Program-made: the position numbers and the translations under genes
Assembly (NCBI GenBank): GCA_029261395.1
Contig: JAJDBJ010000007.1
Coordinates: 1-54,782 of the forward strand
DNA from: Nitrospinaceae bacterium
Lineage (GTDB): Bacteria; Nitrospinota; Nitrospinia; Nitrospinales; Nitrospinaceae
Direction: 5' to 3'
DNA length: 54,782 nt
Notes under the pieces: generated by a model
Seen by the model: the letters and a program-made list of their open reading frames with translations, nothing else
Database searches by the model: none
Told to the model about the DNA's origin: nothing
Part shown: piece after piece, positions 1-54,782 of the stretch
Position numbering within the stretch: position 1 is the stretch's first letter
Layout: each line of letters opens with the position of its first letter

Positions 1-209
1 TTACCAAGGGGAGGATACAGGTGGGGTTTTGGTAAGTATGAAAATCAATGAATGGGGCTCCATAACCTCCCCTTAATCCCCTCCTTCGTAAGGAGGGGGA
101 ACAGTTGTCATCCTGAACGAATTGAAGGATCGGGGATTTAAAAATTTGCTCCGGGCCTTGCCCGGCCTGCGGCGGTTCGCCGCCTCCCCCTCCGGGAAGA
201 GGAAAATAG
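1..209. other. Non-coding stretch with intergenic repeats
   Basis: No gene is seen. The segment is made of C-rich intergenic repeat pieces that recur elsewhere in the window: the 'taatcccctccttcgtaaggagggg' type of inverted repeat near 75-100 and the hairpin GGCGGTTCGCC at about 172-182 (also near 40200, 42140 and 50990). It ends just upstream of the pentapeptide-repeat gene, whose ribosome-binding site AGGAAA-type sequence lies near 197-205. Confidence 0.6.
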
Positions 210-617
210 ATGTCAGGAGGAAAACAATCCGAACGCCGCGCCGCCGAACTCAATAAGAAGAACCTGTCCCGCGCCAACCTGTCCCGGCAAAAACTCGGCG
301 GAGCCAACCTCACCCGCGCCAACCTGCGCGGAGCCAACCTGCGCGGAGCCAACCTGGTGTGCACCAACCTCGCCGAAGCCAACCTCATGGAAGCCAATCT
401 CAGCAATGCCAATTTGGTCGACGCCCGACTGGGACGCGCCAAACTCGCCGGTGCCAATTTTGCCCAAGCCGACGTCACCGGCGCCAACTTCCGGAACACC
501 GACCTCAGCGCCGTCAAGAACCTCACCATGCAACAGATCCGTAGCGCGAAGGTGGACGAATCCACCAAACTCCCCCGCACCTTCAAAGACAAAATGCCCA
601 AAACCGGCTCGTATTGA
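210..617 (+). CDS. Pentapeptide-repeat protein
   Basis: The 135-residue product is almost entirely tandem pentapeptide repeats of the A(N/D)LxxA(N/D)L type from about residue 20 to 105 (for example SRANL, GGANL, TRANL, RGANL repeated). Such repeats fold into a right-handed quadrilateral beta-helix; in known members the fold mimics B-form DNA or serves as a scaffold, but most members have no assigned role. No signal peptide or membrane segment is visible, so it is probably cytoplasmic. The C-terminal 30 residues leave the repeat and are rich in Lys and Thr. It stands alone between two repeat-rich non-coding stretches. The repeats make the opposite strand open as well (213-653, minus), but that frame has only periodic shadow sequence. 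The family call is firm; the function is unknown. Confidence 0.85.
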   Translation: MSGGKQSERRAAELNKKNLSRANLSRQKLGGANLTRANLRGANLRGANLVCTNLAEANLMEANLSNANLVDARLGRAKLAGANFAQADVTGANFRNTDLSAVKNLTMQQIRSAKVDESTKLPRTFKDKMPKTGSY

Positions 618-738
618 TATCCACCCTTCTCCGAAAGGGAGGGACAAAATCACCCATAACCCTAAATCCCCTCGGCCCCTCCTTCGACAGGCTCAGAACA
701 GGCTACTTCGGTCCTCAGAATGACAATACTTAACTATT

Positions 739-772
739 TGTCATTCTGAGCGTTAGCGAAGAATCTGTGTTT
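739..772 (+). repeat. Dispersed repeat, GTCATTCTGAGCG...GAATCTGTGTTT family
   Basis: A direct copy recurs at 1009-1046. Variants with different middle parts occur at 40148-40191 and 41882-41941, and an inverted copy at 8492-8526. The ends are kept while the centre varies, suggesting a modular intergenic element. It always lies outside genes. Confidence 0.6.
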
Positions 773-781
773 AGATTTTTA

Positions 782-806
782 AAACCGCCCGATAAATCGG
801 GCAACT
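782..806. repeat. Terminator-like hairpin repeat (copy 1)
   Basis: Hairpin GCCCGATAAATCGGGC preceded by an A/T tract. Read on the minus strand the stem is followed by GGTTTTAAAAAT, so it resembles an intrinsic terminator. A sister copy with compensating base changes (GCTCGATAAATCGAGC) lies at about 18442-18458, showing that the stem rather than the sequence is kept. Confidence 0.5.
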
Positions 807-907
807 ACAGAAAGAGGAATTAACCATCAACCACCCCCGACCCCTACTTTGGAAGGAGGAGAGCCTCTTATGCAAAGGTCTCCTTAGTAAGGGGAGAAGT
901 ATGTTGA

Positions 908-926
908 GTCCAGCGTGACGCTGGAC
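908..926. repeat. Dispersed palindromic repeat, CCAGCGTSACGCTGG family
   Basis: Near-perfect palindrome GTCCAGCGTGACGCTGGAC. Family members are at 6374-6390, 8423-8439 and 10063-10078, with degenerate copies at 42009-42026, 43764-43783 and 50900-50917. All seven lie between genes, mostly next to other repeat families, which fits a REP/MITE-like mobile or structural element. No transposase is visible. Confidence 0.6.
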
Positions 927-1073
927 CCGAATTGCGTCCGGCGCTAGCCGGTGTCACCCTGAGGCTATAGCCTGTCCAGAGCTTGCCGAAGGGAAGGGCG
1001 ACAGGTGTTGTCATTCTGAGCGTTAGCGAAGAATCTGTGTTTTGACTTCAAGGGACAGGATTACAGGATAGAT

Positions 1074-1292
1074 TTAATCCCCACCACGCTGGAACAGAAG
1101 CCCCTGTTTGCCGAACCCGACCCACGTCCCGGCGACCATTTGATGGGTGGGGTGGACCGGATCAACCGGGATCATGGACCCGACACCGTATTCTTCGGAG
1201 CGCAAGGCGTGGCACGGGAATGGAAAATGCGGTGCGGGTCGCGGTCCCCGCGCTACACCACCCAGTGGGATGAACTGTTAAGGGTGGGCTGA
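1074..1292 (+). pseudogene. UmuC-type polymerase, C-terminal remnant
   Basis: An open frame of about 70 codons without a plausible start reads into the conserved tail of the Y-family polymerase UmuC. Recognisable elements are a PLFAEPD stretch, then DRINRDHGPDTVFFGAQG, and the hallmark WKMRC...SRSPRYTTQWDELLRV ending at a TGA at 1290-1292. Full-length UmuC is about 420 residues, so roughly five sixths of the gene is missing; upstream DNA at once becomes intergenic repeat. UmuC is the error-prone lesion-bypass polymerase of the SOS response, and the remnant cannot be functional. The break next to repeats suggests loss by recombination between repeat copies. The identity of the tail is clear; when and how it was truncated is inference. 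Confidence 0.75.
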
Positions 1293-1428
1293 AAATCATA
1301 AGTGGGAACTGGTGGAGGCGGGGGAGCCTCTACTGTCTCATGAACAAAACAATAACCTACTGTATTTAAACACTTTTAAAAAATTAAAGATATTTGAATG
1401 TACCACTCAAAGGATAATTTTGAGAACT

Positions 1429-2679
1429 TCAGGGGTATAGTTTTGTATTAAGATTTTCCGTTATTTTATTGATGAATTTTAAAAATACGGCCTCTACTTT
1501 TTCTAGTTCAGTAATCGCTTCATCAATAGTATTTATCTTATATTCATCTTTTATAAAGCCTTCCATTGAATGTCCCTCTTTCTCGATATTATTAATTACT
1601 TCAGTTAGCTCTTCAGAATGTCTTTGGCTTCCTACCGAAAGTAATAAGGATACAAAAACTACGACGAGGAAGAATACAAAGAATGACTCCAACATTGACA
1701 CTGCTTGTGAAATAGGGGTGATAGGTATCAATTCGGGGATAGACTTAAAAATAAGATTGTTAAAACTATAGTAAAAAAAAGTAAATGTTGTTGGTGGTTG
1801 AGAATAACTAAAATTCTGGTTTTCAATAATATAAAGAGCATAATTTATTGCGCCAAAAGAGAAAATTGTTAAGACAACTAACAAGAAAATCGTGAAAACA
1901 TAAAAAACGGAATTGAGTCTACTATTCTGATAATCTTTTAACTTCTTTGCTGCAAAAAGACACACCCTATTGAATAATACTGAGAATTGGAGATTGTTAG
2001 TCCATTTTCTTAATTGATCATCCCCTAACTTTTCCATTGATGATTGTTTTATGTCCTCATCCAATTCGAACGATGCGGAAGCATGTTTGCGAATTCCCGA
2101 AAAAAATTTAATGTGCAATCGAAATATATCTGAAGGCTTAAAAACTAATATAAATCTTTCGACATAAACAATAAAAAGAAGCAGTAGAATTATTGTGGAA
2201 GTGGTCCATAAGGTAGTTTTATTTGAAATGCTGAAGGTTAGAGCAAAGGAAATTAGAAAAAGTGTAGATATGATAAAGTTATATTTCAATGATACAAAAA
2301 AGGATATAATTGCATTAACAAACCCAAATGCTAATACCCAGCTCTTTTGTTTGAAAATAAAATATGGGATTCTCCAGAATAGTATAATTAATGGGTAGAA
2401 TAGTAAGAAAAGCGACAATCTTAATATGGTTTTTGTTTTTACTAAGAGAAAAATTAAAGCAATAATTCCCATTAAAATAAAAAACTTATAGTTTAGAATC
2501 CAGATTTGATTTGGGAAAAACTCATTGATTAAGAATAAATCAAAATCAAATATAAATAATTTTATCCAAACATAGACCCATACTAAGATAGCTAAAATCT
2601 CTCCAGTTATCTTTTCAAAAGAACTTATAGGTGTTTTGTTAGACGTATTCTCTTCTGATCTCTCCGGAATATCATTCAT
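1429..2679 (-). CDS. AT-rich multi-pass membrane protein, unknown
   Basis: The 416-residue product has no family I recognise. Hydrophobic segments group at about residues 30-175 (five or six likely membrane passes, including an IIALIFLLV and a LSLFLLFYPLIILFW stretch), then a charged soluble part at about 180-250, two more passes near 260-280 and 325-350, and a charged C-terminal tail of about 65 residues. The gene is clearly richer in A and T than its GC-rich neighbours and uses many AAA, ATT and TTT codons, a usual sign of recent acquisition. No good ribosome-binding site is seen before the ATG at 2679. It stands alone; the DNA on the right up to about 2985 is also AT-rich and empty. It may be an accessory or defence-type membrane protein, but nothing in the sequence shows a function. 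Confidence 0.7.
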   Translation of the reverse strand: MNDIPERSEENTSNKTPISSFEKITGEILAILVWVYVWIKLFIFDFDLFLINEFFPNQIWILNYKFFILMGIIALIFLLVKTKTILRLSLFLLFYPLIILFWRIPYFIFKQKSWVLAFGFVNAIISFFVSLKYNFIISTLFLISFALTFSISNKTTLWTTSTIILLLLFIVYVERFILVFKPSDIFRLHIKFFSGIRKHASASFELDEDIKQSSMEKLGDDQLRKWTNNLQFSVLFNRVCLFAAKKLKDYQNSRLNSVFYVFTIFLLVVLTIFSFGAINYALYIIENQNFSYSQPPTTFTFFYYSFNNLIFKSIPELIPITPISQAVSMLESFFVFFLVVVFVSLLLSVGSQRHSEELTEVINNIEKEGHSMEGFIKDEYKINTIDEAITELEKVEAVFLKFINKITENLNTKLYP

Positions 2680-2984
2680 GTTTGACCAAAAATTATAATT
2701 TATCTAGGAGTTCATGCATTAAAGTTGATATTTAGAGCAAATAGATGAAAAAATCAAAATTCCCTATTTTCATTTTAAATTTATTTATAAGATGGGAATA
2801 GTTCAAAAAGCTATGGCTAATATTAAAACCAAATTGTTCCTTTTCCCAAAAACTACACACTTTAGACAGCACTAAATTGAGAATATCTAGTGATTAAAAA
2901 AATTCACCATAAGGATTCTAGTGGATTTAATCACAATCAATTTTAAAATGTGGTTTTTTCTCTTAAAGACCACATTTGTCAAAA
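2680..2984. other. AT-rich non-coding stretch
   Basis: About 300 bases of AT-rich DNA with no supported gene on either strand. It includes the region upstream of the minus-strand membrane protein gene, with a TATAAT at about 2694-2699 on the minus strand but no convincing -35 element. Base composition changes sharply to GC-richer DNA at about 2985, which looks like a junction. Confidence 0.5.
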
Positions 2985-3120
2985 TTACCCCTCCCTATCA
3001 TATGTCCTTTTTTCAACGCGATCTACCTCTGATAATCGTACGACATATTCAGCCAGAGCATCTACCCTAGGGTGACAGCCGCTATTCCCAATACAGAAGT
3101 CGTTGAAGATCTAGTCGAGA
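2985..3120 (-). pseudogene. mnmE 3'-tip relic with fused open tail
   Basis: Minus-strand positions 3120-3081 match the last 40 bp of the intact mnmE at 8562-8602 with four substitutions and one deleted base. The frame reads L-D-stop-IFNDFCIG against LDQIFNDFCIG in mnmE. Three of the four substitutions are at third codon positions (ATC/ATT, TTC/TTT, GAC/GAT); the fourth turns CAG into TAG, and the deletion removes the normal stop. The same frame then stays open for 32 more codons to a TAA at 2985-2987, giving a charged stretch that includes RLSEVDRVEKRTYDREG. I do not recognise that tail. The segment is best read as a decayed attachment site or a fragment of a second mnmE, followed by the end of an unrelated gene. 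Confidence 0.65.
3081..3120 (-). repeat. Putative attachment-site half (mnmE tip, distal copy)
   Basis: Direct repeat partner of 8562-8602, same orientation, containing the identical core CCCAATACAGAA (TTCTGTATTGGG on the coding strand). SGI1-type integrative elements insert in the last 18 bp of mnmE (trmE/thdF), around exactly this codon string. A distal copy about 5.4 kb downstream of the intact gene is what such an insertion would leave. The site call is inference from this geometry; no integrase gene is visible between the copies. Confidence 0.5.
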
Positions 3121-3123
3121 AAA

Positions 3124-3147
3124 GGTGTCAAGTCTCTTCTTGACACC
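3124..3147. repeat. Perfect hairpin GGTGTCAAG-N6-CTTGACACC
   Basis: Nine-base inverted repeat with a TCTCTT loop, directly beside the mnmE-tip relic and about 65 bp after the end of the secreted-protein gene at 3211. A shortened second copy containing CAAGTCTCTTCTTGAC is at 4651-4666, at the breakpoint of the truncated HEAT gene copy. It lacks a T-run, so a terminator role is doubtful. Confidence 0.5.
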
Positions 3148-3210
3148 ATAAGGAACCTTCCAAAATCAACTCCTCCGACTGAGGTCTGTGGGTAGAGAGT
3201 CATAATGGTT

Positions 3211-4299
3211 TCAAGGGCTATCCAGGAGAGACTTGCACTGATCCTCAGTGAGGGCCGCTGAATGGTATTCAAATGTACCGCAGTAATCAGGGAAGGGCGT
3301 GACTCCCCAAATCCAAAGTGCCTGGCAGGCCCGTCCCGGATACTGGGCAGGTGGTTTGAAGTGACCACTTTCATTATTCACAATCTCAACTTTACCTTTC
3401 CAGACTTTCATCTCTCCCGCCGAAAATAAGGAATCCCACCCACCGTTTAATTGCGAATGCCTCACATGCAGGTAATTTGTTTTGTGATCTCTATAATTCC
3501 CATCGTATGTGAATTGTTTGTAGTATTGTTTGCACGCTTGAGGATCCTGTGCATTTTCAAAACGGTCGTAACGCCGGAGCCTAAGCTCCTCGACCATCCC
3601 TTCGCTACCTTTAGGCAAAACATAGATGTAGCGGCCGTCCGGAATCCCCTTTTGCCCTTTTTTGATTTGTGTTACCTGATTAAGTTTTGCCCAGTTCATT
3701 TCCAACTTATCCCGGTCCTGATCGTCACATTTCCAGCAATTCTCTCCTGCAGTGTCATTCTTGCATTTCCCGTCTTTCCAACTGCATTTACCCCGTGAGG
3801 TGTCGAGCCCTTTGGGTTTCCAGGTGACATTCGTTGACACGGTTTTACTCTTATTCCAAATTTCGGTCGGCATCCAGCAGGTAAGACCTATATACCTCCA
3901 GTCTGTTTGTTTCACCGTGAACTTGATATGGAGTTGTTCAGGGAAACGAATCTCTTTGATTAACTTTATAGTGCCTGTAGCGGTCCAGTCACCGCCTTTG
4001 CTTGTTGCCGTAATGTCGTCGGACACCAGTGGCCTCATATATTCGCTTGTACCGACTGCCGTGAATGTCATGGTCCTATCACATGAGAAAGGAAATATAT
4101 ATTTCTCGCAGGCGCGTATTTCAAAAGGTATTTTGGCGCCCTCTTCAAAAGGGCCTTTACTGGTGAGCTTCGCTGTCATGGTTCCACCGCCGCTGGTACC
4201 CGTACATTTATAAGCATCCAGAGATGTGTTTTCTGCGCTGGCGGATACAAAGGCGGGAAACAGAAGCAGGATCGCAAGAACAAAGATCAGTCTTTTCAT
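3211..4299 (-). CDS. Secreted cysteine-rich protein, unknown
   Basis: A 362-residue protein with a clear signal peptide (MKRLIFVLAILLLFPAFVSA, cleavage near residue 20-23), so it is exported. The mature part carries about a dozen cysteines spread over its length (near residues 32, 64, 74, 140, 173, 179, 188, 191, 256, and towards the C-terminus), including a CxxC (CWKC) around residue 188. This suggests disulfides in the periplasm or outside the cell. The first half looks beta-rich, with alternating hydrophobic and polar residues. I recognise no family. The start is supported by an AGGAGAG ribosome-binding site eight bases before the ATG. No operon partner: the left side is the mnmE-tip relic, the right side a repeat and the duplicated HEAT leader. 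It lies inside the candidate island. Confidence 0.75.
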   Translation of the reverse strand: MKRLIFVLAILLLFPAFVSASAENTSLDAYKCTGTSGGGTMTAKLTSKGPFEEGAKIPFEIRACEKYIFPFSCDRTMTFTAVGTSEYMRPLVSDDITATSKGGDWTATGTIKLIKEIRFPEQLHIKFTVKQTDWRYIGLTCWMPTEIWNKSKTVSTNVTWKPKGLDTSRGKCSWKDGKCKNDTAGENCWKCDDQDRDKLEMNWAKLNQVTQIKKGQKGIPDGRYIYVLPKGSEGMVEELRLRRYDRFENAQDPQACKQYYKQFTYDGNYRDHKTNYLHVRHSQLNGGWDSLFSAGEMKVWKGKVEIVNNESGHFKPPAQYPGRACQALWIWGVTPFPDYCGTFEYHSAALTEDQCKSLLDSP

Positions 4300-4418
4300 C
4301 GTAAACTCTCCTGTTGCGGATATTTGGATAACCGTACTTTATTTCAGATTACCGATAATGTCAATTACTTGGCATGGCCCGATATCACTCGACAAGCTCA
4401 GGACAGGCTTGCGCAAAG

Positions 4419-4636
4419 GGGGCATATCGGGTCGTCCTTCTATATACTGTGTATTGGCACCTGCCGCTTTGTCTTTCGCCCGTGGCGATTGACCGGTGGT
4501 GGCCTCGAAAATAATCTTTTCCTCTCATGTAAGGTGGGTTTCCTGTTATGGATGATGAGTTCGATGCAATTGATAAATTAGCGGATATTGAAAAATTAGA
4601 GGATGGCTCGAGCGAAAATATCAAGCGGTTGCTTGA
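4419..4636 (+). repeat. Direct repeat copy 1: HEAT-gene leader and first codons
   Basis: About 217 bp repeated at 5418-5635 with only three substitutions and a constant 999-bp offset. It holds the non-coding leader and the first 29 or 30 codons of the HEAT-repeat gene. The coding part of the two copies is identical and the differences lie in the leader, so the duplication is recent. Confidence 0.85.
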
Positions 4637-4688
4637 AAAAAAGGGGGCAAGTCTCTTCTTGACTATATCCCCCTCCGACATAAAATGA
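4548..4688 (+). pseudogene. Truncated copy of HEAT-repeat gene
   Basis: From the ATG at 4548 the first 30 codons are the same as those of the intact HEAT gene at 5547 (MDDEFDAIDKLADIEK and onward). At about 4637 the match stops inside the first repeat helix, and the frame runs on for 16 unrelated codons to a TGA at 4686-4688. The leader with its ribosome-binding site is also duplicated, so a 46-residue peptide could still be made. The breakpoint coincides with a copy of the CAAGTCTCTTCTTGAC hairpin motif also found beside the mnmE-tip relic. The likeliest history is a partial tandem duplication, or insertion of a 1-kb segment carrying the gene at 4745. Confidence 0.8.
4651..4666. repeat. Shortened copy of GTCAAG-CTTGAC hairpin motif
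   Basis: CAAGTCTCTTCTTGAC, identical to the core of the hairpin at 3124-3147. It marks the exact breakpoint region of the truncated HEAT gene copy. A second short GGGGGCAAG / CCCC flank is present around it. Confidence 0.4.
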
Positions 4689-4744
4689 GCAAGTGATGAA
4701 AACGACAAAGATTTAATGGAACTTGCTAGTGAGGAGATTAAAAG

Positions 4745-5149
4745 ATGGCAAAAGAAATGAGCGAAACCGATGCGAATATTTTAATTCTTAATGAAATAGC
4801 AGATAATCTCCAGTTGACCCTTAAATACCTTGATTCCAACGACTCGAAAACAAAAAAAACCATACCCCCACTTTTTAAAGATGAAATTAAGAAAATTATT
4901 TTAGAAGCTCAGGAGTATAAAAATGGGAATAGTGGTGATGAGAGTGATGCAGACAGGTGGATAATAGTGTTGGGGAAACTTTCACTTCAAGTAGAAGAGC
5001 CGGAATCTGACATCAGTTCGTTTGCGGAATATGAAAACAGTATATTTAAATATAAGGCTGATCTGAATAAATGTATGGAAGAAAGCAAAGATAAACTGGC
5101 TAAAGTTTTGTGCTTATCTCTATACGCTCGACGCTTTGCAAAGAGATAA
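4745..5149 (+). CDS. Small soluble helical protein, unknown
   Basis: The 134-residue product is acidic, highly charged and predicted by eye to be mostly helical (for example EMSETDANILILNEIADNL and FKDEIKKIILEAQEYK). It has no signal peptide, membrane segment, metal motif or family that I recognise. The start at 4745 has a GAGGAG ribosome-binding site ten bases upstream. The gene is AT-richer than the housekeeping genes of this window and sits in the segment between the two copies of the HEAT-gene leader, so it may have arrived with that segment. The alternation of 'diverse helical gene' and 'repeat-protein gene' could suggest a scaffold or immunity role, but this is not shown. Confidence 0.6.
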   Translation: MAKEMSETDANILILNEIADNLQLTLKYLDSNDSKTKKTIPPLFKDEIKKIILEAQEYKNGNSGDESDADRWIIVLGKLSLQVEEPESDISSFAEYENSIFKYKADLNKCMEESKDKLAKVLCLSLYARRFAKR

Positions 5150-5546
5150 ATGGCCCTCTTCATCCCAACAATCTGCCCGATATGCTCCGCAAAGGATGGC
5201 TAATTTAAAATGGGTTCCTGCGAAATCAATCTAGAACAACAGACTGCCACGCCATTCAAATGATTGAGCTGGTTCCTCCTGGCTTCCATCACAAAGAGGG
5301 AGATATTCTATCCCCTTTCCTTCGATAAACTCAGGATGACAAAACCTGCGCCCTTTCCTTCGGCAAGCTCAGGACAGGCTCCACAAAGGGGGAGCAAATC
5401 ATCCTTATTCACAAAGAGGGGCATATCGGGTCGTCCTTCTATATACTGTGTATTGGCACCCGCCGCTTTGTCTTTCGCCCGTGGTGATTGACCGGTGGTG
5501 GCCGCGAAAATAATCTTTTCCTCTCATGTAAGGTGGGTTTCCTGTT
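5150..5546. other. Non-coding stretch with repeats and HEAT-gene leader
   Basis: No gene is supported. It contains a CTTCGATAAACTCAGGATGAC element near 5310-5340 and a CTTCGGCAAGCTCAGGACAGG element at 5357-5377, both members of dispersed families, then the second copy of the leader repeat from 5418. A possible promoter for the HEAT gene is TTGACC at 5488-5493 followed at 15 bp by AATAAT; the ribosome-binding site AAGGTGGG starts at about 5530. Confidence 0.5.
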
Positions 5547-5635
5547 ATGGATGATGAGTTCGATGCAATTGATAAATTAGCGGATATTGAAAAATTAGAG
5601 GATGGCTCGAGCGAAAATATCAAGCGGTTGCTTGA
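5418..5635 (+). repeat. Direct repeat copy 2: HEAT-gene leader and first codons
   Basis: Second, gene-proximal copy of the 217-bp repeat at 4419-4636. This copy is continuous with the full HEAT-repeat gene and is therefore the likely original. Confidence 0.85.
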
Positions 5636-6221
5636 GTTGTCGCATGATGCCGATGATGAGGTTCGGTGTAGAGCGATTGAAGCGTTTGAAAACTTTGAGC
5701 CGACGGATGCGATCCTCTCCCGGGTGAGGGAAGGGATCAACGATGAGGATGAAATCGTTCGGGCGATGAGCATCGAACTATTGGGTGATTGGGTCGATGT
5801 CGATTCGATTGACAACTTGTATCGGGCGTTTGGCGATGTGAGTGACATTGTTCGGGCGGCCGCACTCACCAGCCTGGGGCAGATGGGTCGTAAAGACGTC
5901 GCCGGGGTTCTGGAAGGGAAGTACCCTCTGTTTGAAGGCATCGAAAAGGTATCTGCGGCAATGGCGTTGTACTCATTGGGTGAAAAACAATACCTCGGTG
6001 ACCTGTTGTCGTTTTTAGAGGATGACTATTATTTGATACGGTGCCGGACCGCCAACTTGCTCTGTAGCTTTGTGGATGATCCAGACAAAGCGAAAGTGAT
6101 CGAGAAAATGGAATCTGTTTTGGCGCTGGAAAAAACCGAGGCGGCCGCATCTTCCCTGTCGGAAGCCATCGCTGATCTTTCGGGTGAGGAAGAGGATGAT
6201 GACGAGGATGCATACCCCTAA
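5547..6221 (+). CDS. HEAT-repeat protein
   Basis: The 224-residue product consists of HEAT-type helical repeats, each with the DxxxxVRxxAxxxLG pattern: LLELSHDADDEVRCRAIEAF near residue 27-46, then INDEDEIVRAMSIELLGDW, FGDVSDIVRAAALTSLGQM, a shorter unit near residue 125-150 and LEDDYYLIRCRTANLL near 157-172. Proteins of this kind are solenoid scaffolds that bind other proteins; PBS-lyase-type members occur widely without known substrate. There is no signal peptide. The tail is acidic (EEEDDDEDAYP). Ribosome-binding site AAGGTGGG lies upstream of the ATG. A truncated copy of its 5' end, including the leader, sits 1 kb upstream, so the locus has been rearranged recently. Confidence 0.8.
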   Translation: MDDEFDAIDKLADIEKLEDGSSENIKRLLELSHDADDEVRCRAIEAFENFEPTDAILSRVREGINDEDEIVRAMSIELLGDWVDVDSIDNLYRAFGDVSDIVRAAALTSLGQMGRKDVAGVLEGKYPLFEGIEKVSAAMALYSLGEKQYLGDLLSFLEDDYYLIRCRTANLLCSFVDDPDKAKVIEKMESVLALEKTEAAASSLSEAIADLSGEEEDDDEDAYP

Positions 6222-6373
6222 CCTCAAATCCCCCCGGCCCCCTTCAAGAAGGGGGAGATATCCTGCCGCCCTTCGACAGGCTCAGGGCAAATTCTGCAAG
6301 AGAAAGTCATAACCCCACCTGTATCCTCCCCTTGGTAAGGGGAGGACCGGGCAAGGCCCGGCGCAAAATAGGG

Positions 6374-6390
6374 TCCAGCGTCACGCTGGG
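6374..6390. repeat. Dispersed palindromic repeat, CCAGCGTCACGCTGG copy
   Basis: Copy of the palindrome described at 908-926. It lies in a 230-bp intergenic gap (6222-6452) that also holds a CTTCGACAGGCTCAGGGCA element near 6272 and a CCTGTATCCTCCCCTTGG element near 6319, the inverse of the first bases of the window. Confidence 0.6.
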
Positions 6391-6452
6391 AATCCCTCCG
6401 GCCCCCTTCAAAACGGGGGAGCTTATCGGTGTCCATCTGTGGTTAATTAATT

Positions 6453-6917
6453 TTATTGTTTAGAAAATTGGCGGATGTAATGGATCAACTGCCAGACCTG
6501 GTCGTCGGTCAGGCTGGGGAAGGCGAACATGGAGGTTTTGGGCGATCCGTTGCGGATGATCCAGAACAGTTGGCCGTCCGGTAAGGCTTTCATGGTTTCC
6601 GCGCAGGTGAAGTTTCTCGGCGGCGGGGTGCTTTCGAAACCGGACTCGGCTTTTCCGTTGCCTTTCTCTCCGTGGCAGGTTTTGCAGGCGATGGGTTTGC
6701 CCTGCAATTGAAATAGGGTTTCACCGGCTTTGAGAGTTTTGTCGTTCAGCGGCAGGGGATTCTGCATTTTTAAAAATTCTTGCGGGGCGGCGGGGGTTTT
6801 TCGGTTTTGCGGGCAGTCGGCGAACAACAGGCCGGGGGAGAGCAGGAGCATCAACCCACCGATCAAAAGAAACTGCGTGCTCAGTTGAAAAGCCCGCTTC
6901 TCAAAAATATCCTTCAT
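6453..6917 (-). CDS. Mono-haem c-type cytochrome
   Basis: A 154-residue exported cytochrome. A signal peptide or anchor lies at about residues 11-33 (FQLSTQFLLIGGLMLLLSPG). The haem site is CKTCH at residues 78-82 in a typical class I setting (GETLFQLQGKPIACKTCHGEKGNG split here by family convention), and a Met in the PKTSMFAFPSL stretch (about residue 120) is the likely sixth ligand. The C-terminal helix VWQLIHYIRQF matches cytochrome c6/cbb3-type endings. It should carry electrons in the periplasm. The start chosen is the ATG at 6917 because AGGAGGAACT lies directly upstream; the frame is open to 6947. It is in the candidate island together with another cytochrome and a nitroreductase, but spaced from them by repeats, so no operon is evident. 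Confidence 0.85.
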   Translation of the reverse strand: MKDIFEKRAFQLSTQFLLIGGLMLLLSPGLLFADCPQNRKTPAAPQEFLKMQNPLPLNDKTLKAGETLFQLQGKPIACKTCHGEKGNGKAESGFESTPPPRNFTCAETMKALPDGQLFWIIRNGSPKTSMFAFPSLTDDQVWQLIHYIRQFSKQ

Positions 6918-7120
6918 AGTTCCTCCTCGCCAAGGTTCACAGTTCACTCTTTAACATTATACCCCTTTGACCTGAACCGCGAACCACGCGAAAAATACGA
7001 AAGGGTTTTCTTTTCCGATCAGTCTTAAATCTTTTCTCTGTGGCCTTTGTGCTCTCCGTGGTGAATATATCTTGCCGTCCTTTCCTTCGACAGGCTCGGG
7101 GCGGCAGGTTTTCATTCGGA

Positions 7121-7726
7121 TCAAAAAGTGTTTTCCTTCACCAGCTCGCTCAGCGGCAGTTGTCCCGGTTTGGGCCAGGGATCCTTCGTGCCTTTGCCGA
7201 TGGCCACCATCGGCCCGAGTACATGATCCTCCGGAAGGTTGATCAGCTCGGCGACTTTTTCGATGTCGAATCCGATCATAGGGCAGGACTCGTAGCCCAT
7301 CGCCTTGGCGGCCAGCATCAGGGTTTGCATGGCCATGCCAATGGATCGCTGAGCTTCGTCGCGCTGTAACCATTCCCGTCCTTCGTGAAACGGCTTCATC
7401 CAATTGACCAACAGGTCGTTCACCTCTTTGGGTGCATTCTGCCAATAGCGGTCCGGATTTTTTTGCCAGGCTTTGGTATCCCCTGCCATGATGATGAGTA
7501 GAGACGCATCGGTCATTTGAGCCTGGTCGTTGCCGAATTCCGTACGGATTTTTTTCCGCAGATCAGGATCGCGGACGATGACGAAACGCCAGTGCTGTAT
7601 GTTAAAGCTGGTGGGCGCCTGAATGGCGGCTTCCAGTAGTTTGGTTTCTTCCTCCTGGGACAGTTTGTGCTGAGGGTCGTACTGCTTAATGGCTCGCCGC
7701 TGGTATATGGCGTCAAACGTATCCAT
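7121..7726 (-). CDS. Nitroreductase-family flavoprotein
   Basis: The 201-residue product has the nitroreductase family layout: an N-terminal FMN-binding motif RRAIKQYDPQHKL (residues 10-22), an APTSFNIQHWRFVIV segment (about 37-51) contacting the flavin, and a C-terminal GFDIEKVAELINLPEDHVLGPMVAIGK stretch (about 149-175) typical of family members. These are NAD(P)H-dependent FMN enzymes reducing nitro compounds, quinones or enones; the natural substrate cannot be told from sequence. Length matches the short subfamily close to 200 residues. No signal peptide, so cytoplasmic. The ATG at 7726 follows an AGGAGATGG stretch. Flanking repeats separate it from both cytochrome genes. Confidence 0.88.
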   Translation of the reverse strand: MDTFDAIYQRRAIKQYDPQHKLSQEEETKLLEAAIQAPTSFNIQHWRFVIVRDPDLRKKIRTEFGNDQAQMTDASLLIIMAGDTKAWQKNPDRYWQNAPKEVNDLLVNWMKPFHEGREWLQRDEAQRSIGMAMQTLMLAAKAMGYESCPMIGFDIEKVAELINLPEDHVLGPMVAIGKGTKDPWPKPGQLPLSELVKENTF

Positions 7727-7825
7727 GCTCCATCTCCTTTTTTTGTTTGATCGGTCACGGTAAGTTGTACCACATCAACAAGGGGGAGTTCATCAACCAT
7801 CCCCGGCCCAACTCCCATCGTTTAT

Positions 7826-8284
7826 TTATTTCAATTTTTCAGTAATCTTGAATGCACTATGACAGGCAACGCATGAGCTCATAATGACATCGACCTCTTT
7901 TAATATCTCTTTACTCGTGGCCCCCGGAATCTTCGCCGCCAGCTCATCAAAACTTTTATGAACTCCCATGCCCATCGCTTTGAAAGACATGGGCAGTTTG
8001 GCAATCAATGCCGGATTAACGTCCTGGGCCATACCCATCCCATTTCCAATCGCGGATTCTTTGACCCGCTCGAAATCATCCGTTGATAAGCCTTGAATAA
8101 TACCTTTCAGGCCGACCAATAGAGATCTCATTTCACCGAGAATAAGCTCGCGCTCTTCAGGGAATAAGCGGATCTCCATTCTCTTGTCCACCTTTACCGC
8201 ATTGCCATATTGAATTTTATAAACGACAAATCCAACACTGGCGATCCATAATGCAAAAGAAACAATCGCGATTTTTTTCCACAT
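7826..8284 (-). CDS. Cytochrome c'-like haem protein
   Basis: The 152-residue protein starts with a hydrophobic segment (residues 4-23, IAIVSFALWIASVGFVVYK), a signal anchor or signal peptide. The only haem motif, CVACH, is at residues 138-142, eleven residues from the end. That position, with helix-rich sequence before it, is the hallmark of four-helix cytochromes c' and c-556 rather than class I cytochromes. Family members sit in the periplasm and bind NO or CO, or transfer electrons. Methionines are frequent (MGMAQDV, FKAMGMGVHK), and a Met in the first helix could be the sixth ligand, as in c-556. It lies directly downstream of the mnmE end across a repeat-rich gap; transcription is independent or reads through from mnmE. 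Confidence 0.8.
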   Translation of the reverse strand: MWKKIAIVSFALWIASVGFVVYKIQYGNAVKVDKRMEIRLFPEERELILGEMRSLLVGLKGIIQGLSTDDFERVKESAIGNGMGMAQDVNPALIAKLPMSFKAMGMGVHKSFDELAAKIPGATSKEILKEVDVIMSSCVACHSAFKITEKLK

Positions 8285-8561
8285 AATTTATCTTTCATTC
8301 ATTGAATTGTCCGTCTTATTGAACCAATCCTGTAACCCTGTCAGAAAAAGGAATTGTTATCAACTACCCCCAGCCCCTCCTTTGGAAAAAGGGGGCGGCG
8401 AACCGTCGCAGGTAATTTTGGGTCCAGCGTCACGCTGGAAATCACCCCAACCCTCAAATCCCCCCGGCCCCCTTCAAGAAGGGGGAGTATAAAACACAGA
8501 TTCTTCGCTTTTGCTCAGAATGACAGACCTTGATTTCATCTGTGTTCATCTGTGGTTAATT
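8285..8561. repeat. Cluster of dispersed repeats downstream of mnmE
   Basis: Non-coding. It contains a TCCAGCGTCACGCTGGA palindrome at 8423-8439, a run of CCCCGGCCCCCTTCAAGAAGG type at about 8460-8485, an inverted copy of the CTGAGCG...GAATCTGTGTTT family at 8492-8526, and TTCATCTGTGGTTAATT at about 8545-8561. The last string recurs near 6432. All families are found elsewhere in the window. Confidence 0.6.
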
Positions 8562-8602
8562 GCTATTTCCCAATACAGAAATCGTTAAAAATCTGGTCGA
8601 GG
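8562..8602 (-). repeat. Putative attachment-site half (mnmE 3' end, proximal copy)
   Basis: The 3' tip of intact mnmE, coding for LDQIFNDFCIGK and stop. Partner of the decayed copy at 3081-3120. The shared core TTCTGTATTGGGAA overlaps the known SGI1-family integration core in mnmE. Confidence 0.5.
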
Positions 8603-9939
8603 AGGTCGTCGACGAAAGTTTTGCCGAGGATGCCACCCAAATGCTCGAGGGCGCTGTTGAGATCGACGGCGATCAGGTCTTCGGACCGGTCTTCCTGCAA
8701 GGATTGTGAAACGCGTGTGAGTGCTTCCTGAGTCTGCGCCAACGCCTGGCGGTGCCGCTCACGCGTGATGACCACCGCCTCGCCGGAAGGTCTCCCGCCC
8801 AGCGCGGACTGGTACAAGGCGTCTTTCAATGCTTCCATTCCATCCCCCGTGGTCGCGGAAATTTCCAGAGCTGTTCTCTGCCCCAATTGTTTTAAAAGGG
8901 CGTTTTTGTCGATCATCGTCGGCAGGTCGCTCTTGTTGAGGAGGACGAGTTTCTTTTTATCCGCCACTTCCCTGATGAGTAGGGCGTCGTTGGCATCGAG
9001 TGCGTGCGATCCGTCGAAGATCACCAGCGCGAGGTCCGCCTGCGCCAGCGCGTGGCGGGTGCGCTCAATGCCGTGCTCCTCGATCTCCCCCGCTTCGTGG
9101 CGGAGCCCGGCGGTATCGACAATCGTGATGTGGATGTCGTTGATGCGCACGCGTTCTTCGAGCGTGTCGCGCGTGGTGCCGGGGTGGGGGGTGACGATGG
9201 CGCGGTCTTCCTGGAGCAGAGCGTTGAGCAGGGACGACTTGCCGACATTGGGTTTGCCGACCAGGGCGACCCGTAACCCTTCGCGGTAAATCTTACCCTG
9301 GCGGTAGGAGTCGACCAGTTTTTGAATTTCAGCGTGGATGCTTTGGATGTTTTTGTCGTGTTGCTGTTTTTGTTTGAACTCTAAACCCTCTTCCGGGAAG
9401 TCAATCGCCGCTTCCAGTTGGCCGAGGACCTGCAGGAGTGCATCGTACAGCGCGTTGAGTTTGTCCGAGAGCTGGCCCTTGAGTTGGGCGAGGGCGGACG
9501 TCAGGGCTTTGTCCGACGCGGCGTGGATGACGTCGGCTACCGCTTCCGCCTGTGACAGGTCAAGCCGTCCGTTGGTGAACGCCCGCCGTGTGAACTCACC
9601 GGGCTCCGCCGGGCGCGCTCCCTGGTCAAGCACCAGTTGTAAAATTTTCGATGAGACATAGGCGCCGCCGTGGCCGTGGATTTCGATCACGTCTTCGCCG
9701 GTATAACTGTGCGGCGCGCGGAAATAGATGAGCAGGACTTCATCGACCGCTTGGCCGGTTGCGGGATCGATCAGGTTGCCGTAGGTCACCCTCTGCGGTT
9801 CGAGGTCGGCCACCTGCGTGCCACCTTGCGATTGGAATAGGATCGACGCGATGCGGGTGGCATCGGGACCGCTGATGCGGATGATGTTGATGCCGCCTTC
9901 ACCCACAGGTGTGGCAATGGCGGCGACTGTATCGTTCAT
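8563..9939 (-). CDS. mnmE: tRNA uridine-5-carboxymethylaminomethyl GTPase MnmE
   Basis: MnmE with its partner MnmG modifies U34 of certain tRNAs to the 5-carboxymethylaminomethyl form, using GTP hydrolysis and a formyl-THF-derived carbon. The 458-residue length is normal. Visible parts: N-terminal folate-binding domain (TVAAIATPVGEGGINIIRISG at residues 4-24), helical domain, an inserted Ras-like G domain with G1 GKPNVGKSS at 228-236, the DTAGLRHE G3 motif, NKSD for guanine, and the C-terminal FCIGK whose Cys is catalytic. It is the last gene of the leftward rpmH-rnpA-yidD-yidC-mnmE block. Between yidC and mnmE there is a 166-bp gap with repeats and no jag gene, which is often present there. 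Its 3' end may have served as an integration site, yet the gene is intact. Confidence 0.97.
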   Translation of the reverse strand: MNDTVAAIATPVGEGGINIIRISGPDATRIASILFQSQGGTQVADLEPQRVTYGNLIDPATGQAVDEVLLIYFRAPHSYTGEDVIEIHGHGGAYVSSKILQLVLDQGARPAEPGEFTRRAFTNGRLDLSQAEAVADVIHAASDKALTSALAQLKGQLSDKLNALYDALLQVLGQLEAAIDFPEEGLEFKQKQQHDKNIQSIHAEIQKLVDSYRQGKIYREGLRVALVGKPNVGKSSLLNALLQEDRAIVTPHPGTTRDTLEERVRINDIHITIVDTAGLRHEAGEIEEHGIERTRHALAQADLALVIFDGSHALDANDALLIREVADKKKLVLLNKSDLPTMIDKNALLKQLGQRTALEISATTGDGMEALKDALYQSALGGRPSGEAVVITRERHRQALAQTQEALTRVSQSLQEDRSEDLIAVDLNSALEHLGGILGKTFVDDLLDQIFNDFCIGK

Positions 9940-9975
9940 AAGAAAGAGTTCCGTTACGTTTTTTCCTGTCGCTCT

Positions 9976-10078
9976 TCGACAAGCTCAGGACAGGCTAATC
10001 GGCTCGGGGTCACAAAACCTGCCGTCTTTCGACAGGCTCAGGATGACAGGCTTTAAATTGGGTCCAGCGTCACGCTGG
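9976..10078. repeat. Dispersed repeats between yidC and mnmE
   Basis: Two CTTCGACARGCTCAGGA elements (about 9977-9998 and 10028-10050) and one TCCAGCGTCACGCTGG palindrome (10063-10078) separate yidC from mnmE. Their presence inside an otherwise tightly conserved gene block shows that these elements can enter core operons without breaking them. Confidence 0.6.
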
Positions 10079-10105
10079 TCAGCCAGTTCCCCCTCCGAGC
10101 AGGAG

Positions 10106-11800
10106 CTAGTCTTTTGCTACATGGTAAATATAGTATTGCTGGGCGATGGTCAAGATGTTGTTGACGGTCCAATAGAGGACCAGTCCGGCGGGAAAGGTGA
10201 TGAATAGAAAGGTGAAGAGTATGGGCATGAACATGAAGATCTTCTGTTGCACCGGGTCGGCGGTGGAGGGCGTCAATTTTTGTTGCAGGAACATGGTAGC
10301 GCCCATCAGCACCGGGGTGACGTAGTACGGATCCTGTGCGGACAGGTCCTGAATCCACAGCATGAACGGTGCGCCGCGCAGTTCAATGGAAAAGAACAGT
10401 GCGTGGTAGAGCGAGATGAACACCGGGATCTGCAGGATCATGGGCAGACAGCCGCCGAGCGGGTTGACCTTGTATTTTTTGTAGAGGCCGATCATTTCCT
10501 CATTGATTTTCTGCCGGTCGCCCTTGTGCCGCTCTTGGATGACTTTGATGTATGGCGCGATTTTCTGCATGCCCTTCATCGACTTGAAACTTTTATGCGT
10601 CAGCGGGAACAGAATCATTTTGATGACGATGGTCAGGAAGATAATGGCCCAGCCGTAGTTGCCGACAATATCGTAGAAAAAGCCGAGGGCTTTCAGCATC
10701 GGTTTCACCAGGAAGGCGAACTTGTTGCCGAGCCAGCCGTAGTCGATCAGGCGGAACAGTTTGTGTCCGGCTTTCTCAAGCGTTTCCAGGTTTTTGGTGC
10801 CGACGTACAGCAAGTGCGTGGCTGAGGCGGACGATTGCACCGACTCGAAATTGAGTCCGACATAAACTTCGTCGTCATTTTTTTTGACAACCTTGGAGGA
10901 CTTGATGCCTTTATCGGGAATCAGCGCCGCGGCGAAATATTTGTTCTGAAAAGAAGTCCATTGGATGTCCCCGCGATAGGTGATGGAGGGGTCTTCCATA
11001 TCTTCGGGCCGGGTTTCCTCCCGCTCGTTGTTGGCGAACGTGGTGGGTCCGTTGAACGAGATGAAGTCAGCTTTCATTTCCACCGCTCCACCGAGGCCGG
11101 GTCCCCAGATGACGGAATACTGCAGGTTGTCCGCCACCATGTTGGGAGCTTTGATATCGGTCTCTATGGAGATCAGGGCGTTGTCCCATTCGAAATGGAG
11201 GGTGCGGGTGACCTCGAAGCCGGAAGGGTGTCTCAAAAGGAACACCAGATCGTCCGATGGATGCGACTTGCTGATTTCGATGGATTGTCTCGACGGTTCA
11301 AAATGACCGTTGGCCAGTACATAATCGACCGCCGCGTTTCCCGTCTCCAGAGTCAGCGGGAATTTGGCGCCGACGACTTGCGGGATGAGGTCGATGGGAC
11401 CGTCCCCTGCCAGGTTCGTGTATTGGTGCATTTCGACATGTTTGAGCACGCCGCCACGGCTGGAAAAGATCATCGTGGTCTGGCCTTTGGTGACGTTCAC
11501 CAGAATTTCAGCAGACGTTTCCTGAGCCGAAGTGGCAGGTGTCGGTGCGGATTGAACCGTCTCAGCCTGACCGGTTTCACCCGATGGCAGGGGTGATGAC
11601 GGCAGAGTCGACTGTTGAGGCAGAGAAGGCAGTTTCGGGGGGGTGCCGGGCAACGGGGCAGTGCGTTGACCTTGCGCCGGTTGTTCGATCTCGCCGATCG
11701 CTTCCTGTGGCGGTGGTGGCGAGACTTTCGCCAGAAACACTCCCCAAATAATGAAGACCGTCAGTGATAGCCCGAAGGCGATCATCGCTCTATTTTCCAA
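10106..11800 (-). CDS. yidC: Membrane protein insertase YidC
   Basis: YidC inserts and folds inner-membrane proteins, alone or with SecYEG. The 564-residue product has the Gram-negative layout: N-terminal membrane segment (residues 5-24, MIAFGLSLTVFIIWGVFLAK), a Pro/Gln-rich linker (about 30-95), a large periplasmic beta-domain (about 95-330), and the conserved YidC/Oxa1 core from about residue 370 with NYGWAIIFLTIVIKMILFPL, the KMQKIAPYIK-like loop (KGMQKIAPYIKVIQERHKGD), NPLGGCLPMILQIPVFISLY, and final passes ending in VLYWTVNNILTIAQQYYI. It follows yidD by 17 bp and is part of the rpmH transcription unit. The ATG at 11800 is the start of the standard MENRAMIAF N-terminus. Confidence 0.97.
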   Translation of the reverse strand: MENRAMIAFGLSLTVFIIWGVFLAKVSPPPPQEAIGEIEQPAQGQRTAPLPGTPPKLPSLPQQSTLPSSPLPSGETGQAETVQSAPTPATSAQETSAEILVNVTKGQTTMIFSSRGGVLKHVEMHQYTNLAGDGPIDLIPQVVGAKFPLTLETGNAAVDYVLANGHFEPSRQSIEISKSHPSDDLVFLLRHPSGFEVTRTLHFEWDNALISIETDIKAPNMVADNLQYSVIWGPGLGGAVEMKADFISFNGPTTFANNEREETRPEDMEDPSITYRGDIQWTSFQNKYFAAALIPDKGIKSSKVVKKNDDEVYVGLNFESVQSSASATHLLYVGTKNLETLEKAGHKLFRLIDYGWLGNKFAFLVKPMLKALGFFYDIVGNYGWAIIFLTIVIKMILFPLTHKSFKSMKGMQKIAPYIKVIQERHKGDRQKINEEMIGLYKKYKVNPLGGCLPMILQIPVFISLYHALFFSIELRGAPFMLWIQDLSAQDPYYVTPVLMGATMFLQQKLTPSTADPVQQKIFMFMPILFTFLFITFPAGLVLYWTVNNILTIAQQYYIYHVAKD

Positions 11801-11817
11801 TGTTCAATCTCCTATCA

Positions 11818-12030
11818 TTATTTGAGCGGATCGTGTCCCCCTTCGTGCCAGGGGTGGCATCTCATCAGTCGGGTGAAAATCAATCCCGAGGCCTTGAATA
11901 GAGAAAACCGCTCCAGGGCCTGGCAGGAGTATTCCGAACAGGAGGGATGGAAGCGACATGCGGGACTCAGCATGGGCGAAATCCATCTTTGATAGAAGCG
12001 AATCGCTGCTTTAAAAATCCGGTTCAACAT
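11818..12030 (-). CDS. yidD: Membrane protein insertion efficiency factor YidD
   Basis: The 70-residue product matches YidD throughout: amphipathic IRFYQRWISPMLSPACRFHPSCSEYSCQAL (residues 10-40, shown in the family as YQ..ISP....CRF.PTCS.Y) and the end RCHPWHEGGHDPL. YidD is a small membrane-surface protein that helps YidC-dependent insertion; the three conserved Cys around CRFHPSCSEYSC are typical. It lies between rnpA and yidC in the usual order, 52 bp downstream of rnpA and 17 bp upstream of yidC, and should be co-transcribed with both. Confidence 0.95.
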   Translation of the reverse strand: MLNRIFKAAIRFYQRWISPMLSPACRFHPSCSEYSCQALERFSLFKASGLIFTRLMRCHPWHEGGHDPLK

Positions 12031-12082
12031 GATTCAAATATTCTTGAGGGAAAGTGAGGCGTAACGGGTTTCAAAGGTTACT

Positions 12083-12427
12083 TTATTGGACGGCCTGAAG
12101 TGTTTGCGTCAGTTTCTGTTCCAGAGTGGCATAAGGCAGGTTGACCAGTTTGCTCGCGGAGATCACCACGATATCCATGTCCTGTCCCACCAGATCTTTA
12201 TGGCGTCGGAAGATCTCCCGGATTTTCCGTTTGGCCCGGTTCCGGTTCACCGCATTCCCGATTTTTCGCGAAGCGATGATTCCCAAGCGTTTCCGGCCTA
12301 ATGAATTGGGGAGAAAAAACAGAGTGCAGGTACGATCCACCACTTTTTTCCGGCCCTGAGCCATTACTTTTTTGAAATCGGGACGGGCCAGTAACCGCTC
12401 ATCCTTGGTAAACGACTGGTTCACCAT
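12083..12427 (-). CDS. rnpA: Ribonuclease P protein component
   Basis: The 114-residue basic protein is the protein cofactor of RNase P, which trims tRNA 5' leaders. The RNR signature NAVNRNRAKRKIREIFR is present (about residues 57-73), as are the N-terminal RLLARPDFKKVMAQGRK stretch and the central GRKRLGIIASRKIG strand. The length is standard. It begins 3 bp after the rpmH stop codon, so translation coupling is likely. The RNA part of RNase P (rnpB) is not in this window. Confidence 0.96.
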   Translation of the reverse strand: MVNQSFTKDERLLARPDFKKVMAQGRKKVVDRTCTLFFLPNSLGRKRLGIIASRKIGNAVNRNRAKRKIREIFRRHKDLVGQDMDIVVISASKLVNLPYATLEQKLTQTLQAVQ

Positions 12428-12430
12428 GAC

Positions 12431-12565
12431 TTAAACCGACAGCCGCTTACGTCCTTTGCGCCTTCGGTTAGCCAATACCCGGCGTCCACCTACAGTGGCG
12501 CTACGGGCTCGGAACCCATGGGTCCGTTTTCTGCGTAAATTTTTTGGTTGATACGTTCGTTTCAT
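12431..12565 (-). CDS. rpmH: 50S ribosomal protein L34
   Basis: The 44-residue product [18 protein letters not shown]...KRLSV is textbook L34, a small very basic protein of the large subunit. The frame stays open upstream to 12685, but the ATG at 12565 gives the universally conserved N-terminus MKRTYQP. It heads the leftward block with rnpA, yidD, yidC and mnmE, driven by the promoter at 12657-12685. Confidence 0.98.
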
Positions 12566-12656
12566 TACAATACCCAGACCGCAATTAGTCGTAACTAATT
12601 GATTGAAAAAGGGTTCATCGGTTGTATTAGGAAAATAGTGCTGGAAATCAGCAACG

Positions 12657-12685
12657 ATTATTTCATTCGGCTTGGCGCTTGTCAA
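12657..12685 (-). promoter_or_regulatory. Sigma-70-type promoter of rpmH block
   Basis: Minus strand: TTGACA (12685-12680), 17-bp spacer, AATAAT (12662-12657). The -35 box is perfect and the -10 box matches five of six. Transcription would begin near 12650, giving a leader of about 85 bases before the rpmH ATG. Confidence 0.7.
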
Positions 12686-12789
12686 GGGAAGTTTTCAGAC
12701 GGGATCAGAGACGTTGGCCAACCTTAGCCACTTTTCCGACTGAAATGAATTATGAAGCATTATTTCAGTAGGTTCCATAAATATTTCTA

Positions 12790-12817
12790 TTTACATCAGG
12801 AGTAAATTTGTTATCAT
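12790..12817 (+). promoter_or_regulatory. Sigma-70-type promoter of exported-protein gene
   Basis: TTTACA (12790-12795), 16-bp spacer, TATCAT (12812-12817) preceded by TGT, an extended -10. Five of six matches in each box. The start site would be near 12824, about 75 bases before the ATG at 12898, which has a strong AAGGAGGAG ribosome-binding site. Confidence 0.6.
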
Positions 12818-12897
12818 GAGTCTACCCCTAATTGTTGAAAAAAAAGGCTTAAGCGGAGTTTTCATTGTCGCCACACATTTGAAGGAGGAGCTAGGTT

Positions 12898-13971
12898 ATG
12901 GCTCGTTGGAACGCAATCTTTGGATACACCATATTGGCTTTAGCAGTTTCGATTCTGTCCGGAAATTCGGTTTTCGCGGAATCGTCTGCAAAACAAATAT
13001 ATCAAGTGGCGCAAAATGTGCCCGGCCTGGATACTCTCGACTCGGAAAGTGGGACCTTGGGTGGGGATGAAGAAAAACCGGCTATGGAGTTTTCAGAAGA
13101 AGGCAAGAAAAGATTGGAAAAGTCCGACAGTATTCAAGCGAAAGAAGTGCTTTCAACAGCTGGAGATATGGGGGACGATGCCAAAACATTGATTCCTTAT
13201 TCTCAGTTTTTTACCGCAGGTTATGTGGGAGAGGAAATGGACCCGGTCGGCGGTGTTTTGGGTAACCGGGCGGCAAGATCCCTGGGAGGTATGATTTCCC
13301 ATGATGCCATGACGTTGACAGATACTCTTTACATTGATATTGGGCAGGAAGATGACGTTGAAGTGGGCGATCGCTTCATTGTGTATTCGCAGTATCACGA
13401 AGTCCGTCATCCTCTGCAGACCTTTTCCATCACCTTTGAAAGAGAGATTGATTTGTTTGACGGTGGTTACCGGGGCCAGTACTATTACGACGCGTTTGGT
13501 CTCAGTCGCGATACTGTAGGGAACCATATTGAGGTCAAAGGAGTGATCCGGGTTATCGAGACGGCGAGTATTACTGCCAAGGCGGTCGTGGAGCAGGCCT
13601 TTAATCCGATCAACGTTGATGATCTCATCGTGCCTTTTCCTGAAAGGCGTCCTCCCATGATACCCATGAATTATGTTCCTCCGAAAAAAGATATCCAGGG
13701 ATATATCCTCGCCAACCAGGGCGACAATTTGATGTTCACCATGACTGATGTGGTGTTCCTCGATCAGGGGGAAGAAGCTGGAGTAGAGGTGGGGGACCGA
13801 TTCGAAGTTTATGCGTATCCTCTGACCATTGATGAGGATGAAGATGATATCAATCCTGAAGTTATCGGCGAAATCGCTGTTATTTCCATTCAGGAAGATA
13901 CATCCACGGGGGTTATTCTGAATGTTACCGAACCGATCATCCCGGGTCACAAGATCCGAAGCAAACGCTGA
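12898..13971 (+). CDS. Exported protein with duplicated VEVGDRF module
   Basis: A 357-residue protein with a signal peptide (about residues 1-29, ending SGNSVFAES). After an acidic, low-complexity region (about 30-90) it holds two related beta-rich modules: one around residues 141-165 with DIGQEDDVEVGDRFIVY, and one around 282-308 with DQGEEAGVEVGDRFEVY. The repeated D-x-G-x-E-x2-VEVGDRF-x-VY pattern resembles cell-surface modules found near LysM or FlgT-like proteins, but I cannot name the family with certainty. The protein likely acts in the periplasm or envelope. Its own promoter and strong ribosome-binding site suggest good expression. It converges with tyrS with only 4 bp between the stop codons. 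Confidence 0.75.
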   Translation: MARWNAIFGYTILALAVSILSGNSVFAESSAKQIYQVAQNVPGLDTLDSESGTLGGDEEKPAMEFSEEGKKRLEKSDSIQAKEVLSTAGDMGDDAKTLIPYSQFFTAGYVGEEMDPVGGVLGNRAARSLGGMISHDAMTLTDTLYIDIGQEDDVEVGDRFIVYSQYHEVRHPLQTFSITFEREIDLFDGGYRGQYYYDAFGLSRDTVGNHIEVKGVIRVIETASITAKAVVEQAFNPINVDDLIVPFPERRPPMIPMNYVPPKKDIQGYILANQGDNLMFTMTDVVFLDQGEEAGVEVGDRFEVYAYPLTIDEDEDDINPEVIGEIAVISIQEDTSTGVILNVTEPIIPGHKIRSKR

Positions 13972-13975
13972 AGAC

Positions 13976-15184
13976 TCAGGTCGTGATTTTTAGGAACCGC
14001 TTTTTCCCTACTTTGATCAGGTACTCCTGACCTCCGTTCAGGTTCAGGTTTTCATCGGTGACCTTTTCTCCGTCGACCGAAACCGCGCCCTGCTTGATCA
14101 TGCGTTTGGCGTCCGAGGTGCTGGGGCAGACCTTGGAATCGGCCAGTACTTTTCCAATCCAGCGCGGTTCTCCTGTCCAGGAGTTCACCGTAGGGATATC
14201 TGTAGGCAGGTTTTTATCCTTGAACACGTTTTCGAATTCCTGGGCCGCCTGTTCCGCCGCATTTTTAGAATGGTAACGCGCCACCAACTCCTTACCCAGT
14301 TGCACCTTGATATGCTTCGGATTCATCTCTCCACTCACCGCTTTATCTCGAAGTGCTTTTAAATCGCTTGCCGCAATATCGCTCAACAATTCAAAATAAC
14401 GCCACATGAGATCATCGGAGATGGACATGATTTTTCCGAACATGTCTCCCGGCGGGTCCATCACTCCAATGCTGTTGCCGAGGCTTTTGCTCATCTTCTG
14501 AACGCCATCCGTTCCTTCCAGCAGGGGCATGGTGATGATGTTCTGAGGCGACATCTTGTAGGCGCGTTGCAGATCTCTTCCCACCAGCAGGTTGAATTTC
14601 TGATCGGTGCCTCCCAATTCGATGTCCGATTTCATGGCCACCGAATCGTAACCCTGAATCAGCGGGTACAACAGTTCGTGAATAGAGACGGGCAGATTGT
14701 TGGCCAGGCGTTTTTGGAAATCGTCGCGTTCGATCATGCGGGCAACGGTGTATCGCGCGGCTAGATTGATCATGTCGGTTGGGGAGAACTTGTTCATCCA
14801 TTCACTGTTGTACATGATCGTGGTTTTGTTTTTATCGAGAATTTTGTAGACCTGCTCGAGATAGGTTTGGGCGTTGATCTTGACTTCTTCCGGAGTCAGG
14901 CTTTTGCGGGTTTCGGATTTGCCGGTCGGGTCACCGATCATCCCCGTGAAATCGCCAATCAGAAACACCACCTCGTGACCCAGATCCTGGAACTGTTTCA
15001 TCTTTTGCAGAAGCACCGTGTGGCCGAGATGCAGGTCCGGGGCGGTGGGATCGAAGCCGGCCTTGACTCGCAGGGGCTTGCCTGATTTAATGGATTTTTC
15101 CAAAGCGCGGGACAGGTCTTTTTCGTCGATGATTTCCGACGTGCCGCGTTTGATGATTTTAAGTTGTTCCTGGACGGGTGCCAT
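13976..15184 (-). CDS. tyrS: Tyrosyl-tRNA synthetase
   Basis: Charges tRNA-Tyr with tyrosine in the cytoplasm. The 402-residue product shows the class I signatures: HLGH (HIGH motif, in [13 protein letters not shown] near residue 48) and KMSKS ([11 protein letters not shown] near 235). The sequence [18 protein letters not shown] and the overall pattern place it in the TyrRS form sometimes called TyrZ, rather than the E. coli form. A C-terminal S4-like RNA-binding domain ([19 protein letters not shown]) is present. The frame is open to 15247, but the ATG at 15184 gives the family-like N-terminus [15 protein letters not shown]. No strong ribosome-binding site is visible there. Confidence 0.95.
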
Positions 15185-15312
15185 AATTTTGTGGGCAAGT
15201 GTGATTGTTAAAAAAGGAAAGCTACCATACCCCCCTGTAAACTGCAATCGGTTTGGGGAGAAAGCCCGTCAAGCCGCTTGCCGGTTTTTATCATTCATTC
15301 TATGAGTTCATC

Positions 15313-15675
15313 ATGTCGGAATCCCAACCGCTACCTGCAAATCTGAAGAGATACCATCAGGCCGCCATCGGTTTTGTGATCTTAAATGCAGCGTATCTGG
15401 TTTTAGCCTATTGGAAAGTGCCCTCCTTTAACATCACGACACAAACGATGGGATCTCTGGTGTTTTTCCTCCTCTTTGTCGCGGTGCTGGCCAGGTTTGT
15501 TTACGGAGGCTCCAAGGAACTGGTGTTGGTGTTGGCGGCGATTTATGCCGGGCGCATTCTGTTTTCTTCATACACCCTTGTCATGGGCATCGCTCACCCG
15601 ATAGTGCCTTACGTTTTACCGACAACACTGCTGAGTTTTTATCTGTTTGGACGGGCGCTCTGGAACTGGCCGTGA
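15313..15675 (+). CDS. Small four-pass membrane protein, unknown
   Basis: The 120-residue product has four hydrophobic segments at about residues 18-36, 46-63, 69-87 and 97-116, so it is an inner-membrane protein. No charged motif or family is recognised. The frame opens at 15253, but the ATG at 15313 gives a polar N-terminus (MSESQPLPANLKRYH) before the first membrane pass and avoids overlap with the divergent tyrS leader. It ends 28 bp before the ammonia-lyase start and is probably co-transcribed with it; whether it has a transport or anchoring role for that pathway is unknown. Confidence 0.65.
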   Translation: MSESQPLPANLKRYHQAAIGFVILNAAYLVLAYWKVPSFNITTQTMGSLVFFLLFVAVLARFVYGGSKELVLVLAAIYAGRILFSSYTLVMGIAHPIVPYVLPTTLLSFYLFGRALWNWP

Positions 15676-15703
15676 GTTGGAAACCTGTGATGGAGGAACC
15701 GCG

Positions 15704-17230
15704 ATGAAATCTCTGATATTGAACGGTGATCAACTGACATTGGAGGACGCTGTCTCTGCCTTACGCAGTGGGGCCTCCGCCAAAATATCGACTGAGGCCA
15801 AACAAAGGGTGAAGGCGGCGCGCCTGTATATTGATACGGCGGTCCGTGAGAAAAAGGTGATCTATGGCGTCACCACCGGGTTTGGCGCGTTCAGCGACGT
15901 GACCGTTTCCAGCGCCCAGGGAAAACAGCTCCAAAAAAATATTCTCATGAGTCATGCCGCAGGCGTGGGGAATCCTTTAGCCGATGAGATTGTTCGCTGT
16001 GTTTTGCTGTTGATGCTCAACAGTAAAGCCAAGGGGTATTCCGGCCTGCGTCCCAAAACTTTGGACGCGTTGCTGAAACTGTTCAATAAAAAAGTGATTC
16101 CCGTTGTGCCGGAGCAGGGGTCGGTGGGGGCGAGCGGTGACCTCGCACCGTTGGCGCACCTGTCGCTGGTGTTGATTGGTCGGGGGCAGGCGCGTTTCCA
16201 GGGGCGAACGCTTTCGGGAGCGCAGGCGCTCAAACGCTCCGGCATCGTTCCCGTCGAGTTGGCGGAAGGGGAGGGTCTGGCTCTCGTCAACGGCACCCAG
16301 GTGATGACCGCCATCGGCGCGCTCACCCTGCACCGGGCGATTCAATTGGCCAAGGTCCTGGATATTGCCGCCGCGATGAGTCTCGAGGTGTTGCTGGGGA
16401 GCAACAAACAATTCCACAAACGTATTCACCAATTACGGCCGCATCCGGGGCAGATCGATTCCGCCGCCAACATGCGGCGCATCACCGATGGCAGTGAGAT
16501 TATTTCATCGCACAAGGATTGCGGACGCGTGCAGGATGCTTATTCCCTCCGGTGCGTGCCGCAGGTGCATGGTGCCAGCCGCGATACTCTGGCTCACGTC
16601 AAGCGAGTGGTCGAAACGGAGATGAATTCCGCTACCGAAAATCCGCTGGTGTTTCCCAACGGGCAGGTGATGTCCGGCGGCAACTTTCATGGACAGCCGG
16701 TGGCACTGGCGATGGATTTTCTGGCCATCGCGTTGGCGGAGTTTGCCAGCATTTCCGAAAGGCGGGTGGAACGGATGGTCAACCCCATGCTGAGCGGACT
16801 GCCGTCGTTTCTGATCGAGGAAGGCGGAGTGAACTCCGGCTTCATGATCGTTCAATACACCGCCGCGGCGTTGGTGTCGGAAAACAAGGTGCTGGCACAT
16901 CCAGCTTCGGTCGATTCAATCCCGACATCCGGCAATAAGGAAGATCATGTGAGCATGGGGACGATTGCCGCGCGCAAGGCGGGTCAGGTGCTGGAGAACG
17001 TCAAGCAGGTGGCGGCCATCGAATTGTTGTGCGCGGCGCAGGCGCTGGATTTGTTCACCAACTTGAAGCCGGGCAAGGGATCGCTCGCCGCCTACAAGGT
17101 GATCCGCCGCCATGTCAAACATATGAAACGCGACCGGGAACTGGCGCCGGATATTGCAACCGTCGCCGGCCTCATCGATAATGGGGACATTCTGAAGGCC
17201 GTTGAAAAAATCACCGGACCGCTGTTGTAA
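15704..17230 (+). CDS. hutH: Histidine ammonia-lyase-type enzyme
   Basis: Member of the MIO-dependent aromatic ammonia-lyases, which remove ammonia from His, Tyr or Phe. The 508-residue length is normal. The MIO tripeptide Ala-Ser-Gly is at 143-145 inside GSVGASGDLAPLAHL; the tyrosine loop YGVTTGFGAF is near 54-63, and QDAYSLRCVPQVHG follows. The later motif GNKEDHVSMG keeps the Glu-Asp-His found in histidine lyases, whereas Tyr/Phe lyases usually differ there, so histidine is the likelier substrate. No hutU, hutI or hutG is nearby, so a full histidine degradation pathway is not supported by context; the next gene is a methyltransferase 32 bp downstream. The ATG at 15704 has GGAGG ten bases upstream; the frame is open to 15647. 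Confidence 0.85.
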   Translation: MKSLILNGDQLTLEDAVSALRSGASAKISTEAKQRVKAARLYIDTAVREKKVIYGVTTGFGAFSDVTVSSAQGKQLQKNILMSHAAGVGNPLADEIVRCVLLLMLNSKAKGYSGLRPKTLDALLKLFNKKVIPVVPEQGSVGASGDLAPLAHLSLVLIGRGQARFQGRTLSGAQALKRSGIVPVELAEGEGLALVNGTQVMTAIGALTLHRAIQLAKVLDIAAAMSLEVLLGSNKQFHKRIHQLRPHPGQIDSAANMRRITDGSEIISSHKDCGRVQDAYSLRCVPQVHGASRDTLAHVKRVVETEMNSATENPLVFPNGQVMSGGNFHGQPVALAMDFLAIALAEFASISERRVERMVNPMLSGLPSFLIEEGGVNSGFMIVQYTAAALVSENKVLAHPASVDSIPTSGNKEDHVSMGTIAARKAGQVLENVKQVAAIELLCAAQALDLFTNLKPGKGSLAAYKVIRRHVKHMKRDRELAPDIATVAGLIDNGDILKAVEKITGPLL

Positions 17231-17262
17231 TCAACCTTATTTTTGAGCCAACCTATCAACCC

Positions 17263-18381
17263 ATGACTTCTCCAATTTTCACAGATGATAAGGAACGCCT
17301 GCCTTTATTGACAGACGTCGGCCGTGCCTGGCAGGGGTTGGACCGTTCCTCCTCGCCGGAAATGGGTGTGCGTCTACGGGAATTGTTGGAGCATCTCAAT
17401 ACGTGTTTCGGGTTTACACCGACCAATGAGGGAAAACAGCATCAGGCCTCGTTCAATCTGATGCTCCGCTACGCATATCCCGAACTGACGATCGATCTGG
17501 CGGACCGGGTGTATGTCCAGCACGAACGTCCGATGGTGTTTTTGAACCAGGATCATATCGAGTTGAATCGTAACGCCGACCCCGATCCGCCTGAGCCTTC
17601 GAAATCTATGGGCGATCTCGGTCCGGACATGGAAACGCTGTTCCGCGAGCTGGCGGAGACGCTCAAAAATCACAAAGCATTGCGGGAGGACCCGGTGGTG
17701 GTCCGCATGCTGGCGGAGAGTTACAGTTATTACATGGCGTTGACCAAGAATTTTCCGTGGGAGGACCCGCTCAAGGATCAGATTCCACCAGGGACCGCGC
17801 CGGTGCTGGATGTGGCGACGGGGTTGACGGGATTCAGCCTCATTCACGACTGGCCTGCATCGCATCCCGTGCTGGTGCTGGCCGACAGCATGCCGTTCAT
17901 CGTGGAGGGGCTCACTCATTTCAAAAACCTGATGGGAAGGCGCAATGTGGAAATCCTCCAGGCGGAATTTCCAGAGAGTCCGGGCGTTTCTTATAAATTC
18001 GGGACAATTCACGTCAGTAAGTTTTTGCACCATCTGCAAAGAAACGAGCGCAAACAGTTTTTGGGCTGGGCGCAAAACCAGCTGGCGCCCGGCGGACAGT
18101 TGTCCATCATCGACACCGATTTGGAAAACCGCATACTTATGGAAGCCGAAGACCTCGATTACGCCAACAAGCTGATGCCGGGGTATCTTGAGACTCTGGT
18201 GAAAATCGAGGAACGGTTTTGTCACAACCTGGTGGACGACGTTCGCGAGGTGGGGTATGCCGTCCACCATTTTGATTTTCACGAGTACCACGACGAGACC
18301 GACGCCTACAGCCATTATCCCGGCGACGACCTGCCGATCAAATTCCTCGGCTTCGAAATCCTCGCGCAGAAAAGTTCCTGA
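17263..18381 (+). CDS. SAM-dependent methyltransferase-like protein
   Basis: The 372-residue product has an N-terminal helical part of about 170 residues without known motif, then a class I methyltransferase fold: motif I is VLDVATGLTGFSL (near residue 181), followed by a strand with an acidic end (VLVLADSMPF), and YKFGTIHVSKFLHHL and LAPGGQLSIIDTD as motifs IV-VI, similar to O-methyltransferases with an extra N-terminal dimerisation domain. No signal peptide. Its start lies 32 bp after the ammonia-lyase stop and a terminator-like hairpin follows its own stop, so the two genes (with the small membrane protein) probably form one operon. The pairing suggests methylation of an amino-acid-derived aromatic acid, which is inference only. 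Confidence 0.7.
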   Translation: MTSPIFTDDKERLPLLTDVGRAWQGLDRSSSPEMGVRLRELLEHLNTCFGFTPTNEGKQHQASFNLMLRYAYPELTIDLADRVYVQHERPMVFLNQDHIELNRNADPDPPEPSKSMGDLGPDMETLFRELAETLKNHKALREDPVVVRMLAESYSYYMALTKNFPWEDPLKDQIPPGTAPVLDVATGLTGFSLIHDWPASHPVLVLADSMPFIVEGLTHFKNLMGRRNVEILQAEFPESPGVSYKFGTIHVSKFLHHLQRNERKQFLGWAQNQLAPGGQLSIIDTDLENRILMEAEDLDYANKLMPGYLETLVKIEERFCHNLVDDVREVGYAVHHFDFHEYHDETDAYSHYPGDDLPIKFLGFEILAQKSS

Positions 18382-18414
18382 AATCCGACAGAATAACGAG
18401 GATACTAGTGTAGT

Positions 18415-18460
18415 TGCCTCATTTATGAGGCAGTTTTAAAACCGCTCGATAAATCGAGCA
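18415..18460. terminator. Back-to-back terminator hairpins
   Basis: TGCCTCA-TTTA-TGAGGCA followed by GTTTT (18415-18437) can stop the plus-strand methyltransferase transcript. Next to it GCTCGATAAATCGAGC (18442-18458 area), read on the minus strand, is followed by GGTTTT and can stop the ModE-like gene transcript. The second hairpin is a relative of the repeat at 782-806. Confidence 0.55.
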
Positions 18461-18469
18461 ATTGCATTT

Positions 18470-18847
18470 TTATTTTCCGCTATGGGATCTCAGGGATTTC
18501 TGGATGGTTTTCCATTCCGGACCGATGGCTTTGAGGGCTTTGGTTTCCATGGCGCGATAGAGAGCTATCATATCCCGGCCTTCGGCAGTCAGCTGTGCGC
18601 CGCCTCCGCCTTTCCCGCCCTTGACACGGGCCACCAGCGGTTGTTTGAAGCAGTGGTTCATGGTGTCTACCAGATCCCATGCCCGACGGTAGCTGAGCCC
18701 CAGTTCGCGCGCTCCGGCGGAGATGGACCCGGTGCGTTCGATAGCCTCCAGCAAATCGACTTTGCCCGGACCCAGGGCGATGTCCTTTTCAGCCTTGATG
18801 CGGATACGGGGGCGGCAGGTGAATTTGGGTTGTTTAGATTCAGTCAA
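18470..18847 (-). CDS. ModE-type winged-helix regulator
   Basis: The product contains the LysR/ModE N-terminal winged helix: KVDLLEAIERTGSISAGARELGLSYRRAWDLVDTMNHCF followed (split here) by a basic Gly-rich wing, VKGGKGGGGAQLTAEG, typical of the ModE DNA-binding domain. The molybdate-binding Mop domains of full ModE (about 260 residues) are missing, so this is the short single-domain form; such proteins are often metal- or cofactor-linked regulators, but the ligand is unknown. No ATG is available in a sensible place. A TTG at 18847, 10 bases after the stop of the upstream gene, gives a 125-residue protein; the open frame extends to 18922, overlapping that gene. The Mo-enzyme gene at 36908 is a conceivable target only by analogy. 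Confidence 0.75.
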   Translation of the reverse strand: MTESKQPKFTCRPRIRIKAEKDIALGPGKVDLLEAIERTGSISAGARELGLSYRRAWDLVDTMNHCFKQPLVARVKGGKGGGGAQLTAEGRDMIALYRAMETKALKAIGPEWKTIQKSLRSHSGK

Positions 18848-18857
18848 GGAATCGTCT

Positions 18858-19724
18858 TTACTTTTTGGAGGGGGCCCGGCGGGTGATGCCCACCACGTTG
18901 GGAATCGGCCAGGCCAGGGCATTGGCGTCGGTTTCGGCGGCTCCGGTCGAGTAACTGCCCACGAATTCCATTTCAGTTTCCCCCGAGTGAATAAACATTT
19001 GCGCTTCGGAACCGCCCTCCACGTACATGGCCCGTTTCAGTTGGATGGGCAGTTTCAGTAGATTGTCGATCAGGTCGTGCGTGCTGAACGGGGAGCGCAC
19101 ATGGATAAACAAGATGTCCTCCTGTTGATTCATCCCGATCGCCGCAGTGCTCCATTTTTTATTCTGCTGTTCCCAGACGTTCTTGCCATCGCAGGAAATC
19201 ATGCGGATGCTTTGAATTAACGTGTGGTACAGCGTCCGTAATTGGTCCACGCTCTGACAGTCCCGGTCCAGAATTTGAGATGAGGGCAGGGACTTCGTTT
19301 TGGGATCAAACACCAGCAAGGCGCGATCTTTGGAATACCAGCTGTTGTTGACGTGGCCGAAGGTTTTCATCAGAGAGACGCTGGTGAGTTTGTCGGCCTG
19401 GTACATGCTGGCGTTGATGGCCGCAACCAACCCGTTTTTCCGCGCCCATTTTTTAGCGGACAGGCGTTTGTTGCCGGGGGATGCCGATGCATTCAGGAGC
19501 CGGAACTGAAACCGCTTGGGGTCGATTTTCAATATTCGGATCAGATTGTCGCCTACGGGGGATTTGTCAGGCGAGACGAAGGCCCCAAATTCCAACCCCG
19601 GTTCCAATAGAACCCACGGTTTCTGTTTCGGTTTGTTTTGGGCGGCAGGGTCCTTGGATAGGAACCCAAATCCTGTCAAGGCAACGGTAATTAAGATCAG
19701 GCAAGTGAAGATTCTTTGAGTCAT
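18858..19724 (-). CDS. Exported phosphodiester-glycosidase-like protein
   Basis: The 288-residue protein has a signal peptide (about residues 1-24, TCLILITVALTGFGF). The body matches the DUF2233/NAGPA fold seen in phosphodiester alpha-N-acetylglucosaminidase: an early LLEPGLEFGAFVSP strand, VAAINASMYQADKLTSVS (the usual N-A-x-F/Y position), AAIGMNQQEDILFIHV, and the glycine-rich YVEGGSEAQMFI near residue 240, where family enzymes have D-G-G-x-S. The Glu in place of Asp in that motif could change activity. Family members cleave sugar phosphodiesters or act on peptidoglycan-linked glycans; the substrate is not known here. It is 10 bp upstream of the ModE-like gene, probably co-transcribed. Confidence 0.75.
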   Translation of the reverse strand: MTQRIFTCLILITVALTGFGFLSKDPAAQNKPKQKPWVLLEPGLEFGAFVSPDKSPVGDNLIRILKIDPKRFQFRLLNASASPGNKRLSAKKWARKNGLVAAINASMYQADKLTSVSLMKTFGHVNNSWYSKDRALLVFDPKTKSLPSSQILDRDCQSVDQLRTLYHTLIQSIRMISCDGKNVWEQQNKKWSTAAIGMNQQEDILFIHVRSPFSTHDLIDNLLKLPIQLKRAMYVEGGSEAQMFIHSGETEMEFVGSYSTGAAETDANALAWPIPNVVGITRRAPSKK

Positions 19725-20056
19725 GAGTTTGCCTTTAAAAATCTCAAGAATGATGGAAGCGCGAAGATGGCCAAGCTCAACACTTCGGAGCCGATTATAT
19801 CAGGAATTCCATGGAGATCAGGCGCAAATTCATGAATTCGTTTATGTTGTTTTTCGCTTCAGTAGGAGAAGGGTAGGCCAAATATGGTGAAATTGTGCAA
19901 CCATCGGTTGATTATGGTAAAAATTTGTTTATAATAGATTAACTTTAAATGTATCATTGAATGATGATTTATTATGACAAGTGTTTTGTTATTTCAAGTT
20001 TCTGATTCTAGTATTCTGCATTCTCTGATTTTCAATCCTAAGAAAAAGGTGTGTAT
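19725..20056. other. AT-rich non-coding gap with promoter
   Basis: No gene is seen in 332 bases between two divergent genes. A promoter for the lipoprotein gene is at 19908-19935. A Shine-Dalgarno-like AAAGGTG is found at about 20046-20052. Confidence 0.55.
19908..19935 (+). promoter_or_regulatory. Sigma-70-type promoter of DUF4399 lipoprotein gene
   Basis: TTGATT (19908-19913), 16-bp spacer, perfect TATAAT (19930-19935) within AT-rich DNA. Transcription would begin near 19942, about 115 bases before the ATG at 20057. Confidence 0.6.
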
Positions 20057-20530
20057 ATGAATTTATGGGTGCGATTTGGGTCTGTTTTTTTGATGGTTCT
20101 GCTGGTAGGATGTGCCTCGCAAGGTGGCGGAGATGATTCTGCTTCCAAGAAGGCGGAGGGTTCCGGCGGAGCAGTCAAAATGAAATCCGAAGGTGCGGGT
20201 GTGACGATTGTTAAACCGGCAGCGATGTCTGATGTGACCAGTCCCGTCGAAATTTGTATGGAAACCGCAGGCTATACCGTTGAGCCTGCAAAAAACGGCG
20301 TCAACGAAGGGAAAGGGCATCATCACTTGATTATTGATGCGGACCTGCCTGACCTGAGTCAGCCAGTACCCAAGGATGCGCAGCATATCCACATGGGCGA
20401 TGGGTCCACATGCAAAACAGTCGAATTAGCCAAAGGGAAGATGTATACCATTAAGGCTTTGTTCGCCCGCGGCAACCACGTCCCTTACGATCCAGCGGTT
20501 ACCGATTCCGTAGTTGTTTTTGTAAAGTGA
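20057..20530 (+). CDS. DUF4399-domain lipoprotein
   Basis: A 157-residue lipoprotein: signal peptide with lipobox LLVGC (Cys about residue 19), followed by a Gly/Ser/Lys-rich linker and the DUF4399 domain (about residues 60-157). That domain is recognised by VEICMETAGYTVEPA, the GKGHHHLIIDADLPD string and QHIHMGDGSTCKTVELAKGKMYTIKALFA. The clustered His residues (GHHHL, QHIHMGDG) and a Cys near 120 suggest metal binding, but no function is proven for the domain. The frame also has a GTG at 20051; the ATG at 20057 is preferred. It has its own promoter, and a second tiny lipoprotein gene and a strong terminator follow, so the two form a dedicated unit. Location: outer or inner membrane facing the periplasm. 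Confidence 0.85.
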   Translation: MNLWVRFGSVFLMVLLVGCASQGGGDDSASKKAEGSGGAVKMKSEGAGVTIVKPAAMSDVTSPVEICMETAGYTVEPAKNGVNEGKGHHHLIIDADLPDLSQPVPKDAQHIHMGDGSTCKTVELAKGKMYTIKALFARGNHVPYDPAVTDSVVVFVK

Positions 20531-20555
20531 AAATAAATCAAACTGGGAGAAGGAC

Positions 20556-20726
20556 ATGAACATTTTGTGTAGAGCTTTGGCAGTATTCTTTATTTTGGTT
20601 CTCGTCGGCTGTGAAACGACAGGTGGTTCCGGCGGCGGTGCAGCTGTCAGCTCTTCGGATGGCGGCATGACTGACGAACAACTCATGAAAATGGGTATCA
20701 AAGAGACTTACGACAAAAGACAGTAA
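20556..20726 (+). CDS. Very small lipoprotein
   Basis: A 56-residue protein too short for usual gene finding. Signal peptide MNILCRALAVFFILVLVGC with lipobox VLVGC (Cys 19), then a Gly/Ser/Thr stretch (GGSGGGAAVSSSDGG) and a short charged tail, MTDEQLMKMGIKETYDKRQ. The start has GGGAGAAGGA immediately upstream. Its gene lies 25 bp after the DUF4399 lipoprotein and just before a strong terminator, so it is very likely the second gene of that operon. Its signal peptide mirrors that of the first gene (lipobox in the same position), suggesting a common partner system. No family is known to me. Confidence 0.75.
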   Translation: MNILCRALAVFFILVLVGCETTGGSGGGAAVSSSDGGMTDEQLMKMGIKETYDKRQ

Positions 20727-20746
20727 GCTTGAATTGTATTAAGACG

Positions 20747-20778
20747 CGCGGGCCCCACAAGGCCCGCGTTTTTTTTTG
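20747..20778 (+). terminator. Strong intrinsic terminator
   Basis: Stem CGCGGGCC / GGCCCGCG around a CCACAA loop, followed by nine T. It ends the lipoprotein pair and also separates it from the convergent HAD gene, whose stop is at 20791. Confidence 0.85.
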
Positions 20779-20790
20779 CCTGAAACCGGT

Positions 20791-21492
20791 TTATTGGGAA
20801 TCGAGCGGAGGTAGGAATTCCGAGAGACTTTCCAGAATGATGTCCGCGCCGGAGAAATCAATATTTTGATTGAGGCGGTTTCGGACAATGATGCAGGCCA
20901 TGCCTGCGTCATGGGCGGCATTCAATCCCTTCAACGCGTCTTCCACCACCACGCATTTCGCCGGCGGCAAGTTCAGCTCCTGTGCCGCTTCCAGAAAGAT
21001 ATCCGGAGAGGGTTTTTCCGGCCGGGGTGGGGCTTTCCCCAGAATGGTTTGAATCAGCGAATCCGCATTTTCGTTTTTGAGGATGGCACGGATGTCGTGG
21101 GCCCACGAGCCGGAAGCAATCGCCACTTTAAACCGGCCCTTTAATTTCTGGATGAATTGTTTGGCTTCGGGAAACAACTTGATGTCCCCGCTCTGGCAGA
21201 ACCGGGAGTAGATTTCGAACTTCTGTTGCCGCATCTCCTCTGGCTTCACATCCAGCTTTAAATTGTACCGCTCTATTTCTCCCTGAATACCCTTGCCCTT
21301 GGACGTGAACTCCACCCAGTACTCATCCGGGTCGATGCTGTGTCCGTACCGTTCAAAAACTTCATTGTAGGCGCGGTAATGGAACGGTTCCGAATCGGCG
21401 ATCAAACCGTCGAAATCGAGAACGACGCCTTCGCACCGGTCAAGCAGTGCCTTCAGTTGGTGTATTCTTTGGGGAGAAGATGTTTCGCTCAT
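20791..21492 (-). CDS. HAD-family phosphatase, phosphoglucomutase-like
   Basis: The 233-residue product is a haloacid-dehalogenase-type hydrolase of the beta-phosphoglucomutase/CbbY group. Motif I is DFDGLIADSEP (nucleophile Asp at residue 26, partner Asp 28), followed by a helical cap domain, motif II is ASGSW (VAIASGSWAHDI), the Lys is in GKAPPRPEKPSPDIF, and motif III is VVEDALKGLNAA. Family enzymes hydrolyse phosphate esters of sugars or related metabolites; the substrate cannot be told. It ends the leftward group lepA-lepB-HAD; the gap to lepB is 28 bp, so co-transcription is likely. Confidence 0.88.
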   Translation of the reverse strand: MSETSSPQRIHQLKALLDRCEGVVLDFDGLIADSEPFHYRAYNEVFERYGHSIDPDEYWVEFTSKGKGIQGEIERYNLKLDVKPEEMRQQKFEIYSRFCQSGDIKLFPEAKQFIQKLKGRFKVAIASGSWAHDIRAILKNENADSLIQTILGKAPPRPEKPSPDIFLEAAQELNLPPAKCVVVEDALKGLNAAHDAGMACIIVRNRLNQNIDFSGADIILESLSEFLPPLDSQ

Positions 21493-21520
21493 AAGGGTAT
21501 GAAGGGTTAAAAGAAATTAC

Positions 21521-22216
21521 TCAACGATAAACAGAGGTTCCGATGCGGTCATTCCGCACCTTCCACCAGTCGGTATCCTTGCTGTCCCAGGACCAGTAAA
21601 TCCATTGTGCCTTGCCGCGTAATTTGCTGAGATCCAAAGTCCCCCACATCCGGCTGTCATGGCTGTTCTCGCGGTTGTCCCCCATGACAAATACATGGCC
21701 TTCCGGGATGCGCAGGGGAGCCATGTTGTCGCGATTCCCGGAGTTCCGGGACGGAGGTTGGGAGTGATGCGCGTACGGTTCTTTCAACAGTTTATCGTTG
21801 ATATAAACTCTCTGCTGGATCACCTGAATGGTTTCGCCCGGCAGGCCGACCACCCGCTTGATAAAATCTTTGGACTCGTCTTCAGGATATTTGAAAACGA
21901 CAATATTTCCACGCTCTGGAACACTGGAGAAAAAATGAATGTCCGGAAACAGTTGAACACTGGTGAACGGAATCTCATTGGGAATATGCACGCTGTAGCT
22001 GAATTTTGAAACCAAAAGATGGTCACCCACCAGCAAAGTCGGCTCCATGGATCCCGTCGGGATTTTGAACGCCTGAACGATGAAGGTCCGGATCATTAAG
22101 GCCAGGATCAAAGCGATGATCAGTGCTTCCGCATATTCCCGGATGACGGTTTTCTGCGGTTTTCCGGCCTTCAGGACTGCCGTGGGCTCTTCTGTATTTT
22201 CGGGTTTATTTGACAT
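21521..22216 (-). CDS. lepB: Signal peptidase I
   Basis: Type I signal peptidase that removes signal peptides from exported proteins at the outer face of the inner membrane. The 231-residue product has a membrane segment at about residues 30-47 ([17 protein letters not shown]) and the catalytic Ser in [11 protein letters not shown] (Ser 56). The general-base Lys is in [12 protein letters not shown] (Lys 120), and the conserved box [14 protein letters not shown] follows later. Only one N-terminal anchor is visible; E. coli LepB has two. The start codon overlaps the last 11 bases of lepA, so translation is coupled, which is the common lepA-lepB order. Confidence 0.95.
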
Positions 22217-24008
22217 CTGTTCTCAGGACCGCCAGGAATGCTTCCTGCGGAATCTCCACTTTTCCGATGAGTTTCATTTTCTTTTTGCCGGCTTTTTGTT
22301 TCTCCAGCAATTTTCGTTTTCGGGTGATGTCACCGCCGTAGCACTTGGCGAGAACATTTTTACGGAGGGCTTTGATGGCCTCCTTGGCGATGACTTTACC
22401 GCCGACCGAAGCCTGGATGGCCACCTCGAACATTTGCCGGGGGATTTGCTCCTTGAGTTTTTTTACCAACGCACGCCCCCGTTGGTACGCCTTGTCCTTG
22501 TGAGAGATCATCGAAAGCGCATCGACCAACTCCCCATTGAACAGAATGTCCAACTTTACCAGATCTGATTGCCGAAAATCTAAAAATTCGTAATCGAAGG
22601 AAGCGTACCCCTTGGTCGAAGACTTGAGCTGATCGTAAAAATCGAGAACGATTTCGCTGAACGGCATATCGTATTTCAGGAGCACGGTTTTGGGTGTCAG
22701 GTATTCCATCTTGGTTTGGATGCCGCGGCGGTCACGTGTCATCGACATGATAATGCCCACATATTCCTCCGGCACGATGATGGTCCCCGTCACATACGGT
22801 TCTTCAATCTGGTCGGCCCGCGTTTGCCGGACCAGGTTCACCGGGTTGTCGATCATTTCTTCTTCCCCATTTTCGTGAGTCAGCCGATAGATAACAGTCG
22901 GTGCCGTGGTCAAGAGTTGCACCCGGTATTCTCGCTCCAGCCGTTCGCGCACAATCTCCATGTGCAGGAGTCCCAGGAATCCGCAACGGAACCCGAATCC
23001 CAGTGCCGCTGAAGTTTCCGGCTCGTAGGTGAACGAGGAATCGTTCAACCGCAGTTTTTTAAGGGCATCGCGGAGCGGTTCGTATTGGTCGCCTTGAATG
23101 GGATAAAGACCGCTGAACACCATGGGTTTGACATCTTTATATCCCGCCAGTGGTTTTTCGCATGGGCGGTCCGGTTCGGTGATGGTATCGCCGATTTTGG
23201 TCTGGTCGAGTTGCTTGATGTTGGCAATGACGTACCCCACATCTCCCGCACTCAACTCCTTAATCCGGCATGGCGCGGGGGTAAAAGTGCCCAGTTCCTC
23301 CACTTCGAATTGATGGCCCGTCGCCATCATCTTGATGCTCATACCTTCTTTGATCGTGCCTTCCATCACCCGGGTCAGGGTGATGACTCCGCGGTAAGGG
23401 TCGTACCAGGAATCGAACAGCAGGCTTTGCAGGGGATTGTCGACTTGCCCGGATGGCGGTGGAATGAGCCGGGACACCGCTTCCAGTATCTCTTTGATGC
23501 CCGTTCCATCTTTGGCGCTGGCGAGAATCGCATCCGACGAATCAATCTGCAGGACGTCTTCGAGTTGTTCCATAACCGCTTCCGGATCGGCACTGGGCAG
23601 GTCGATTTTGTTAATGACGGGAATGATGTGCAGATCGTGTTGCATCGCCAGGTTGACGTTGGCGATAGTTTGCGCCTGAATCCCCTGTGAAGCATCGACC
23701 ACCAGCAGGACGCCTTCACAAGCCGCCAGACTGCGCGACACTTCGTAGGTGAAATCGACGTGTCCGGGGGTGTCGATCATATTGAAGATGTAATTCTCTC
23801 CGTTATCCGCCTTGTAGTTGAGACGCACGGTCTGTGCCTTGATGGTGATGCCGCGCTCGCGTTCCAGATCCATGCTGTCGAGAACCTGCTCCTTCATCTC
23901 TCTTTTCTGCAGGCCGCCGGTTTCAAGAATCAGTTTGTCCGCCAGCGTGGATTTGCCGTGGTCAATGTGGGCGATGATAGAAAAATTGCGTATGTTTTTT
24001 AATAGCAT
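22206..24008 (-). CDS. lepA: Elongation factor 4 (LepA)
   Basis: Ribosome-associated GTPase that acts as a translation fidelity or back-translocation factor. The 600-residue product is full length. Motifs: G1 [13 protein letters not shown] (residues 13-25), RGITIKAQ switch I, DTPGHVDF switch II, NKIDLP for guanine recognition, then domains II and III, and the LepA-specific C-terminal domain with [20 protein letters not shown]-type sequence (here [18 protein letters not shown]) and the KKKMK tail. It precedes lepB with an 11-bp overlap. Confidence 0.97.
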
Positions 24009-24107
24009 GAAAAAATCGTGTTGGCTTTCAATTGAGTTTTAGTTCGTTATCATTCGTGCTGGAAAAGGGTAAGGGGATCAGCCGGAAGAATACACCGGAA
24101 ATCGGGC

Positions 24108-25169
24108 CTATGTGGTTCTGGCATCCATATGGGGAATCGGTACCCCCGAGGATGATTTCCGAGTGGTCGTATTAACTGCCCGTGGCGCTTTATTCTGTCG
24201 TGTCAATGGCAGAGGGTAGAGATCGTACAGCCGGTGCAGGTAAGCCTGCCAATCATGGAACCGGAGTTTGATCGCTTCGTAATCCCGGGCATTGTCGATA
24301 TCCAACGCCGCTCCGGGCAGTGGGGATTCCAATCCCATGAACCGCGTATTCATAATATTAGAGATGGATTCCTCCAGTCCCTTCTTGGGAACCCATGACC
24401 GGAAAAACCGCACCAGGGGGTTGATGTTCATCCATGAAAAAAACAGGCCCAGCAGTAATCCGATGTAATACCGGTAACGATTCTTTTTGTCCTTGCCGAT
24501 GATTTCCCACCCGAAGAGTACCACATTTTTGAAATTGCGCTGGTATCGGTATTGATACATCTGTTGCACATAATGGCGGTTTCCTATGCGGATGGGTTTG
24601 ACCAGGTGCAGATTGTTGATCCGGTACCGCTGTTCCTTCAGATGCAGGTAAGCCATTTGGACTCCCGGCTTCCCCGGTTCGGGATAAAACGGCATCAGGC
24701 TTTTCTCTGGAGTCAATCCCGTGATCAGGTCATAGCTTTCCAAGTCACAGTTTTGAATAAAATAATCGATTTCGTGTGACGTGATCAAGGGTGAGTCGCA
24801 GGGAACCACCAGAACCGCACGGTCGCGGTAGGGGGAGCTCTCCAGTTCGTTTTCCGATGTCCCTTCCGGCAGGGTGTGCAAAAAGCTGTACCAGACGTTT
24901 TCATAAAGATTCCGCTTTTGCTCCAGGATATGAATGGGTTTCGGGCTGGTCCTGTCAATACCGTCGGCGTCGAGGTGTTTCAGCAGGGCGTCGCGTGGGC
25001 CGGTGATGGTGATACTGCGGACGGATTCCGCCTCCTGCAATGCTTCAATCACATAGCTGATGACACATTTTCCCTCAATCGGCAGGAAGGCCTTGTGCTG
25101 ATGATGCACCTTGTAGCTGTTTTTGCCTTCCCCTGCGACCAAGAGGGCATCGTATTGTTTGATTTCCAT
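24108..25169 (-). CDS. MobA-like nucleotidyltransferase-family protein
   Basis: The 353-residue product begins with a Rossmann-like NTP-transferase fold: the start ALLVAGEGKNS (about residues 7-17) stands where family enzymes have L-A-G-G-x-G-x-R-(M/L), followed by HKAFLPIEGKCVISYVIEAL, ITITGPRD, and a D-S-P-L-I metal site within VVPCDSPLITSHEID (about 120). The missing Gly-Gly and Arg of the first loop make catalysis uncertain. From about residue 165 the rest is not recognised, with a hydrophobic run YIGLLLGLFFSWMNI near 235-250. Length exceeds plain MobA (about 200), so it may be a nucleotidyl sugar or cofactor enzyme. The ATG at 25169 has AGGGGTG upstream; alternatives are an ATG at 25196 and a GTG at 25205. 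Confidence 0.65.
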   Translation of the reverse strand: MEIKQYDALLVAGEGKNSYKVHHQHKAFLPIEGKCVISYVIEALQEAESVRSITITGPRDALLKHLDADGIDRTSPKPIHILEQKRNLYENVWYSFLHTLPEGTSENELESSPYRDRAVLVVPCDSPLITSHEIDYFIQNCDLESYDLITGLTPEKSLMPFYPEPGKPGVQMAYLHLKEQRYRINNLHLVKPIRIGNRHYVQQMYQYRYQRNFKNVVLFGWEIIGKDKKNRYRYYIGLLLGLFFSWMNINPLVRFFRSWVPKKGLEESISNIMNTRFMGLESPLPGAALDIDNARDYEAIKLRFHDWQAYLHRLYDLYPLPLTRQNKAPRAVNTTTRKSSSGVPIPHMDARTT

Positions 25170-25316
25170 GGCCACACCCCTGCTGGATTCTTTCATGAGA
25201 AACACCTAATTATATAATATTAAAGCCGGAAATAATGATCAAAATGAGAAATCGGGTCATTCTCTTGAAGGGCCTATTAATCTAGGTGAATATTTGCTCG
25301 AAAGCGATTTTGGGCC

Positions 25317-25345
25317 TTGATCTCCTCCGAAAATTTGATTATACA
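25317..25345 (+). promoter_or_regulatory. Possible promoter of gcvT-gcvH-gcvPA
   Basis: TTGATC (25317-25322), 17-bp spacer, TATACA (25340-25345). The leader would be only about 35 bases, and I see no glycine riboswitch in the gap, which often precedes gcv operons. Both boxes match four to five of six positions. Confidence 0.4.
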
Positions 25346-25387
25346 CAGTATTCACCTGTAACCGCTCCACCGGGAATCCCTCATCTC

Positions 25388-26506
25388 ATGTCTGCCAACA
25401 CGCCATTAAAAACCACACCCTTTTTTGAAGTCCACAAAAAGCTGAACGGCAAGATGGTGCCTTTCGCCGGGTGGAACATGCCGATCCAGTATGCCGGGGT
25501 GATGGAGGAACATCGCGCGGTACGCGAAGGGGTGGGGGTGTTCGATGTCAGTCACATGGGAGAAATAGACGTCCGTGGTCCCGAAGCCAAACCATTTCTC
25601 CAGAAACTGTTGACCAACGATATGGACAAGCTGGACAACGGCGGTATTTTGTATTCATTGATGTGTTACGAGAATGGTGGCGTGGTGGACGATTTGCTGG
25701 TGCACCGGTTTGAGGAGGATCACTATTTCCTGTGCGTCAACGCCTCCAATACAGACAAGGATTTCGAGTGGGCCAGTCGCCTCGCCGAGGAGTTTGACGT
25801 GCAGGTGGACAACATCAGTGACCAGACCGCCCAGCTGGCGATTCAAGGCCCTAAGGCCGAGTCTCTGCTGAGGAAGCTGACCGATGTTCCGCTGGATGAG
25901 CTGGGCTATTATCGTTTCCAGAAAGGCTGGGTGGGTGACGTAGAGGCGGTCATCGCCCGCACCGGTTATACCGGCGAAGATGGGTTTGAAGTTTATCTGG
26001 ATGCGAGGTCGGCCGTGCCGGTGCTCGAATCATTGTTGGCGGTTGGAAAGGAATTTGATCTGCAACCCATCGGCCTGGGCGCACGCGATACCCTGCGCCT
26101 GGAAATGGGCTACGCGCTTTACGGGCAGGAAATCGATGCCGACCACTCGCCTTTGGAAGCGGGGCTCGGCTGGGTCATCAAACTCAATAAAGCCGATACC
26201 TTTGTAGGGCAGGAGGCTCTTAAAAATCAAAAAGATAAGGGGCTAACGCAGAAGCTGGTGGGGGTCAAGCTAACCGATCGCGGTGTGCCTCGTTCTCATT
26301 ATAAAGTGCTCCACGAGGGTCAACCGGTGGGGGAAGTCACCAGCGGAACATTTTCTCCGACCTTGAATACCGGGGTGGCCTTGTGTAATGTACCCACGGC
26401 ATTATCAAAACCCGGCACACGGCTGGATATCGCCATCCGCAACTCGACGGTTGCGGGAGAGGTGACGTCTTTACCGTTTGTTCCCAGCGGGATCAAAAAG
26501 AAATAA
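25388..26506 (+). CDS. gcvT: Glycine cleavage T-protein, aminomethyltransferase
   Basis: Transfers the aminomethyl group from H-protein to tetrahydrofolate, releasing ammonia and forming 5,10-methylene-THF. The 372-residue product is typical: [13 protein letters not shown] and [12 protein letters not shown] at the N-terminus (residues 20-57), [14 protein letters not shown] with the conserved folate-site Asp region, [21 protein letters not shown], and the C-terminal [14 protein letters not shown]. The frame opens at 25286, but the ATG at 25388 gives the family N-terminus with [12 protein letters not shown]. It is first in the operon, with gcvH 85 bp after its stop and a GGCATT-CGC-AATGCC hairpin in between. 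Confidence 0.96.
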
Positions 26507-26518
26507 AATCATTGAGTC

Positions 26519-26541
26519 CCGGAGGCATTCGCAATGCCGGG
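26519..26541. repeat. Hairpin between gcvT and gcvH
   Basis: GGCATT-CGC-AATGCC inside a longer CCCGGA...CCGGGG inverted repeat. There is no T-run, so it is not a plain terminator; it may stabilise the upstream mRNA or attenuate readthrough. Confidence 0.5.
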
Positions 26542-26591
26542 GTTCGAATTATAATTGTTCATTGGATGAGTACAACGATAAGGAGGAAACG

Positions 26592-26981
26592 ATGGAGGTC
26601 CCCAAAGATCTTCGGTACACAGAGGAACATGAATGGTTGAAGGTGGATGGCGCCAAAGGGGTGATCGGCATCACCCAATTTGCTCAGGACCAGTTGGGCG
26701 ATGTGGTGTTTGTTGAGGTGCCCGCTGTGGGAACCGAACTGGAAAAAGAAAATACCTTTGGAGTGGTGGAGTCGGTCAAAACCGTATCCGATTTGTACTC
26801 TCCCGTCAGCGGCAAAGTGGTCGCCGTCAACAAGGATCTGGAAGCCAACCCCGAGTTGGTCAATCAGGACTCCTACGGCAAAGGCTGGATGATCGAAATT
26901 GAACTGTCCGATGCCAGCCAGGCAGACGGTTTGCTTTCGGCGGCAGATTACGAAGCCTTCATCAAGGAACAGCAGGGGTAA
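26592..26981 (+). CDS. gcvH: Glycine cleavage H-protein
   Basis: Lipoyl carrier that shuttles the aminomethyl group between P-, T- and L-proteins. The 129-residue product has the standard start ([19 protein letters not shown]), the lipoyl-lysine site [16 protein letters not shown] (Lys about residue 63), and the closing [12 protein letters not shown]. The frame is open to 26478; the ATG at 26592 has a strong AAGGAGGAAACG directly upstream. The gcvPA start lies 25 bp after its stop. Confidence 0.97.
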
Positions 26982-27006
26982 TTTACATCCCGCATCCCAC
27001 TGACTC

Positions 27007-28350
27007 ATGCGCTATATCCCGCACACGGAAACCGATATCCGGGAAATGCTCTCGGCCATCGGCATCAAGGAGATCGGGGAGCTGTTCCACAGCATCCCGG
27101 AAGCTCTACGCCTGGAGGCTCCGCTGGATTTGCCTCCTGCGTTGCCGGAAGCAGATCTCACGCAAGCCCTGAACCAATTGGCGAGCCGGAACGTGAATCT
27201 TGAGGAATGCGCCGTGTTTCTCGGTGCCGGGGCGTATCGTCATTTCACACCGTCTATAGTGAACCATCTCCTTTTGCGCGGCGAGTTTTTGACCAGCTAC
27301 ACGCCTTATCAACCGGAAGTCAGCCAGGGCACCCTGCAGGCCATTTTCGAGTTTCAAAGTTTCGTCTGCATGTTGACGGGTATGGAGATCGCCAACGCAT
27401 CGGTTTATGACGGAGCGTCTTCGTTGGCGGAAGCCGTGCTGATGGCGCACCGCGTCAATGATCGTTGTGAGGTGTTGATGTCCCGCACCGTCCATCCCGA
27501 ATATCGACAAGTGGTGGAGACCTATACGCGGGGCATCGATTTCAAAATCACCGAGGTGCCGTATCAGAAAAACGGCCAGACCGATTTGAAATTTATTAAA
27601 GAGAACGTGACCGATGACACCAGTTCGGTGGTGATTCAGTCGCCCAACTTTTTCGGTATCGTCGAACAATACGCTGATCTGAAAGAATTCCTGAAAGAAA
27701 AGGAAATCCTGTTGATTGTCGTGGTGGCAGAGGCGACGTCTCTTGGCATTCTGAAACCGCCCGGCGAACGGGGAGCGGATATCGTCGTCGGAGAAGGGCA
27801 GGGCTGGGGATTGCCGGTGTCCTATGGCGGACCTCATGTCGGGTTTTTCGCAACCCAGGAGTCATTTTTCCGGCAAGTTCCGGGACGCATTGTGGGCGAG
27901 ACCGTCGACCGCGCCGACCAACGCTCTTATGCGCTGACCCTGGCGACGCGCGAGCAACACATCCGCCGCGAAAAAGCGACGTCGAATATCTGTACCAATC
28001 AGGGCCTGTGCGCGCTGGCGGCGACCATCTGGCTGGCGGCGATGGGCAAGCAGGGAGTGCGCGACATGGCTCTACAAAATTTGAAGACCGCCAACGCACT
28101 CAAAGATAAACTGCAACAACTAAAGGGGTTCGGCTTGCGGTTCCTGTCCGATACCTACAATGAATTTGTATTGGAATGCCCCGGACCGGCTCAGGAACTT
28201 CATGCCAAACTGCTGGAAGCCAATATTGTCGCCGGTCTGCCGTTGGGAAATTTTTACCCGGAATTGGATAATTGTTTACTCCTCTGTGCCACCGAAATGA
28301 ACTCCCTGGAGAGTCTCGACCACTTCGCCGATCAACTGAGTTCTCTGTGA
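27007..28350 (+). CDS. gcvPA: Glycine dehydrogenase (decarboxylating), subunit 1
   Basis: N-terminal half of the split P-protein, which decarboxylates glycine with pyridoxal phosphate. The 447-residue length is typical of subunit 1. Conserved parts: start YIPHTETDIREMLSAIG, AYRHFTPSIVNHLLLRGEF, TPYQPEVSQGTLQAIFEFQS, YDGASSLAEAVLMA, then GEGQGWGLPVSYGGPHVGFF and TSNICTNQGLCALAATIWLA. Subunit 1 does not carry the PLP-lysine; that lies in subunit 2 (gcvPB). No gcvPB follows; the next gene is HU-like. The complete complex must take subunit 2 and the L-protein from elsewhere in the genome. Confidence 0.95.
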   Translation: MRYIPHTETDIREMLSAIGIKEIGELFHSIPEALRLEAPLDLPPALPEADLTQALNQLASRNVNLEECAVFLGAGAYRHFTPSIVNHLLLRGEFLTSYTPYQPEVSQGTLQAIFEFQSFVCMLTGMEIANASVYDGASSLAEAVLMAHRVNDRCEVLMSRTVHPEYRQVVETYTRGIDFKITEVPYQKNGQTDLKFIKENVTDDTSSVVIQSPNFFGIVEQYADLKEFLKEKEILLIVVVAEATSLGILKPPGERGADIVVGEGQGWGLPVSYGGPHVGFFATQESFFRQVPGRIVGETVDRADQRSYALTLATREQHIRREKATSNICTNQGLCALAATIWLAAMGKQGVRDMALQNLKTANALKDKLQQLKGFGLRFLSDTYNEFVLECPGPAQELHAKLLEANIVAGLPLGNFYPELDNCLLLCATEMNSLESLDHFADQLSSL

Positions 28351-28377
28351 ATCAAAAATAAATCAAGAAAAATTTGG

Positions 28378-28406
28378 ACCGGGGTCATCCCCGTTGATAG
28401 TTTTTG
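28378..28406 (+). terminator. Possible weak terminator after gcvPA
   Basis: CGGGG-TCAT-CCCCG (28380-28393) followed by TTGATAGTTTTTG. Short stem and interrupted T-run. It fits the absence of gcvPB downstream. Confidence 0.4.
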
Positions 28407-28568
28407 TAGGACCGCTGTCTTCAAGGAAATTGAAAAAACTTCGGGAAATAGCGGGTTTTTTGATGTACAAACCGTAAATTTAGCTTATCATCAAAGGGAT
28501 TGACCACGTCCCAGTGGTATTCTATCCGGGTCACTTAAGACCTTAACCGTGTAAAGGAGATCACACGC

Positions 28569-28898
28569 ATGGCCACCAAAAAAGCCTCGAATGGCAACAA
28601 ACCACCCACCAAGTCGGAAGTATTTAATCAAATCGCCTCGGACACAGGATTAACCCGTAAAGAAGTCGGAGCCGTATTCGAATCTCTTGGCGGAATGATT
28701 AACAAATCACTTTCGTCACGCGGACCCGGTCTGTTCAATGTTGTGGGATTGATGAAAATCAAAGTCGTCAAGAAACCAGCCACCAAAGAGCGAAAAGGAA
28801 TCAATCCTTTCACCGGCGAAGAAGCGATCTTCAAAGCAAAGCCCGCCCGCAAGGTGGTAAAAGTTCAACCGCTGAAAGCTCTCAAAGACATGGTGTGA
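28569..28898 (+). CDS. HU/IHF-like DNA-binding protein
   Basis: The 109-residue product resembles the HU family: SEVFNQIASDTGLTRKEVGAVFESLGGMI as the helical part, GPGLFNVVGLMKIKVVKKPATKERKGINPFTGEE (split by family reading) as the beta-arm with the conserved RKGINPFTGE, and an alanine/lysine-rich end (AKPARKVVKVQPLKALKDM). HU normally has about 90 residues; here there is a basic N-terminal extension (ATKKASNGNKPP). Family proteins bend DNA and compact the nucleoid. It starts with AAAGGAGATC upstream. An additional HU copy elsewhere is likely; this divergent one may have a specialised role. Confidence 0.8.
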   Translation: MATKKASNGNKPPTKSEVFNQIASDTGLTRKEVGAVFESLGGMINKSLSSRGPGLFNVVGLMKIKVVKKPATKERKGINPFTGEEAIFKAKPARKVVKVQPLKALKDMV

Positions 28899-28940
28899 GC
28901 GAAGCCGCACACACAGTAGCACCCCAAGCGAAAAAACAAC

Positions 28941-28974
28941 ACAAGCCCAAGGCGACCTTTCGTCTTGGGCTTGT
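28941..28974. terminator. Hairpin with minus-strand T-run
   Basis: ACAAGCCCAAGGCGA / TCGTCTTGGGCTTGT with a CCTT loop and one G-T pair. On the minus strand it is followed by GTTGTTTTTTCG, so it most likely ends the transcript of the gene at 29094-29618 and may also stop the HU-like gene transcript on the plus strand. Confidence 0.65.
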
Positions 28975-29093
28975 TGCGTAACGAAGTCTGTTGGTTTATG
29001 TGTTATAAACGCAATAAAAATATTAAGTCTTTAGCTTTGCTTAATTCGTAGGATTTCTTTTCTTAAGAATGGTGTATTTCTAAAAAAACTTAT

Positions 29094-29618
29094 TTAAAAA
29101 GAAGTAGAAACAAGAACCAAAATACCTATTTGTTCTGTTTCCTTAAAACGAACCTCCGTTTCTGTGCCGGGAGGCGCTTGATTTGCTACAAATCCATCTC
29201 CTAATACTTTTGTGTTAGGGTCGACCATAACGCCCACTCCAATATTAAAACTTAAAAAGTCGGTTTTATTTTTTCTAAAACCCATCATTATTCCACCTCC
29301 AAAGGCATCTATAATATCGTCTCCACCAGGTTGAATCCCTGAAAACAATCCTAAACCCACAGTGTCGTCACTCCACGTCCAAATAAAATGGTGAAGTTCC
29401 AGCATTATCCGAGGTATTGCATTATTGTCTTTGTTTACCCTAATCGTTCCATCGATAATACTTGCTTCCTCCACTCTATCTCTGCTACCAGTATCAACAG
29501 TTAAAGACACTCCTAATCCCCAATCCCAGCCTGCAAAATTTTTGTTTGGTTCGCTAAAAGATGCACTAGGAAGCAACATAAAAAGAATAAAATTAATAAG
29601 AATAATAGCTTTGTGCAT
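29094..29618 (-). CDS. Exported protein, outer-membrane-barrel-like, unknown
   Basis: A 174-residue protein with a signal peptide (MHKAIILINFILFMLLPSASF, cleavage near residue 22). The mature part alternates hydrophobic and polar residues and ends with a strand finishing in Phe (TEQIGILVLVSTSF), as outer-membrane beta-barrels do. A Gly/Asn/Asp-rich composition (GLGLFSGIQPGGDDIIDAFGGG) also fits a barrel or a beta-sandwich. No family is recognised. The gene is AT-richer than the core genes and adjoins the PhoD-like gene in the same low-GC patch, so both may have been acquired together. Its stop is followed by the hairpin at 28941-28974. Confidence 0.6.
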   Translation of the reverse strand: MHKAIILINFILFMLLPSASFSEPNKNFAGWDWGLGVSLTVDTGSRDRVEEASIIDGTIRVNKDNNAIPRIMLELHHFIWTWSDDTVGLGLFSGIQPGGDDIIDAFGGGIMMGFRKNKTDFLSFNIGVGVMVDPNTKVLGDGFVANQAPPGTETEVRFKETEQIGILVLVSTSF

Positions 29619-29744
29619 AATTCCCCCTTAAAAGTTTAAAGGTTTTACCTGTATATTTCGCATAATCAAAATATTTGGAAATAAGAATTATTTTGGTTTA
29701 AACCTATACGACACGGCGCACGTGTAAATCTGTTTATTTTTTGA

Positions 29745-31433
29745 TTATGGTTGAAAATCTAGTTTGATTTTTGCAATTGAGTGAGTCAAAGCCTTAGGTT
29801 CTTCAGGTTCATCTCCAGGCATGCCGCTGTCCGGCGGATAAATTATTTGCAGGCCATAAAGTTGAAACACGACGCATTTTTTTTCAACTTTAATAATCGA
29901 GAAATTGGTATCGGTATATAAAGCCAGTCGTTCAAAGGTATAATCGTCGTCAGTCGTGCCGTCATCGGGGACCCCACCCCCTAAAATCCACCCCAGAATA
30001 ACTGAAACATTGTAGGTTATGGAGCTAGAGGTCAGCTGGTAGATCACGTCGTCATTGGAATTACTTATTTTAAATACTGCTGATGTGTGAACATCTCCGC
30101 TTAAAATACTGATCTTAGGCCCACCATTGGAAGTAGCTTTGAATATAGATTTCATAAGCTCCTTCCTCTCTTTGTTGTGGAGTTTATGTTCCCAAGAGTC
30201 TCTTAAATCATCTTCTAAATCGGCCATTTTAGCTATCCAACTGTCGTCCATATTGGCTATGGCTGGTTTTAAATGTAAAACTGGGACGGCAGAAATAATA
30301 AATAAAAATTCTTTTTTAAGGGTCTCTTCGCTTTCAAGCCATTTTTTGAAGCGGTTCATTTGAGGTTTTCCTAGAACACGATATTCCTTCCGATTGACAT
30401 CTCTTTTGCCACGGCCATCGAGAAAATAAAAACCACAATTTTGATGATAAAAGCAATAGTCATATTGGTTGTCTGGAGTGTCGGGGTTATGTGTGTGTTG
30501 GTATTCAATGTAAACTTGCTCTCCAGCCTCAAACATACGCTTTTTTAACTCCAACCCATCCTCAAGTGTAAGATTTTTTTCCTTAAGGTCCGGGAGTAAT
30601 TTGTTCACTCCTTCTAAATTATTATAGTATGAGCCGAAACCGTCTCCCAATTCATGGTCATCCCAGATCATGTAGGTTGGAAAACTTGAAAAGACTTTCT
30701 TAACCGAAGGGAATCCCCAATAACCATGATAGATATCTCGGTACCATGAAACCATATCTTCTGAGGAGGGGAATAGGGTGCCATTTTCCTTTCTCATTTT
30801 TTTATTTAGATATTTCCAGATACTCAGGGTTTTGATGCCGTCTACATAAACCTGATCGCCGCCTCCAATAATAAAGCGCAAATTGCTCTTTTCTTGCCGG
30901 TGGCGTTGAAGCACTTCATAAAAGGCGTCCCACATTTCCATATTGATTAAATTAGTTCCGCCGAAAAGGGAGCTACTATAAGGCATGTGACAGGAGTAAA
31001 AGCCAAAGGATAAAGGCTTAATGGGTTCGGATGCGGGCAGAGTGTGGAAACTCAAAGACCTGTCTTGCCCCAAAATTACCCGTGATTCGTTTTCACTGTA
31101 CAGGGCATAAGCGTATTGGGTATTTGCCTGCAAGGAGTCCAGATCCACCACATGGGTGGAGTCGTTGTCAAAATTATCAATCTGAAATGGTTCTCTGACG
31201 ATATCATTGGAAAAAAAATCCAAATTTAGAGAAGTATCCTTGAATTGTAAAAAAGGATCGTCTAGATTTTCACGGGTTTTGGGGTAATAGATTACTTCGA
31301 ATTTTCCAGTCCTTCCGGTCCGAAACCACAACCGGCATGAGGTATCGGTGGTATGACCAACGATAGCTCCAATTTCCAAAAGTGGATTGGGCCAGGGGCG
31401 TTCAGATTTTCCGTGATATGAGTCTTTTCCCAT
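29745..31433 (-). CDS. PhoD-like metallophosphatase
   Basis: The 562-residue product belongs to the PhoD/alkaline phosphatase D superfamily. After an N-terminal fibronectin-like domain (about residues 20-135, VGHTTDTSCRLWFRTGR), the metal motifs occur in order: GFYSCHMPY (near 145), GGDQVYVDG (191-199), IWDDHELGDGFGSY (256-269), and ILSGDVHTSAVFKI (C-terminal third). PhoD uses iron and calcium to cleave phosphodiesters and monoesters. There is no signal peptide at the start (MGKDSYHGKSERPWP), whereas PhoD enzymes are usually Tat-exported, so it may act in the cytoplasm or be shed. Base composition is AT-rich compared with neighbours, suggesting transfer. It shows no operon link beyond the exported gene downstream. 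Confidence 0.75.
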   Translation of the reverse strand: MGKDSYHGKSERPWPNPLLEIGAIVGHTTDTSCRLWFRTGRTGKFEVIYYPKTRENLDDPFLQFKDTSLNLDFFSNDIVREPFQIDNFDNDSTHVVDLDSLQANTQYAYALYSENESRVILGQDRSLSFHTLPASEPIKPLSFGFYSCHMPYSSSLFGGTNLINMEMWDAFYEVLQRHRQEKSNLRFIIGGGDQVYVDGIKTLSIWKYLNKKMRKENGTLFPSSEDMVSWYRDIYHGYWGFPSVKKVFSSFPTYMIWDDHELGDGFGSYYNNLEGVNKLLPDLKEKNLTLEDGLELKKRMFEAGEQVYIEYQHTHNPDTPDNQYDYCFYHQNCGFYFLDGRGKRDVNRKEYRVLGKPQMNRFKKWLESEETLKKEFLFIISAVPVLHLKPAIANMDDSWIAKMADLEDDLRDSWEHKLHNKERKELMKSIFKATSNGGPKISILSGDVHTSAVFKISNSNDDVIYQLTSSSITYNVSVILGWILGGGVPDDGTTDDDYTFERLALYTDTNFSIIKVEKKCVVFQLYGLQIIYPPDSGMPGDEPEEPKALTHSIAKIKLDFQP

Positions 31434-31562
31434 AATGTCTCCTTTATCCCATTGATCCGGAAAATGAAGTAGGAATTAAGGATCTTGATAGAAAAATATT
31501 GGCTATGGGAAATATATTGCTTTTGGCCTATTTAGCAACTAAAAATATGCCTATAGGGATAA

Positions 31563-32936
31563 CTAGTTGATTTTTTGGGCTAACTCTTCGGCGGGGTAGG
31601 TGAGGATTTCGGAGAGGGTGGGATGATAATGCGGCATGGTGAGCAGGTCTTTCACCGTGCCTTTGTAGTACATGATAGCTATCAGTTGGTGGATCAGCTC
31701 GCCGGCTTCGGGGCCGGTGATATGGCCGCCGAGGATTTCTCCGCTTTTGGGATCGCACAACAGTTTCACGTGGCCGTGAGTTTCGCCAAGGCATAACGAT
31801 TTTCCATGATCGTTAAACGGATACGACGCGGCAAGGTACTCAATCTTTTTTTTCCGGCAATCTTTTTCAGTGAGGCCGACACTGGCTACTGGCGGATCGG
31901 TGAACACGACGGTGGTGGCGAGTCGTTCGTCGACTTCCCGTGGAGTTTGATCCGGATGCGTCGCGTTCCAGCCTGCGACTTCACCCTGTTGGATGGCGAT
32001 GTGCACGATCTCGTGCAGGCCGTTGACATCTCCCACCGCAAAGATGTGCGGCTGGCTGGTCTGCATGGCACAATCGACGCCGATGCCCCACTCACCCATC
32101 TCCACCCCCGCTGACTCAAGATTCAGCCCGTCGACATTCGGACGGCGTCCCAGCGCATCGAGGAGGCACACAGCGGACACGGTTTTCTCTTTCCCTTCAT
32201 GCAGGAACCGCACAGTTTTGGTTTTGCCGTCGGATGCAACCTCCTGCAACTGCGTGCCGGTGTAAACGGTCATGCCTTCTTCCCGGAGCCGTGCTTCGAC
32301 CGGTCGTGCCAAATCCTCATCGGTAGATGACAGGATGTGTGGGCTCCGCTGGATCAACGTCACCTGCGTGCCGATGCGTTGATAAAACTGCGCCAGCTCC
32401 ACGGCGACCGGTCCGGCGCCCAGCACGATCATTGATGTCGGCTGGTCCTTTAATTCCAACGCATCGTCGCTGGTGAGGTATCCGGTTTCTTCCAGACCGG
32501 GGATGGGGAGCCAGTTGACAATCGATCCGGTAGCGATGATGAACGATTTCGCGGTTAGCCGTTGGCCTCCGGCCTCGATTTCATGGGGCGACACGAAAGT
32601 GGCTTTGTCTTGGATCAATGTGAAACGTGGATTTTTGAGTTGCCCGATGCGGTAGTCGGCGAATTCGCGGATGAGCTTGTTTTTGCGGTCGATGATAGCG
32701 GCCAGATCGGCCTGGATATCCGATGCCGACAGGCCGAACTCCCCGGCTCTCTGCATGAGAGCCATGATGTCTGACGAGCGCAGGATGGTTTTGGTGGGCA
32801 TGCACCCGCGCAGGATGCACAGTCCGCCGAGTGGGCCGGGATCGACGATGGCCACCTTCGCGCCTGCCGATTGCGCCGTATCCGCCGCGGCATAACCGCC
32901 GGAGCCGCCGCCGATAACGATGACATCGTAGTCCAT
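31563..32936 (-). CDS. Dihydrolipoamide-dehydrogenase-like flavoprotein
   Basis: A 457-residue two-dinucleotide-binding reductase: FAD motif VIVIGGGSGGYAAADTA (residues 5-21), redox-active disulfide GGLCILRGCMPTK (CxxxxC near residues 42-47), NAD(P) motif MIVLGAGPVAVELAQFY, the second FAD motif IFAVGDVNG, and the C-terminal active His-Glu in HYHPTLSEI. Canonical lipoamide dehydrogenases have C-L-N-x-G-C between the cysteines; here it is C-I-L-R-G-C, a different signature also seen in uncharacterised relatives, so the disulfide partner may not be lipoamide. It could serve the gcv complex, yet it is not adjacent to it. Stand-alone gene in a region of repeats. Confidence 0.8.
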   Translation of the reverse strand: MDYDVIVIGGGSGGYAAADTAQSAGAKVAIVDPGPLGGLCILRGCMPTKTILRSSDIMALMQRAGEFGLSASDIQADLAAIIDRKNKLIREFADYRIGQLKNPRFTLIQDKATFVSPHEIEAGGQRLTAKSFIIATGSIVNWLPIPGLEETGYLTSDDALELKDQPTSMIVLGAGPVAVELAQFYQRIGTQVTLIQRSPHILSSTDEDLARPVEARLREEGMTVYTGTQLQEVASDGKTKTVRFLHEGKEKTVSAVCLLDALGRRPNVDGLNLESAGVEMGEWGIGVDCAMQTSQPHIFAVGDVNGLHEIVHIAIQQGEVAGWNATHPDQTPREVDERLATTVVFTDPPVASVGLTEKDCRKKKIEYLAASYPFNDHGKSLCLGETHGHVKLLCDPKSGEILGGHITGPEAGELIHQLIAIMYYKGTVKDLLTMPHYHPTLSEILTYPAEELAQKIN

Positions 32937-33154
32937 GAGCCGGGTCTGTGTGAAGAGTTAGTGAGAGTCCGGGTGGCGAACCGCCACGGGTAAATTTAAA
33001 AACTTGATCTCCGTTAGGGGCTACTCCGCGAGGTTCGATTGTGGACAGGGTGACCGGCAAGTCACCGACGGTAATTATTACTTTTAGTTGCGCCCAATGA
33101 TGATTGTTTGCCGTTAACGGTCAGCCAGTTTTCCTTCCCCGTCAGGGGAGTGCG

Positions 33155-33679
33155 TTACTCAAAATCTTCCGGCGACAGTTTGAATTCTGTGTAGCATTCC
33201 GTGAGCAGGCTGTTTGCCGTTTCCACCATGTGCAACTCACCCAGATCCTCGAACAGTTTCTTGGCAATACGCAGGTGGTGGATGGCCTCTTTGCCTTGCT
33301 TGACGGAGTAGTGTACCGTCGCCAGGTTGCTGTGAGCGCGTGCGAAATTGGGGTTGAGCTTGATGGCCTCCTGGTAATGCTTGACCGAGTCCTCGAGCAT
33401 ATTCAACAAGTTGCAAATGAAGGCCAGGCTGTAATGGGCCATGACGTCGTCCGGTTTCAGCTTCACCGCTTTTTGGAAGCAGGGCAATGCCTTGGCGTTT
33501 TGCTGGAGCTTGCCATAACGGCTCCCCAGATTGAACCAGGCCCGGAAGTGCCCGGGATCCAAAACGACGGATTGTTCATAAGCGGCGATGGCGGCCTGGT
33601 TATCCCCTGCGCGGCCCAGCGTCACTCCTTTTTGGAACCAGCCCTCGGCGCTTTGGGGCGTTGTCGACTCGGTAGTCAT
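33155..33679 (-). CDS. Tetratricopeptide-repeat protein
   Basis: The 174-residue product consists of TPR helical pairs: GWFQKGVTLGRAGDNQAAIAAYEQSVVLDP, RAWFNLGSRYGKLQQNAKALPCFQKAVKLKP (split here by repeat), MAHYSLAFICNLLNMLEDSVKHYQEAIKLNP and RAHSNLATVHYSVKQGKEAIHHL, each with the W/Y-LG-A-P consensus. TPRs form a scaffold for protein partners. No signal peptide is present, so it should be cytoplasmic. It lies between intergenic repeats and has no obvious operon partner. Confidence 0.85.
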   Translation of the reverse strand: MTTESTTPQSAEGWFQKGVTLGRAGDNQAAIAAYEQSVVLDPGHFRAWFNLGSRYGKLQQNAKALPCFQKAVKLKPDDVMAHYSLAFICNLLNMLEDSVKHYQEAIKLNPNFARAHSNLATVHYSVKQGKEAIHHLRIAKKLFEDLGELHMVETANSLLTECYTEFKLSPEDFE

Positions 33680-33822
33680 CGGGTCATCCTTCTATGAAAA
33701 AGATTCAAAAGTGCGAAAAAATGTGTTTTGAGAATGGTCCATATGCTACCCAGTTCAAAGGCTAATTGCAACCTTTGAGGGACATAATCCGCCCCTGCCG
33801 GACCAAAATTTCAGGAGACCCC

Positions 33823-33851
33823 TTGACCCCGGACGAAAAATGTTTTTAAAT
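33823..33851 (+). promoter_or_regulatory. Possible promoter of the 33905-34520 gene pair
   Basis: TTGACC (33823-33828), 17-bp spacer, TTAAAT (33846-33851). Five of six and four of six matches. The start site would be about 45 bases before the ATG at 33905. Confidence 0.4.
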
Positions 33852-33904
33852 GACGGTCTTCAACGAAAAACCGTTAAATCTGTATTATTGAGGAATTGAA
33901 TGCG

Positions 33905-34180
33905 ATGACTGTAATTGAACCGGGGTCCGAAGAGGAACAGACCGTGTTGGCCCGCTGGATCCGGAGGGGCAGGGATTTGGTGGTCGGCACATCCGCCATG
34001 GGTGAATCCTATCTCGATCCCAAGATCAAGCGTGAAGAAGAAGTGCAGAAACTTACCGAGGACTACGTGAAATTTGACCATGAGGTGGCGGAACAATTAC
34101 CTCACCTAAAGGGCCGGTTCCGGTGGGACCTGGAAAAATATTTCCGCGATAACTTCGGTCCTTACCTTCCCATAGAATAA
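33905..34180 (+). CDS. Small charged protein, unknown
   Basis: The 91-residue product is acidic and charged, without signal peptide or membrane segment. It starts MTVIEPGSEEEQTVLARW and ends in an aromatic-rich stretch (RWDLEKYFRDNFGPYLP). It may be helical, with an RRGRDL basic patch near residue 22. I do not recognise a family. The open frame also includes a TTG at 33896; the ATG at 33905 has AGGA ten bases upstream. It precedes the Rieske-like gene by only 16 bp, so they are probably co-transcribed and may act together. Confidence 0.65.
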   Translation: MTVIEPGSEEEQTVLARWIRRGRDLVVGTSAMGESYLDPKIKREEEVQKLTEDYVKFDHEVAEQLPHLKGRFRWDLEKYFRDNFGPYLPIE

Positions 34181-34196
34181 CTATTCAGGAATCAAG

Positions 34197-34520
34197 ATGT
34201 CAGAAGTCCGTATATTAGATCTGGCCGATGCCCCGGTGGAGGGGGAGAGCAGGCAGGTTCAGTTCGAGCATCCCATTACCGATGTGATTTATACATTAGG
34301 GGTGTATTTTGCCAAGGGCCGCTATTTGGTGATCATTGACCTGTGCAAAAAATGCGACTCAAGCCTTACTCGGGGGAAACTGAACGGTATGTACGCCCTG
34401 TGCGCCCGTGAAGATCATGCCTGGAATATCAAAACCGGTCTCTTCAAATTCGACCGCACCCAGTCCATTCCCACCTACCGCGTCACCATCAAGGACGAAG
34501 GCCTGTACATCGAGATATGA
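34197..34520 (+). CDS. Rieske-like domain protein with altered ligands
   Basis: The 107-residue product reads like a Rieske ferredoxin from start to end: a strand-rich N-terminus (VYFAKGRYLVIIDL), first ligand loop CKKCDSSLTRGKLNG (Cys 50, Cys 53), second loop CAREDHAWNIKTGLF (Cys 69, His 74), and a C-terminal YRVTIKDEGLYIEI strand. Normal Rieske loops are C-x-H and C-x2-H; here the first His is Lys (C-K-K-C) and the second loop has two extra residues (C-x4-H). It thus keeps three Cys and one His, but not in Rieske spacing. It could bind a mononuclear metal such as zinc, or a different cluster, or have lost metal. There is no signal peptide. It is preceded by its operon partner at 33905. Confidence 0.65.
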   Translation: MSEVRILDLADAPVEGESRQVQFEHPITDVIYTLGVYFAKGRYLVIIDLCKKCDSSLTRGKLNGMYALCAREDHAWNIKTGLFKFDRTQSIPTYRVTIKDEGLYIEI

Positions 34521-34647
34521 TCTGCTGGCAAGACTTCAGCCTGCAAGAGATTTGACTGTGCGATGCGACCCTTAAAAAAGAAAGCGGGCACCTTCCGCCT
34601 GTACAGGGTGAAAAGAATAGAGTAAGCGGTATTTTGCAGGAGAGAGC

Positions 34648-34923
34648 TTATTCCCACATCTCCAAAACCAGATCGTTTCCTTCCGCATTGTAGACCTTCT
34701 TGTCCTTGAGGCAGAATTCCACAAACTTCAGCGCCTGTTCTTTCGTCTGGTTTTTACTGTCTCCATACACGTTGAAGTCTCTATCCAGCAGTTCCGGAGA
34801 TTCGATGCGGCAATAAAAATCCATATTCCCAGAAGTGGCAATCGGGCTATCGATCCTCAAGCTAAAAGGACGCCGTTGTCCCTGCTCATCAATAAATGCT
34901 GTCAAATAATAAGGATTGTTCAT
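34648..34923 (-). CDS. Small protein, unknown
   Basis: A 91-residue protein with beta-strand-like alternation (YLTAFIDEQGQRRPFSLRIDSPI, DFYCRIESPELLDRDFNVYGD) and a helical C-terminus (TKEQALKFVEFCLKDKKVYN). No family is recognised, and no signal peptide is present. The start at 34923 has a GGGGAGAAG motif (minus strand) directly upstream. The three perfect DnaA boxes lie 138-255 bp upstream of this start, in the empty region to its right, so DnaA could control this gene if the cluster is not an origin. Confidence 0.6.
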   Translation of the reverse strand: MNNPYYLTAFIDEQGQRRPFSLRIDSPIATSGNMDFYCRIESPELLDRDFNVYGDSKNQTKEQALKFVEFCLKDKKVYNAEGNDLVLEMWE

Positions 34924-35060
34924 TTCTTCTCCCCGAAGATATGAAGCGGTTGATCAAGATATCCGTTACATGAACAGTATTTGTCCTCTGATAGTCCCAA
35001 ATTATGGTATGGACAACAAGATTAAAACCCGTTCAATACCTGCCTATCATCGCAATAAGT

Positions 35061-35178
35061 TGTGGATAATTTATTGAAACGATGTGGAAAGTTTGTGGTG
35101 AATCGCATAAAATACTTGCAGGCAAGATGAATTGAAAACCTGATGGTAAGGGAATATCTTATCCACAGCTGTGGATAA
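35061..35178. promoter_or_regulatory. DnaA-box cluster, candidate replication origin
   Basis: TGTGGATAA at 35061-35069, and TTATCCACA at 35159-35167 and TGTGGATAA at 35170-35178 as a head-to-head pair separated by two bases (GC). Near-boxes TGTGGAAAG (35083-35091) and TGTGGTGAA (35094-35102) lie between. AT-rich DNA follows directly. Such density in 120 non-coding bases is far above chance. oriC often carries such an array, but dnaA or dnaN is not nearby in this window, so it may instead be a DnaA titration or control site. Confidence 0.5.
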
Positions 35179-35280
35179 CTATTTTGATTTTTTTGAGATG
35201 CGCGGAAGGATAACGCCTTGCCAGGCATTTTAAATGGAGTGGTGATGAGTCCGCCGCTGTCGGGGAGTCGGCGGAGGTTT

Positions 35281-35302
35281 ATCTCCTGCAGGCGCAGGAG
35301 AT
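35281..35302. repeat. Perfect 9-bp hairpin downstream of flavoprotein gene
   Basis: ATCTCCTGC-AGGC-GCAGGAGAT. It lies 5 bases beyond the stop of the minus-strand gene at 35308 and so follows its transcript. No clear T-run follows, so a terminator role is possible but weak. Confidence 0.45.
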
Positions 35303-35307
35303 GCGTC

Positions 35308-36747
35308 TCACCGTCGCCACGCGTGAAACTTTTGGATGAAATTCAGCAAGCCTGTCGGCGCATGGTTCTTCTTCCAGATGCCGGCGGCGTATTTGTTGGC
35401 TTCGGCCATCGTCGGGTAGATGTGGATAGTGCTCAGAATCTGGTTCAGCCCGAGACCGTGCTTCATCGCCAGCACGTATTCGGTGATCAAATCCCCGGCG
35501 TGATAGCCGACAATGGTGACGCCTAGAATCTTGTCCTTGCCGGGCGGGGTCAATACTTTTACATAACCTTTGTCCTCGCCATCGGCGATGGCCCGGTCGA
35601 GGTCGTCAATACCATAAGTCGCCACTTCGTAGGGGACGCCCTGTTCCTTCGCATCTTTTTCGTTGAGGCCGACGCGTGCCACTTCCGGATCGGTGAACGT
35701 CGCCCACGGGATGACGCTGTAATCCACTTTGAATTTCTTGAAGGGACTGAACAGCGCATTGACTGCGCAGTACCAGGCCTGATGCGCGGCGGTGTGGGTG
35801 AACTGGAACGGACCCGCCACGTCGCCGCAGGCGTAAATATTTTTGTGTGTGGTGGTGCGCAGGTACTGATCGACTTCCACCGTGCCGCGCGGTCCCAGTT
35901 TCACGCCGATGTCTTCCAGCCCGAACCCTTTGGCGTTGGCGGCGCGGCCCACCGCGACCAGCAGTTGATCGAACTCCACCCGCTCGGTGTTTCCGTCTTT
36001 CTCCACCAGCATATAATTTTTACCGTCCTGCACCACCACTTCCTTGCACTTGGAATTGATGCGCACGTCGATTCCCTCGGCGATGAATTTCTGGCGCACC
36101 ATGCGGCTGGCTTCTTCGTCTTCGCGGATGAGAACATCGGGAAGCATTTCGACGAGGGTTACTTCACTCCCCAGCCGTACGAAACATTGGGCCAATTCAC
36201 AGCCGATAGGCCCGCCGCCCATCACCATCAGTTTCTTCGGTAATTTGTTCAGGTTCCAGATTGTGTCCGTCGTCAGGTAATCCACCTGATCGAGACCGGG
36301 AATCGGCGGTATGGCCGGGCGCGCGCCGGTGGCGATGATGATATTTTTGGTGGTCAGCGTTTTGCCGTTTACCTCCACCTCGTGCGGGGAGAGGATTTTA
36401 GCCGATCCGGTGAAACAGTCCACACCCAGCTTCGTGTAACGCTCAATGCTGTCGTGTGGTGCTACTTTTTTAATGACGTTGTGTACGCGTCCCATGACGT
36501 CGGGGAAATCGAAATCCACCTGTGCCGATTTCAAGCCGAAGTCCTGCGATCGTTTGATGTAAGACAGGATTTTCCCGGTGCGAAGGAGCGCTTTGCTGGG
36601 CACGCATCCGGTGTTCAGGCAGTCACCGCCCATCTGGTGCTTTTCGATCAAAGCAACCTTGGCCTTGACGACCGAACCGATATAAGAAGACACCAGGCCC
36701 GCTGAGCCTCCGCCGATTGCAATGATGTTGTAATCTTTTTTCGCCAT
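35308..36747 (-). CDS. MerA-like flavin disulfide reductase
   Basis: A 479-residue pyridine-nucleotide disulfide oxidoreductase. FAD motif IIAIGGGSAGLVSSYIGS (residues 8-25), disulfide GGDCLNTGCVPSKALL (Cys near 44 and 49, canonical spacing), NAD(P) motif MVMGGGPIGCELAQCF, second FAD motif IYACGDVAGPF, and the closing TIHIYPTMAEANK active site. The HIYPTMAE form and the C-terminal extension after it are typical of the mercuric-reductase-like group that lacks mercury-binding cysteines, not of lipoamide dehydrogenase. Reduction of a quinone, disulfide or other acceptor is possible. No partner gene is adjacent. A DnaA-box region lies to its left. Confidence 0.8.
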   Translation of the reverse strand: MAKKDYNIIAIGGGSAGLVSSYIGSVVKAKVALIEKHQMGGDCLNTGCVPSKALLRTGKILSYIKRSQDFGLKSAQVDFDFPDVMGRVHNVIKKVAPHDSIERYTKLGVDCFTGSAKILSPHEVEVNGKTLTTKNIIIATGARPAIPPIPGLDQVDYLTTDTIWNLNKLPKKLMVMGGGPIGCELAQCFVRLGSEVTLVEMLPDVLIREDEEASRMVRQKFIAEGIDVRINSKCKEVVVQDGKNYMLVEKDGNTERVEFDQLLVAVGRAANAKGFGLEDIGVKLGPRGTVEVDQYLRTTTHKNIYACGDVAGPFQFTHTAAHQAWYCAVNALFSPFKKFKVDYSVIPWATFTDPEVARVGLNEKDAKEQGVPYEVATYGIDDLDRAIADGEDKGYVKVLTPPGKDKILGVTIVGYHAGDLITEYVLAMKHGLGLNQILSTIHIYPTMAEANKYAAGIWKKNHAPTGLLNFIQKFHAWRR

Positions 36748-36907
36748 AGGATTAGATGCACCTGAATAAATTGATAATCAAACGTCGCAAAGTTAGTCGT
36801 CATTGTACCCGATTCCTTACACTACCGGGACATGGAGGACCAAAAAGTAGAGGTCAGCGGCTCGCGTTAGCGCACCGCAAGTTGCCCCTGCGGCTAGCAG
36901 TCGGTGG

Positions 36908-37648
36908 TTAATAGTCTTTTATTTCGCCGCCGGAGATGCGACGCGGAGTTTTCCCGAAATCGAGCGGGTGGTCGGTGCCGGGGAGGATAGTGCCGTCGGG
37001 CGAGTACGGGCCGATCTTGCTCCAGGTGCCGTACTGCAATTCGCTTACGTATTCCATCTTCACAATGGCCTTGGGATTCTTGTAGCCGTATTTGGAAGGC
37101 GCGATGACGCGCAGGGGAAACCCGTGTTCATCGGACAACGGGGCGCCATCCATCTGAGTGACCATCAGCGTCCGCGGATGCTGTAGGTCCTCAAGGGATA
37201 GGTGCTCTTTGTAAACGTCACCGCAGTGGAAGACCACGCCCGTGGCCTGCGATTTTGGTGGGCAGAGTTTCATCAACTCGGAAAAATGGAAGCCGCTCCA
37301 TTCCGCCCTGGCGGACCAGCACTCGACGCACTTCAGCCGCGACGTTTGCGTGATCGGCGGCAGGTCTTTGAGTTGGTCCAGCGTGAAGGTTTTCGGATTG
37401 TCGCACAGGCCGCCGACCTCCAGTGTCCAGTCTTCCGCTTTGATGCGCCGGAACGGTTTCCAGTAATTGATGTAGAACTGTTTGAATTTGCCCGCGCGGG
37501 TTTTGCCGACGAAATCGGTGCCCGTGAAATAATCCGGATCGGCCTGTGCCGAACCCGGTCGGCTCCACCAGCCCTGCACCAATGCCACGCAGAACGCGAA
37601 CGCGCGGACCAGAAACGATCTTCGGTTTATTCCATGGAACGGACGCAT
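36908..37648 (-). CDS. Molybdopterin oxidoreductase, sulfite-oxidase fold
   Basis: A 246-residue exported molybdenum enzyme of the sulfite oxidase/MsrP fold. The N-terminus has a twin-arginine motif (INRRSFLVRAF, residues 7-17) followed by a hydrophobic stretch, so Tat export is likely. The Mo-ligand region is SRLKCVECWSARAEWSGF; Cys 107 or Cys 110 should coordinate molybdenum, and the extra Cys is unusual. It ends with the GTWSKIGPYSPDGTILPG loop typical of this group. MsrP (YedY) repairs methionine sulfoxide in periplasmic proteins and needs a membrane partner (MsrQ), not seen here. It overlaps the upstream SUMF1-fold gene by 22 bp, so the pair is translationally coupled; the functional link is unknown. 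Confidence 0.8.
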   Translation of the reverse strand: MRPFHGINRRSFLVRAFAFCVALVQGWWSRPGSAQADPDYFTGTDFVGKTRAGKFKQFYINYWKPFRRIKAEDWTLEVGGLCDNPKTFTLDQLKDLPPITQTSRLKCVECWSARAEWSGFHFSELMKLCPPKSQATGVVFHCGDVYKEHLSLEDLQHPRTLMVTQMDGAPLSDEHGFPLRVIAPSKYGYKNPKAIVKMEYVSELQYGTWSKIGPYSPDGTILPGTDHPLDFGKTPRRISGGEIKDY

Positions 37649-38283
37649 CGGAACCCCAGAAAACTGAGCCGTTCTCCCGGCGGGATGGTGGCTTTTTCGA
37701 AAGCCTTACTATACTCGAAATCGAGGTGGTGGTTCCACAATCCCCCGCGAATGATTTTCAGTTGGCCTTGGGCATCGGCGGTCCATTCCCAGACCGATCC
37801 CGCCATGTCGTGAATGCCGTAGGCGGAGACATCCGTTTTGTTGGACCCCACGTTTTTTTTGACGACGCCGGAATAAAAAGGGTGTGGACGCTTTTTGGGT
37901 TTGCGGTCGCCCCAGGGGTAAACGGAGCCGCGCTCTCCCCGTGCCGCTTTTTCCCATTCCGCTTCAGTGGGCAGTCGGCCTCCGACTTTTTCGCAATACT
38001 GTTTGGCCTGGTGCCAGGTGACTTTCGTTCTCGGATGCTGATCCGCGCCTTTGCGGAAACGGTGGTTGGGAAACTGTTCCTGGAACTCCTCGTTGGTGAT
38101 CTCGCTCTGGTCGATCAGGAACGATTTGAGGAACAGGCGCCGTTCCGGTCCGTGAGGAGGTTGTTTCCCCTGGCCCATGGTGAACGGCCCCTCCGGTATC
38201 ATCACCATCGACGAGGCAGATGCGATCACGGGAGTGCCGAGTAACGCTATAAGAATCAATATAATAAGGCGATGTGAGTTCAT
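37627..38283 (-). CDS. Exported SUMF1-fold protein
   Basis: A 218-residue protein with a signal peptide (LIILILIALLGTPVIASAS, residues 6-24) and a formylglycine-generating-enzyme (SUMF1/FGE-sulfatase) domain: MVMIPEGPFTMGQGK, DQSEITNEEFQEQF, VTWHQAKQYCEKVGGRLPTEAEWEKAARG, YPWGDR, DMAGSVWEWTAD and GFRCVR. FGE needs two catalytic cysteines in the RGGSYxC...YC region; here the matching stretch is RGGLWNHHLDFEYSK with no Cys, so it cannot be a copper-type FGE. Relatives without the cysteines act as ergothioneine-type (EgtB) or binding modules, or have no known role. Its stop overlaps the Mo-enzyme start, the immediate operon partner. Confidence 0.8.
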   Translation of the reverse strand: MNSHRLIILILIALLGTPVIASASSMVMIPEGPFTMGQGKQPPHGPERRLFLKSFLIDQSEITNEEFQEQFPNHRFRKGADQHPRTKVTWHQAKQYCEKVGGRLPTEAEWEKAARGERGSVYPWGDRKPKKRPHPFYSGVVKKNVGSNKTDVSAYGIHDMAGSVWEWTADAQGQLKIIRGGLWNHHLDFEYSKAFEKATIPPGERLSFLGFRCVRSME

Positions 38284-38491
38284 ACCTAAAGTCTACCAAG
38301 ATCGCAGGGCCCGATTCAACACCTTCTAAAGAAAGGCTTGATAAGCAGGCGTTTAGAACATGAAAAAGTGGAGGGGGTTATTGGGATTTTGGTAAATTCG
38401 TTTTTAAATAGGGAAGGAGTATTCTAACGACTCGCGTTAGCATGCCGAAATTTGCCTGCGCCGTCATGCTGGTTCGCCGTCCGCGGAGGGC

Positions 38492-40048
38492 CTACTCCCA
38501 CTCGATGGTGCCGGGGGGTTTGGAGGAGATGTCGTAGACGACGCGATTGACGCCTTTGACTTCGTTGATGATGCGGTTGGAGATTTTGCCGAGCAACTCA
38601 TAGGGGAGTTGCACCCAGTCGGCGGTCATGCCGTCGGTGCTGTTCACTGCGCGCAAGGCGACGACGTTTTCATACGTTCGCGAATCGCCCATCACGCCCA
38701 CCGTTTTGACCGGCAGGAGTACTGCGAACGATTGCCATATTTTTTTGTAGAGCCCCGCCGCTTTAATTTCATTCAGAATAATCGTGTCCGCTTCCTGCAC
38801 GATGGTGATCCGCTCCGGCGTCACGTCGTCGATGATGCGGATGGCCAGCCCCGGTCCGGGAAACGGCTGGCGGGAGATGATCTCGTCGGGCATGCCCATC
38901 TCGCGTCCCAGCGCGCGCACTTCGTCTTTGAACAACTCGCGCAGAGGTTCCACCAACTCCATTTTCATGTTTTCCGGCAGTCCACCGACATTGTGGTGCG
39001 ACTTGATCACCGCCGACGGTCCTTTGAAGGAGACCGACTCGATCACGTCCGGGTACAGCGTGCCCTGCGCGAGAAATTTGAAGTCGCCGGCTTTCTTGGC
39101 TTCCTCCTCGAAAATATGGATGAAGGTGTTGCCGATGATCTTGCGTTTTTGCTCCGGGTCGGTGACGCCTTTCAGTTTATCCAGAAATCGCTTCGATGCG
39201 TCGACGACTTTCAGGTTCATGTGAAAATGTTCGCGGAAGGTTTCTTCCACCTTGGTGCGTTCCCCGGTGCGCAACAGTCCGTTGTCGACGAAGATACAGA
39301 TCAGCCGTTTACCGATGGCTTTGTGCAGAAGCACAGCGACAACGGAGGAATCGACTCCGCCGCTCAGCCCTAGCAGGACCTTCCCATTTTTTACCTGGTT
39401 CTTAATGCCCTGGATTGCATAATCGGCGAACGATTCCACTTTCCACAGCGGTTGGCATTTGCAGATGTTGAACAGGAAGTTGCGGATTATCTTGATACCT
39501 TCCTGGGAGTGGACCACCTCGGGATGAAACTGCAGACCGTAAATTTTGTCGATGGAATTTTCCATGGCCGCCACCGGAGAGTTATCGGTGAACGCCGTGG
39601 TCTGGAATCCTTTCGGCATTTTGGAGATGCGGTCGCCGTGACTCATCCACACAATCGATTTGCTGTGGACGTCTTTGAAGAGGTGGGAGAATGATTTGAC
39701 CATCAACTCCGCCCGGCCGAACTCGCGTTCTTTTGCAGGGTCGACTTCGCCATCCAACAGGCGGGTCATCAATTGCATGCCGTAGCAGATGCCGAGGACC
39801 GGCACGCCCATCTTGAATACCTTGGGATCGACCAGTGGTGAATCCTCTTCCATCACGCTGGCGGGTCCTCCCGACAGGATGATGCCTTTCGGGTTGAACG
39901 CTTCGATGAACTTGAAATCGACCGTACACGGATGGATTTCGCAATACACTTCGCACTCGCGTACCTTGCGGGCGATGTTCTGGGTGTACTGCGATCCGAA
40001 ATCAAGGATCAGGACTTTCTGCTCGTGGATGTCTTTGGCTTTGGTCAT
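38492..40048 (-). CDS. guaA: GMP synthase (glutamine-hydrolysing)
   Basis: Converts XMP to GMP with ATP and glutamine. The 518-residue product has the class I amidotransferase domain ([34 protein letters not shown], the catalytic Cys in [10 protein letters not shown] near residue 88, and the His in FHPEVVHS), the ATP pyrophosphatase P-loop [16 protein letters not shown] (about 231) and the C-terminal GMP-synthetase domain ([13 protein letters not shown], ending [17 protein letters not shown]). Full length and apparently intact. guaB lies 170 bp upstream; a GTCATTCTGAGCG repeat sits in the gap, so the two may be transcribed together or separately. Confidence 0.97.
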
Positions 40049-40147
40049 CAGAGTTTTTTCTTTTTAAGGGGAGATTTACGTAAGTATGGCAACCAGAATA
40101 AACCTAGATCCTTCACTTCGTTCAGGATGACATAACGGTGATTGGCT

Positions 40148-40191
40148 GTCATTCTGAGCGGAACAAAGTTAAGCGAAGAATCTGTGTTTTG
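40148..40191 (+). repeat. Dispersed repeat between guaB and guaA
   Basis: GTCATTCTGAGCGGAACAAAG...GCGAAGAATCTGTG variant of the family at 739-772, with a 10-bp insert in the middle. It is followed by the GCGGCGGTTCGCCGCC hairpin at about 40201-40216, which abuts the guaB stop. Confidence 0.6.
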
Positions 40192-40217
40192 AATTTCCTG
40201 CGGCGGTTCGCCGCCAG

Positions 40218-41681
40218 TTATTCGATATTGTAATTGGGGGCTTCCTTGGTCACGATCACATCATGCACGTGGCTTTCCCGCAGGCCGGACGGCGTGATTT
40301 TGATGAACGTGGCCTTCGTGCGCAGTTCTTTAATATCTTTGCAACCGCAATAACCCATGCCTGCTCTCAGACCGCCCAGTAACTGGTGGACGGTGAACTG
40401 TACCGATCCCCGGTAGGGAATGCGCGCCTCGACGCCTTCCGGCACCAGTTTGCTTTCGTTGAGTCCCCGTTCCTGGAAGTAACGGTCGCTACTGCCGTCG
40501 GACATGGCCCCGATCGATCCCATGCCGCGATACTCTTTATAACTTCGCCCCTGATACAGAATTTTTTCTCCCGGACTCTCCTCGGTTCCAGCGAAGAGGG
40601 AGCCGATCATCACACTCGACGCACCGGAGGCGATGGCTTTGGTGATGTCTCCCGAATGCCGGATGCCGCCGTCGGAGATGATGGGGATGCCCTTGGCTTC
40701 CGCCGCCGCGACGCATTTTTTAACGGCGGTGATCTGCGGTACGCCGACGCCTGTCACTACGCGCGTGGTGCAGATCGATCCCGGCCCGATGCCGACTTTC
40801 ACCGCATCCGCCCCAGCTTTGATGAGAGCGAGGGTGCCTTCGGCAGTGGCGACGTTGCCGCCGATGAGTTGCAGTTTTGGGAATGTTTTTTTGATGGCCT
40901 CAATCGTCTTCAGCACTTTGTCCGAATGCCCGTGGGCGCTGTCGATCACCAGCACGTCCAGTCCAACGTCCGCCATGTCGGCGATATGTTCCATATAGTC
41001 CGAAGACGCACCCAGCGCCGCGCCCACCAGCAGGCGGCCTTTGTCATCCTTCGCGGAGTTCGGATACTCGGTCGATTTCAAAATATCTTTGAGAGTCAGT
41101 AAGCCCTTCAGGTTGCCCTTGGCGTCAACGATCGGCAGTTTTTCGATGCGGTGATCGTGCAGAAGTTTCTTGGACTCCTCCAGCGAGATGCCTTCCTTGA
41201 TGGTGATCAGTTTGTCCTTGGTCATCAAGGTGGACAGCTTTTTATTGTGCTGGGTTTCGAAACGGATATCCCGGTTGGTGAGAATGCCCACCAGTTTTTT
41301 GCCTTGGGTGATGGGAATACCGGTGATGTTGTATTTGTCCATGATCTCCAGCGCTTCGCCCAGCGTCTGGTCCGGTCCCAGGGTGATGGGGTCGTCGATG
41401 ACCACACTGACGGCGCGTTTGACGCGGTCGATCATCTTGCGTTGCTGATTGGGTGCCAGGTTGCGGTGGATGATGCCGATACCGCCCTCCTGCGCAAGAG
41501 CGATTGCCATGTCGGCTTCGGTGACCGTGTCCATGGGCGCGCTCAACAGCGGGCAGTTCAATTTGATTTTTTTCGTCAGACGCGTGCCCAGATTAACCTC
41601 TGCCGGAAGCACCTTGGAGTAGGCGGGCAGGAGCAATACATCGTCGAATGTGAGATAGGTTTCCGGTTCTTTTGTTGCCAT
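40218..41681 (-). CDS. guaB: Inosine-5'-monophosphate dehydrogenase
   Basis: Oxidises IMP to XMP with NAD, the rate-limiting step of guanine nucleotide synthesis. The 487-residue product shows the catalytic barrel ([36 protein letters not shown]), two CBS domains (about residues 95-210, [12 protein letters not shown] and [10 protein letters not shown]), and the active-site loop [17 protein letters not shown] with Cys near residue 305, plus [13 protein letters not shown] and the flap [15 protein letters not shown]. The frame is open to 41762; the ATG at 41681 gives the family N-terminus with [16 protein letters not shown]. It is upstream of guaA in the usual biosynthetic pair. Confidence 0.97.
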
Positions 41682-42257
41682 TGGTGTGTGGGAAGGGGGG
41701 GTGAATCCGCTGAAAAGGGTCCACCTCGGTTCACAAAAAGCTATACTATCACGCCTCCACATCCAATTTCACATTTTTCTTCTCCCCGAAGGGGGAACGG
41801 GCTGACTGTTGCCTCCAAGAGAATGTCACTGGGCGCAATTCAGAATTTGGGTCAGAACCTGGCTTAACTCGAGAGGAACGATTGTCATTCTGCCTGCCTC
41901 GCAGGCAAGCCTGTCCTGAGCCTGCCGAAGGAAAGAATCTGTATTTATCTGTGTGCATCTGTGGTTCCAAATCACCCCGACCCCTCTTTAAAAAGGGGGG
42001 CACATTAAGTCCAGTGTAACGCTGGCCGGGCAAGGCCCGGAGCTGATTTTATTGGGTAATCAGGTACGATCAATGGTTATATTCGTAAACCAAGGGCTTA
42101 AAAATTACCTGCGGAGGTACTCCGCTCCCCCTCCGGGCAGGAGGCGGCGAACCGCCGCAGGTAAATTGAAAACCGTGAATTGCGCTCAATAATATTCTCT
42201 TGGGGGCAATGATTAGCCAATTCCCCCTCCGGGCAGGAGTGTGTTAGTCTGAGTGTT
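41682..42257. other. Repeat-filled gap before transglutaminase gene
   Basis: No gene is supported in 576 bases. Contents: a modular GTCATTCTG...GAATCTGTA repeat at 41882-41941, with an inner CCTGCCTCGCAGG hairpin; ATCTGTGTGCATCTGTGGTT at about 41944-41963; a degenerate CCAGTGTAACGCTGG palindrome at 42009-42026; a GCCGGGCAAGGCCCGG hairpin; two CCCCCTCCGGGCAGGAG elements (about 42125-42143 and 42222-42240); and GGCGGCGAACCGCCGC at about 42142-42157. The last string is the hairpin also found at 168-182. Confidence 0.65.
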
Positions 42258-43703
42258 ATGAAACTTAAATCTTGGGTTAACATTTTGGTGGTGGGAACGG
42301 TGTTGTGCTGGGCCAGTGGGGCCTTTGCGGTGCCGATTGTGGATGCCGACGACTGGTCGGGTACCTATTACAAGGGCAGTAAAATCGGTTTCAATCATGC
42401 CCGCGTCAAGGTGGGGAAAGGCAGTATCGACGTCCATACCAAAATGTATTTCCGTCTGAAGTCGGGCAAGGATGACCAATCGACAATATTAACCCAGGAC
42501 ACCACGCTGAATCCGGATTTGAGTCTTAAAGGATTCGTCCTGCTCCAGGAAATCATGGGCAAACGTCAAGAGGTGGTGGGGCGGGTCGAAGGCTCCAAGC
42601 TGATTCTGGATGTCAGCGGTCGCGGGTTCAATAAACAAGAGGCGATCGACTTCCCCTCAGGAATTTATCCTTCAACCACCATCTGGCTGAATATCATGAA
42701 AGACGGGCTGGAGGTCGGCAAGAAGGGCAGGTTCAACCTGTTCATCGAAGCCTTTCGGATGGTCATGCCCATGACCTATGAGATCTTGAGAAAAGAGGCC
42801 ATCACATTTGACGGTAAAAAGGTGAACACCTTAGTCGTTCAGCAGAAATTTTCCGGCATGACCACCACCTTGTGGACCAATGCCCAGGGCCAGGTGCTAC
42901 GGGAACTGTCACTCACGGATTTCGAGTCACGTAGAGAGTCGAAAGAGGTGGCGACCCGCATGAGTGACAAGCCGATGTCGGTCAGCAATTTCATCACGCT
43001 CAGCCTGGTCAAAATCAAGCAACCCATCGCCTCGCCGGATCGTATGGGAAGGATGAAGCTGAAGCTTTCCAATGTGCATGGACCTGAATCCATTCCGCAG
43101 GATCATCGGCAGAAGGTCCTCAAAACCGAGAAAAACGGGGAAGAATCCTACACCACCACCCTGCTGATTGAGCGGGAGCCGAAGGCACCGGCCAAGCGGG
43201 TGCCTCTGCCGGTCCCCACCAGCCAGTATAAGGATTATTTGAAAGACGCACCGGAAATCCAAGTCCAGCATCCGATGATCCGCACCCTGGCGCAGGATCT
43301 GGTGGCAGATCAGAAAGATGCCTGGCAAGCGGCCAAACTGATCAGCACCTGGGTCTATGACAATCTCGACAAAGTGCTGGTAGATTCCTTCACCGCTCTG
43401 GATGCCCTGCACGATCGACGCGGTGAATGCCAGTCCCACACCAATCTGTTCACCGCGCTGGCACGGGCGGCCGGCATACCCACCAAAGTCGTCAATGGCC
43501 TGGTGTACTCCCGTGAATTTAAAGGATTCCTCTACCACGCCTGGCCGGAAGTCTGGGTCGGCGAATGGCGGGCGCTGGACCCCACCCTGGGCCAGCATTA
43601 TGTAGACGCCACCCACATCAAGCTCTCCGAGGGCAACTACGCCGGGGCGCTGAAGCTGATGGAATTCATCGGCCAGGTCAATATTGAGCTGTTGGAGCGT
43701 TAA
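42258..43703 (+). CDS. Exported transglutaminase-like protein
   Basis: The 481-residue product has a signal peptide (about residues 1-24, ILVVGTVLCWASGAFA) and a large N-terminal beta-rich domain of about 280 residues, then a transglutaminase-like cysteine-protease core. The triad is visible: Cys 391 in RRGECQSHTNLFTALARAAG, His 427 in LYHAWPEVWVGEW, and Asp 441 in ALDPTLGQ. These folds in bacteria are peptidases or amidases acting in the envelope. No partner gene is adjacent, and the neighbouring gaps are repeat-rich, so expression is likely independent. The ATG at 42258 lies after an AGTCTGAGTGTT leader without a strong ribosome-binding site. Confidence 0.8.
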   Translation: MKLKSWVNILVVGTVLCWASGAFAVPIVDADDWSGTYYKGSKIGFNHARVKVGKGSIDVHTKMYFRLKSGKDDQSTILTQDTTLNPDLSLKGFVLLQEIMGKRQEVVGRVEGSKLILDVSGRGFNKQEAIDFPSGIYPSTTIWLNIMKDGLEVGKKGRFNLFIEAFRMVMPMTYEILRKEAITFDGKKVNTLVVQQKFSGMTTTLWTNAQGQVLRELSLTDFESRRESKEVATRMSDKPMSVSNFITLSLVKIKQPIASPDRMGRMKLKLSNVHGPESIPQDHRQKVLKTEKNGEESYTTTLLIEREPKAPAKRVPLPVPTSQYKDYLKDAPEIQVQHPMIRTLAQDLVADQKDAWQAAKLISTWVYDNLDKVLVDSFTALDALHDRRGECQSHTNLFTALARAAGIPTKVVNGLVYSREFKGFLYHAWPEVWVGEWRALDPTLGQHYVDATHIKLSEGNYAGALKLMEFIGQVNIELLER

Positions 43704-43827
43704 TTTGTGCTCCCTGCTTCGACCCGCTCAGATCTATATCCCCCTTCCCTTATTTTTACATTAAGTCCAGCGTTACGCGGACCCTTTCCAAGCCCTTGAT
43801 AACGAATCATTTGTTTTTCTATCCATT

Positions 43828-43836
43828 TTATCCACA
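43828..43836 (+). promoter_or_regulatory. Single perfect DnaA box upstream of nrdJ
   Basis: TTATCCACA. A lone box 488 bp before the nrdJ ATG and about 270 bp before its promoter. DnaA controls ribonucleotide reductase genes in some bacteria, such as E. coli nrdAB, so it could be real, but a single 9-mer can arise by chance. Confidence 0.35.
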
Positions 43837-44106
43837 GGATTCCAAGGCTTAATCAGGGGGATTTAGAAGGGCTATGGTCCCCTTATCCTCATTTGACGGG
43901 AGAAAAGGAGTTGGACATGCTTTTCAACCTTATTTGATGCGCTGAAGTCGCTCGACACCCCCATAACAGCTTATTGTCCGTGTGAATTACGCGTCCCTGG
44001 AAGGCCGGCTATTTTTTCATATCTATCAGATTTAAAAGGAGTTGCTTTGTAACCCCTTATATCAAAACGACTTGAAAAATCGAAAAATTATTTAGGGCAA
44101 ATTCAG

Positions 44107-44137
44107 TTGACAACCCCACATATGGTGCTATTGTGGG
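44107..44137 (+). promoter_or_regulatory. nrdJ: nrdJ promoter with overlapping operator-like repeat
   Basis: TTGACA (44107-44112), 16-bp spacer, TATTGT (44129-44134) preceded by TGC, an extended -10. The inverted repeat CCCACA (44115-44120) / TGTGGG (44132-44137) overlaps the spacer and -10, so a bound repressor would block it. The leader to the nrdJ start would be about 175 bases. Confidence 0.55.
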
Positions 44138-44315
44138 CTGCTAGCTACTAGATGTAGTGATTGATAAATTAATGGTTTGGGCCCTAAATTACTGTTTGGG
44201 GCAGGTTTTTGGTTTGAGTTTTAAGGTGGGTGACCACTTAGAAATATAAAAAACACTTCTCGATTCGTCAGCATTTGGGGAGTTGGATATTTAATGTAAG
44301 TTTTTGGAGAGATTC

Positions 44316-47300
44316 ATGCAAATTCACCGCACATTCACCCAGGGTTTAGACGACGCCTACAGTGGCCTCACTTTTATTGAGCGTGTCTCGAGAATTATTA
44401 ATGCCGATGGTTCGGTGGTTGCCGAGATCGATAATGTGGGGGTGCCGAGTACGTGGTCGCAGGTGGCGGTGGACATCATGGCTCAGAAATATTTTCGCAA
44501 AGCCGGTATCCCGGCGCGCACCAAAAAACGCTACGAGCATGATGTTCCCGAGTGGCTGTGCCCTTCCGAGCCGGATACCGAAGCGCTTGCCCTATTGCCT
44601 GAAGAAGAACGTTTCGGAAGCGAGACCGACTCGCGTCAGGTATTTCGTCGGTTGGCGGGATGCTGGACTTATTGGGGCTGGAAAGAGGGATGCTTCAGCA
44701 ATGAAGATTCCGCCCGCGCTTATTATGACGACATGCGTTATATGCTGTCCCGACAATATGCCGCGCCCAATTCCCCGCAGTGGTTCAACACGGGATTGAA
44801 CTGGGCCTACGGCATTGAAGGACCGGCGCAGGGTCATTACTTCACCAATCCGGAAACCGGCCTGCCCGAAAAATCGAAAACCGCTTACGAGCGACCGCAA
44901 CCGCATGCCTGCTTCATCCTTTCCGTCAACGACGATCTGGTGAACGAAGGCGGCATCATGGACCTGTGGCAACAGGAAGCGCGTTTGTTCAAATACGGGT
45001 CCGGCACCGGCACCAACTTTTCGAAACTGCGTGGATCGGGTGAATCCCTGTCCGGCGGCGGTCAATCGTCCGGCCTGATGAGTTTTTTGAAGATCGGTGA
45101 TCGTGCGGCAGGCGCCATCAAGTCCGGCGGCACCACCCGCCGCGCCGCCAAGATGGTCACCCTCGACATTGACCATCCCGATATCGAAGAATTCATTGAA
45201 TGGAAAGTGAAGGAAGAGCGCAAGGTCGCCGCGTTGGCGGTGGGCAGTAAGTTGTGCCGCAGGCATCTCAAGAACGTTTTGCAGTCCTGCTGGGACTGGG
45301 ACGACGAAGAGAACCGGTTCAACCTCCAATCCAACAAAAAATTACGCAAGGCCGTACGGGAAGCGGTGCGCGATTTCATTCCTGAAAATTATCTGTACCG
45401 CGTCATCCAGTTGGGCGCGCAGGGCGTGCGCGATATCGAATTCGAGGAGTACGACACCAACTGGACCTCGGAAGCCTACCAGACGGTATCGGGCCAGAAC
45501 TCGAACAACTCGGTGCGCCTGACCAACGATTTTCTGAGAGCCGTTGAAAGCGACAAGGAGTGGGACCTCACCTCCCGGACTTCGGGCAAAGCGGTGAAAA
45601 CCGTACAGGCCCGGGACTTGTGGGAGAAGGTCAACGAATCGTCCTGGTCCTCCGCCGACCCCGGTGTGCAGTTCGACACCACGGTCAACGAGTGGCACAC
45701 CTGCCCGGAAGGCGGCCGCATCAACGCCTCCAATCCCTGTTCGGAGTACATGTTTCTGGACGACACCGCGTGTAATCTCGCTTCGATCAACCTGATTCAG
45801 TTTTACAGTGAGGAAACCGGACAATTCAATGTGTCCGAGTTCATTGATGCCTGTCGGTTGTGGACGTTGACCCTCGAAATCTCCGTGGCGATGGCGCAGT
45901 TCCCGAACAAATCCATTGCTCAGAAAAGTTATGAATACCGCACCCTGGGTCTCGGTTACGCCAACATGGGAACCTTGTTGATGGTTCAGGGCATTCCCTA
46001 TGATTCCAAAGAAGCGTTGGCCATCACCGGCGCCATTACGGCGTTGATGACCGGCACCTCCTATACCATGTCTGCCGAAATGGCGTCTGAGCTGGGACCG
46101 TTCAAACATTATAAAGCCAACAAGAGGCACATGTTGCGGGTCATTCGCAACCATCGCCGTGCCGCTTACAATTGCGATTCCTACGAGTACGAAGGTCTCA
46201 CCACCTTCCCGCAGGGCATCGACGCCGCGTATTGTCCCGAGTACCTGCGGACGGCGGCGGTGGAGTCGTGGGACAACGCTCTTGAGTTGGGCGTTCGTTA
46301 TGGTTACCGCAACGCGCAGACCACCTGCATCGCCCCGACCGGCACCATCGGATTGTTGATGGATTGCGACACCACCGGCATTGAGCCGGACTTCGCATTG
46401 GTCAAGTATAAGAAACTGGCGGGTGGTGGCTATTTCAAAATCATCAACCAGTCGGTGCCGATGGCGTTGAGGAAGCAGGGCTATCCGGAAGCGGAGATCA
46501 ACGACATCGTCAGCTATTGTGTGGGCTCGGGCAGTCTCGCCACGGCCCCGATCATCAACCACGAATCGCTGAAAACTAAAGGTTTTACCGACGAAATTCT
46601 GGCGCAGGTGGAAAGGGAATTGCCCAAGGCATTTGATATCACCTTTGCGTTCAACAAACACGTTCTGGGTGAAACCTTCTGTCGGGAAATGCTCGGCATT
46701 AAAGATGAGATGTTGAACGACTTCAGTTTCAACCTGCTCAAGCATCTGGGATTCACTGACGAAGATATTTGCAAAGCCAACGATGCGGTGTGCGGCACCA
46801 TGACCATTGAAGGCGCGCCGCACCTGGATGAGAAGCATTACCCGATCTTCGACTGCGCCAACAAGTGCGGCAAGTACGGCAAGCGGTTCATCCGCCACGA
46901 AGCGCACATTCATAAAATGGCCGCCGCCCAGCCGTTTATTTCCGGCGCGATCTCCAAGACCATCAACATGCCCAACAGTTCTTCGGTCAAGGAGGTGGAA
47001 GAGGCGCACATGCAGTCGTGGAAACTGATGCTCAAGGGAACCGCGGTTTATCGCGACGGGTCCAAGCTCAGCCAGCCGCTCAACAGTGTGGCGGCGGACG
47101 ATTTCAATTTGTCGATGTTGGAGGATGAGAAAGAAAAAACGCCTCTCAAGGTAGCGGAAGAAATGGTGCAGTTGATCAAACAGCGCCGCAGTCTGCCGCA
47201 TCGCCGGAATGGCTACACGCAAAAAGCCGTGGTTGGCGGACACAAGGTGTATCTGCGAACCGGTGAATACAACGACGGCACATTGGGTGAGATTTTCATC

Positions 47301-47954
47301 GACATGCACAAGGAAGGCGCGGCCTACAGAAGTTTGATGAACTGCTTCGCCATTTCCATCTCTCTTGGCCTGCAACACGGCGTGCCGCTTGAAGAATTTG
47401 TCGATGCGTTCGTCTTTACCCGGTTCGAACCCAATGGCATGGTTATCGGCAATGACCGAATTTCCATGGCGACTTCGACGATCGATTATATTTTCCGGGA
47501 GCTTGCCATCAATTACCTGGGCCGGAACGATCTGGCCCAGGTAACTCCTGAAGACCTGCGCTCCGATGCGCTTCAGAAAAACGAAGAGATGTCGTCGGAA
47601 GATGATGAGGAGGGAGACAAGGGCGAGATCACCGATCTGGATTTGGGAGTCGAAGTAGATATCCCGCCGACAGATTTGCCGACCGAAACATCGGAGTCTC
47701 ATCCTACTGAAAGCAATGGCAACGGTCATGGAAAATCGAACGGCGGAACAAATGGTGGAACCAACGGCGGGTCGGCGATTCATGCTTTGGGAACCGTGGT
47801 TCTCGCCAACCGCAGTGCGCAAAACGGCTCCGCGCTCGCCAAACTGAAAGGTTATGAAGGTGATCCGTGCGGTGAGTGCGGTCAACTCACCCTCGTTCGA
47901 AACGGCACCTGCTTGAAATGTTTATCTTGCGGTGCAACGTCCGGGTGTTCATAA
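44316..47954 (+). CDS. nrdJ: Vitamin B12-dependent ribonucleotide reductase
   Basis: Class II ribonucleotide reductase that makes deoxyribonucleotides using adenosylcobalamin to create the thiyl radical; it works with or without oxygen. The 1212-residue product shows [32 protein letters not shown] and [19 protein letters not shown], the last with catalytic Cys, Glu and Asn. It also has [26 protein letters not shown], the substrate phosphate region. Near the C-terminus a low-complexity linker ([19 protein letters not shown]) leads to a zinc-ribbon-like end with CGECG and CLKCLSCG, which renews the active-site disulfide. The ATG at 44316 has GGAGAG upstream; a TTG at 44304 is also in frame. The promoter is at 44107-44134; a strong terminator follows. 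Confidence 0.96.
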
Positions 47955-47995
47955 GTCAATCCCTTCCGAATCGCCTGGAGCACCGTGCTTTAAGG

Positions 47996-48040
47996 GCCAG
48001 ATCCTTACTTACCCTGCCAAAGTAAGGATCTGGCTTTTTC
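47996..48040 (+). terminator. Strong intrinsic terminator of nrdJ
   Basis: Stem GCCAGATCCTTACTT / AAGTAAGGATCTGGC (15 bp, loop ACCCTGCCA), followed by TTTTT. It lies 42 bases beyond the nrdJ stop. Confidence 0.88.
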
Positions 48041-48048
48041 TTATTTGA

Positions 48049-48076
48049 GACCCGCTTCAATTTTGAAGTGGGTTTT
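48049..48076. terminator. Second terminator hairpin
   Basis: ACCCGCTTCA / TGAAGTGGGT with loop ATTT, followed on the plus strand by TTTTTT. It lies against the stop of the minus-strand gene at 48077 and can be used from both sides as a safeguard. Confidence 0.65.
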
Positions 48077-49030
48077 TTATTGGGGTTTGTCAGTCACTGA
48101 CTTGGCGCAACGGAACCCGAAGGTCGGATTTTTGATGTTGGGGTCGGCCAGGTTGCGATAAGAAATGGTGGCCATCTCCGGCGAGCTTCTCCAGCCGCCG
48201 CCTTTAGCCGGGTGCATGGAATTGCTTTTCAGTTGCGGTTGGGTTTCCGCAAGTGCCGGCAGTATGACCGGCGTGTCCACCCATTCCCACACATTACCGA
48301 TCATATCCAGCACGCCGAACGGACTGGCGCCTTTGGGAAAAGAGCCGGGCGGCGCGACGCTCATGAATCCGTCCTGCTCTCCCTGGATATTTCCGAATCC
48401 CTCCAAGGCCTGATCGCCCCATGGAAACGCATGCTTCGATGCCCCGCGGGCGGCGGCCTCCCATTCGTTTTCCGTCGGCAGACGTTTTCCCGCCCACTGG
48501 CAATACCGTTGAGCGTTGAACCAGTTGATGGCCATAACCGGGCACTGCGGACATTCTTCGCCGCCGGTGTAGAGGGTCTCATTGTAGTCCGGGTTGAATT
48601 GCTTGTATTGCGACACCGTGATTTCCACCCGATCAATCAAAAACTCCGGCAAGGTAGTGTGATCGAGTCGCCGGTTTTGCCCGATTTGAAATGGGGACAC
48701 GTTTTCCGAGGGAACCCAGTAAGACCCGGACGGCACCCGGACCATGACCGATTGATCTTTATGATGGATCACCGTCGGCAAGTGAAACGTTCTGGGAATG
48801 TTCGAAGCGGGTACGGGCCTGATCGCGGGCCGGCTGTATTGAACGGCGGCTTTCGGTTTCGGTTGCTGGGGCGCCAGCGCAGAGGCAGGCACGGTTTTTC
48901 CGGGCTGATGTTTGACTTCCGGAAACAGGATTCCGGGACGCGACCGTTTATGGGTTGGGTGCGGTTCGTAAGAGGTGGTACAGCCGAACGCGAACAGGAT
49001 CGTGAACAATAAGGCTCCCGCAATCCTCAC
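48077..49030 (-). CDS. SUMF1-fold lipoprotein
   Basis: The 317-residue product is a lipoprotein: signal peptide with lipobox LFAFGC (Cys about residue 17), then a Pro/Lys-rich linker (about 25-80). The C-terminal two thirds form an FGE-sulfatase domain: VPSGSYWVPSENV, FLIDRVEITVSQYKQF, MAINWFNAQRYCQWAGKRLPTENEWEAAARG, FPWGDQ, DMIGNVWEWVDT, GGGWRSSPEMATISYRNLADP and FGFRCAKS. As with the gene at 37627, no catalytic cysteine is found in the WRSS...SYRN region, so it is not a true FGE. It may bind a partner or substrate in the envelope. Its start overlaps the stop of the TPR lipoprotein gene by 4 bp (ATGA), so they are coupled. Confidence 0.8.
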   Translation of the reverse strand: MRIAGALLFTILFAFGCTTSYEPHPTHKRSRPGILFPEVKHQPGKTVPASALAPQQPKPKAAVQYSRPAIRPVPASNIPRTFHLPTVIHHKDQSVMVRVPSGSYWVPSENVSPFQIGQNRRLDHTTLPEFLIDRVEITVSQYKQFNPDYNETLYTGGEECPQCPVMAINWFNAQRYCQWAGKRLPTENEWEAAARGASKHAFPWGDQALEGFGNIQGEQDGFMSVAPPGSFPKGASPFGVLDMIGNVWEWVDTPVILPALAETQPQLKSNSMHPAKGGGWRSSPEMATISYRNLADPNIKNPTFGFRCAKSVTDKPQ

Positions 49031-49449
49031 CGCTCTGCCGCCTCATCTTTCATGTATTGATCCATCTTTTTTTTCAAACGGCGGTAGATGGCGTACTCCC
49101 TCTCCGATTTTTCCTTTTGGCCCATCTGCTCGTAAGCATAGCCCAGACTGAAATGGGCATCAATATAAGTAGGATCGATCCGCAGTGTGATCAGAAATGC
49201 CTTTTCAGCGAGGTCGTATTTCTTTCGATAATTGTGAATTCCGCCCAGCCCATAGTATCCGTTCGGGTTTTTGGGATTTTTGTCGATCGCCGCTTGAAAC
49301 GCCCGTTCTGCGCTTTCATAATCCTGTGACTCGATATGAGACAGCCCTTCCTTGTAATAATCGTCGCTGTCTTTGTCCGCGCATTGCGGTAAAATCAAAG
49401 TCAGCAGACCGAGCAGGCACAGGGTTGAAAGAGTTCGGATGGAGGGCAC
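49027..49449 (-). CDS. TPR lipoprotein
   Basis: The 140-residue product has a lipoprotein signal (LCLLGLLTLILPQC, Cys about residue 23) and two and a half TPR repeats: YYKEGLSHIESQDYESAERAFQAAIDKNP, GYYGLGGIHNYRKKYDLAEKAFLITLRIDP and AHFSLGYAYEQMGQKEKSEREY (each listed as separate repeats). TPR lipoproteins often serve as assembly platforms in the periplasm. It is the first gene of a two-gene unit with the SUMF1-fold lipoprotein (4-bp overlap), so both likely act together on an envelope process that is not evident from sequence. Confidence 0.82.
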   Translation of the reverse strand: MPSIRTLSTLCLLGLLTLILPQCADKDSDDYYKEGLSHIESQDYESAERAFQAAIDKNPKNPNGYYGLGGIHNYRKKYDLAEKAFLITLRIDPTYIDAHFSLGYAYEQMGQKEKSEREYAIYRRLKKKMDQYMKDEAAER

Positions 49450-49583
49450 GACAGGCCTTTTTTATAGGGTTTAATGGAAAAATGTATCGTCGTCTATTAA
49501 AAATGATAACACCATTAAAAGGTTTCCGCCATAACAACCCCTCACGCATGTTGAAACCGATTGGATAAGGGACCATTGCGCTC

Positions 49584-50867
49584 ATGCAGATCAACTTCTA
49601 TTGGATAGCCTTCGGCTTTGGTGCGGTTCTGGCGTGCGTGCTCGCGGTATTGGTCGTCAAAGGCTACGGGCTATTGCAGGTGCGGTGGCTGAATATCTCC
49701 CGTTTGCGCAATCTTCAGCAGAGGGCGTCCGCCACCTCCGATCCAATCGAACGCCTCTCCCTGAATGCGATCACGGAACGTTGCGAAGCCCTGCGCGGTC
49801 GCTGGGTGCTCGGTGAAGCGGATTTGTCATTGATTGAAAATACGCGGAGCCTGGTTCAGCAGATCGCGGAACTGCATCATCCACAATCCGCCCAACCCCT
49901 CGCCGAAGCCCGGATCGAAAAAATTCTGAATGCCTTTCTGGAAATGAAGACACACATTGTGCAGTTGACCCGACTGCGGGGTATTCGGGAATGGACCCGG
50001 TTTCGCCTGCGCCATCTGGTGTGGTTGTCGGAAGCGTGGGCGCGTAAGACTCAATGGGAACAAACCCCCACGGTTAAGACCGTGCGTCGTTTCAAACTGA
50101 TTCCAATCGTCAAGTGGATTTACACGGCACTGCGTTCGCTGGACCTCGTTTTCTGGTCCTTGAAAATGACGACGTTTTTTTTGTACGACATCGTGTTTAA
50201 AGTTTTTCTGATTCGGTGGACCCTGCTGGTCGGAGAAACCGCCATTCGGGTTTACAGCGATCGGAGACAAGATGAAGATATTTCTCCGGAAGAACTGTTG
50301 GAAGATATGAGTGCCCTGTCGGAGCATAAAGAATTTGAGGAATCCGGGCTGACGGGAGAAGTTAAGGAACGGGTCGATGCTTCACGCAATGCTCTTTTAT
50401 TTCATATGGGTACGATGAGCTGGCAGGAGGCACGCCAACGGTATGATGACCTGGTGAAAGAGATTGCGCGTGTCCATCATCCGCAGTCGGAGCGGCCTTT
50501 GTATGAGGCGCGGCTCTATGATTTACTGATCGGTTTCTCACGGTTTGCGGAACAGATGGTGAACCTCAACACCAAACCGGTCATCAACAAAATGCTAAAG
50601 CTCCGGCTGTCTCATCTGCTGAAGGTGAAGGACGCTACGAACTGGGCGCTGGAAAATCAATTGGTTGACCTGACGCGTAAATACAAAATCGGAACGGCAG
50701 TGAAATATTCCACCCTCATCTACAAAGCGTTTAAGAAGGGGCATCCGGGTATTTTGTTTAAGGATGCGGCACTGGTTCTGGCACGGGAAGCAGGGAAACG
50801 GTGGGTGCTGGTGTACCTCCACGAAAAAATCGCCGTGGAGGCCAACTGGGTCTACAAGCCGAAATAG
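49584..50867 (+). CDS. Membrane-anchored protein with internal duplication
   Basis: The 427-residue product has an N-terminal membrane segment (residues 6-25, YWIAFGFGAVLACVLAVLVV) and a short hydrophobic stretch (about 190-215, LVFWSLKMTTFFLYDIVFKVF). The soluble part holds two related halves. The first contains ELHHPQSAQPLAEAR (about 96-110), followed by RLRHLVWLSEAWARK; the second has RVHHPQSERPLYEAR (about 297-311), followed by RLSHLLKVKDATNWA. The two blocks share an I-x2-x-HHPQS-x2-PL-x-EAR motif followed by a helix pair. I recognise no family. It may be a helical envelope protein with a duplicated domain. It is divergent from the TPR lipoprotein gene. Confidence 0.6.
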   Translation: MQINFYWIAFGFGAVLACVLAVLVVKGYGLLQVRWLNISRLRNLQQRASATSDPIERLSLNAITERCEALRGRWVLGEADLSLIENTRSLVQQIAELHHPQSAQPLAEARIEKILNAFLEMKTHIVQLTRLRGIREWTRFRLRHLVWLSEAWARKTQWEQTPTVKTVRRFKLIPIVKWIYTALRSLDLVFWSLKMTTFFLYDIVFKVFLIRWTLLVGETAIRVYSDRRQDEDISPEELLEDMSALSEHKEFEESGLTGEVKERVDASRNALLFHMGTMSWQEARQRYDDLVKEIARVHHPQSERPLYEARLYDLLIGFSRFAEQMVNLNTKPVINKMLKLRLSHLLKVKDATNWALENQLVDLTRKYKIGTAVKYSTLIYKAFKKGHPGILFKDAALVLAREAGKRWVLVYLHEKIAVEANWVYKPK

Positions 50868-51007
50868 AAAGATTTCCCTGGGTGCGATTCAGAATTTAGA
50901 TCCAGCGTTACGCGGGACTCAATTTAGCTGATGCGTGAGGATCAAATCGACGGGTTATCTTTGTCAGCCGAGCTTTTAAAATCACCTGCGGCGGTTCGCC
51001 GTCCGGT

Positions 51008-52063
51008 TTATTGTTCGGAGGAGCTCATGGCTTTTCCCAGATTGGAGATCTCGGCCACCAATTGAATCCTGTCCGACTGCAGACTCATGCGCTTGTCGAT
51101 CAGAGTATCGATCTGGACGTTGACCTGGTCAAAACTCTGGTCGCCAGGATATTCGCTCAGCAACGTCTGGAAAGCGTTGTTGATTTTCAATTCCACATGA
51201 AAGCTGTTATCAAACGACAGGATCAAGGACTGGAAGATATTTTTGAAGCCCTCTGAAATGGAAAATTTATACTTGTTGGCTTGCGCCCAGTTTTTTAAAG
51301 TGTCGGTTCCTTTTTCAACCGCTCTTTTGGAGGAGCTCAGTTCAATGTTGGCGATTTTGACAAAAGAAGCCCCATTCTCCGGAACATAATTGGAAACACC
51401 GGTGACTTCCGGTTTCTCCATCTCAGAGATCCGGGCTTTAATGAGATAGACCAAACTCTGATTGGAATGAACAATGGATTTGAACAGATGATAGGAAGGG
51501 TTGTTCTGTTCCAACTGGCCCATTCGCAGTTTTAACAACTGATTCTCACCTTCCAGGGCACGCACGATCGTTCTCCGCGACCGCAGGTCAAACTGATTGA
51601 CCACCGACAAGTCCCGGGTCAAACTTGCATCAAACAGATTATTGGTGTCGTCGAGCGATTGCCGGATGGTCGCGGTGTATTCTTTCAGGTACTCGTTGAA
51701 TTCTTTCACCTGCGGTTGGAACCGCTCCGTTTTAAAGTCGGGCTGATAGAGAGCGTCAAGTTTGGTATTGGCGGTTTTGAATTTCCCCTCAATGACAACC
51801 GACATCTGGCGTTTTTTCTGAAGCGCGTTTTCTTCACCAATGGTTTCCATCAATACCGCTTGACTCAAATCGTCGATGGCCGAAGTTTGGGTGAAAATTT
51901 CTGTCAATTCGTTGTACAGACCCGTAGAGCTTTCCAGATACCGCGTGTATTCTTTAAGATCGTGAAACAGATCCGTACTTCCACTTGGAGCGGCAGTAAG
52001 ATTGTTGCTGAACGAAAGAAAGCAAATCAAAAGGATGGCGCTAACGCGGTATCGAAATTTCAT
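51008..52063 (-). CDS. Exported coiled-coil protein, unknown
   Basis: The 351-residue product has a signal peptide (YRVSAILLICFLSFSNNLTAA, cleavage near residue 24) and a mature part dominated by long charged helices with heptad-like hydrophobic spacing (for example SFDQVNVQIDTLIDKRMSL, QLVAEISNLGKAMSSSEQ). A coiled-coil or helical-bundle architecture in the periplasm is likely. No metal or catalytic motif is seen, and no family is recognised. The stop is followed by an intergenic repeat-rich gap (50868-51007) with a CCAGCGTTACGCGGG palindrome. No operon partner is adjacent. Confidence 0.6.
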   Translation of the reverse strand: MKFRYRVSAILLICFLSFSNNLTAAPSGSTDLFHDLKEYTRYLESSTGLYNELTEIFTQTSAIDDLSQAVLMETIGEENALQKKRQMSVVIEGKFKTANTKLDALYQPDFKTERFQPQVKEFNEYLKEYTATIRQSLDDTNNLFDASLTRDLSVVNQFDLRSRRTIVRALEGENQLLKLRMGQLEQNNPSYHLFKSIVHSNQSLVYLIKARISEMEKPEVTGVSNYVPENGASFVKIANIELSSSKRAVEKGTDTLKNWAQANKYKFSISEGFKNIFQSLILSFDNSFHVELKINNAFQTLLSEYPGDQSFDQVNVQIDTLIDKRMSLQSDRIQLVAEISNLGKAMSSSEQ

Positions 52064-52250
52064 AAACTCTCTTTCCTTAGATGGGGAAGCATGTCGTTCC
52101 CCGATTTTCCGTTTTTATTGATTAATCTCAGGATAAGTAAGGAAAGGGCGCTTGGCAAACATTTTTTTAGAATGTAAATGTAAGTTTAATTGGATGGTTT
52201 TTAACTGTTTGAATTGACTTGGTTTGCCGTGTTAATGGAGATTCAGCGTT

Positions 52251-53102
52251 TCATTTTGTAGGGGGACTGGCAGGGGCCAATCGATAGGAAACGCGCACCT
52301 CGCTGGCGTACACGTCCGCCCAGTGGGAGGCTTGTTTTTGCTCCGGGGTCCACAGGTCCCGCCAGTGGCAGGGTTTCTGAATGTAGTCGTCCCACTTCAG
52401 TAACCGGAAATCCAGATTCAGAATTTGGAACCAGATTTCCAGCAGGGCGCGGCTGGGAAAAGTGGTCAGGGCGAGTTCCTTTCCCTTATAAGGGAAGGCA
52501 TTGGGAAGCCGGTAATCTTTTTTCTCCGACTGCGTGAGCGAGGTCAGCAGGATGGGCAGGTTCAGTGCTTCATCGCTGACATTGGGATAATACTGGAGTG
52601 CGTCCTTGCCCTGCAGGGCGGCGTACCGGGCGGTGAACGTATCGAGCAGAATACATTTGCGCGTCACCCGCTCAATCAGCTTGAGCAGGCGAAACGGTTC
52701 CATCACATAATACAGCAGTCCAAAGCAGAGAACGGTATCGAAACTATCCGGCTCGCAGGCTTCCAGAAATTCAAACACATCTTTCACTTCAAACCGGTAA
52801 GCATCCGGGGAAACTTGCATGCGGCTGAATAAGTCCTCCCCCTTGCGGACCATCGCTTCCTCGGTATCGATGCCGTGGACATGCCGCGCCCCGAGTTGCA
52901 GGGCGGCGTAAGAGAGGGTGCCCATATGCGAGGCCAAATCCAGCACTTGGCAATCCTGAAGCACATCCACATGGCGGGCCAGCAGAGTGTCCACGCGGCC
53001 GTTCAAGCATTCGTAATGATAAGGAATAGCCCAGCGCTTGCCGCGGCTGTCCTCTTTCAAAAACGGCGAGTCTTCCGGAAAATAGGGGGTGATTGTTTTC
53101 AA
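52251..53102 (-). CDS. Class I SAM-dependent methyltransferase
   Basis: The 283-residue product has a Rossmann methyltransferase fold: motif I CQVLDLASHMGTLSYAALQLG (about residues 51-71, shown as VLDxAxxxG), motif II GIDTEEAMV, motif IV DTVLCFGLLYYVMEPFRLLKLIE and motif V CILLDTF. The pattern, including YHYE at the N-terminus, is close to small-molecule or tRNA-type methyltransferases such as the CmoB-like group, but the substrate is not known. No signal peptide is present. It lies between a coiled-coil exported protein and the J-domain-like gene, without obvious operon link. Confidence 0.78.
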   Translation of the reverse strand: MKTITPYFPEDSPFLKEDSRGKRWAIPYHYECLNGRVDTLLARHVDVLQDCQVLDLASHMGTLSYAALQLGARHVHGIDTEEAMVRKGEDLFSRMQVSPDAYRFEVKDVFEFLEACEPDSFDTVLCFGLLYYVMEPFRLLKLIERVTRKCILLDTFTARYAALQGKDALQYYPNVSDEALNLPILLTSLTQSEKKDYRLPNAFPYKGKELALTTFPSRALLEIWFQILNLDFRLLKWDDYIQKPCHWRDLWTPEQKQASHWADVYASEVRVSYRLAPASPPTK

Positions 53103-53289
53103 GGGTAACCCATTGATTTAATGAATATTATTGAGCCTCCCGAGGCTCGGTGGAATGGGTGTTTTCCTGCTGGCAGATATTATATCTCAAATGACATGAA
53201 AATCGGTCGATCATCCATAAGGTCTTGCCTCCGGGGGCAACTGGCTTGATAATAGAAGGCAACCTTACATTTATCAATAATAACCACCC

Positions 53290-54123
53290 ATGTCCGGGAA
53301 GAGGCGCCTATCGGCAAGCCTGTCCCACGAGGTCCATTGTCTCATGCAGTCTATCACTCGATCCCTGGGACTCAACCAGGAAGAAATCGTTCGCAAACAG
53401 CGGGAACTGGAAGAGCTCGAACAGGAGCTGGCCGAAAATGAACTCGACCTGTCCACCGCCCGACGCGATCTGCATCTGTTCGAGAACCGCTACCAACAGG
53501 CAGTCGGTTGCAAGTACGCTGAGTTGGATCGGCTTAAAGCTTCGGTGTTTGAAATGGCCACTCGCATTCATCCAGAGTCTAAAGACTTCAGGTCTCAGGC
53601 GGAAGCCGCGCGGGAACAGGCGGAGCAATCCGCACACAACTGGGAAGTGCATCAAGAGGAAGCGGAGTTGGAATTGCCCGAGCCCAGTGAAGAGTTGAAA
53701 AAAATGTTCCGCGACGCCGCCAAAAAAATTCATCCTGATCTCACTACCGACCCGGAAGAGCGGGAGCGACGCCATGCATTGATGGCCCGGCTCAACCAGG
53801 CGTATGAATTGGGTGACGTCGAACAGGTCCAGGCGATTTTGAACGACTGGGAAGTCATCAACGATTGGGACCAGCTCACTCCGGGCAAACAGTTGTCGCG
53901 CCTGCTCAAACAAATCGGCCAGGTGCGTCACCGATTCAACCAGATTCAAGCGGAGTTGGAACAGTTGAAATCCTCGGAAATGTTTCGCCTCAAGGACTTT
54001 GTTGAAAACAGCGAAAAGCAGGGAGAGGATGTGCTCGCTGATATGGTGAGTGACGTGGAGGAGAAAATACAGAACCTGCGCATTCGCGTGAAAAACCTCG
54101 CCATCGATTGCTCCGAGCTTTAG
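53290..54123 (+). CDS. J-domain-like coiled-coil protein
   Basis: The 277-residue product has an N-terminal coiled coil (about residues 30-120, rich in EELEQELAENELDL-type heptads), then a short J-domain-like segment: KKMFRDAAKKIHPDLTTDPEER (His-Pro-Asp at about 147-149) and MARLNQAYELGD, and a second coiled coil to the C-terminus. J-domains bind Hsp70 through HPD and stimulate its ATPase. The usual helices I and IV are not obvious, so the segment may be a degraded or reduced J-domain. The open frame begins at 53290; an internal ATG at 53344 is an alternative, as neither has a strong ribosome-binding site. The Sel1-repeat gene follows 8 bp after the stop, suggesting an operon. Confidence 0.7.
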   Translation: MSGKRRLSASLSHEVHCLMQSITRSLGLNQEEIVRKQRELEELEQELAENELDLSTARRDLHLFENRYQQAVGCKYAELDRLKASVFEMATRIHPESKDFRSQAEAAREQAEQSAHNWEVHQEEAELELPEPSEELKKMFRDAAKKIHPDLTTDPEERERRHALMARLNQAYELGDVEQVQAILNDWEVINDWDQLTPGKQLSRLLKQIGQVRHRFNQIQAELEQLKSSEMFRLKDFVENSEKQGEDVLADMVSDVEEKIQNLRIRVKNLAIDCSEL

Positions 54124-54131
54124 GAAAACGT

Positions 54132-54782
54132 ATGGCCAAAGAATCCCAACCTTCCCGCAATCTTCCGGACCGCATCCAGCCAAAACTTCCCGGTGCGGCA
54201 CGCCGTTCCCTGGCCTTGTCGAACAGGGGCCTCGAATTTCTACATAAAAATGACGACGGACACAAACTGGATGAGATGGTTCGGCTTGCCAGCGGTTCTT
54301 TGCCCTCAGTCGAACGCAGAAACTTCGCTTTATGGATTCGAGAGGCGGAGCGGGGCGAACCGCAGGCCCAATACAATATCGGTGTCATGTTCTTCAAAGG
54401 CGTCGGTGTGGAACGGGATTATGAAGAAGCCTACCGCTGGTTCCTGAAATCGGCAGAGCAGGGGGCATCCAACAGTCAGGGATTCCTGGGGATTTTGTAC
54501 GAACAGGGCCTGGGTGTTCCGCAGGATCTGGAGGCAGGCCTGAAATGGTACACCCTCGCCGCAGGACAGGGCAATCTGGAAGCTCAATACAACCTGGGAC
54601 GCTTGCACTACAACGGGATTGGGGTGGAGAAAAATTTTAAAGAAGCCTTCACCTGGTTCCGCAAAGTCGCCGAATGCAACCACGCAGCCGCCTTGAACCA
54701 ACTCGGTGTCATGTTTGAAAAAGGCGAAGGCGTATCTCCGGATATTGAACGTGCCCTGAAGTGCTACCTCCGGTCTTCCGAG
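54132..54782 (+). CDS. Sel1-repeat protein, cut by window end
   Basis: From an ATG at 54132 the frame stays open for 217 codons to the last base of the window, so the C-terminus is missing. After about 70 unrecognised residues come Sel1-type repeats, each about 36 residues long: PQAQYNIGVMFFKGVGVERDYEEAYRWF, then a second unit with GFLGILYEQGLGVPQDLEAG, a third with AQYNLGRLHYNGIGVEKNFKEA, and a fourth with LNQLGVMFEKGEGVSPDIERA (listed as separate repeats). Sel1 repeats are TPR-like helical solenoids used as protein-binding scaffolds. It begins 8 bp after the J-domain-like gene, so they are likely co-transcribed. No signal peptide is seen. Confidence 0.85.
   Translation, partial: MAKESQPSRNLPDRIQPKLPGAARRSLALSNRGLEFLHKNDDGHKLDEMVRLASGSLPSVERRNFALWIREAERGEPQAQYNIGVMFFKGVGVERDYEEAYRWFLKSAEQGASNSQGFLGILYEQGLGVPQDLEAGLKWYTLAAGQGNLEAQYNLGRLHYNGIGVEKNFKEAFTWFRKVAECNHAAALNQLGVMFEKGEGVSPDIERALKCYLRSSE

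Follow-up and report, generated by a model that had tools for sequence, protein, structure and literature searches.

Stranded mnmE 3′ ends mark a genus-restricted insertion hotspot in Nitrospinaceae

The accessory interval beside mnmE

The window analysed here is a 54,782-nt stretch of contig JAJDBJ010000007.1 from a Nitrospinaceae bacterium (assembly GCA_029261395.1). An intact mnmE gene on the minus strand (8563–9939, 458 aa) anchors the locus; it is present in every relative searched, mostly at full length, and its 3′ end has been displaced repeatedly. Next to mnmE lie a weak cytochrome c′-like match (7826–8284, minus strand) and a nitroreductase (7121–7726, minus strand), both identified with Pfam, and beyond them a CBB3-type cytochrome (6453–6947, minus strand; Pfam and orthologues), a HEAT-repeat gene (5547–6221, plus strand; ORF and Pfam), an accessory ORF (4745–5149, plus strand) and an ORF for a secreted Cys-rich protein without a Pfam match (3211–4299, minus strand). 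The start of the HEAT gene and its upstream DNA are partially duplicated, with 4419–4636 repeating 5418–5635 (218 bp, 99%). Pfam searches uphold the gene list of a preliminary description of this DNA, which had named a Cys-rich protein, a duplicated HEAT gene, two cytochromes and a nitroreductase, and no integrase.

At 3081–3119, on the minus strand and in mnmE orientation, BLAST identifies a decayed copy of the mnmE 3′ tip, aligned over 40 columns at 87.5% identity (35/40 bp) with four substitutions and one gap. Three of the substitutions are silent (ATT to ATC, TTT to TTC, GAT to GAC), the fourth is a nonsense change (CAG to TAG), and a single A is missing from the AAA preceding the stop. 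BLAST and codon-by-codon comparison thus confirm the preliminary description on every one of these changes. Two models searched against the whole of the window's own genome return the copy with E of 1.1e-6 (model R1) and 3.6e-7 (model R2); its ungapped match is 30/35, against 20/35 for the runner-up site in the window. The recognisable copy stops at 3119 because a dispersed repeat of about 55 bp (AAAAGGNGTCAAGTCTCTTCTTGAC…; 3120–3172, plus strand) begins at 3120, as seen from the alignment edge, and before the repeat arrived the copy may have extended past 39 bp. The repeat recurs at about a dozen other sites in the genome. A dispersed-repeat origin of the tip copy itself was rejected, since the mnmE tip is found nowhere else in the genome.

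In a sister genus, represented by the complete genome G008, a sigma-54 regulator lies 63 bp beyond the end of mnmE, and this direct succession is the ancestral order. We compared it with four relatives from the same genus as the window: Nitrospinaceae Ww603 (G005), PL23a_bin.2 (G001), Nitrospina sp. CR05bin29 (G002) and Nitrospinota 8_1_Oct_SF_Bin69 (G007). The regulator is 3.4 kb from mnmE in G002 and 6.6 kb in G001; in G000 (the genome of the window), G005 and G007, contig ends lie between the two. Within the genus the interval contains between 3.4 and more than 10 kb of accessory sequence. The 3′ side of mnmE is a real insertion hotspot in this genus, because the regulator that stands 63 bp away in the sister genus is kilobases away here.

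The accessory DNA of the window extends to the left of the tip copy. GC content is 36% at 650–3070 compared with 52% to the right of 8563, and tblastn detects a umuC 3′ remnant (1068–1286, plus strand; residues 344–416) that starts at the same residue as a umuC remnant in G007. An intact close umuC homologue was not found elsewhere in the window's genome, and intact umuDC adjoins the sigma-54 regulator in G005. Across an assembly gap, position 1 of the window probably adjoins the start of contig C10, which carries the ancestral neighbour of the locus, the regulator. The accessory interval of the window is therefore probably at least 9 kb, not 5.4 kb. These results do not support the earlier picture of a single 5.4-kb island with old flanking DNA on its left.

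Extra mnmE tips are confined to one genus

Of 64 genomes of the order searched with a model built on the terminal 60 bp of mnmE, 51 gave a match, and each of these outside the genus gave exactly one. Within the genus there are two matches in G000, two in G002, three in G005, and one each in G001 and G007; the G007 contig runs just 1.4 kb past mnmE, and its count applies to that stretch. Extra tips, one each in G000 and G002 and two in G005, are thus confined to this genus among the 64 genomes. Each sits on the mnmE strand no more than 5.5 kb downstream of the gene, and the neighbours differ: the tip follows the secreted protein in the window and the cytochrome in G002, and the two G005 tips follow NhaA and an M90 peptidase. 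The two G005 tips stand in tandem, with unrelated genes between (NhaA; an S15-type hydrolase and the M90 peptidase). G001 is without an extra tip and has kept an internal mnmE fragment (nt 1160–1266).

The copies match mnmE across 76, 68, 46 and 35–40 bp, and the boundaries of the displaced pieces vary (about −218, −76, −72, −46, −39 and near 0); two start at codon 435–436, and the others are truncated by repeats or start elsewhere. Over the last 72 bp, after codon 435, the G002 copy shows four differences from its own mnmE, all silent, including TAG to TAA. At the single variable codon (N/H/V), copies resemble the mnmE of their own host. Usable mnmE loci come from five genomes. When some 855 kb (~715 genes) from three genomes of this genus and the short mnmE contigs were scanned for partial gene copies that are local and direct, mnmE alone had clear non-paralogous local fragments (G000, G001, G002, G005), and most other matches were paralogous gene pairs. 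The scan also returned weaker matches, of about 67–70% over 160–200 bp or of 29–50 bp.

The DNA behind the tips has its own history. About 50 bp that follow the window tip (3030–3080, minus strand) align in register with the DNA behind mnmE in G005, with a score matched by 0 of 500 shuffles. A repeat, TGTCACCCT, is common to both downstream regions and stands within 8 nt of the stop in 0 of 715 sampled genes. The resident window mnmE has different DNA downstream. Because the window tip carries G005-type downstream DNA, the DNA left of 3081 once abutted an mnmE, which supports the earlier proposal that this copy is a displaced mnmE 3′ end. Downstream of the G002 copy there is weak similarity to the DNA behind mnmE in G007 (5 of 500 shuffles), partly via repeats.

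A similar pattern appears behind the CBB3-type cytochrome, whose closest homologues are at the mnmE locus in four species. The 35 bp that follow it in the window (6418–6452, minus strand) are likely displaced mnmE downstream DNA of the TTAACCACAGATG type; TTAACCACAGATG follows the stop in 3 of 710 sampled genes, among them mnmE and the cytochrome of the window. In G001, the cytochrome stop and the mnmE stop are followed by alike DNA (GTCCTCC..GGACGGCGAA), which occurs at four places in 910 kb. In both G001 and the window, the mnmE-like DNA behind the cytochrome begins at about the stop codon. A short AAATAG is shared at the cytochrome and mnmE stops, and the joints vary. By its short sequences, the post-cytochrome DNA may consist of further displaced mnmE ends that retain little or no coding part.

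One part of the mnmE tip is itself unusual. Codons 436–448, a 39-bp block (8596–8634, minus strand), are silently conserved in this genus only, with a silent identity of 0.938 against 0.647 for the whole gene (rank 1 of 446 windows). The same codons are unremarkable in two sister genera with single tips (rank 187 of 452 and 115 of 446), in a comparison based on five, seven and three sequences. The within-genus test alone gave three peaks and was ambiguous, and the sister-genus comparison resolved this. The SGI1 core falls in the last 10 codons, whose silent conservation is below average in the genus. The two longest copies that are undecayed or little decayed (G002 and G005) start at mnmE nt 1301–1306, codon 435–436; they come from different species with different neighbours, and their starts lie within 5 nt of each other, 72–76 bp from the mnmE end. 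The left edge of the block coincides with the start point of the undecayed tip copies. Decay has also affected the G005 copy, the one with its start at codon 436. The pattern favours a DNA-level role for codons 436–448, or homogenisation by recombination there, and the genus-limited conservation points to a specific, testable DNA site.

Proposed serial 3′-end replacement and its alternatives

Searches for a recombinase were negative around mnmE. Phage_integrase (PF00589) is absent from every mnmE contig of the genus, as is the serine recombinase domain (PF00239), whose only occurrence in the genus is on another G001 contig. The search for an integrase near mnmE in neighbouring strains, which the preliminary description had suggested, thus found neither a tyrosine nor a serine recombinase on the mnmE contigs, and none was found near mnmE in any of the five genomes. 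Pfam scans detected no Xis, mobilisation or transfer genes in the window or among the interval genes of G002 and G005, and the cargo genes there resemble ordinary chromosomal genes. A phage vehicle for the tips was rejected: viral collections yielded no mnmE-bearing contig with a degenerate tip pattern, a genus-specific tip pattern, the SGI1 18-mer or mnmE itself. A genus-wide phage-type integrase of ~400 aa (G000, C54) lies by nuoB, looks domesticated and was judged unrelated, and the phage-type integrases of G002 and G006 are on contigs other than those of mnmE. Repeated insertion at the mnmE end is notable, as there is no recombinase at the locus to account for the tips.

We favour, with confidence slightly above even, serial replacement of the end of mnmE from about codon 436, as with e14 in icd. 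Incoming foreign DNA would carry its own mnmE 3′ end, and recombination at or near codon 436 would swap the last ~72 bp, leaving mnmE whole. The old end, with whatever trailed it, would be pushed downstream behind the new cargo, and repeated rounds would build an array of mnmE, cargo, old tip, cargo and older tip. Stranded tips would be functionless and would decay as point changes, small deletions and inserted repeats accumulate.

Several observations argue for this model: the restriction of extra tips to one of the genera among 64 genomes, always downstream and on the mnmE strand; the tandem G005 tips with unrelated genes between; the start at codon 435–436 shared by two copies at the edge of the conserved block; the exclusively silent differences in the last 72 bp of the G002 copy; the window tip trailed by G005-type DNA and not its own; the ancestral spacing of 63 bp between mnmE and the regulator; and the position of mnmE as the sole source of clear non-paralogous local fragments in the sampled DNA. 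Against it stand the lack of a recombinase near mnmE in five genomes and the ordinary look of the cargo, the variable boundaries (the G001 fragment at nt 1160–1266, post-cytochrome DNA from about the stop), viral contigs that gave no mobile vehicle, and a sample of just five usable loci in which the G005 codon-436 copy is decayed. We infer both the tail replacement at codon 436 and the function of the 436–448 block as a recombination site.

The strongest rival, which we hold as possible but clearly less probable, is homology-facilitated illegitimate recombination of linear DNA from related strains, without a recombinase. One joint would form by homology within mnmE and the other by microhomology near its 3′ end; cargo would be gained, and the old tail left behind would differ in length from case to case. 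Such events would suit a locus with ordinary cargo, without a recombinase and with joints that range from about −218, −76, −72, −46 and −39 to near 0. Many hotspots without mobile elements recombine at flanking core genes (PMC5635113), and the same account has been given for additive T6SS immunity-gene arrays (PMC5361080). However, two independent joints fall no more than 5 nt apart, at the edge of the block that is conserved in this genus only, the process is rare where measured (PMC3240628, PMC5361080), and no other sampled gene shows it clearly. Illegitimate recombination accounts better for the missing recombinase and the variable boundaries, but not for the shared codon-436 start. A lost site-specific recombinase with tail replacement of the e14/icd type comes out slightly ahead of RecA-type recombination.

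We consider it unlikely that the final ~72 bp of mnmE serve as a recombination site marking off small gene cassettes, in an attC-like role with the recombinase supplied in trans. Unrelated stops (the cytochrome in G002, the M90 peptidase in G005) do lie 3–6 nt before tip copies that share the same codon start, and in this genus alone the DNA of the site is more conserved than its coding role requires. The agent in trans could be a recombinase from another locus, or else a RecA or Xer housekeeping pathway. An attC-like hairpin, as in integron-like cassette arrays, was rejected, since the mnmE tip folds no better than its shuffles (z 0.6 to 1.1).

The preliminary description had read the copy as the footprint of an SGI1-like integration at the last 18 bp of mnmE. 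Its general idea, an insertion footprint at the mnmE 3′ end, stands; the SGI1 assignment and the island limits do not. In that scheme, which we now consider improbable, a tyrosine recombinase would have integrated an element that was later trimmed. The G002 copy does end in TTCTGTATTGGGAAGTAA, identical to the SGI1 left repeat (PMC11237444, PMC4958241), and tandem islands at the mnmE site are known in Gammaproteobacteria (PMC7449626). This 18-bp identity sits in a coding motif and can be chance. The two undecayed copies start 72–76 bp from the end, and copies match mnmE over up to 76 bp, well past the 18-bp core; no recombinase accompanies them, and SGI1-like genes are absent from Pfam scans of the window and the G002 and G005 intervals. 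SGI1 relatives have the constant GGGAAGTAA half next to mnmE (PMC9035990), but here it belongs to the distal copy. The last 10 codons are not specially conserved in the genus, and the genus-only silent conservation at codons 436–448 counts against an SGI1 site.

In-situ tandem duplication of the mnmE tail and adjacent genes, followed by decay, would explain the shared orientation, the proximity, and the likeness of copies to the mnmE of their own host at the variable codon; we rate it very improbable, because it does not predict the foreign downstream DNA behind the tips, which are trailed by other DNA and genes than the resident mnmE, and the cargo beside them is not duplicated. Chance similarity or an assembly artefact deserves next to no credence: the named relatives are metagenome-assembled genomes and the locus meets contig ends in three genomes, but E ranges from about 1e-6 to 1e-23, several independent assemblies agree, and an assembler does not create decay in copies.

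The best reading of the 3081 copy under serial 3′-end replacement is thus as one old displaced mnmE tip among a series in the genus. The genus-restricted hotspot with its stranded mnmE ends is real, and the tips can be read in the sequence as a fossil record of successive insertions next to a housekeeping gene, in a lineage represented here by metagenome-assembled genomes alone.

Comparison with known systems

CIMEs are att-flanked elements without an integrase that grow by accretion. The mnmE locus resembles them in that its cargo is bounded by gene-end copies and comes without an integrase, and differs in that no cognate element able to mobilise it in trans was found. The SGI1 family and other islands sit at the trmE/mnmE gene end, where tandem arrays occur (PMC7449626, PMC9035990). 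The target gene end is the same; theirs is an 18-bp core in the last 18 bp served by Int, whereas the tips here are longer, reaching back to codon 436, and Int, Xis and mobilisation genes were not found.

The closest parallel is e14 in E. coli K-12, which supplies icd with a new 3′ end and so keeps the gene whole; the former end survives past the element as icdC, a partial duplicate of 165 bp whose differences are mostly silent (PMC11148124). As there, the gene is intact and a displaced 3′ end, oriented like it, lies past the cargo (window, G002, G005). The duplicate is 165 bp in icd and about 72 bp at mnmE, and e14 encodes the integrase intE, for which no counterpart was found at mnmE. The mnmE locus would work like e14/icd by analogy, and we do not file it as a member because an element-encoded site-specific integrase was not found. 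Serial arrays in several species further set the mnmE locus apart.

With core-gene-flanked hotspots and illegitimate arrays (PMC5635113, PMC5361080), the locus shares recombinase-free gene turnover next to a core gene and stranded 3′ ends. What is stranded here, in contrast, is the end of the housekeeping gene that anchors the locus, and the stranded tips of two species share a start. The mnmE tips thus offer a testable case for gene gain at integrase-free hotspots, in which lost integrases can be weighed against core-gene-anchored recombination.

A dispersed repeat and the HEAT duplication

A dispersed repeat of ~55 bp (AAAAGGGGTCAAGTCTCTTCTTGAC..CATAAG) is found at breakpoints; it lies at 3120-3172 in the window and occurs also on contigs C63, C6, C47, C8, C17 and C29 of the same genome. 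A portion of it is similar to the flank of an IS in the congeneric Nitrospinota 8_1_Oct_SF_Bin69 (L125). This type of repeat truncates the mnmE tip copy, the displaced duplicate of the gene's 3′ end, and a copy of it also cuts short the duplicate of the HEAT-repeat gene. Window positions 4419-4636 and 5418-5635 form a 218-bp direct repeat (99% identical), comprising the region upstream of the HEAT gene and its first codons.

Remnants of umuC

A umuC 3′ remnant occupies 1068-1286 of the window and begins at residue 344, a start identical to that of the remnant in Bin69 (L125); no intact close umuC homologue was found in either genome. At the mnmE locus of PL23a_bin.2, umuC is apparently reduced to its last ~20 codons, and the intact gene is located elsewhere, on C10.

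A possibly fortuitous match to the SGI1 repeat, and recombinases in the genus

In Nitrospina sp. CR05bin29, the tip copy terminates in TTCTGTATTGGGAAGTAA (L039 3742-3759), identical to the published left repeat of the island SGI1, while the resident mnmE has a different terminus. This identity is possibly chance within a coding motif.

Close to nuoB on C54 of the window's genome (L213 4405-5619), a ~400-aa protein, found genus-wide, has a short N-terminal part of the integrase type that a long linker connects to a Phage_integrase domain; the protein seems to be domesticated. Three tyrosine recombinase genes lie in tandem on one strand of PL23a_bin.2 contig C21 (L217 156-3417), an arrangement resembling a recombinase-trio element.
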